Notes under the pieces: model-generated | Seen by the model: the letters and a program-made list of their open reading frames with translations, nothing else | Told to the model about the DNA's origin: nothing | Database searches by the model: none | In this document: positions 1-32,458 of the stretch, in pieces | Position numbering within the stretch: position 1 is the stretch's first letter | Layout of the letters: every line of letters begins with the position of its first letter | Assembly (NCBI GenBank): GCA_017460585.1 | Contig: JAFUAR010000008.1 | Span: forward strand, 1-32,458 | From: Clostridia bacterium | GTDB lineage: Bacteria > Bacillota > Clostridia > Christensenellales > Aristaeellaceae | Length of the DNA: 32,458 bases | Direction of reading: 5' to 3' | Position numbers and translations under genes: made by a program

Positions 1-114
1 GCCCGTGCGGCGAATATCCGTTTGACCATAGAAGTTGGAAATCAATACGCCGGAGGGAATGCATCCCAGCAGATAGCCCAACACTCCAGCCAGAATCAGC
101 CGCCATGCTTCCAC
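1..114 (-). CDS. plsY: PlsY glycerol-3-phosphate acyltransferase, N-terminal fragment (cut by window edge)
   Basis: Only the first 38 codons are inside the window. The peptide reads through GYLLGCIPSGVLISNFYG and then DIRRTG, which matches the first membrane helix and the start of the first conserved loop of PlsY (family pattern GYLLGSIP...DIR..GSGN). PlsY is the membrane enzyme that transfers an acyl group from acyl-phosphate to glycerol-3-phosphate, the first step of phospholipid synthesis. I chose the GTG at 114-112 because a purine-rich AAGGGGG lies about 6 nt upstream and no in-frame ATG precedes the conserved part. It begins 20 nt after the der stop, so it is very likely the third gene of the DUF512-der-plsY operon, an order common in Clostridia. 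The remainder lies outside the window, so completeness cannot be judged. Confidence 0.82.
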   Translation of the reverse strand, partial: MEAWRLILAGVLGYLLGCIPSGVLISNFYGQTDIRRTG

Positions 115-133
115 CGTAAAGCCCCCTTTTTAC

Positions 134-1462
134 TCAGTCGTCCTTTTTCTTCTCGCGCAGTATGAACTTCAGAGGCGTGCCCTCGAATCCGAACGCCTTG
201 CGGAACTGTCCCTCGAGATAGCGCTCGTAAGAAAAATGCATTAGCGTTTGATCGTTTACGAACATTACGAAGGTGGGCGGATTGGTCGCCTGCTGCGTGG
301 CGTAATAGATGCGCAGTCTGCGTCCGGAGGTGGCGGGCGGCTGTAGCGCCGCCTGCGCGTCCGCCAATATGTCGTTGAGCAAACCGGTGGTAATGCGGCG
401 GCTCGCCTGCTCGTATACGCTTTGTACCGCTTCGATCACCTTGTTGGCGCGCTGTCCCGTGAGGGCGGAAATATACAGTATCGGCGCATACGCCATGAAC
501 TTGAGCGCCTCGCGGATTTTCCGGTTGAACTCGTTCATGGTGCCGGTGTCCTTTTCAATGGCGTCCCACTTGTTTACCACAATGACCGCCGCCTTGCCCT
601 GCTCGTCGATATAGCCGGCGATCTTGCTATCCTGCTCGGTCACGCCCTGCGTCGCGTCTATGAGCAGCAGCGCAACGTCGCAGCGATCAATTGCCGCCAG
701 CGCGCGCACTATGGAAAAGCGTTCCAGCGATTGGTAGGCGATGGCGCGCTTTCTGCGAATGCCCGCCGTGTCGATCAGCACGTATTCCTGCCCGTTTGGG
801 GCGGTAAATCGGGTATCGATGGCGTCGCGCGTGGTTCCGGCAATATCGGAAACCATCACGCGATCCTCGCCCAACAGCCTGTTGACCAGCGACGATTTGC
901 CCACGTTCGGCTTGCCGGTTACGGCAATATGGATGGGTCGGGCTTCCTCGTCCTCCTCTTCGGGCTCGGGGAAGTGCTTGCACAGCTCCTCCAGCAGATC
1001 GCCGAAGTTGAGCAAATTCATAGACGACACGCCGATGGGATCGCCCATACCGAGGGAATAGAAATCATATATGGAATCCATCTGGCGGATATTGTCTACC
1101 TTATTGACCACCAGCATTACCGGCTTGCCGCTCTTGCGCAGCATATCCGCCACGTCCTCGTCGTCGCCGGTCATGCCCGCCTTGCCGTCCACGAAGAACA
1201 GAATTACATCGCAGGTTTCTATGGCGATTTCCGCCTGACGGCGCATTTGGCTCAGCAGCGGATCGGTGCTGTTGGGATCGATACCGCCGGTATCAATCAG
1301 TGTAAAGGTATGGTTCTGCCACTCGCAGTCGGCGTACACGCGGTCGCGGGTTACGCCGGGAGTATTTTCCACAATGGCGATGCGTTGCCCCGCCATTTGG
1401 TTGAAGAAGGTCGATTTGCCCACGTTTGGGCGACCGACGATGGCTACAAGGGGTTTGGACAT
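134..1462 (-). CDS. der: Ribosome biogenesis GTPase Der (EngA)
   Basis: This is a 442-residue double-GTPase needed for 50S ribosomal subunit maturation. The first G domain shows the P-loop GRPNVGKST at residues 10-18, DTGG at 57-60 and NKVD at 120-123. An acidic linker with several Glu follows at about 166-173. The second G domain shows GKPNVGKSS at 183-191, DTAG at 231-234 and NKWD at 297-300. The remaining ~85 residues correspond to the KH-like domain that binds rRNA. Two tandem G domains plus a KH domain are diagnostic of Der, and the length is typical. The gene lies 12 nt downstream of the DUF512 gene and 20 nt upstream of plsY on the same strand, so the three are probably cotranscribed. 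The ATG start lies behind a GGAGG-like sequence (ACGGAGGTACCC) and immediately precedes the conserved P-loop region. Confidence 0.97.
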   Translation of the reverse strand: MSKPLVAIVGRPNVGKSTFFNQMAGQRIAIVENTPGVTRDRVYADCEWQNHTFTLIDTGGIDPNSTDPLLSQMRRQAEIAIETCDVILFFVDGKAGMTGDDEDVADMLRKSGKPVMLVVNKVDNIRQMDSIYDFYSLGMGDPIGVSSMNLLNFGDLLEELCKHFPEPEEEDEEARPIHIAVTGKPNVGKSSLVNRLLGEDRVMVSDIAGTTRDAIDTRFTAPNGQEYVLIDTAGIRRKRAIAYQSLERFSIVRALAAIDRCDVALLLIDATQGVTEQDSKIAGYIDEQGKAAVIVVNKWDAIEKDTGTMNEFNRKIREALKFMAYAPILYISALTGQRANKVIEAVQSVYEQASRRITTGLLNDILADAQAALQPPATSGRRLRIYYATQQATNPPTFVMFVNDQTLMHFSYERYLEGQFRKAFGFEGTPLKFILREKKKDD

Positions 1463-1474
1463 GGGTACCTCCGT

Positions 1475-2815
1475 TTATGAGTTTTGCCGCGCGTCGTCGG
1501 TTTTTTCCGGCGCGCGCAGGCGCAGTATCGCGTTGAGTAAATCATCGCCCCGCCGCCCTACGGGAATGATGGGGCGACCGAGCTTGCGCTGCGCTTCCGT
1601 CAGCGTCATATCGTCTAAAAAGCAATCTCCGTCCGAGCGCAGCATACATTCGGTAATCAACACCGCGGCGCTGTCCACGCGGAGCATGGCGTCGGTCAAA
1701 TCGCCGCCGGTAATCAATCCCGCCACGGTCACGCTCGCGCCAAAGAAGCGGTTCTCAATGGCGTATACTTCCACTTGAGCGCCAGTTACGGGATGGGCGG
1801 AGAGCATATCGCGCAAAAAATCCGCGGCGGATACGCCTGTGGCGACGGCGATGCGCCGCCCTTCGCCCGATCGCCTGTGTTCGGGCGGGAGTTCGTTCCA
1901 CGAATCCACAAATTCGGTTTCCAGCAGCCGCAGCATTCCCACACCGTCGTCGATTTGCCCGTAATCCTCGTACTCCTCGTCGGTGGGAATGGGCGCGTCG
2001 GCTTGCAGGTAAAATTCGTCCGATGGAAATACGAATCGCGTGCCGCGCTCCATGAGCAGCTTCGGTCGCCAGCGATTTGCGCAGTCGATCACCGCGCGCG
2101 CCTCCTCGGGCGTATAACGGCGCAGGGGATAGCGCCCCTCTCTATGGCACGTAAGCCCTACGGGGACCAGCGCGAGCGAGAGCGCCCCTTTTAGGCTGGT
2201 GAGTTCGCGTATGGTCTGTTCCAGCGCTTCGCCATCATTCAACCCGGGGCAAAGTACGCACTGGCAGTGGAATTCGATTCCGTGTTCCGATAGGGTTTGC
2301 AGCTGCCGCATGAGCCGCGCGGCGCGGGGCGTACCCAAAAGCTCGGTACGCAGCGCAGGATCGGTCGCGTGTACGGATACGTACAGCGGGGAAGCGTGGC
2401 GGCGGATAATGCGTTCCAGCTCGCGATCGGAAACATTGGTGAGGGTCACGTAATTGCCCATCATTAGGCTCATGCGCCAGTCGTCATCCTTGACCTGCAT
2501 GGTGTCGCGCACGTCGCTGGGCAGCTGGTCCACAAAGCAGAACAGGCAGTGATTGCAGCACATACGGGTGGCGGACATCATGGGCTTGTCAAAGTTCAAA
2601 CCGAGTGAATCGTATTCGCCCTTAACAATGCGCGCGGTATATTCCCGTCCCTCGCGCCGCAGCAGCAGTTCAAGCCGACGGTTGGCGCATAGATCCTGAT
2701 AATCCAGAAAATCCAGCACCGTTTCGCCGTTGATGCGAAGCAGCTGATCGCCCGCGCATATGCCCGCCCGCTCGGCGGCGCTGCGCGGGTCAACGGATGT
2801 GATCCACTGCGCCAT
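1475..2815 (-). CDS. DUF512 family PDZ/radical-SAM-like protein
   Basis: The protein starts with a PDZ-like domain (about residues 1-65, with VDPRSAAERAGICAGDQLLRING). A radical-SAM-type cysteine motif follows: C86-x3-C90-x2-C93 in CCNHCLFCFVDQLP. The rest matches the DUF512 architecture seen in Clostridia and cyanobacteria. Its biochemical function is unknown; a [4Fe-4S] cluster and SAM chemistry are inferred from the cysteine spacing only. The frame is open from an ATG at 2860, but I chose the ATG at 2815 (446 residues). It has GGAGG 4-5 nt upstream, and the ATG at 2860 lies inside the promoter region, upstream of the expected transcription start. It leads the operon with der and plsY. The conserved neighbourhood suggests a housekeeping role, possibly linked to translation or envelope synthesis, but nothing in the sequence proves this. 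Confidence 0.85.
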   Translation of the reverse strand: MAQWITSVDPRSAAERAGICAGDQLLRINGETVLDFLDYQDLCANRRLELLLRREGREYTARIVKGEYDSLGLNFDKPMMSATRMCCNHCLFCFVDQLPSDVRDTMQVKDDDWRMSLMMGNYVTLTNVSDRELERIIRRHASPLYVSVHATDPALRTELLGTPRAARLMRQLQTLSEHGIEFHCQCVLCPGLNDGEALEQTIRELTSLKGALSLALVPVGLTCHREGRYPLRRYTPEEARAVIDCANRWRPKLLMERGTRFVFPSDEFYLQADAPIPTDEEYEDYGQIDDGVGMLRLLETEFVDSWNELPPEHRRSGEGRRIAVATGVSAADFLRDMLSAHPVTGAQVEVYAIENRFFGASVTVAGLITGGDLTDAMLRVDSAAVLITECMLRSDGDCFLDDMTLTEAQRKLGRPIIPVGRRGDDLLNAILRLRAPEKTDDARQNS

Positions 2816-2848
2816 ATTGCCTCCGTAATTCCACATTACTCCACATTT

Positions 2849-2877
2849 ATTATGCCGCAAAGCGCTCCGGATGTCAA
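2849..2877 (-). promoter_or_regulatory. Sigma-A promoter of the DUF512-der-plsY operon
   Basis: On the minus strand TTGACA (2877-2872) and CATAAT (2854-2849) are separated by exactly 17 bp. The -35 box is a perfect consensus and the -10 box differs at one base. Transcription would start near 2842, about 27 nt before the chosen ATG at 2815. This excludes the upstream in-frame ATG at 2860 as the start codon. Confidence 0.85.
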
Positions 2878-2899
2878 CCGGAGAATGGCGCGCAAAAAA

Positions 2900-2963
2900 T
2901 CAGTAAGAGCGATTGGTTGTTACTGAAATACAATAAAATGCGCAATGAGCGTTCCTTCGCTCA
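2900..2963. other. Intergenic inverted repeats between the DUF512 promoter and the groEL terminator
   Basis: The ~130 bp between the DUF512 promoter and the groEL terminator carry no gene. Two dyads are visible: TCAGTAA-N13-TTACTGA (2900-2926), about 23 bp upstream of the -35 box, and TGAGCG-N6-CGCTCA (2946-2963). On the minus strand the second reads CATGCTGAGCGAAGGAACG. That resembles a dispersed intergenic repeat of the GTCATTCTGAGCGAAG type which I recall from many bacterial genomes. Function is not known. Confidence 0.4.
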
Positions 2964-3010
2964 GCATGACCGGAAGGCGCGCAATACGCAGATAAAGCCT
3001 TTGTGAAACG

Positions 3011-3040
3011 AAAAAATCGGAGAGATTGCTCTCTCCGATT
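3011..3040 (-). terminator. Rho-independent terminator of groES-groEL
   Basis: A perfect 10-bp stem AATCGGAGAG/CTCTCCGATT (3015-3024 with 3031-3040) has a 6-nt loop. On the minus strand a run of T residues (complement of 3011-3016) continues directly from the stem. It lies about 40 nt past the groEL stop codon. Confidence 0.88.
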
Positions 3041-3081
3041 CAAGTTGGAAATGGAATTTCCGATCACCTGCGAGCGGGGAA

Positions 3082-4713
<1,632 letters not shown>

Positions 4714-4741
4714 TCATATCCTCCAGATCAATTCGCTCGAA

Positions 4742-5041
<300 letters not shown>

Positions 5042-5067
5042 TCATGGTTGGTGGTGGGCTGAACTTG

Positions 5068-5094
5068 TTAGCACTCTTAAAATACGAGTGCCAG
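5068..5094 (-). promoter_or_regulatory. CIRCE operator (HrcA binding site)
   Basis: TTAGCACTC (5068-5076), a 9-bp spacer and GAGTGCCAG (5086-5094) match the CIRCE consensus TTAGCACTC-N9-GAGTGCTAA at 16 of 18 arm positions. It lies between the groES promoter and its ribosome site, the usual place for HrcA control of groESL. No hrcA gene is in this window. Confidence 0.93.
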
Positions 5095-5109
5095 CCCGCT
5101 TCAACAGAT

Positions 5110-5138
5110 AGTGTATCCATTTAAAGCGCCAAAATCAA
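5110..5138 (-). promoter_or_regulatory. Sigma-A promoter of groES-groEL
   Basis: On the minus strand TTGATT (5138-5133) and TACACT (5115-5110) are spaced by 17 bp. The expected start point falls just ahead of or within the CIRCE dyad. This fits vegetative transcription repressed by HrcA rather than an alternative heat-shock sigma factor. Confidence 0.8.
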
Positions 5139-5247
5139 CCCCTTGCGGGCGATATTTTGTGTTAAATATTGTAGATTCGGCGGTTGCTGAACAGAAAATG
5201 AAGAAATGATGTTTTTTGGGAAGAAAAGATTGCTTACCCAAATTCTC

Positions 5248-5276
5248 TTGCCATGGCGGCGCGGAACCAGTATACT
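5248..5276 (+). promoter_or_regulatory. Sigma-A promoter of the ABC exporter operon
   Basis: TTGCCA (5248-5253) and TATACT (5271-5276) are separated by 17 bp. The expected start lies about 35 nt before the ATG at 5318. The -10 box is the left half of an inverted repeat described separately. The remaining ~90 bp back to the groES promoter show no gene. Confidence 0.78.
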
Positions 5277-5288
5277 ACCTGTAGTGTA
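5271..5288 (+). promoter_or_regulatory. Candidate operator overlapping the -10 box of the ABC exporter promoter
   Basis: The 18-bp sequence TATACTACCTGTAGTGTA is an inverted repeat with 7 of 8 paired positions complementary around a 2-bp centre. It covers the -10 hexamer and the likely transcription start, the classical place for a repressor. A GntR/YtrA, PadR or MarR-type drug-responsive repressor would fit the gene content, but no regulator gene is adjacent and the class cannot be assigned from the site. Confidence 0.55.
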
Positions 5289-5317
5289 AGCAAACGGCTG
5301 ACTGGAGAGTGTTGCAT

Positions 5318-7045
5318 ATGAAGGAGCTATGGCGCTATCTGCAAAAGTATAAGAAGGAATGCGTGCTCGCGCCGCTGTTTAAAATGCTGGAGGCGTCGTT
5401 TGAGCTGATGATTCCGTTGGTCATGCGCACCATTATTGATCAAGGGATTGGCGGGTCGGATGCGCCGCTCATCGTGCGCATGGTGCTGCTCATGGTGGCG
5501 CTCGGGCTAGTGGGTCTGTTGGCGGCGGTTACGGCGCAATATTTTTCGGCGAAGGCGGCGACGGGGTTTGCCGTTTCGGTGCGCCACGCGCTGTTTGAAC
5601 ACATGGAGGCGCTCTCCTTTTCCAATATGGACCGCATGGGTACCTCTACCATGATTACCCGCATGACCAGCGATGTGAATCAGGCGCAGACCGGCGTGAA
5701 TATGACGCTGCGACTGTTTCTGCGTTCTCCGTTCGTGGTGTTCGGCGCGATGGTTATGGCGTTTACCATTGATACGCGCAGCGCGCTAATCTTTGTGGCG
5801 GTCATCGCCGCGCTCTCCCTAGTGGTATTTGGCTTGATGGCGATGAACATTCCCATGATGCGCGGGGTGCAGCGCGCGCTGGAGGATGTGCTGGGCGCGA
5901 CGCGTGAGAACCTTACCGGCGCGCGCGTGATTCGCGCGTTTCGCCGCGAGGACGCGCAGTATGAGGAATTTCTCAAGCGCAACGAGGCGCTGGTGAACCG
6001 CCAGAAGCGGGCGGGGCGCGTATCAGGACTAATGAATCCGGTGACGTACTTAATGATTAATTTCGCCATCGCATGGCTCATTCATACCGGCGCGCTGCAG
6101 GTACAAACGGGTATATTGACCGCGGGTCAGGTGGTGGCGCTGTACAACTATATGTCGCAGATTCTGGTGGAGCTGATTAAGCTGGCCAATCTGATCGTAA
6201 CCATGAATAAGGCGTTCGCCAGCTGGAAGCGCATTGAGGATGTGCTTAGGCTGCAGCCCGATATGCGAGAGGACGGTTCGGTACACGTTCCCGCCATCCA
6301 CGCCGACGAAGCGGTGCGCTTCGAGAACGTATCGCTGCACTACCCCACGGCGGGCGAGGAGAGCTTGCAGGATATTTCGTTTACGGCGTTGCGCGGGCAG
6401 ATGATCGGCGTAATCGGCGGCACGGGCTCCGGCAAGTCCAGCTTGGCGCGCTTGATACCGAGGTTTTACGACGCGAGCCACGGGGCGGTGCTGGTGGACG
6501 GAATGGATGTGCGCGAATGGTCGCAGGCGGAGCTTCGCCATAAGGTGGGGTATGTGCCGCAGAAGGCGGTGCTGTTTCACGGAACCATTCGCGATAATTT
6601 GAAGTGGGGCAATCCGGACGCGACCGACGAGGATTTAATGAACGCGGTACGCGCCGCGCAGGCGGAGGACGTGGTGAACGCCAAGGGCGGTTTGAACGCG
6701 ATGCTGGAGCAGGGCGGACGCAACCTGTCCGGCGGGCAGCGGCAGCGCCTTACCATTGCCCGCGCGCTGGCGCGCCGACCGGAGATTCTGGTATTGGACG
6801 ACAGCGCTTCCGCGCTGGATCAGGCGACGGATAAGCGCCTGCGCAAGGCGATCCGCGCGCTGGATTATCACCCAACGACTTTCGTAATCTCCCAGCGCGC
6901 GGCGTCGATACGGCGCGCCGATCAGATTGTCGTATTGGAAGATGGGAAAATGGCGGGGCTGGGCACACACGCGCAGCTCATGGAGCAGTGCGAGGTCTAT
7001 CGCGAAATCTATGAATCGCAGTATGGCGGGGAGGCGAGCGCATGA
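5318..7045 (+). CDS. Heterodimeric ABC exporter, subunit with degenerate catalytic site (BmrC/TM287-like)
   Basis: This is a half-transporter of 575 residues with about six membrane helices (roughly residues 15-300) followed by a nucleotide-binding domain. Walker A GGTGSGKSS starts near residue 367 and the signature LSGGQRQR lies near 471. Walker B reads ILVLDDSASALD, so the catalytic Glu is replaced by Asp. The H-loop histidine is replaced by Gln (VISQRAAS, near 525). Those substitutions mark the subunit that provides the non-hydrolysing ATP site in heterodimeric exporters. I chose the ATG at 5318 over the GTG at 5309 because GGAGAG is 8 nt upstream. Its stop overlaps the start of the partner gene. 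Likely role is efflux of drugs, lipids or peptides from the cytoplasmic membrane; the substrate cannot be read from sequence. Confidence 0.93.
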   Translation: MKELWRYLQKYKKECVLAPLFKMLEASFELMIPLVMRTIIDQGIGGSDAPLIVRMVLLMVALGLVGLLAAVTAQYFSAKAATGFAVSVRHALFEHMEALSFSNMDRMGTSTMITRMTSDVNQAQTGVNMTLRLFLRSPFVVFGAMVMAFTIDTRSALIFVAVIAALSLVVFGLMAMNIPMMRGVQRALEDVLGATRENLTGARVIRAFRREDAQYEEFLKRNEALVNRQKRAGRVSGLMNPVTYLMINFAIAWLIHTGALQVQTGILTAGQVVALYNYMSQILVELIKLANLIVTMNKAFASWKRIEDVLRLQPDMREDGSVHVPAIHADEAVRFENVSLHYPTAGEESLQDISFTALRGQMIGVIGGTGSGKSSLARLIPRFYDASHGAVLVDGMDVREWSQAELRHKVGYVPQKAVLFHGTIRDNLKWGNPDATDEDLMNAVRAAQAEDVVNAKGGLNAMLEQGGRNLSGGQRQRLTIARALARRPEILVLDDSASALDQATDKRLRKAIRALDYHPTTFVISQRAASIRRADQIVVLEDGKMAGLGTHAQLMEQCEVYREIYESQYGGEASA

Positions 7046-8769
7046 AGCGGCAGGGCACGCTCAGGAGCGTATTGAGGCGCATCGGGCGTTATCGCTATTT
7101 GGTATTTATATCGTTCGCACTTTCGGCGGTCGTGGTTGCGCTCACGCTGTACGCGCCGTATCTGGCGGGAGAGGCGATCGATCAGATCGCCGTAACGGGC
7201 TTTACCATGGAAGCGCTTTCTCCCATACTCGTTCGGCTCATGCTATGCGTGGCGCTCACCGCGCTTTTGCAGTGGGTCATGAACGCCATCAACAACCGCG
7301 TGACGTTTCAGGTGGTGCGCGATTTGCGGCAGGAGGCGCTTAGAAAGATTGGGTCGTTGCCGCTCGCCTATATCGACAGCCACCCGCACGGCGAGCTGGT
7401 CAGCCGAGTGATTACGGACGCAGATCAGTTTGCGGATGGTCTTTTGATGGGCTTTACGCAGTTGTTTGCCGGCATCATTACCATACTGGGCACGCTCGCC
7501 ATACTTTTCGCCAGAAATTGGCAGATTGCGCTGGTGGTGGTGCTGGTGACGCCGCTTTCGCTCTTTGTGGCGCGCTTTATCGCGACCAAAACGCACGATA
7601 TGTTCGTGCAGCAGTCGCGGACGCGCGGTGAAATGACCGCCTATATCGACGAGATGATCGGCAACGCAAAGGTGGTCAAGGCGTATGGGCGCGAATCGCA
7701 GTCGCTCCATGAGTTTGACGATATCAACGACAGGCTGGGAAAGATTGGTATGCGGGCGACGTTTTTTTCCTCGCTCACCAATCCCAGCACGCGCTTTGTG
7801 AACTCCATGGTGTACGCGGGCGTGGCGCTGACCGGCGCACTCTCGGTGCTGCGCGGCGGCATGACGGTGGGCTTGCTGACCAGCTTTTTGAGCTATGCCA
7901 ACCAGTATACCAAGCCCTTCAACGAGATTTCCGGCGTAGTGACCGAATTGCAGAACGCCATCGCCTGCGCCGCGCGGCTGCTGGAGCTCATCCATGAGCC
8001 CTCGCAGACGCCCGAACCATCCAACGCTGTGGAGCTGAAGGACGTGAAGGGCAGCGTGACGCTGGAGAATGTGGATTTCTCATATACGCCCGAGAAAGCG
8101 TTGATTCAGAATTTCAATCTTTCCGTGCAGCCCGGGCAGCGCGTGGCGATTGTGGGACCGACGGGCTGCGGCAAGACTACGCTCATTAATTTGCTCATGC
8201 GGTTTTACGATGTAGATGCGGGCAGCGTGCGTGTGGAAGGGCATGATGTGCGCCAGACGACCCGCAGAAGTCTGCGCGGCGCCTACGGTATGGTGCTGCA
8301 GGAAACATGGCTCAAGGCGGGCACCATTCGCGAAAACATCGCCATGGGCAAGCCGGAGGCTACGGAAGAGGAGATTATCGCCGCGGCGAAGGCTTCTCAC
8401 GCGCATTCGTTCATTCGCAGACTGCCGCAGGGCTACGATACGGTGATTGGCGAGGATGGCGGTATGCTTTCGCAGGGGCAGAAGCAGCTACTGTGCATCA
8501 CCCGCGTAATGCTGTGTCTGCCGCCCATGCTGATATTGGATGAGGCGACCAGCTCCATCGATACGCGAACCGAGCTTAAAATCCAGTCGGCGTTCGCGCG
8601 CATGATGGAGGGCAGAACCAGCTTCATTGTGGCGCACCGCCTGTCTACCATTCGCAATGCGGATGTCATTTTGGTCATGCGCGACGGGCACATCGTGGAA
8701 CAGGGCGATCATGAATCGCTTCTGGCGCAGAACGGCTTCTACGCCGAACTGTATTACGCCGCGCAATGA
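7042..8769 (+). CDS. Heterodimeric ABC exporter, catalytic partner subunit (BmrD/TM288-like)
   Basis: This is the second half-transporter, 575 residues, with membrane helices over about residues 15-310 and a C-terminal ATPase domain. Walker A GPTGCGKTT is near residue 372. Walker B MLILDEATSSID keeps the catalytic Glu (near 497) and the H-loop His is present in FIVAHRLST (near 531). The signature motif is LSQGQ rather than LSGGQ. In a head-to-tail dimer this altered signature faces the altered Walker B of the first subunit, giving one dead and one active ATP site. The ATG overlaps the upstream stop as ATGA, so the two subunits are translationally coupled in equal amounts. The operon ends at the hairpin at 8788-8823. 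Confidence 0.93.
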   Translation: MKRQGTLRSVLRRIGRYRYLVFISFALSAVVVALTLYAPYLAGEAIDQIAVTGFTMEALSPILVRLMLCVALTALLQWVMNAINNRVTFQVVRDLRQEALRKIGSLPLAYIDSHPHGELVSRVITDADQFADGLLMGFTQLFAGIITILGTLAILFARNWQIALVVVLVTPLSLFVARFIATKTHDMFVQQSRTRGEMTAYIDEMIGNAKVVKAYGRESQSLHEFDDINDRLGKIGMRATFFSSLTNPSTRFVNSMVYAGVALTGALSVLRGGMTVGLLTSFLSYANQYTKPFNEISGVVTELQNAIACAARLLELIHEPSQTPEPSNAVELKDVKGSVTLENVDFSYTPEKALIQNFNLSVQPGQRVAIVGPTGCGKTTLINLLMRFYDVDAGSVRVEGHDVRQTTRRSLRGAYGMVLQETWLKAGTIRENIAMGKPEATEEEIIAAAKASHAHSFIRRLPQGYDTVIGEDGGMLSQGQKQLLCITRVMLCLPPMLILDEATSSIDTRTELKIQSAFARMMEGRTSFIVAHRLSTIRNADVILVMRDGHIVEQGDHESLLAQNGFYAELYYAAQ

Positions 8770-8787
8770 ATAGAGGGAGGCATGAAG

Positions 8788-8823
8788 AAACCGTCGCGAA
8801 TATTTGAACTTCGCGACGGTTTT
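8788..8823 (+). terminator. Terminator after the ABC exporter operon, between convergent genes
   Basis: A 13-bp perfect stem (AAACCGTCGCGAA at 8788-8800 with its complement at 8810-8822) encloses a 9-nt loop and ends in TTTT on the plus strand. It is 18 nt past the exporter stop and 19 nt from the trkH stop, so it may also serve the minus strand, where the T run is broken (TTTCTTC). Confidence 0.8.
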
Positions 8824-8841
8824 GCGATATCATCCCATGGA

Positions 8842-10287
8842 TCAATATGCTTTCCACGCGCTCGGAGCGAGCAGCATGAGAACGGGGAAGAATTCCAGTC
8901 GACCAATCAGCATACACATGGAAAGAATAATGGTGCTGAAATCCGAAAATCCGGAGTAGTTGCCGCTGGGACCCACCATACCAAGTCCGGGACCTATGTT
9001 GGAAAGGGCGGAGATTACGGCGGTTACGTTGGTTTCAAACGAGAAGCCGTCTATTGAGATCAGCAGCGTGGCGATGACCAGCACGGCGAAATACGCGAAA
9101 AAGAAGCCGTGTACGCCCGCCAGCGTATTTTCATTGACGGTGTGCCCGTCCAGTTTGACAATGTTGACCGATTTGGGGTGCACGGTCTTGCGAATTTCGC
9201 GCACCATGCTTTTGCACAGCAGCTGTACGCGAATCCATTTCATGCCGCCGCCAGTGGAACCCGCGCTCGCACCCACCAGCATCAGCCCCACCAATATGGT
9301 ACGGCTCAGCTGCGGCCACAGGTTAAAATCCGCGGTTCCAAAACCGGAGGTGCTCATTACGGTATTGACCTGAAAGAAGCTGTAGCGCAGCGCGGAGGGA
9401 ATATCGTAATCCATTTGCAAAACGAGATTGCCGCCGATGATGACGCTGGCAACCACCATCACAATCAGATATACGCGCAGCTCGCTGTTTTGCAAAAGCC
9501 CCTTCCAGTTGCCGCGGATGACGTAGTAGTACAGCGAAAAATTGATGCCAAACAGCGCCATAAATACTGTGACTATAATTTCCACGGCGGGGCTGCGGAA
9601 GGCTGCGATGCTGGCGTTATAATTGGAGAATCCGCCCGTTCCGGCGGTGCCCAGCGCGTGAATCAGCGCGTCGTACAAACTCATGCCGGTGCATAGCAGC
9701 GCGATGAGCATGAGCACCGTAAGCCCCACATACAGCAGGTACAGTATTTTGGCGTTTTTGCCAATGCGCGGCACCAGCTTATCGGTAGAAGGACCGGGCG
9801 ATTCGGCGCGCATGAGGTAAATGGAGCGCGCGCCCATTTTGGGCAGCAGCGCCAGCGATAGTACCAGCACGCCCATGCCGCCCACAAAGTGCGTCAAACT
9901 GCGCCAAAATAGCATACCCTTGGGCAGCGCTTCCACATCGGTCAATATGGTAGAACCGGTGGTGGAGAAGCCGGAGGCGGTCTCAAAAAACGCGTCCGCC
10001 ATGTTGGGAATGCAGCCGTGTATGAAAAAGGGCAGCGCGCCAAAGAAGCTGAGCAGAATCCAGCTGAGCGCCACCACGGCGAAGCCCTCGCGGGCGCGCA
10101 GATTGTCGTTGCGCGGCTTGAGCAGCGTCAATAGTCCGCCCGCCGCGGCGGTAATGGCGAGAGATACCACTATGGCTTTCGCGTCGCTCCCCCCGTAGAT
10201 GAGGGATACGATGAGCGGCACGAGCATGAGCGCCGCTTCCACCAGCAGCACGTAGCCGATCAACCGAAATGTCAGGCGTTTGTTCAT
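8842..10287 (-). CDS. trkH: TrkH family potassium uptake channel
   Basis: A 481-residue membrane protein with the four-fold pore repeat of the Trk/Ktr/HKT superfamily. Selectivity-filter-like segments are visible as ASGFSTTGST, GTAGTGGFSN, VNTVMSTSGFGTADF and NIGPGLGMVGPSGNYSGF, each preceded by hydrophobic helices. The protein forms the K+ channel part of a Trk system and needs the cytoplasmic regulator TrkA. Here trkA is directly upstream and its stop overlaps the trkH ATG (ATGA, 10284-10287), indicating coupled translation. Length and C-terminus (RLEFFPVLMLL) are typical. It is the last gene of an isomerase-like/trkA/trkH operon and runs into a shared terminator with the convergent exporter operon. 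Confidence 0.95.
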   Translation of the reverse strand: MNKRLTFRLIGYVLLVEAALMLVPLIVSLIYGGSDAKAIVVSLAITAAAGGLLTLLKPRNDNLRAREGFAVVALSWILLSFFGALPFFIHGCIPNMADAFFETASGFSTTGSTILTDVEALPKGMLFWRSLTHFVGGMGVLVLSLALLPKMGARSIYLMRAESPGPSTDKLVPRIGKNAKILYLLYVGLTVLMLIALLCTGMSLYDALIHALGTAGTGGFSNYNASIAAFRSPAVEIIVTVFMALFGINFSLYYYVIRGNWKGLLQNSELRVYLIVMVVASVIIGGNLVLQMDYDIPSALRYSFFQVNTVMSTSGFGTADFNLWPQLSRTILVGLMLVGASAGSTGGGMKWIRVQLLCKSMVREIRKTVHPKSVNIVKLDGHTVNENTLAGVHGFFFAYFAVLVIATLLISIDGFSFETNVTAVISALSNIGPGLGMVGPSGNYSGFSDFSTIILSMCMLIGRLEFFPVLMLLAPSAWKAY

Positions 10288-11657
10288 TTCTTCCTGATCT
10301 CCGTTCCGTCAAACGCGTCCTCCAGATTGATCACCGTGCCGGCCTTTGCGGTGAGAATGACCGTGTCGTCCGCTTCAATGTGATCGTCGCCGAAGGGGAT
10401 AATGTTCTTATGGTTGCGTACCAGTACCGAAACCAGTATGCCGGGTTTAATTCCCAAACGGTTGAGCGGTATGTTCAGATAGCCCGCGCCCTCTAAAGCG
10501 GTAAACTCGTAAGCCTCTACTTTGCCGCCCAGCATTCCATATACCTTTTCTACCACGGAGTTGCGGCTGTTGTTGAGCGCGCGTACCGAGCGCAAAATAA
10601 CGTTTGCGGTGGTGAGCTTAGGGCTGACCACGCTCTCGATGCCCAAATCCTCCATCACTTCCATGGTGTTTAGGCGATTGACCTTCACAATTACCTTTTT
10701 CGCGCCCCTGCGCGCTCCGTACATGCCCGTAATGAGGTTTTCCTCGTCGCGATTGGTCAAGCAAATCAGCGCGCCGCACTCGCCTACGTTTTCGCTGTCC
10801 AGCACCTCTTGATCGGTGCCGTCCGCGTTAATAATCATTACGCCGTCCAACAGCTCGCTCAGGTGCGTGCACTTTTCTTCCTTGATTTCCACAATGCGCA
10901 TATGCACGCCCATACCCGCGATAATTTTGGCGAGATAGTAGCTGATGTGTCCGCCGCCGATCAGCAGGGCGGACTTGAGGCGCTGCGTGTCCTTGCCCAG
11001 ATGCTTGAAAAAGCGGGTAATGGATTCGCGGTCGCCAGTAGCGTACAGACGGTCGCCGGCGGATATGGCGAAGCTGCCGCCCGGGATCAACGCTTCGCCG
11101 TTGCGCTGCGCGGCGTTGAACTGGATGTGCGGATAGCGCCCGTGCAGCTTGGAGAGCGGAATGCCGATGATGGGGTCGCTCGCCTCTACGCGGAATTCCA
11201 CCATCTCCACGCGCCCATGCGCGAACGATTCAATGTTGATGGCGAAAGGGAAGCGCAGTAAACGCGAAATTTCCTGCGCGGTGGCGCGCTCCGGATTGAT
11301 GACCTGATCGATATCCAGCTTATCCTGCAGCATGGTCAGGCTCTCAGTATATTCCGGATCGCGAATGCGGGCAATGGAATACTTTGCGCCCAATTGCTTC
11401 GCGGCCAAACAGCACACCATGTTCAATTCGTCGTTGCCGGTCACGGCGATGATTACATCGCACGTATCCACGCCGGATTCCAACAGCGTGCGCACGTTTG
11501 CGCCGTTGCCCTTTACGCACATTACGTCCAACGTTTCGCTCGCCTTTTCCAGCGCGCGCTGTTCGCGGTCGATAATGGTGATATCGTGCCCATCCTTGCT
11601 CAGAAACTGGGCCAGCGTGTAGCCGACCTTGCCGTCGCCTACGATAATGATATTCAA
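10284..11657 (-). CDS. trkA: TrkA, K+ uptake regulatory subunit with two RCK domains
   Basis: The frame stays open upstream, but conserved TrkA sequence begins at NIIIVGDGKVGYTLAQFLSKDGHDITIID. I therefore start at the TTG at 11657-11655, which has GGGAGG about 9 nt upstream, giving 457 residues. The protein has two Rossmann-type RCK_N domains. The first nucleotide-binding loop is VGDGKVG near residue 6, with acidic strand-end D near 28; the second is IGGGHISYY near 229. Each is followed by an RCK_C domain, ending near residues 215 and 450. It binds NAD(H)/ATP-type nucleotides and gates TrkH. Its TTG overlaps the TGA of the upstream isomerase frame (TTGA, 11654-11657), and its TGA overlaps the trkH ATG. 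If translation of the upstream gene stops early at its internal TGA, coupling into trkA would be lost, leaving only its own ribosome site. Confidence 0.94.
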   Translation of the reverse strand: MNIIIVGDGKVGYTLAQFLSKDGHDITIIDREQRALEKASETLDVMCVKGNGANVRTLLESGVDTCDVIIAVTGNDELNMVCCLAAKQLGAKYSIARIRDPEYTESLTMLQDKLDIDQVINPERATAQEISRLLRFPFAINIESFAHGRVEMVEFRVEASDPIIGIPLSKLHGRYPHIQFNAAQRNGEALIPGGSFAISAGDRLYATGDRESITRFFKHLGKDTQRLKSALLIGGGHISYYLAKIIAGMGVHMRIVEIKEEKCTHLSELLDGVMIINADGTDQEVLDSENVGECGALICLTNRDEENLITGMYGARRGAKKVIVKVNRLNTMEVMEDLGIESVVSPKLTTANVILRSVRALNNSRNSVVEKVYGMLGGKVEAYEFTALEGAGYLNIPLNRLGIKPGILVSVLVRNHKNIIPFGDDHIEADDTVILTAKAGTVINLEDAFDGTEIRKK

Positions 11658-12457
11658 AACAGAATCCCTCCCTGACCTACCTGCGCTTCCTCGCGCGCCG
11701 CCTTTAAATGGCGAAGCGCGGCGGAAGCCGCTTCGGCGTTCCAATCGCCTTCGCAAACCGCCGTTACGCCGCCGGAATAGCCCATGCGCGCCAGCAGGCG
11801 GAACAGCCGCGGATAATCCTCTCCGTCGCCCGGATGCGGCAGCGTGCGTCAGAGCGCGCAGCCTGTGTAGATGTGTATGAGCGCGGAACCGCAGCGGTCG
11901 ATCGCCTCTAAAGGCTCCGAGGCGTACGCCATTTGCACCGTATCGGCGAGCACTCCCACCTGACTGAGCTGCAACAGGGCGGACATGAGCGCCGCTTCGG
12001 AAACGGTATTGATCAAATTGCACTCGGCATGGCGCAGATTGCGTATGGCGACGCGAAGCCCGAACGCCTTGGCGTGCCCCTGCACAATGCGCAAAAAGTT
12101 GCCCGTTTGCCTTCGGGCCAGATCAAAATCCACCCCCGAAGGAATGTTGCGCGATCGCGCCGCGTCGAACGCCACAATGCGCGCGCCGAGCCGACTGGCG
12201 CGGTCAAATGCGAAATCGAGGTACTCGTGCTGGCGGGAGGCGCGTACGTCGGTTCCATTCACGCGCAGGTCGTCCGGCAGCATTTCGTACACCGCCGCCA
12301 CGCGCGTATGAGTGGCGCCCAGGTATGCGAGCAACTCTTCAAACTCGCTTGAGGAGAGCGCGCACGTTCGACAAAGCGGAAGCTCGAGGTAATCGTACCC
12401 CAGCCCCACCGCGTTGGGCGTTTGATCAAACGCCGCGCGCAGACCGATGGAGATCAA
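11654..12457 (-). pseudogene. Sugar-phosphate isomerase/epimerase-like TIM-barrel gene with an in-frame TGA
   Basis: From a TTG at 12457 (GGGGAGG 8 nt upstream) the frame reads ISIGLRAAFDQTPNAV and onward for about 200 codons in the style of the xylose-isomerase-like TIM-barrel (AP endonuclease 2) family. It then meets TGA at 11851-11849, just after YTGCAL. Beyond the TGA the same frame continues with family-like sequence (RTLPHPGDGEDYPRLFRLL, then GYSGGVTAVCEGDW) for 64 codons to TGA at 11656-11654, which overlaps the trkA start. The gene is therefore complete apart from a single nonsense codon. A CGA-to-TGA or GGA-to-TGA change, an assembly error or readthrough are all possible. If translation stops there, the product lacks the last barrel strand and helices. 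The substrate is unknown, and no catalytic metal ligands could be assigned with confidence. Confidence 0.75.
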
Positions 12458-12480
12458 ACATCTCGCCTCCCCGTATCGTC

Positions 12481-12504
12481 GCGTATACTTCCAATAGTAT
12501 ACGC
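12481..12504 (-). promoter_or_regulatory. Perfect 9-bp palindromic operator at the isomerase-trkA-trkH promoter
   Basis: GCGTATACT (12481-12489), a 6-bp spacer and AGTATACGC (12496-12504) form a perfect inverted repeat. The second arm contains the -10 box of the minus-strand promoter and the first arm covers the region just after the start point. Repressor binding here would block polymerase. The core GTATACT..CC....AGT.TA resembles the candidate operator of the ABC exporter at 5270-5289. Confidence 0.65.
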
Positions 12505-12524
12505 CCAAAGCGCGTTTTGGTCAA
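12496..12524 (-). promoter_or_regulatory. Sigma-A promoter of the isomerase-like/trkA/trkH operon
   Basis: On the minus strand TTGACC (12524-12519) and TATACT (12501-12496) are spaced by 17 bp. The expected start lies near 12489, about 30 nt before the TTG start at 12457. An ATG at 12508, in frame with the isomerase, falls within the promoter and so is not a usable start. Confidence 0.82.
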
Positions 12525-12571
12525 ATTAATAATCGCAATATCCGCGCGCTGATTTTAACGAATCAAACGGC

Positions 12572-12600
12572 TTTTCCGATTGGTGCGCATATGCTATAAT
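12572..12600 (+). promoter_or_regulatory. Extended -10 promoter of the S-component/coaX/recD2/comFC operon
   Basis: A perfect TATAAT (12595-12600) is preceded by TG one base upstream (12592-12593), an extended -10 element. The region 17 bp upstream is TTTTCC (12572-12577), a weak -35. The start would be near 12607, leaving a leader of roughly 125 nt. It is divergent from the isomerase-trkA-trkH promoter about 50 bp away. Confidence 0.65.
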
Positions 12601-12733
12601 ACCCCTGTCGGCGCGTTATGCGCCAGCTCGACTGGTTCAGAGCGGGCATGGCGGGTCAAACGCACCGATGCGGGCATTCTTATTTTCCCAATACGTAGGG
12701 TATCGACATTGAACTCGAACGGAGGAAAAACCC
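12601..12733 (+). other. Unidentified, possibly structured 5' leader upstream of the ECF S component
   Basis: The leader holds a perfect hairpin GGCGC-N5-GCGCC (12610-12624) and a second possible stem pairing GCAT..GGT with ACC..ATGC (about 12645-12670). The octamer GCGGGCAT occurs twice. GGAGG lies 9 nt before the ATG. The length would allow a riboswitch-type control by a vitamin, but I recognise no known riboswitch core, and no terminator hairpin with a T run is present. Confidence 0.35.
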
Positions 12734-13345
12734 ATGAACAAGCATTTTTCTACGCGCTCTTTTGTCATTCTCGCTCTGTTGATCGGTCTGCTTTTGCTCA
12801 TGAGCACCACGCCGCTGGGCTACATGAATATTGGTCCGCTCGCCATTACCTTCAACGTTATACCCGTCGCCATCGCCGCCATTGCGCTGGGTCCGGTGGG
12901 CGGCGCGATCTGCGGGGCGGTGTTCGGCTTGACCAGCTTTCTGCAGTGTATCGGCATAGGCGGTATGAGCGCGATGGGCGCGGCGCTGTTTGCCATACAC
13001 CCGTTTTATGCTTTTGTGCAGCGCTTCGTGCCGCGCGTGCTGGATGGCTTTTTGCTGGGCTATATATTCCGCGCGACGAATCGCCGCGCGCCGTCTTCCG
13101 TGGCTTGCATGGTCACGGGCTTCTGCTCCGCGTTTTTGAATACGCTGCTTTTCATGGCTGCGCTGATTCTGCTGTTCGGCGGCACCGAATACGTGCAAAA
13201 TCTGGCGGGCGGACGGAATTGGATCGTATTCGTGTGTACGTTCGTAGGCGTTAACGCCGTGGCGGAAATGGTATCGTCTACCGTATTGACCGGTGCGATC
13301 GGTGCGGCGCTCATCAAAGCGGGTTTGATTCACGCGGAGAAATAA
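12734..13345 (+). CDS. ECF transporter S component, probably for pantothenate
   Basis: A 203-residue, very hydrophobic protein with about six membrane helices. It resembles the substrate-binding S component of energy-coupling-factor vitamin importers: an N-terminal helix, then GPLAITFNVIPVAIAAIALGPVGGAICGAVFGLTSFLQ, the glycine-rich pattern of the folate/pantothenate (ECF_trnsprt) group. S components capture the vitamin and dock on a shared EcfA-EcfA'-EcfT module, which is not in this window. The next gene, 14 nt downstream, is coaX (pantothenate kinase), so pantothenate is the best substrate guess. This is inferred from context, and folate or another vitamin is possible. The ATG has GGAGG 9 nt upstream. 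It is the first gene of a five-gene plus-strand run. Confidence 0.82.
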   Translation: MNKHFSTRSFVILALLIGLLLLMSTTPLGYMNIGPLAITFNVIPVAIAAIALGPVGGAICGAVFGLTSFLQCIGIGGMSAMGAALFAIHPFYAFVQRFVPRVLDGFLLGYIFRATNRRAPSSVACMVTGFCSAFLNTLLFMAALILLFGGTEYVQNLAGGRNWIVFVCTFVGVNAVAEMVSSTVLTGAIGAALIKAGLIHAEK

Positions 13346-13359
13346 TTGGAGGAACACCC

Positions 13360-14133
13360 ATGATACTGACTCTGGATGTCGGCAATACCAATATTAAAAC
13401 TGCGCTCTTCGAGGGTATGGAGATGCGCGAGTACTGGCGCATATCTACCAACCGCAGCCAGTCGTCGGACGAGCTGGGCATATTAATGATGAATCTGCTC
13501 TCCTACAAGGGCATTTCGCCCGACGCGATCGAGGGCATTATGATGTCCTCGGTTGTGCCGCAGATCAACTTTACGGTGGAGCATATGTGCCGCAACTACT
13601 TCGGCATGGAGCCCATGAAGATTGAACCGGGGGTCAAGACCGGAATCAACATTAAATATGAAAATCCGCGCGAGCTGGGCTCGGACCGCATCGCCAACGC
13701 GGTCGCGGCATACGAGCTGTACGGCGGTCCCTGCATTACCATCGACTTTGGCACGGCCACCAGCTTCGGCGTAATTTCCGAACGGGGCGAGTTTTTGGGC
13801 GGCGCGATCGCGCCCGGGCTCAAGCTGGCGGCGGAAGCGTTGACCGAACGCGCCGCGAAGCTGCCGCGCTTTGAGCTGAGCAAGCCGGATAGCGTAATCG
13901 GCAGGAATACCGTGAGCAATATGCAGGCGGGCATAGTGTACGGCTACATCGGGCAGGTCAATTATCTGGTTTCGCGCATGAAAAAGGAACTGAACGCTCC
14001 GGAGGCGAAGGTGATCGCTACGGGCGGACTTTCCGTGCTGGTGGCGGAGGAGAGCAACGTGATCGATATTATGGATGGTCTTCTGACCCTCAAGGGGCTC
14101 TGCCTCATCTACGCCAAAAACGCGTTTCACTGA
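13360..14133 (+). CDS. coaX: Type III pantothenate kinase
   Basis: A 257-residue kinase of the ASKHA fold that phosphorylates pantothenate in the first step of coenzyme A synthesis. The phosphate-binding motif is LDVGNTN (residues 5-11). GSDR at 107-110 matches the family's GADR pantothenate-binding motif, with Ser in place of Ala. TIDFGTATSF (127-136) is the second phosphate motif, with the catalytic-site Asp. VIATGGLSVL near the C-terminus is the adenosine-binding region. Type III enzymes are not feedback-inhibited by CoA and often need a monovalent cation such as K+ or NH4+; the neighbouring divergent trkAH operon is a K+ importer, though this may be chance. The ATG has GGAGG 8 nt upstream, and the gene follows the S component closely, pointing to uptake plus trapping of the vitamin. 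Confidence 0.96.
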   Translation: MILTLDVGNTNIKTALFEGMEMREYWRISTNRSQSSDELGILMMNLLSYKGISPDAIEGIMMSSVVPQINFTVEHMCRNYFGMEPMKIEPGVKTGINIKYENPRELGSDRIANAVAAYELYGGPCITIDFGTATSFGVISERGEFLGGAIAPGLKLAAEALTERAAKLPRFELSKPDSVIGRNTVSNMQAGIVYGYIGQVNYLVSRMKKELNAPEAKVIATGGLSVLVAEESNVIDIMDGLLTLKGLCLIYAKNAFH

Positions 14134-14148
14134 GTATTCAATAACGCT

Positions 14149-16353
14149 ATGTCCAAGTTCGAAGGCACGGTAGAGGATATCGTATTCCGAAATAATGATA
14201 ACGGCTGGACGGTGGCGTCCGTTCGGCTGGATGGCTCGGGGCGCTTGAGCGCTGTGGGCATTTTGCCGTTTTTGACCAGCGGAGAACACGCCATATTCGA
14301 AGGCGAGCTGGTGGAGCACCGCGAATACGGGCAGCAGATTCAGGTTTCGAAGTATACTACGACCAGACCGGAAACGGAGTCCGCCATTGAAAAATATTTG
14401 GGCTCCGGTCTCATTCGCGGCATCGGCAAAACCACGGCGAAGGTCATTGTGCGCAAATTCGGCGCGCGCACGCTGGAGATTATGGAAAGCGATCCGGAGC
14501 GATTGCTGGACATTCAGGGAATTGGGCGCAAGCGCCTAAGCATGATACTGGAATCCTTCCAGCTGCAAAACGCTACGCGCGGCACGCTGATGTACCTGCA
14601 GGGACTCGGTCTTTCTCCGCAGCTGTCCATGAAAGTGTATAAGCTCTATGGCGATATGACCGAGCAGGCGCTGCGCGAAAACCCCTATCGTCTGGTTACG
14701 GATGTGGAAGGCGTGGGTTTTAAGACCGCGGACGCGATCGCGCTCGCCATGGGCTTTTCCCGCGAATGCGAGTTTCGTCTAAACAGCGGCGTGCAGTACG
14801 TGCTGAACGAGGCGGTCAATTCCGAAGGGCATACCTATTTGCCGAGGCAAATTCTCGTGCGGCAGGCGGCGCATATGCTCGGCGCGCCGGAGGAGCTCGT
14901 AGACCATACCATCGATTCGCTGTATGTGCGCAAGGGGCTTCGCCGCGAGCGCATCGGCGATGTGGAGGCGGTTTATCTGCCGCGGCTGTACGACGCGGAG
15001 CTGGATACCGCCATGCTGTTGAAGGCGCTGCGCCGCTCGATTCGCCCCGCGGAATATTCGCGTGAATTGCTGGAAGCGGAGCTGGAACGCTTTCAGGCGG
15101 AGCGCGGTGTGCAGCTCTGCGGCGAACAGCGCGAGGCGGTGTTGGCCGCCGCCGTGGAAGGCGTCGCGGTCATTACGGGCGGACCGGGCACCGGCAAAAC
15201 CACCTCCATCAACTGTATACTCCATCTCATGAAGCGCATGGGTCAAATCGAGCTCTGCGCGCCTACGGGGCGCGCCGCCAAACGCATGAGCGAAGCGACG
15301 GGCTGGAAGGCGCGCACCATTCACAGAATGCTGGAATACGGCGGCGAAGGACAGGGCTTTGCGCGCGACGAGGACAATCCGCTGGAAGCCGATGTGGTGA
15401 TTGTGGACGAACTGTCCATGGTCGATCTATTCGTCATGCGTTCGCTGCTGCGCGCGCTCAAGCCGGGCACGCGCCTAGTATTGGTGGGCGATGCCGATCA
15501 GCTGCCCTCCGTGGGCGCGGGCAATGTGCTCAAGGATTTGATCGAGTCCGAGGCGGTGCCCGTGGTGCGCCTTACGGAAATCTTTCGGCAGGCGCAGGAA
15601 AGTATGATCGTGATGAACGCCCACAGGATCAATCGGGGCGAATATCCTACTCTGCGCGCTCGCAATACGGATTTCTTCATTGACCGCAAGCAGGAATTCT
15701 CTCAGGCGCAGCGGGCGGTGGTGGAGCTGGTGCAAACGCGCTTGCCGGGTTATCTGGGCGTGGACAGTCTGCGCGGCATACAGGTGATGGCGCCCATGAA
15801 GCGCGGCGATTTGGGCGTGTTCGCGCTCAATGTGCTTTTGCAGCAGGCGCTCAATCCGCCCCAGAAGCGCAAACCGGAGCTGCGGCGGGGCGATACCGTG
15901 TTCCGCATGGGCGACAAGGTGATGCAGGTACGCAACGATTACGATCTGGAATGGGAGCAGGATGGCGCGGCGGGCAGCGGCGTGTTCAACGGCGATATCG
16001 GCTACATCCGCTCTGTGGATACAAACGACAGCGAAATGACCGTGGCGTTTGACGACGGGCGCGTCGCAACCTACGATTCTTCCATGCTGGAAGAACTGGA
16101 ACTCGCCTATTGTATGTCGGTGCACAAAAGTCAGGGTAGCGAGTTCGAAGCGGTGGTACTGCCGCTGCTGAGCGGACCGCCCATGCTGATGACGCGCAAT
16201 TTGCTCTATACGGCGGTCACGCGCGCCAAACGGCTAGTGGTGATTGTGGGCAGAGAGGCGTGCGTACAGCGTATGGTAGATAATAACCGCATATTGCAGC
16301 GCTACAGCGCGCTCGCGCTGCGGCTCTCCGGCGCGCTGGAGGGCGGCAGATGA
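14149..16353 (+). CDS. recD2: RecD2-type ATP-dependent DNA helicase (SF1B)
   Basis: A 734-residue helicase of the RecD/TraA family in the RecD2 form found without RecBC. The N-terminal part (to about residue 240) has an OB-like start (FEGTVEDIVFRNNDNGWTV) and helix-hairpin-helix segments (LIRGIGKTTAKVIVRKFG and DIQGIGRKRL). Helicase motifs follow: Walker A GGPGTGKTT near 344, Walker B VIVDELSMVD near 420, LVGDADQLPSVGAG near 445, LTEIFRQ near 477, VHKSQGSEF near 657 and YTAVTRAK near 688. It unwinds DNA 5' to 3' and has roles in replication-fork maintenance and mismatch repair in Bacillota. It starts 15 nt after coaX with only a weak ribosome site, so reinitiation is likely. Its stop overlaps the comFC start (ATGA). 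Confidence 0.96.
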   Translation: MSKFEGTVEDIVFRNNDNGWTVASVRLDGSGRLSAVGILPFLTSGEHAIFEGELVEHREYGQQIQVSKYTTTRPETESAIEKYLGSGLIRGIGKTTAKVIVRKFGARTLEIMESDPERLLDIQGIGRKRLSMILESFQLQNATRGTLMYLQGLGLSPQLSMKVYKLYGDMTEQALRENPYRLVTDVEGVGFKTADAIALAMGFSRECEFRLNSGVQYVLNEAVNSEGHTYLPRQILVRQAAHMLGAPEELVDHTIDSLYVRKGLRRERIGDVEAVYLPRLYDAELDTAMLLKALRRSIRPAEYSRELLEAELERFQAERGVQLCGEQREAVLAAAVEGVAVITGGPGTGKTTSINCILHLMKRMGQIELCAPTGRAAKRMSEATGWKARTIHRMLEYGGEGQGFARDEDNPLEADVVIVDELSMVDLFVMRSLLRALKPGTRLVLVGDADQLPSVGAGNVLKDLIESEAVPVVRLTEIFRQAQESMIVMNAHRINRGEYPTLRARNTDFFIDRKQEFSQAQRAVVELVQTRLPGYLGVDSLRGIQVMAPMKRGDLGVFALNVLLQQALNPPQKRKPELRRGDTVFRMGDKVMQVRNDYDLEWEQDGAAGSGVFNGDIGYIRSVDTNDSEMTVAFDDGRVATYDSSMLEELELAYCMSVHKSQGSEFEAVVLPLLSGPPMLMTRNLLYTAVTRAKRLVVIVGREACVQRMVDNNRILQRYSALALRLSGALEGGR

Positions 16354-16991
16354 AGTGGGGAAGGCTGCTGGAACTGCTCTATCCGCCGCGCGCCCGCTGC
16401 GTGGGCTGCGATGATGAAACGGGGCATGAAGTACCGTGGTTTTGCGAAGCGTGCATGGCGCGGCTGGAGGAAGCGAGGGAGGGCGCGTTTGCCGTAAACG
16501 GCTTTGACGGCGCCTTTTCCGCCTTTGCATACGCCGGACCGGCGGGCGGCGCGGTGCGCTGGCTTAAATATAATGGACTGCGTGCGCTCGCGGAGCCCAT
16601 GGCGGCGGAAATGGCGCGCTGCGCCTCCTGTGAATGGACGCTGCCGCGAGACGCGCTGGTCGTGCCCGTGCCGATGCATATGCGCAGATTAAAGCGCAGG
16701 GGCTATAACCAGTCGGCGCTGCTAGCGAAGCATTTGGCAAAAGCGCTGGGGTTGGAATGTAGGGAAGCGATATCCCGCGTGCGCGACACGCCGCAGCAGG
16801 CGAAGCTGGAACGGGACGAGCGCAGAAAGAACGTAAAGGGCGCGTTTCAAGCTAATTCGGAGGTTTCCGGCAAAACCGTGCTGCTGGTGGACGATGTATT
16901 TACCACCGGCGCAACGGCAAAGGAATGCGCGAGGGCGCTGAAAAGGGCGGGCGCTGTGAAGATATACTTCGCGAGCTACGCAAAGGGGTAA
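16350..16991 (+). CDS. comFC: ComF family phosphoribosyltransferase-like protein
   Basis: A 213-residue ComFC-type protein. The N-terminus carries a double zinc-finger-like pair, C17-x2-C20 and C32-x2-C35. The C-terminal half is a type I phosphoribosyltransferase fold with the PRPP loop VLLVDDVFTTGAT starting near residue 177 and PVPMHMRRLKRRGYNQSALLAK upstream, which is typical of the family. ComFC is required for efficient natural transformation in several species, where it acts on single-stranded DNA handling with the ComFA helicase. No other competence gene is visible here, so a more general DNA-repair role is possible. It overlaps recD2 by 4 nt, which places it with a DNA helicase and ensures coupled translation. 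Confidence 0.93.
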   Translation: MKWGRLLELLYPPRARCVGCDDETGHEVPWFCEACMARLEEAREGAFAVNGFDGAFSAFAYAGPAGGAVRWLKYNGLRALAEPMAAEMARCASCEWTLPRDALVVPVPMHMRRLKRRGYNQSALLAKHLAKALGLECREAISRVRDTPQQAKLERDERRKNVKGAFQANSEVSGKTVLLVDDVFTTGATAKECARALKRAGAVKIYFASYAKG

Positions 16992-16997
16992 ACGGAT

Positions 16998-17777
16998 ATG
17001 GAGAGGATTACCAGCGCAAAAAATCCGCTGATTCAATCGCTGCGCGCGCTGCGAGAAGGCAGGGCGCGTCGGGAGACGGGGTGCATATTGGTCGAAGGCG
17101 AGGTCATGCTGCGGGAGGCGCTTTCCTGCGGATTGAAGCCGCGCGCGCTGCTGGTTGCGGATGGACATGAAGGCATCGAGGGGCTCTTTGAAACGAGCGG
17201 GGCGCGCTGCTGTTCGGTGCCGGAAGCGTTGCTTGCCGCCGTATGCGATACGAAGACCCCGCAGGGCGTGTGCGCAAGCTTTGAAGCGCCCAGACCGCTT
17301 GCTCTAAAGGAATTGCCGGAACGGCTCATCGTGCTGGACGGCGTGCAGGATCCGGGCAACGTGGGCACCATTTGGCGCACGGCGGACGCGGCGGGATTTC
17401 AGGCGCTGATCGCGGGCGCGGGCACGGCGGATTTGATGAGCCCAAAGGTGCTGCGCGCGGCGATGGGTTCGGGCTTCCGCTTACCCTATGTAGAAACGCA
17501 GAACCTGCCGGATTTGCTCGATGCGCTTGCGGAAAGCGGCTATACTATTATCGTTTCCGACCTGCGCGGCGACAGCTTTTACGCGCGTCCGAAGGCGGGG
17601 AAACGCGTCGCGCTGCTCGTGGGCAATGAGGCGAGGGGCGTGAGCGAAGCGTCGCGCGAGCGCGCTACCATGCGGGTGAAGCTGCCCATGCGCGGGGGCG
17701 CGGAATCGCTCAACGCGGCGGTGGCCGCCGGCATACTCATGTACGAGCTCATGCGGGAAATTGAAGAAGAGCAGTAA
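16998..17777 (+). CDS. SpoU/TrmH family RNA 2'-O-ribose methyltransferase
   Basis: A 259-residue SPOUT-class methyltransferase. The N-terminal ~100 residues form the SpoU substrate-binding domain (ITSAKNPLIQSLRALREGRARRETGCILVEG). The catalytic knot shows the three family motifs: LDGVQDPGNVGTIWRTADAAGF from residue 113 (the Asn and Arg are the conserved catalytic residues), LLVGNEARGVS near 205, and LPMRGGAESLNAAVAAGIL near 230-245. It uses SAM to methylate the ribose 2'-OH of rRNA or tRNA. The exact target nucleotide cannot be read from sequence; 23S rRNA is most likely because related YsgA/RlmB-like proteins act there. The start ATG at 16998 is 6 nt after comFC with a short purine-rich stretch (AAGGGG) upstream. 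It ends the operon before a strong hairpin. Confidence 0.93.
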   Translation: MERITSAKNPLIQSLRALREGRARRETGCILVEGEVMLREALSCGLKPRALLVADGHEGIEGLFETSGARCCSVPEALLAAVCDTKTPQGVCASFEAPRPLALKELPERLIVLDGVQDPGNVGTIWRTADAAGFQALIAGAGTADLMSPKVLRAAMGSGFRLPYVETQNLPDLLDALAESGYTIIVSDLRGDSFYARPKAGKRVALLVGNEARGVSEASRERATMRVKLPMRGGAESLNAAVAAGILMYELMREIEEEQ

Positions 17778-17782
17778 ATCAG

Positions 17783-17811
17783 GGGGCTGCGACCGGTCGG
17801 GTCGCAGCCCC
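17783..17811 (+). terminator. Strong hairpin between convergent genes (likely bidirectional terminator)
   Basis: A perfect 12-bp GC-rich stem (GGGGCTGCGACC with its complement) encloses a 5-nt loop, 5 nt past the methyltransferase stop. The plus strand continues TTATG and the minus strand CTGATTTA, so there is no proper T run. It is called a terminator from position and stem strength. Confidence 0.7.
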
Positions 17812-17832
17812 TTATGAAGCATTCCGGATAGT

Positions 17833-20800
17833 TTATTTCACGATCAGTGCAACCTCAATATCGTCAATCACAGTTTGCGCGCCGAAGGGGCGACCATTGT
17901 CCGTATTCACACAAATGATGATATTGCCCTTCATGAAATAGAAGAAATGATAGGCGGTCCCGTAATCGCCCTTGAGCGTCCATCCTCTATTCTTCATATA
18001 GCTTTCCAGATTGAAGGAGCTTGACCATGTCATTTCCGAATAGAGTCCTTCAATGCTGTAGGTTTTACTGTCGCCCGGCATTGTCATATCATCGCCGAGC
18101 ACCAAATAATTGAGCACTCCGGGAGCAAACCTATAGGTTTCAATGGCATCGCCGTCTGCACTGTAGTCGCAAATATCGTAATAACCAGATGTGCTGGCTA
18201 TTGAGAGATACTTGTTTTTATATGCTGATCCGCTCTTGCTCAAACCGAGCGATTGCGCGGCGCTTTGCAGGTCTCTGCCCATAAATTGGAGCAGGTCAAT
18301 TCTGCCGTCCGTTTGGACGGGAGAGGCGGCAGTAACGGTTACAGTAATCGTCGCCTTTTTCTTGTTCTCCGTGGTTACAGTAATGGTGGTGCTGCCAGTT
18401 TTTATACCAGTTACAATACCATTGGATACTGTAGCGACCTTTGGCTTTGAACTCTTCCACGTAAAGGCGCTTCGTGCGGTCGCCGGTGCGAGAATAGGAG
18501 TCAAAGCTACGCTGCTTCCGACTTCTACAGATACAGAATTGGTCGAAAAAGCTACGCCGGTGGGTTTGTACGGATCAACGACCGTAATGGTGATCGTCGC
18601 TTTTTTCTTGTTTTGCGTGGTGACCGTAATCTTGGTCGAACCTTCTTTGTATGCGGTGACAGTGCCGTTATTCACGTTTGCAACCGATGTCTTGGAGCTT
18701 TTCCACGTATAGGTGGTCTTTGCAGTAGAAGGACTGAGTATGGGCGTCAAAATAGTAGAATCGCCCTTGTTAACGGTAATTGCGCTGGAATTAAAGCGAA
18801 CGCTGTCGGGTTTATATGGATCAACCACCTGAATGGTGATCGTCGCTTTCTTTTTGTTTGTGGTAGTAATAGTTATTTTTGCCTTGCCTTCGGCAATGGG
18901 AGCAACTATACCGAACCCGTTTACCGTTGCCACTTTGGTTTTAGAGGATTTATACGAAAGTATGCTCCAACCGTTCATGAATGCAAAATCAGGCACGAGC
19001 TGCACAGTAGAATCGGTATACAGCGTATATGTTCCGTTCGTTCCTGTGTAGGGAATGGATTTGGTCGGCGTGGGTGGAACGGTTGGTATAGGGGTAGGCG
19101 TTGCAGTGGGAACAGGTGTGGGTACTGGCGTTGGCACAGCGGTCGGAACTGCGGTGGGTACGGCAGTTGGAGCGATCGTGGGCTTTACCGTGGGAATAGC
19201 AGTCGGTTTAACAGTTGGAATGGCAGTCGGTACGGCAGTCGGCACGGCGGTGGGTACGGCGGTGGGTACGGCGGTCGGCACAGCGGTAGGTTTTACGGTT
19301 GGTGCAATAGTTGGAGTCTGATTGGAAATAACGATGTAGTTGAGCGATTTGCTGTTGCAGTAGTCTTGTGCATAAGAACCTTCATAAACATAGATAGTAA
19401 GCGCTTTATCCGAGCTAAATGCACTTGAACCAATGGAAGTGACGCTGCGAGGCAATGTAATGCTGCTCAATACCGTACAGCTACTGAACGCATATGTACC
19501 AATCACCGTGACGCTTTCAGGAATATTGATTTGAGTTAACGCCGTACAGCTGGAAAAAGAGCGGGAACCTATTTTCGTTAAAGAATTAGGAAGGTACACA
19601 GATTGTAGCGTGGAACAACCGTTAAATGTATAATCTGCAATCTGCGTAATTTTATTGGGGATCATTATATTGGAAAGCTGCTTGCAGTCTTTGAAAGCAT
19701 AGTCTTTCATCTCCGTTAGAGAATTGGGGAGAGAGACGTTAATTAGTCCCGAAGCAGAAAAAGCATAGGTGCCGATGCTAGTTAATGTGCTCGGTAGAGT
19801 AATGGTTTTTAGGGCTGAGGTTCCATAGAAGGCATGAGAGCCTATTTTTTGCAAATTGCTTGGTAGAATAACGGAATTCAGGCTCGAGCAATTGTAGAAG
19901 GTATACTGATTGACCGAGTTAACGTTGTTGCCGGTATATTGCACGCGTTCCAGCTTGGAGCAGTTCCTGAAAGCATAATCTTCAATGGTAGTTATGCTTT
20001 TGGGAAATGTGACGCTTTGCAAGGAGGAGCAGCTGTAGAAGGCGTAGGCTTTGATGGTTTGCAGCCCTTCAGAGAAGGATACGGAAATCAATTTAGAACA
20101 GCCGTTGAATGCTCGTTCTGGTATGGTCGTTAAACTGGCAGGGATGGAAATAGATGTAATTCCCGAATTGTTGAAGGCATAGTTACCCAAGCTGGTCAAG
20201 CCGTTTCCAAGGGAAGCGCTGGATAAAGCGGTGCAACCAGTAAACGCAGATGCGCCAATGCTTTTTAAGCTGTTAGGAAACGCGATGGAGGACAGAGCAG
20301 TGCAATTGGAGAACACATATTTGGAAATGGAGACCAAACCGCTGCCCTGAATGGTAACGGAACGCAATCCCTTGCAATCCTGAAATACATAGGAGTGGAT
20401 GGCGGATACGCTGGATGGAATGGTAATGCTTTGGAGGCCTGTGCATCCTGCGAAGCAGTATTGCTCAAGCGAGAGTACGGTGGAAGCTATACTGACAGAC
20501 TGCAAGCCTGTGCAGTTGCGGAAAGCAGACTCACCGATTGAGGTAACTCCGCTGGGAATCACCACAGATTGTAGACCGGTCTTTCCTTTGAATACATTTT
20601 TCCCAATGGATGTGATACCCAAATTCGAGGGAATGATCAAATTGCTGTCCGTACCGTTCCACGCAGTTAGAGATCCGTTATTCACAGTAAAGTCGCCTAT
20701 GGAAACCGCGGCCTGTGCGTCCTCATCGGCAATTTCCACGGAATCTGCCAAAGGATTATCTACCTCATCGGGGGTCGCATTGACTAAAGCGCTATTCGAT

Positions 20801-20994
20801 GCTTCTTCAACGTCTGTTTCTGCGGGTATTTGTTCTTCTTCATAGATTTCCGATTCAATGGGCAGCGACTCTTCATTTTCTACATTTTCAGCTTCAAACG
20901 CAAACTCATCGTTCAAGGAAATTGCAATATCATCTGCAAAAGCAACGGAAGCGAGCAGACAGATCGCAATGAACAGGCAGAATATCCTTCTCAT
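17833..20994 (-). CDS. Secreted BspA-like leucine-rich-repeat protein with Pro-Thr linker and Ig-like domains
   Basis: A 1053-residue modular exported protein. Residues 1-20 are a signal peptide (FCLFIAICLLASVAFA). About 25-90 is an acidic stretch rich in Glu and Asp. About 125-557 holds 18 BspA/LRR_5 repeats of roughly 23 residues (pattern SIG..AF..C..L.S..IP.S.T). About 560-645 is a Pro-Thr-Val/Ala linker (PTAVPT units). About 650-895 holds three Big_2-type Ig-like domains, each ending with ITVTTxNKKKATITI-like strands. About 900-1053 is a domain I do not recognise (YYDICDYSADGDAIETYRF is a landmark). No LPxTG, SLH or choline-binding anchor is visible, so its cell attachment is unclear. The ATG has AGGAGG 7 nt upstream. 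Codons look less GC-rich than the neighbours, which may mean horizontal gain or relaxed use. It probably acts in adhesion or carbohydrate/protein binding. Confidence 0.93.
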   Translation of the reverse strand: MRRIFCLFIAICLLASVAFADDIAISLNDEFAFEAENVENEESLPIESEIYEEEQIPAETDVEEASNSALVNATPDEVDNPLADSVEIADEDAQAAVSIGDFTVNNGSLTAWNGTDSNLIIPSNLGITSIGKNVFKGKTGLQSVVIPSGVTSIGESAFRNCTGLQSVSIASTVLSLEQYCFAGCTGLQSITIPSSVSAIHSYVFQDCKGLRSVTIQGSGLVSISKYVFSNCTALSSIAFPNSLKSIGASAFTGCTALSSASLGNGLTSLGNYAFNNSGITSISIPASLTTIPERAFNGCSKLISVSFSEGLQTIKAYAFYSCSSLQSVTFPKSITTIEDYAFRNCSKLERVQYTGNNVNSVNQYTFYNCSSLNSVILPSNLQKIGSHAFYGTSALKTITLPSTLTSIGTYAFSASGLINVSLPNSLTEMKDYAFKDCKQLSNIMIPNKITQIADYTFNGCSTLQSVYLPNSLTKIGSRSFSSCTALTQINIPESVTVIGTYAFSSCTVLSSITLPRSVTSIGSSAFSSDKALTIYVYEGSYAQDYCNSKSLNYIVISNQTPTIAPTVKPTAVPTAVPTAVPTAVPTAVPTAIPTVKPTAIPTVKPTIAPTAVPTAVPTAVPTPVPTPVPTATPTPIPTVPPTPTKSIPYTGTNGTYTLYTDSTVQLVPDFAFMNGWSILSYKSSKTKVATVNGFGIVAPIAEGKAKITITTTNKKKATITIQVVDPYKPDSVRFNSSAITVNKGDSTILTPILSPSTAKTTYTWKSSKTSVANVNNGTVTAYKEGSTKITVTTQNKKKATITITVVDPYKPTGVAFSTNSVSVEVGSSVALTPILAPATARSAFTWKSSKPKVATVSNGIVTGIKTGSTTITVTTENKKKATITVTVTAASPVQTDGRIDLLQFMGRDLQSAAQSLGLSKSGSAYKNKYLSIASTSGYYDICDYSADGDAIETYRFAPGVLNYLVLGDDMTMPGDSKTYSIEGLYSEMTWSSSFNLESYMKNRGWTLKGDYGTAYHFFYFMKGNIIICVNTDNGRPFGAQTVIDDIEVALIVK
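19055..19321 (-). repeat. Tandem Pro-Thr-rich linker repeat in the LRR protein
   Basis: About 265 bp of imperfect 12-bp units encode PTAVPTAVPTAVPT, PTVKPTAIPT and PTPVPTPVPT-like repeats. The units form a long extended spacer between the leucine-rich-repeat solenoid and the Ig-like domains. Such tandem units are likely to expand and shrink by slippage. The plus-strand reading frame over it is only a mirror of the repeat. Confidence 0.9.
19325..20613 (-). repeat. Tandem BspA-type (LRR_5) coding repeats
   Basis: Eighteen consecutive 69-72-bp coding units each carry an AF..C..L core and an IP.SLTSIG-like turn. Nucleotide identity between units is moderate, so this is an old repeat array and not a fresh duplication. 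The last unit ends in KSLNYIVIS, the usual cap of this family. Confidence 0.88.
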
Positions 20995-21045
20995 GTGTTA
21001 TCCTCCTTGTGTTTGGGAAAAAAGATCCCCATTTAATATGACTTC

Positions 21046-21074
21046 ATTATAGCGTCAATGTTAAGTTAGCACAA
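21046..21074 (-). promoter_or_regulatory. Promoter of the LRR protein gene
   Basis: On the minus strand TATAAT (21051-21046) lies 17 bp after TTGTGC (21074-21069). The -10 is perfect and the -35 matches at three of six bases. The rest of the 170-bp divergent gap is A+T-rich. I see no convincing promoter there for the kinase gene on the plus strand. Confidence 0.65.
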
Positions 21075-21166
21075 TATTACGAAAGATAAAATTACGGATT
21101 AATAACAATTCAAAAAACGAACAATGTTATGAATACGCATAGACTAATATTGGAGAGGCGTTGGAA

Positions 21167-23023
21167 GTGCGGAACATGGATAAGCAGTATTCAACCAGTC
21201 ACTCTACATTCCCTCTTGCCATTTCCGCATCAATTGTGGTAGTCTGGTGGAGGAACGATCCATTGCGGGTGGGGATTGCATTGTCGCATAGCTATTATCA
21301 ACGAATTATGGCTCTATGTCTGGCGCTCATGTTCGTGCTGTTGATTACACACGTTGGCATGAGCTTTGCCATGCTGCGCAGCCAGACCATTAACCATTCG
21401 TCCGTTTTGTCCGAAAAGATACTCAGCGAGTTGAAGGGACAAACGCAGGCGTATTTTGATAATCTGGACGAGATGCTCGACTCGATCTATCAGTATCCAT
21501 CGTTTCTCGCCGGTCTGGACTCGGATGTTCGAGACAGGTCGGAATATCCCACCAGAAGCCTCCTTTCGCAAACGGCGTATTTCCGTCCGCTGCGCTGCAT
21601 ACGAATATACAACCGAAACCACATTCTCAGAGGGTGCTATAACCGATCGAGCGCGGAGATGTACAGGCAGGAGAGCATCGATATTTATGCCGATCCCTCC
21701 AATCCATTTTCGGAGTGCGTGCAGGATTTTATCAATGGCGAAACGGCGCGCTTCCGCGTGTTCTGCTGCGATTACGGCGGGGATACCTTTCTGCGGGTGG
21801 TCAAGCGCGTATATCAGGATATGGGCAGGCGCGAGGTCGGCTATATTGTTTGCGATATGCAGGCGATGGCGCTGGAAGGGTACGCCCTTTCCGCCCTGAC
21901 CTCGGAAAACCAGTACGCGTGGCTCTACACCAATAACGGAGGAGTTTGCGATTTAACGAATACGAGTAATGGAAACGCCATATCGTTTATGAAGCGGACG
22001 GAGCTGTTTGAGGCGGCGTTTTCCGATATGGTGGATGGCAATTATTTCTGCTGCACGCAGCGGGGACCGATGGGAGAGACGATATGCCTTTTTACGGATG
22101 AAATTGAAATGCGCCGGAGTATGAGTCGGCTGATGCGTATGCTGCTGCGCGAGACGGGAATTATGATTCTGCTATACGCAGCGGCAATGGTGATTTTGTC
22201 TCGCACGGTGCGCAGGCGCATTCGTGGCGTAATGGACGTGCTGCGTAGAATCGAGCGGGGCGAGACCCGCCTGAGATTGCCCAGCCAAGGGCGAGACGAG
22301 ATCGCGGCGATTTGCGGGGGCTTCAATTCCATGATGGATCATATGGAGATTACCACCGCGGAGGAGGCGCGCCTGAGGCGGGCGTTCGAGGAATCGCGCT
22401 ATCAGTCGCTGCAGGCGCAGGTCAATCCCCATTTTCTGTTTAATACGCTGGAAAACATTAGCGCGATCGCTCTGTCGCAGAATTGCGACGTGGTGGATGA
22501 AATGTGCGGAGCGCTTTCGGCAATGCTGCGTTACAGCATAGAGGACGACCGGCTCGATCGAACGGTTTCCCTGCGCGAGGAGCTGGAATATGTGCACCAG
22601 TATATGCTGATTATTGATGTGCGCATGAATCACGCAATATCCATGGCGATTGAAGTGCCGGAGGAATTGAAGCAGGTTCGGCTGCCGCGGTTGTCGGTAC
22701 AGCCGCTGGTGGATAACGCGATTCGCCACGGCTTGCGCCGCAAAAGGGGCGATAAATGGTTTAAGATATCCGCGCGCCCTGTGAAGAACGGCGTGGAGAT
22801 TATGGTCGAAGACAACGGAATCGGGAGCGATATAGAAGAGATGAACCGAATCATTCGGCATGAGCTCAATAGAGAAATGGAACATACTTCCATCGGCATT
22901 CGCAATATTCATGAGCGGGTACAGCTCCTGTTTGGCGAGCCGTACGGTTTGCGGGCGAATCGCCGCGACGATATTACGCAAATGATTCTGTTTTTGCCCA
23001 ACGAGGAGGGGAGCGCGCTGTGA
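21167..23023 (+). CDS. YesM-type sensor histidine kinase
   Basis: A membrane sensor kinase of about 618 residues. One helix lies near residues 45-68, followed by an extracellular sensor region of about 255 residues, a second helix near 325-347, a HAMP-like linker and the His_kinase domain. Phospho-acceptor His422 is in NPHFLFNTLENI. The HATPase_c domain has VDNAIRHGLRRK (N box) and VEDNGIGSD (G1 box). I prefer the GTG at 21167, 8 nt after GGAGAGG, over the TTG at 21161 (2 nt) or the ATG at 21176 (17 nt). A later TTG at 21280 (before SHSYYQRI) would remove the odd N-terminal ~38 residues and is also possible. It overlaps the regulator gene by 4 nt (GTGA). Together with the downstream transporter it probably senses an extracellular sugar or its loaded binding protein. 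Confidence 0.92.
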   Translation: MRNMDKQYSTSHSTFPLAISASIVVVWWRNDPLRVGIALSHSYYQRIMALCLALMFVLLITHVGMSFAMLRSQTINHSSVLSEKILSELKGQTQAYFDNLDEMLDSIYQYPSFLAGLDSDVRDRSEYPTRSLLSQTAYFRPLRCIRIYNRNHILRGCYNRSSAEMYRQESIDIYADPSNPFSECVQDFINGETARFRVFCCDYGGDTFLRVVKRVYQDMGRREVGYIVCDMQAMALEGYALSALTSENQYAWLYTNNGGVCDLTNTSNGNAISFMKRTELFEAAFSDMVDGNYFCCTQRGPMGETICLFTDEIEMRRSMSRLMRMLLRETGIMILLYAAAMVILSRTVRRRIRGVMDVLRRIERGETRLRLPSQGRDEIAAICGGFNSMMDHMEITTAEEARLRRAFEESRYQSLQAQVNPHFLFNTLENISAIALSQNCDVVDEMCGALSAMLRYSIEDDRLDRTVSLREELEYVHQYMLIIDVRMNHAISMAIEVPEELKQVRLPRLSVQPLVDNAIRHGLRRKRGDKWFKISARPVKNGVEIMVEDNGIGSDIEEMNRIIRHELNREMEHTSIGIRNIHERVQLLFGEPYGLRANRRDDITQMILFLPNEEGSAL

Positions 23024-23757
23024 GGGGAAATACGCTGCTGATTGTGGATGACGAAATATGGATTCGCAATAAGCTGATGAATCGCTTCGACTGGAAACGC
23101 TTTGGCATTGATCGTTTGCTCGAGGCGGAGGATGGGGAAAAGGCGCTGGCGCAGATGCGCGCCGAACGCGTGGATATTGTAATTACGGATATGGATATGC
23201 CCTTTATGGACGGCGCCAATATGATGCAGGCGATTCGTTCGGAATTCCCCGATGTGCAAGTGATCGTATTGAGCGGTTACAGCGATTTTAACACCGTGCA
23301 CGGCGCGATTGTGGGCGGCGCGGTGGACTACCTGCTGAAACCGGTGCAGGAGGAACAGCTCTACGCGGTTATGGAAAAGGTGACGCGAGGAATCGCGCCG
23401 GAGAGCGCGGCGGGGAAAGAGGGAATCGGGCTGCGACAGATTCACGACTACATGAATTCGCATTACGCGGAGGAGCTCTCGCTAAGCGTACTGGCGGAAC
23501 GCTTTAATCTGTCGCAATCCTATCTTTCGCGCAGCTTCAAAAAGGAATTTGGCGTCAATATCACGACCCACTTGACCAATTTGCGTATGGAGGCGGCGCG
23601 AAAACTGTTGGAGGAGAAGCGTTTGAGCATTTCTCAGGTCGCTTTGTCGGTGGGATATGCCGATTACGCCTATTTCAGCAATTTGTTCCACAAGCAATAC
23701 GGCTGCTCCCCCAGAGAGTACCAGAAGGGTTCAAAAGAATTACAAGGGAAAAAGTAA
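23020..23757 (+). CDS. YesN-type response regulator with AraC-family DNA-binding domain
   Basis: A 245-residue regulator. The receiver domain has acidic pair D10-D11, phospho-acceptor D57 in VITDMDMPFMDG, S85 and K107 in LLKPVQ. A short linker follows, then an AraC/XylS double helix-turn-helix (about 145-240) with LSVLAERFNLSQSYLSRSFKKEFGVN and VGYADYAYFSNLFHKQYGCSPREY. At 245 residues it is compact, since many YesN proteins are near 500 with a long middle region. The GTG start overlaps the kinase stop codon, so the two are coupled. The likely target is the sugar transporter operon that starts 115 bp downstream. Both the domains and the neighbours support activation of that operon upon sugar sensing. 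Confidence 0.94.
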   Translation: MRGNTLLIVDDEIWIRNKLMNRFDWKRFGIDRLLEAEDGEKALAQMRAERVDIVITDMDMPFMDGANMMQAIRSEFPDVQVIVLSGYSDFNTVHGAIVGGAVDYLLKPVQEEQLYAVMEKVTRGIAPESAAGKEGIGLRQIHDYMNSHYAEELSLSVLAERFNLSQSYLSRSFKKEFGVNITTHLTNLRMEAARKLLEEKRLSISQVALSVGYADYAYFSNLFHKQYGCSPREYQKGSKELQGKK

Positions 23758-23805
23758 GGTCAAAATATTCTAAGTTTTTGGGCAGAAATCTCCTTTTTTT
23801 CGGCG

Positions 23806-23851
23806 GATTGTTTCAATTATACTGGATACAATCAGAAATGCGAAGCATTTC
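23806..23851 (+). promoter_or_regulatory. Promoter/leader region of the sugar ABC operon with dyad and hairpin
   Basis: A -10-like TATACT (23818-23823) lies inside an inverted repeat GATTGT-N16-ACAATC (23806-23833). The -35 region is only a T run, which fits a promoter needing an activator such as the adjacent AraC-type regulator. A perfect 7-bp hairpin GAAATGC-GAA-GCATTTC (23835-23851) follows near the predicted mRNA 5' end, 5 nt before AAGGAGG (23857-23863), and could protect the transcript. Confidence 0.45.
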
Positions 23852-23871
23852 ATAATAAGGAGGTTATCTGA

Positions 23872-25119
23872 ATGAAGCGTTTGCTTACTTTGGCGCTGGC
23901 TCTTATGCTGGCGCTGACCCTGCTCTCTTCCGGTATGGCGGAAGCGATTACCGTGGACGAGCCCACTACCATCAGGGTGCTGTGGTGCCAGCCCTCTGTG
24001 CTGAGCGGTTTGGAGTATGAGGTGGAAGCGGCAATGGCGGATGCTTATCCGAACGTGACCATCGACTGGGAGCTGATCACTTGGGAGGATCTGCCCAGCA
24101 AGATGCAGCAGTATATGCAGTCCGGTATGCCGGATGTTGTGATCGCTAAGTCTCAGGATGCCAACAATTACGCGCAGTACGGTGTGTGGGCGGATTTGAG
24201 CGGCAAGAGCTATCTCGATACTATTTATACGGAAGCGATCAGCTCTACGACAATCGGCGATCAAATTCTCGGAATGCCTTATTTGGCGTCCTACGGCGGC
24301 GTATATTATAACCGCGCCATATTTGCCCAGTATGGTCTGGAGCCTCCGACCACCGTGGATGAACTGAAGCATATTTGCGAAGTGCTGAAGGAGAACGGTA
24401 TTACACCCTTTGCCACCCACTTTTTGGATGCATGGTTCTGGGGCTGGGAGGTTGCGATTGCCGTCAGTGGCGAACTGATGAGTACCTCTGAAACTTGGGG
24501 CGATGAATACAAGGCAGGCGAGCGCAGTGCCGCGGATGAGGATATGCAGCGAGGCATAGACCTGATTCAGTACATCGTGGACAACACGTTTGAAGATTGC
24601 TTCTCTGTGGAACAAACCACCTGCGACGCTCGTTTTGTGAAGGGCGAGGCTGCTATGCAGTGCGATATGGCTACCGTATCCTTTAATTTTATGACATTGG
24701 ATCCGACCTTGGACTTCGGAGTATTTCCTCTTCCCACTAGTCAGGGCGATGGATGCCTGATTATGGAATGTGATACTACCTTCTTTAAGAGCAGTACCAC
24801 AGAGCACGAGGATGCCGTGGATGCTCTGCTAAGCGTAATGGCTACTACCGATATGGCTTCAATGTGGAGTCAGGCGCAGGGTGAAGGCTCTTTGGTGGAG
24901 GGCGCGGTCTCCTTTGAAACCCCTGCCCAGAGCGATATTGACTATTACAGCGGAATTGGCTTGTCAGTGGAACAGAACAAAATTACCAATCAGATTCCCT
25001 ATAACGAGTATTGGGCTGAGTTTACAGCGGATCTCACTGAGTACATGAACAACTCCATCGATATGGATACCTTAGTGGAGCGCGCGGACTCCCGTAGGGG
25101 CGCCTGTGGTGCGAAATAA
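23872..25119 (+). CDS. Sugar ABC transporter substrate-binding protein
   Basis: A 415-residue extracellular solute-binding protein of the family 1 (maltose/oligosaccharide) type. The N-terminal signal peptide (LLTLALALMLALTLLSS) ends near GMAEA, a type I cleavage site at about residue 24. There is no lipobox cysteine, unlike most Gram-positive binding proteins and unlike the amino-acid-binding protein in this window. How it is kept at the membrane is therefore unclear. Family features include MQQYMQSGMPDVVIAKSQ near 85, GMPYLASYGGVYYNRAIFAQYGLEPPTTVDEL near 135, and FVKGEAAMQCDMATVS near 260. The ATG has AAGGAGG 8 nt upstream. The last ~10 residues (SRRGACGAK) look unlike the family's usual ending. 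Ligand specificity cannot be read. Confidence 0.93.
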   Translation: MKRLLTLALALMLALTLLSSGMAEAITVDEPTTIRVLWCQPSVLSGLEYEVEAAMADAYPNVTIDWELITWEDLPSKMQQYMQSGMPDVVIAKSQDANNYAQYGVWADLSGKSYLDTIYTEAISSTTIGDQILGMPYLASYGGVYYNRAIFAQYGLEPPTTVDELKHICEVLKENGITPFATHFLDAWFWGWEVAIAVSGELMSTSETWGDEYKAGERSAADEDMQRGIDLIQYIVDNTFEDCFSVEQTTCDARFVKGEAAMQCDMATVSFNFMTLDPTLDFGVFPLPTSQGDGCLIMECDTTFFKSSTTEHEDAVDALLSVMATTDMASMWSQAQGEGSLVEGAVSFETPAQSDIDYYSGIGLSVEQNKITNQIPYNEYWAEFTADLTEYMNNSIDMDTLVERADSRRGACGAK

Positions 25120-25132
25120 TATCGGCTATGAT

Positions 25133-25153
25133 GGGGTGGATGCGTTCCACCCC
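25133..25153 (+). terminator. Intercistronic hairpin between the binding protein and permease genes
   Basis: GGGGTGGA-N5-TCCACCCC is a perfect 8-bp stem followed by TTGTTCTGT. It sits in the 92-nt gap after the binding-protein stop. Such hairpins partly terminate transcription or stabilise the upstream message, so the binding protein would be made in excess over the permeases. Confidence 0.65.
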
Positions 25154-25211
25154 TTGTTCTGTACTTTCCCATGTTCGGACGCGTCTGGACTGGGAATCGG
25201 AGGGATGCCCA

Positions 25212-26096
25212 ATGAATAAAAACCTTTCTTACCAGCGGCGTATGAGGCTGCAATACGCTTCGTTAATGGTTCCGGCATTGGTACTGTTTACAGTAGGTCT
25301 CATTGTGCCAATCATAATGTGTTTCTATTTTTCGCTGTTCTCATGGGATGGATTTGCTGCGGAAAAGGTGTTTCTGGGATTGGGAAACTATACGCAGATC
25401 GTCCATGATGAGTACGTAATGGGTACATGGAAGTTCACGATCTTATTCGCGGTGATGAATTCCATAATAGCGGATGTGGGTGCGCTTCTGCTTGCGGTGT
25501 TACTGGATAGCGCCATTCGCGCTAGAACCCTGCACCGTACGCTGGTGTTTATTCCTTGTTTGTTCAGCTCCATCGTAACAGGTTTTGTGTGGAAAAAAAT
25601 ATATTCGGTCGTATTGCCCGGCATTGTGGAGAGTTTGGGTCTTAAAATCTATACACAGTTGTTCGGCAGCCCCAATACGGTAATGGCGGGCTTAACCATA
25701 GCAAACTGCTGGCAATGGATTGGGCTGTGGATGATGATCTATTTGGCCGCCCTGCAATCCATCTCTCCGGAGTACTACGAGGCGGCGCGCGTAGACGGGG
25801 CGAACGCTGTTCAGCGCTTTTTCCACGTAACGGTGCCTATGCTCATGCCCGCCATCATCACCTGTACCGTGGGACTCACCACAGGGGCGTTGAAGACCTA
25901 CGATATTCTGGTTACGGCTACGGAAGGCGGACCGGGGCGGTCCTCCAATACCATCGTGTACTATACCTTTAACGCGGCGTTTAAGCTCAAGCAGTATGGC
26001 TACGGTTCCGCCATGTCGGTATCGCTCATTATCATGCTGCTGATCGTTGCCGTGGTGCAGTTGAAACTGTTCAGCAAAAAGGAGGTGCAGCTATGA
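25212..26096 (+). CDS. Sugar ABC transporter permease, MalF/UgpA type
   Basis: A 294-residue inner-membrane permease with about six helices. The EAA loop that docks the ATPase is seen as YYEAARVDGANAVQRFFHVTVPML, near residues 190-213. The conserved ending motif ALKTYDILVTATEGGPGRSSNTIVYY follows. The frame is open from 25128, but I start at the ATG at 25212 because GGAGGG is 7 nt upstream and the residues before it have no family character. It would form a heterodimer with the next gene product. Its stop and the next ATG overlap (ATGA). Confidence 0.95.
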   Translation: MNKNLSYQRRMRLQYASLMVPALVLFTVGLIVPIIMCFYFSLFSWDGFAAEKVFLGLGNYTQIVHDEYVMGTWKFTILFAVMNSIIADVGALLLAVLLDSAIRARTLHRTLVFIPCLFSSIVTGFVWKKIYSVVLPGIVESLGLKIYTQLFGSPNTVMAGLTIANCWQWIGLWMMIYLAALQSISPEYYEAARVDGANAVQRFFHVTVPMLMPAIITCTVGLTTGALKTYDILVTATEGGPGRSSNTIVYYTFNAAFKLKQYGYGSAMSVSLIIMLLIVAVVQLKLFSKKEVQL

Positions 26097-26944
26097 AAAA
26101 GGCGAAGGCACCCAAGCCAAAGTATACGTGGTCTACATTTGGCTTGCAGCTCATTGCGCTGGTCGTCGCGCTGTTTTTTGCGTTTCCCTTGGTCATTATA
26201 GTGAACAATGCGTTTAAAACTACGCGCGAGCTGGCGATGAACCATCCGCTCTCCATGCCGGAGCAGTTCAATTTTAATAATTTTGCCAATGCGTGGAAGA
26301 AGCTGGAGTTGGGTACGGCATTTGCCAATTCTTTCATTTACACTGGGGTTAGCGTCGTAATTATTGCGTTCGTATGCACAATCACAGCTTGGGCAATCGC
26401 TCGAGGGCAATCACGATTTTTCCGCTTTAGTCGGGTGTATTTTTTGATCGGTATACTGATACCCGCCCAAGCCCTGTGTCTGCCAATTTACCTGCTGTGG
26501 AACCGAATGGGTTTGACCAATTCAAAGCTGGGTCTGATCGCGTTATACGTATCTACCGGACTTTCTTTCGGCATCTTTCTGCAAACTAATTTTATGAAGA
26601 CGGTGCCTATCGATATAGAAGAAGCAGCCTGCATCGACGGCTGTAACGTATATCAGACCTTCTTTAGTGTAGTGCTGCCGCTGTTAAAGGCTCCCATGGC
26701 TACGTTGATTATTACCCAATCTTTCTCGGTGTGGAATGACTATATGTTGGCGAATTTGATGATCCAAAGCAAATTTAAGCGCACGGTAATCATCGCCATG
26801 AAAACCTTGTTTTCTACTACAACGAGCGATTATGCTACGGCTATGGCGGCGATCATACTATCGGCTACTCCGATTATCGTGTTATTTGTGGCCCTGCAAA
26901 AACAGTTTATCAAAGGCATGACAATCGGAGCTGTCAAGGGATAG
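26093..26944 (+). CDS. Sugar ABC transporter permease, MalG/UgpE type
   Basis: A 283-residue partner permease with about six helices. The N-terminal helix is followed by ALVVALFFAFPLVIIVNNAFKT and the EAA loop reads DIEEAACIDGCNVYQTFFSVVLPLLKAPM, near residues 177-205. The C-terminus QFIKGMTIGAVKG is the standard MalG-type ending. Translation is coupled to the upstream permease by an ATGA overlap. No ATP-binding protein gene follows, so the pair probably uses a multi-purpose ATPase (MsmX-like) encoded elsewhere, as is common for sugar importers in Bacillota. The likely substrate is an oligosaccharide, guessed from family and operon only. Confidence 0.95.
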   Translation: MKKAKAPKPKYTWSTFGLQLIALVVALFFAFPLVIIVNNAFKTTRELAMNHPLSMPEQFNFNNFANAWKKLELGTAFANSFIYTGVSVVIIAFVCTITAWAIARGQSRFFRFSRVYFLIGILIPAQALCLPIYLLWNRMGLTNSKLGLIALYVSTGLSFGIFLQTNFMKTVPIDIEEAACIDGCNVYQTFFSVVLPLLKAPMATLIITQSFSVWNDYMLANLMIQSKFKRTVIIAMKTLFSTTTSDYATAMAAIILSATPIIVLFVALQKQFIKGMTIGAVKG

Positions 26945-26964
26945 GATGCAAGGGAGGAAAAAGC

Positions 26965-27801
26965 TTGAAAAGATACTTAGACGCCAAACAGGATGAGCGG
27001 GTCTTAAGCCTGCTTGGCGGAATTCCATACAAGGTTGTGCCCCATTGGTACAATGCGACTGTGCGACCGCTTTATTTGGATCTTATTCTTCCGAAACAAG
27101 TGGAAAATCGACATGATCTGCCGGTCATCATCTGGTTTTGTGGCGGAGCATTTTCGGTGATGGACCGAGAAGTATGGCTGCCTACGCTAATCGACTACGC
27201 CAAGACCGGTTATGCAGTGGCTTGTGTAGACTACCGTACATCGCCCCAATATCCGTTTCCCGCGCCGGTGGAGGACGCGAAGGCTGCGATTCGGTGGTTG
27301 CGCGCTCATGCGGGCGAATATGGTCTGGATCCGGAGCATTTTGTCGCGATGGGGGAATCTGCCGGCGGCTATCTGGCTTGTATGGCGGCGCTGGGCGGAT
27401 CGGAATTTGATGTTGGGGAAAATCTGGACCAATCTTCCAGTATACAGGGAGTGGTGAACTACTACGGTAAGGTGGATTACGCGTTATGCGAGCAGTACAA
27501 GGGAAGCGATCGCCGAGCAATCGAAGATTTTCTCGGCGGCAATTCCGATCCAACGTTACCAGAAAGGATGTCCTGTCGCAATCTTGTGGATCGTGAAAGT
27601 CCGCCGATGCTTATTATCCATGGGGACGCAGATCCTTTGGTGCCGTTAAGCGAAAGCGAAGCGCTCTACGAGGCGCTGCAGCGCTGCGGCGTGAGGTCGG
27701 AGTTGTGCATACTCAAGGGCGCGGGGCACGGAGAGGATGTATTCTACCAACCGCCAATTCGCCGTATCATTCTCGATTTTTTGGCGGAGGTTTTGCACTG
27801 A
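26965..27801 (+). CDS. Alpha/beta-hydrolase esterase (carbohydrate or hydroxycinnamoyl esterase-like)
   Basis: A 278-residue cytoplasmic hydrolase with no signal peptide. The catalytic triad is visible: nucleophile Ser132 in GESAGG, Asp223 in HGDADPLVP and His255 in GAGHGED. The oxyanion segment is WFCGGAF (57-63), close to the HGGG pattern of the hormone-sensitive-lipase/BD-FAE group with Cys in place of His. The TTG at 26965 has GGGAGG about 9 nt upstream. It starts 20 nt after the permease pair, so it is likely cotranscribed. The context suggests it removes acetyl or other acyl groups from the sugar brought in by the transporter. The actual substrate is unknown. Confidence 0.88.
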   Translation: MKRYLDAKQDERVLSLLGGIPYKVVPHWYNATVRPLYLDLILPKQVENRHDLPVIIWFCGGAFSVMDREVWLPTLIDYAKTGYAVACVDYRTSPQYPFPAPVEDAKAAIRWLRAHAGEYGLDPEHFVAMGESAGGYLACMAALGGSEFDVGENLDQSSSIQGVVNYYGKVDYALCEQYKGSDRRAIEDFLGGNSDPTLPERMSCRNLVDRESPPMLIIHGDADPLVPLSESEALYEALQRCGVRSELCILKGAGHGEDVFYQPPIRRIILDFLAEVLH

Positions 27802-27830
27802 GCCCCTGCGTTTCAATTCTACCCCTATGC

Positions 27831-27871
27831 AATCAGGCGGCGGACGCATATTTCGCGTCCGCCGCCTGATT
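27831..27871 (+). terminator. Strong bidirectional hairpin between convergent genes
   Basis: A perfect 17-bp stem (AATCAGGCGGCGGACGC at 27831-27847 with its complement at 27855-27871) encloses a 7-nt loop. It lies between the esterase stop and the stop of the convergent binding-protein gene. T runs are short on both sides, but the stem is very stable. Confidence 0.8.
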
Positions 27872-27885
27872 TGGCGTTATACTCG

Positions 27886-28635
27886 TTATTCGGCTACGAT
27901 ATACTGGTCGATGATGCTCTGCACGGTGCCGTCCGCCATCAGCGCCTCCAGCGCGGCGTTGAAATCCTCATAGAGCGGACTCTCCTTCGGGAAGCAGAAG
28001 GCGTAGTCCTCCAGTACGTAGGCGGTATCCAGCAGCTTGAGCCCCTCGTTCGCCTGTACGAAATGAATCGCCACCTGATCGTCTACAATCACGCAATCCA
28101 CCTTGCCCGAATTCAGCGCCACCACCGTATCCGGCGACTTGTTGAAGCGCTCTACCGTGGAGGGCAGACCCAGCGCGTCGATATCGTCGGTAATGTACAG
28201 GTCGCTGGTGGTGCCGATCTGCACGCCGATCTTCCACGAATTTTCCGGATTCAGAATGTCGTCCACCGATTGAATCGGGCTGTCGTTGGTCACAATAACG
28301 GATTGCTTGGCGGTGGTGTAGGTGGTGGTGAAATCCACATTCTGCTTGCGCTCCTCCGTTACGGTAAAACCGGAAACGCCTACGTCCACCTTGCCGGATA
28401 CGACCGCGGCAATAATGGAATCAAACTGCATATCCTGCACTTCTACATCCATGCCCAGCGCTTCGCCGATCTTGTGAATAATGTCGATTTCAATGCCTAC
28501 GATATCGCCGGTCTCGTCGTCGTAGTACTCGTAAGGCGGAAAGTCAATGCTGGAACCCACTTTTATGGTCTCTGCACAGGCGCTCAAGGCGAGCAGGAGC
28601 GAAAGCATAAAAGCAACGATTGCAAACTTTTTCAT
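27886..28635 (-). CDS. Polar amino acid ABC transporter substrate-binding lipoprotein
   Basis: A 249-residue family 3 solute-binding protein. The signal peptide ends in the lipobox LSAC with Cys20, so it is membrane-anchored by lipid. The mature start has TIKVGSSIDFPPYEYYDDETGDIVGIEIDII, the ligand-binding signature of the polar amino acid (His/Gln/Arg/Lys) group, and FDSIIAAVVSGKVDVGVSGFTVTEER. I start at the ATG at 28635, with AGGAGG 9 nt upstream, although the frame is open to 28755. No permease or ATPase gene is next to it. It is divergent from argF across a region with ARG-box-like sites, so an arginine or related ligand is a reasonable guess, not proven. Confidence 0.92.
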   Translation of the reverse strand: MKKFAIVAFMLSLLLALSACAETIKVGSSIDFPPYEYYDDETGDIVGIEIDIIHKIGEALGMDVEVQDMQFDSIIAAVVSGKVDVGVSGFTVTEERKQNVDFTTTYTTAKQSVIVTNDSPIQSVDDILNPENSWKIGVQIGTTSDLYITDDIDALGLPSTVERFNKSPDTVVALNSGKVDCVIVDDQVAIHFVQANEGLKLLDTAYVLEDYAFCFPKESPLYEDFNAALEALMADGTVQSIIDQYIVAE

Positions 28636-28705
28636 GGAAAATAACCTCCTCATGTGAATATGGCGGCTTCTCAATCCATCCATCCTACGCGGGATGTTGG
28701 CGTAA

Positions 28706-28734
28706 AGAATAGCACGATCGGTCGCAATTGTCAA
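28706..28734 (-). promoter_or_regulatory. Sigma-A promoter of the amino-acid-binding protein gene
   Basis: On the minus strand a perfect TTGACA (28734-28729) and TATTCT (28711-28706) are separated by 17 bp. The start would be near 28699, leaving a leader of about 64 nt. The ATG at 28755 is upstream of the promoter, so it cannot be the start codon. Confidence 0.82.
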
Positions 28735-28775
28735 TAATAAAAATGCATAAATCAAGAATATTTAACCCGAATTAG

Positions 28776-28809
28776 TGAATATATGGCACTAAATTTGAAT
28801 AATAATACA
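28776..28809 (+). promoter_or_regulatory. Candidate ARG boxes (ArgR/AhrC sites) upstream of argF
   Basis: TGAATAATAATACA (28796-28809) differs at one base from the ARG-box pattern TGAATWWWWATTCA. A second TGAAT (28776) with a poor right half lies 20 bp upstream, the roughly two-turn spacing of paired ARG boxes. The sites sit about 30 bp upstream of the argF -35 box and between the two divergent promoters. Confidence 0.55.
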
Positions 28810-28819
28810 AATTTTAACG

Positions 28820-28860
28820 CGATTCTACGCGCGCGAACGGTTGCTATACGCGTAGAATCG
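28820..28860 (+). promoter_or_regulatory. Perfect 12-bp inverted repeat overlapping the argF promoter
   Basis: CGATTCTACGCG (28820-28831), 17 bp, then CGCGTAGAATCG (28849-28860). The right arm lies between the -35 and -10 boxes and the left arm just upstream of the -35 box. It does not match the ARG box. It could be the operator of an unknown regulator, or a transient DNA/RNA hairpin. Confidence 0.6.
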
Positions 28861-28869
28861 GCGTATAAT
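28841..28869 (+). promoter_or_regulatory. Sigma-A promoter of argF-carA-carB
   Basis: TTGCTA (28841-28846) and a perfect TATAAT (28864-28869) are spaced by 17 bp. The start would be near 28876, about 32 nt before the argF ATG, which has GGAGG 8 nt upstream. Confidence 0.82.
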
Positions 28870-28907
28870 ACAACCCATAAATGACCACAATAATGGAGGA
28901 ATAGAAT

Positions 28908-29897
28908 ATGAGCATGAAGGGCAGAAGCTTTTTAACCCTGCTGGATTATACGCCTCAGGAGATTCGCGCGCTGCTTTCGCTGGCGGCGGAGCTCAAGGCA
29001 AAGAAGAAGGCTGGAAAGCCGCACGACGAGCTGCGGGGAAAGAATGTGGCGCTGATTTTCGAAAAAACCTCCACCCGTACGCGCTGCAGCTTTGAGGTGG
29101 CGGCATATGATTTGGGCATGGGCGTCACCTATCTGGATCCTTCCGGTTCCCAAATCGGAAAGAAGGAATCCATCGCGGATACAGCGCGCGTGCTGGGCAG
29201 AATGTATGATGGCATCGAGTACCGCGGCTTCGGGCAGGAAATTGTGGAAACGCTCGCAAAGTATGCGGGGGTGCCCGTGTGGAACGGTTTAACCAACGAA
29301 TACCACCCCACGCAGGTGCTGGCGGATATGCTGACCCTGCAGGAGCATTACGGCACGCTGGAAGGGCTTAAGCTGGTCTATATGGGCGACGCGCGCTACA
29401 ACATGGGCAATTCGCTCATGGTGGGCTGCGCCAAGCTGGGGCTGCACTTCGTCGCCTGCGCGCCAAGGGCGTATTTCCCCAACGAGGCGCTGATTGAGAC
29501 GTGTTACGCAATCGCAAAGGAAACGGGCGCCACGCTGGAATTCATTGAAGATCCAATGCAGGCGGTCGCCGGCGCGAACGCCATCTATACGGATGTGTGG
29601 GTCTCTATGGGCGAACCGGACGAGGTCTGGGCGCGGCGCATTGCCGATTTGAAGCCCTATCAGGTGACTCAGGCGCTGATGAACGGCGCGGCGCAGGGCT
29701 GCGTGTTTATGCACTGCTTGCCCTCGTTCCACGATTTGAATACGGGCATCGGGCGCAGTATCGCGGAGAAATTCGGTATTGCGGAAATGGAAGTGACGAA
29801 CGAGGTGTTCGAAAGCCCCGCCTCCATTGTGTTTGACGAGGAGGAGAACCGTATGCATACCATTAAGGCGGTTATGCGCGCAACGCTGGCGGATTGA
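28908..29897 (+). CDS. argF: Ornithine carbamoyltransferase
   Basis: A 329-residue transcarbamoylase that joins carbamoyl phosphate and ornithine to give citrulline. The carbamoyl-phosphate site STRTR is at residues 55-59 and HPTQ at 133-136. DVWVSMGE (229-236) is the ornithine-carbamoyltransferase-specific loop and HCLP lies at 269-272, so it is not aspartate carbamoyltransferase. The start ATG at 28908 has GGAGG 8 nt upstream; a second ATG follows at 28914. It is 21 nt upstream of carA, so enzyme and carbamoyl-phosphate source are made together. Biosynthetic rather than catabolic use is likely because carAB follows and no arcA or arcC gene is present. Regulation by ArgR is suggested by the upstream ARG-box-like sites. 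Confidence 0.95.
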
Positions 29898-29918
29898 TGC
29901 ATAGAGAAGGCTGCTGAA

Positions 29919-30977
29919 ATGAGAAAAGCGTATCTAGTATTGGCGGATGGAACGGTATACGAGGGGAAGGGCTTCGGCGCGGAGGTCGAGCGCGTGGGCG
30001 AGCTGGTATTTACCACGGGCATGACCGGCTATATTGAAACGCTGACCGATCCCAGCTACGCGGGACAAATCGTGCTGCAAACCTTTCCGCTCATCGGCAA
30101 TTACGGCATGATTCCCGAAGATTTCGAAGGGAAATGCCATGTAAAGGGCTATGTCGTGCGCGAATGGTGCGAAACGCCCTCCAACTTCCGTATGAGCGGT
30201 ACGGTGGATGCTTTCCTGAAAGAGAGGGGCATTCCCGGCATTTGCGGAATCGATACCCGCGCGGTCACGCGCCGCATACGCACCAGCGGCGTAATGAACG
30301 CCATGATCTGCGCCGAAGTGCCCCAATCGCTGGAAGGTTTGAAGCGTTACCGCGTGGAAAATGTGGTTCAACAGGTTACGCGCTTATCGCCCGCGGAATA
30401 TCCCGCGCAGGGCAAAGCGCATTTTCGCGTGGCGCTCATTGATTATGGCGCGAAACAAGGCATTATTCGCGAATTATGCGCGCGCGGCTGCGCCGTTACG
30501 GCATATCCGGCGAGCGTGTCCGCCGAAACAGTGCTCGCGACCCATCCGGACGGCGTCATGCTGTCCAACGGTCCGGGCGATCCGGCGGAAAATATCGGCT
30601 GCATTCGGGAAATCTCCGCGCTATTGGGCAAGGTTCCGCTCTTTGGCATATGTCTGGGGCACCAGATGACCGCGCTGGCAACCGGCGCGCGCACCGAAAA
30701 GATGATCTACGGACATCGCGGGGCGAATCAGCCGGTGCGCGAGGTGCGGGGAAGCCGCACGTGGATCACTACCCAGAACCACGGCTATCAGGTGGTGTCG
30801 GATTCTCTTTGCGAAGGATACGTATCCTTCATCAACGCCAACGACGGTACCTGCGAGGGCGTGGAATATCCGGCGCTGAACGCCTTTACCGTGCAGTTCC
30901 ATCCGGAGGCGTGCGCGGGTCCCCGCGACACCTCGTTTCTGTTCGACCGCTTTATTTCCATGATGGGAGGAAAATGA
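29919..30977 (+). CDS. carA: Carbamoyl-phosphate synthase small (glutaminase) subunit
   Basis: A 352-residue subunit that hydrolyses glutamine and passes ammonia to the large subunit. The N-terminal CPSase small domain (1-150) has [15 protein letters not shown]. The class I glutamine amidotransferase domain has catalytic Cys245 in FGICLGHQM, and His328 and Glu330 in QFHPEA. The ATG is preceded by AGAGAAGG about 8 nt upstream. The stop is one base before the carB ATG, so the two subunits are translated together. Its place after argF suggests an arginine-dedicated or arginine-co-regulated enzyme; a second pyrimidine-linked copy elsewhere cannot be excluded. Confidence 0.96.
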
Positions 30978-30978
30978 T

Positions 30979-32458
30979 ATGCCGCTGGACGCATCCATCC
31001 GTAAGACGCTGGTCATCGGCTCCGGTCCCATCGTGATCGGGCAGGCGGCCGAGTTCGATTATGCGGGCGCGCAGGCCTGCCGCGTACTCAAAGCGGCGGG
31101 GGTCAACGTGGTGCTGGTCAATTCCAATCCCGCTACCATTATGACCGATTCCGCCCTTGCCGACGAGATCTATTTGGAGCCGCTCACCGTAAAGACCATG
31201 ATGCGCATTATCGATCGCGAGCGTCCGGACAGTATGCTGGCGGGGCTGGGCGGTCAAACGGGGCTGACCCTCGCCATGCAGCTGGATAAGGAGGGCTTTT
31301 TGCAGTCGCGCGGCGTGCGCCTGATCGGAACGAACGCCGAAGCCATTGACAAGGCGGAGGACCGCCGGCGCTTCAAGGATACAATGCGCGAAATCGGCGA
31401 GCCCACCATTCCCTCCGATATCGCCAACGATGTGTCCGCCGCGCTCGCCGTGGCGGAGCGCATTGGCTATCCGGTGATCGTGCGTCCGGCGTTTACGTTG
31501 GGCGGGGCGGGCGGCGGCGCGGCAAACAATGCCGCAGAGCTTGCGCTCATCGCCCGCACGGGGCTGGATTTGTCGCCCATCACGCAGGTGCTCATCGAAA
31601 AGAGCGTCGCGGGGTGGAAGGAGATCGAATTCGAGGTCATGCGCGATTCTGCGGGCAACGTCATCGCCGTGTGTTCCATGGAGAATATGGATCCCGTGGG
31701 TGTGCACACGGGCGATTCAATCGTGGTCGCGCCGGCACTCACGCTGTCGGACAAGGAATATCAAATGCTGCGCACCGCGTCGCTCAATATCATTACCGCG
31801 CTGGGCATTGTGGGTGGGTGCAACTGCCAGTTTGCGCTGAATCCGGATTCGTTCGAATACGCGGTGATCGAGGTGAATCCGCGCGTGTCGCGTTCCTCCG
31901 CGCTGGCGAGCAAGGCGACGGGCTATCCCATCGCCAAGGTCACCACGCAGATCGCATTGGGCTATACGCTGGATGAAATTCGCAACGAGATTACCGGTCG
32001 TACCTGCGCCTGCTTCGAGCCGACGCTGGATTACGTGGTGGTCAAGCTGCCCAAGTGGCCCTTTGATAAGTTTGCGGGAGCCAGCCGTAAGCTCGGTACG
32101 CAGATGAAGGCGACCGGCGAGGTTATGGCAATTGCGAACAGCTTTGAAATGGCGCTCATGAAGGCGGTGCGCGGCGCGGAGATCGGTTTGGATACGCTGA
32201 ATAAAGCCCCTGCGGATGACGCGCCCCTCAAGGAGCGCCTGACCCGCGTGGACGATCTGCGCCTATTTACGCTGTTCGAGGCGTTGAAGAGCGGCTGGAC
32301 CGTGGAGTCTCTGCATGAGATTACCCGCATTGACTGCTGGTTCCTCGCAAAGCTGCAAAAGCTTGCGCGTTTCGAGGAGCGCATTTCATCGGGCTTGAAT
32401 GAAGATACGTATTTGGAGGGGAAGCGTCTGGGCTATCCGGACGCGGCGCTTGAACGCC
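30979..32458 (+). CDS. carB: Carbamoyl-phosphate synthase large subunit, 5' part (cut by window edge)
   Basis: The first 493 codons are in the window, open to the end. The start [28 protein letters not shown] is the diagnostic carB opening. The first ATP-grasp domain follows with [15 protein letters not shown] near residues 165-180 and the [28 protein letters not shown] and [22 protein letters not shown] motifs of the carboxyphosphate half. The remaining half of this normally ~1070-residue protein lies outside. It combines bicarbonate, ATP and glutamine-derived ammonia into carbamoyl phosphate. ATG 30979 overlaps nothing but follows carA by one base with GGGAGG 9-10 nt upstream. Confidence 0.97.

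Follow-up and report, generated by a model that had tools for sequence, protein, structure and literature searches.

In an epimerase-like/trkA/trkH operon, the first gene is interrupted by a single in-frame TGA, which on balance is probably a recent, private nonsense change, possibly with a low-level leak. The window (the whole stretch of 32,458 nucleotides that was analyzed, comprising one whole contig) belongs to a single metagenome-assembled genome of a gut-type bacterium (423 contigs, 87% complete).

An in-frame TGA in an epimerase-like frame

On the minus strand, sequence and translation place an epimerase-like frame from a TTG (12457-12455) through 202 codons to a TGA at codon 203 (11851-11849), past which it continues for 64 sense codons to a second TGA (11656-11654) that overlaps the TTG start of trkA (11657-11655). 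The features of the region are as follows:

12496-12524, minus strand: sigma-70-type promoter, TTGACC-17-TATACT, of which TTGAC and GGCGTATACT are kept in three same-genus relatives
12481-12504, minus strand: perfect 9-bp palindrome GCGTATACT-N6-AGTATACGC, overlapping the −10 box, not kept in the same-genus relatives
12466-12472, minus strand: ribosome-binding site GGGGAGG before the TTG start of the epimerase-like frame, read directly
11657-12457, minus strand: epimerase-like (PF01261) frame of 267 codons with TTG start, TGA at codon 203 and its own stop TGA at 11656-11654 (sequence, translation, Pfam, alignment)
11849-11851, minus strand: in-frame TGA at codon 203, context CTC TGA CGC, in the predicted loop between strand 7 and helix 7 (sequence, structure model)
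11657-11848, minus strand: 64 family-like codons after the TGA, corresponding in the model to helix 7, strand 8 and helix 8, in which relaxed constraint was not seen (Pfam, dN/dS, tree, model)
11666-11672, minus strand: trkA ribosome-binding site GGGAGGG, within the tail of the epimerase-like frame, read directly
10284-11657, minus strand: trkA (TrkA, 457 aa), TTG start, 4-nt overlap with the epimerase-like stop
8842-10287, minus strand: trkH (TrkH, 481 aa), start overlapping the trkA stop

The original prediction of a single in-frame TGA in an isomerase-like gene, followed by 64 family-like codons and a frame end overlapping the trkA TTG, was borne out by the sequence, its translation and Pfam. 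The AP_endonuc_2 profile matched on both sides of the TGA, with the truncated form scoring 43 bits and the read-through form 64 bits (both above the PF01261 gathering cut-off of 31.1), and the 64-aa tail on its own matched profile positions 202-248. With the TGA read as Trp, the AlphaFold2 model of the read-through form had a TIM-barrel fold (pLDDT 95.4), which places codon 203 in the loop that joins strand 7 (193-198) to helix 7 (215-224). Judged from this model, truncation at codon 203 would remove helix 7, strand 8 and helix 8, and the barrel cut there would presumably be unstable.

Homologues, whose alignment at this site had been proposed as a check, had sense residues in all relatives examined (57 proteins, 20 loci) and TGA in none. 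Three same-genus orthologues (65, 60, and 61% identical) carry the sense codons AAG, ACG, and ACG at site 203. They align with the window without gaps across the stop site; since the alignment is gap-free on both sides there is no net frameshift, and a frameshift instead of a nonsense change was rejected. Frames are intact in all three species, one of which (G001) has its orthologue broken over two contigs (C75 and C143) near codons 201-214; the contig ends at this break differ (SDGDGED at the end of L004, REGDGED at the start of L024). The window alone has a stop at the site among 58 distinct homologues, the 57 others having T (29), G (21), K (2), S (2), and one each of N, D, and H; neither Trp nor Cys occurs there in any of the 57. 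Nor was a stop found at site 203 in 20 further loci (0/20, all sense residues), most of which were picked because a genome search had flagged a stop, the stops seen being natural ends. The in-frame TGA is thus more than chance, with N and C parts in register with the same family and the stop private to the window.

Operon context and a trkA-linked clade

The window protein shares its fold with D-tagatose and D-psicose 3-epimerases (PDB 4xsl, 3vni, and 8xiv; Foldseek E ∼1e-15, TM ∼0.8), 3-epimerases being the top PDB matches of the model, and it gave a profile match to 7x7w (E 1e-12). NCBIfam equivalog level was not reached (44 bits for IolO and 29 bits for psicose epimerase, against cut-offs of 300). 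The Glu-Asp-His-Glu metal site of catalytic ketose 3-epimerases was not found in the window protein: where D-tagatose and D-psicose 3-epimerases have E-D-H-E, it has R-D-Y-V, with three of four ligands replaced, and its sister (G003) has Q-D-A-F, the ligand columns being set partly by alignment to 3-epimerase sequences and partly by the arrangement usual in the family. Judged from these residues, the gene in this lineage probably encodes a protein of the D-tagatose/psicose 3-epimerase fold that lacks the metal ligands and is non-catalytic.

Loss of metal ligands goes with linkage to trkA. At least one epimerase metal ligand was lost in 30 of 33 distinct trkA-linked homologues, whereas all four (E-D-H-E) were kept in 20 of 23 unlinked ones; the Fisher value for linkage versus ligand loss (3e-9) is not a true probability because the sequences are related. 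Close degenerate pairs had a dN/dS of ∼0.2. This pattern suggests that the trkA-linked clade may be a non-catalytic protein with a retained role beside TrkA. No sugar isomerase linked to trkA turned up in a search of the literature. With its metal site largely lost and its sequence still under purifying selection, this epimerase-fold clade could serve potassium uptake as a non-catalytic partner or as a sensor.

In most close homologues the epimerase-like gene lies upstream of trkA, with gaps of −4 to 421 nt; within the genus the gaps are −4 (window), 47, 80, and 111 nt. The earlier impression that everything else about the gene looked functional held only in part. The promoter was confirmed by conservation of TTGAC...GGCGTATACT in three same-genus relatives, whereas the palindromic “operator” (12481-12504) was absent from all three and the overlap proposed to couple the gene to trkA was not conserved in the genus. 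Even the functional-looking promoter is weak evidence for the first gene, since trkA and trkH depend on it too and it must be kept for them whatever the state of that gene. The further suggestion that readthrough sets trkA and trkH expression was not supported: the stop is private, the operator and overlap are unconserved, trkA has its own Shine-Dalgarno ribosome site, and no unusual or stimulatory RNA structure was found after the TGA (fold z −0.34 and 0.05). Readthrough is therefore unlikely to control trkA. Rfam gave no match anywhere in the window.

Origin of the stop

A recent nonsense mutation and a base error, both offered at the outset, were each supported by a stop that is private and downstream codons that are constrained. 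On a fixed tree (IQ-TREE), the window branch took 1.85% of tree length in the tail and 2.37% in the N part, compared with 1.96 and 2.47% for the branch of the intact sister. The dN/dS of window versus sister was 0.35 in the tail and 0.20 in the N part, values that are rough because synonymous sites are near saturation; the tail comparison rests on 54-57 comparable codons, so short a stretch that modest relaxation would be missed. Loss of constraint past the TGA was not found, the tail branch being no longer than the sister's, which fits a very recent event, and no second lesion was found in the epimerase-like frame. The stop is absent from orthologues, as in a nonsense pseudogene, but the loss of constraint that would mark one is not seen after it. 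Since the tail evolves no faster than the sister's, the stop must be recent, an artefact, or at least partly read through.

If the TGA is a recent nonsense change, translation would mostly end at codon 203 and yield a barrel without helix 7, strand 8, and helix 8. Both trkA and trkH could still be translated, since trkA carries a ribosome site of its own, at which it would probably initiate independently. A small amount of full-length protein might perhaps still arise by near-cognate decoding of the UGA by tRNA-Trp. The base after the UGA at 11849-11851 is C, and UGA followed by C is a weak termination context, so that a low-level full-length product is plausible. As to how the codon arose, the change from CGA to TGA offered as an example at the outset is not borne out by the genus: TGA differs from the genus codons AAG and ACG at all three bases, and at least one unseen intermediate, or a small compensating indel pair, must be assumed. 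The sequence CTC TGA CGC could also be derived by paired compensating 2-nt indels from a CTG ACG CGC-like ancestor, although this pair is unnecessary because the sister has a CTC Leu codon.

The main rival, a real if lesser possibility, is a base-calling, consensus, or strain-mixing error in the metagenome assembly, with the gene intact in the cell. The source is a single, fragmented metagenome-assembled genome, the stop is private while its surroundings are constrained, and the break of the G001 assembly at approximately codons 201-214, with two differing sequences, means that this stretch was troublesome in at least one related assembly. However, none of the 214 ABC-type domains matched in this genome (ABC_tran 108, BPD_transp_1 106; ∼25-35 thousand codons sampled from two large domain families) contained an in-frame stop, so the assembly is not error-rich, and with three differences a single wrong base cannot yield TGA from the codons seen in the genus. 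The TGA is probably present in the cell itself.

A maintained UGA leak, in which partial Trp readthrough would set a low full-length dose and possibly affect trkA translation, is unlikely. The UGA-C context, a family-wide tRNA-Trp with a 4-bp anticodon stem and A24 (see below), the constrained tail, and the precedent of numerous bacterial genes whose in-frame stops are under purifying selection (PMC7918605) would all suit such a leak, but the stop occurs in no relative examined, and the conservation across relatives that marks programmed readthrough was thus not found. Moreover, the tRNA trait is family-wide while the stop is private, Trp occupies the site in no homologue examined, a stimulating RNA fold was not found, and the trkA overlap is unconserved in the genus. 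A long-established, decaying pseudogene is highly improbable despite the lost catalytic ligands and truncated barrel, given that a second lesion is absent and the tail is as constrained as in the intact sister; ligand loss, being common to intact and constrained relatives, is not decay.

Selenocysteine or a reassigned UGA codon has next to no probability, nothing but the identity of the stop as UGA being in its favor. The sel gene search that had been proposed gave no match for selA and none over the cut-off for SelB or tRNA-Sec in this genome (87% complete), nor any tRNA-Sec over the cut-off in eight relatives; no UCA-anticodon tRNA was present among those recovered (Rfam tRNA search and ARAGORN), and with the site never Cys in the homologues examined, selenocysteine is very unlikely. 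A changed code, considered unlikely from the start, is excluded by the absence of in-frame stops from all 214 ABC_tran and BPD_transp_1 domain matches, which, together with the use of TGA as the stop of over half the window genes whose ends were assigned, indicates a standard code in which in-frame stops are rare. As a stop codon it is a private lesion of an ordinary kind, or else an error of assembly, and a frame that stays open on both sides of a single UGA is no evidence of recoding.

tRNA-Trp and known cases of UGA readthrough

The sole tRNA-Trp found (CCA anticodon; L143:262-335, G000:C212) has the anticodon-stem arms UGGGU/ACCUU, with a U27:U43 mismatch, a 4-bp stem, and A24. These arms were present in all family genomes with a recovered full-length gene (17/17, including L155-L170), whereas in four genomes from other families of the order the anticodon stem of tRNA-Trp is 5 bp long and the UGGGU/ACCUU arms are absent. 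As a lineage trait, this form of tRNA-Trp cannot explain a private stop. Downstream of the tRNA (L182 260-2370, G000:C212) lie tyrosine-recombinase-like fragments and then two small genes that, named by eye, resemble a nucleotidyltransferase/HEPN pair, followed by a duplicated 3′ half of tRNA-Trp; the arrangement resembles that of an element integrated at the tRNA.

It is quite improbable that the family tRNA-Trp (U27:U43, A24) makes UGA generally leaky and that the TGA, as an allele that lowers dose and is tolerated, lies in a non-catalytic, sugar-epimerase-like partner of TrkA made full length only by Trp readthrough. If the tRNA-Trp does leak, UGA nonsense mutations would be milder than UAA or UAG ones in this family. 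A 2026 study found that a tRNA-Trp variant with a 4-bp anticodon stem raises UGA readthrough in E. coli (PMC13092985), and a 27:43 mismatch is likewise present in the tRNA-Trp described here. The latter differs in having a U:U pair in place of the mismatch tested there. It also bears A24, a form that was set aside in that study as confounded, within a group of 2,414 genes carrying A9C and/or G24A.

Belinky et al. (2021) cite 6% UGA readthrough in a prfB+ strain of B. subtilis and report that most bacterial in-frame stops are short-lived (PMC7918605). As a guard against artefacts, their set required the stop in orthologues of at least two species, whereas the window stop is found in one metagenome-assembled genome only. 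In its other traits the window gene is like the genes of that set (PMC7918605), with a single in-frame stop, a frame conserved beyond it, and apparent purifying selection on both sides.
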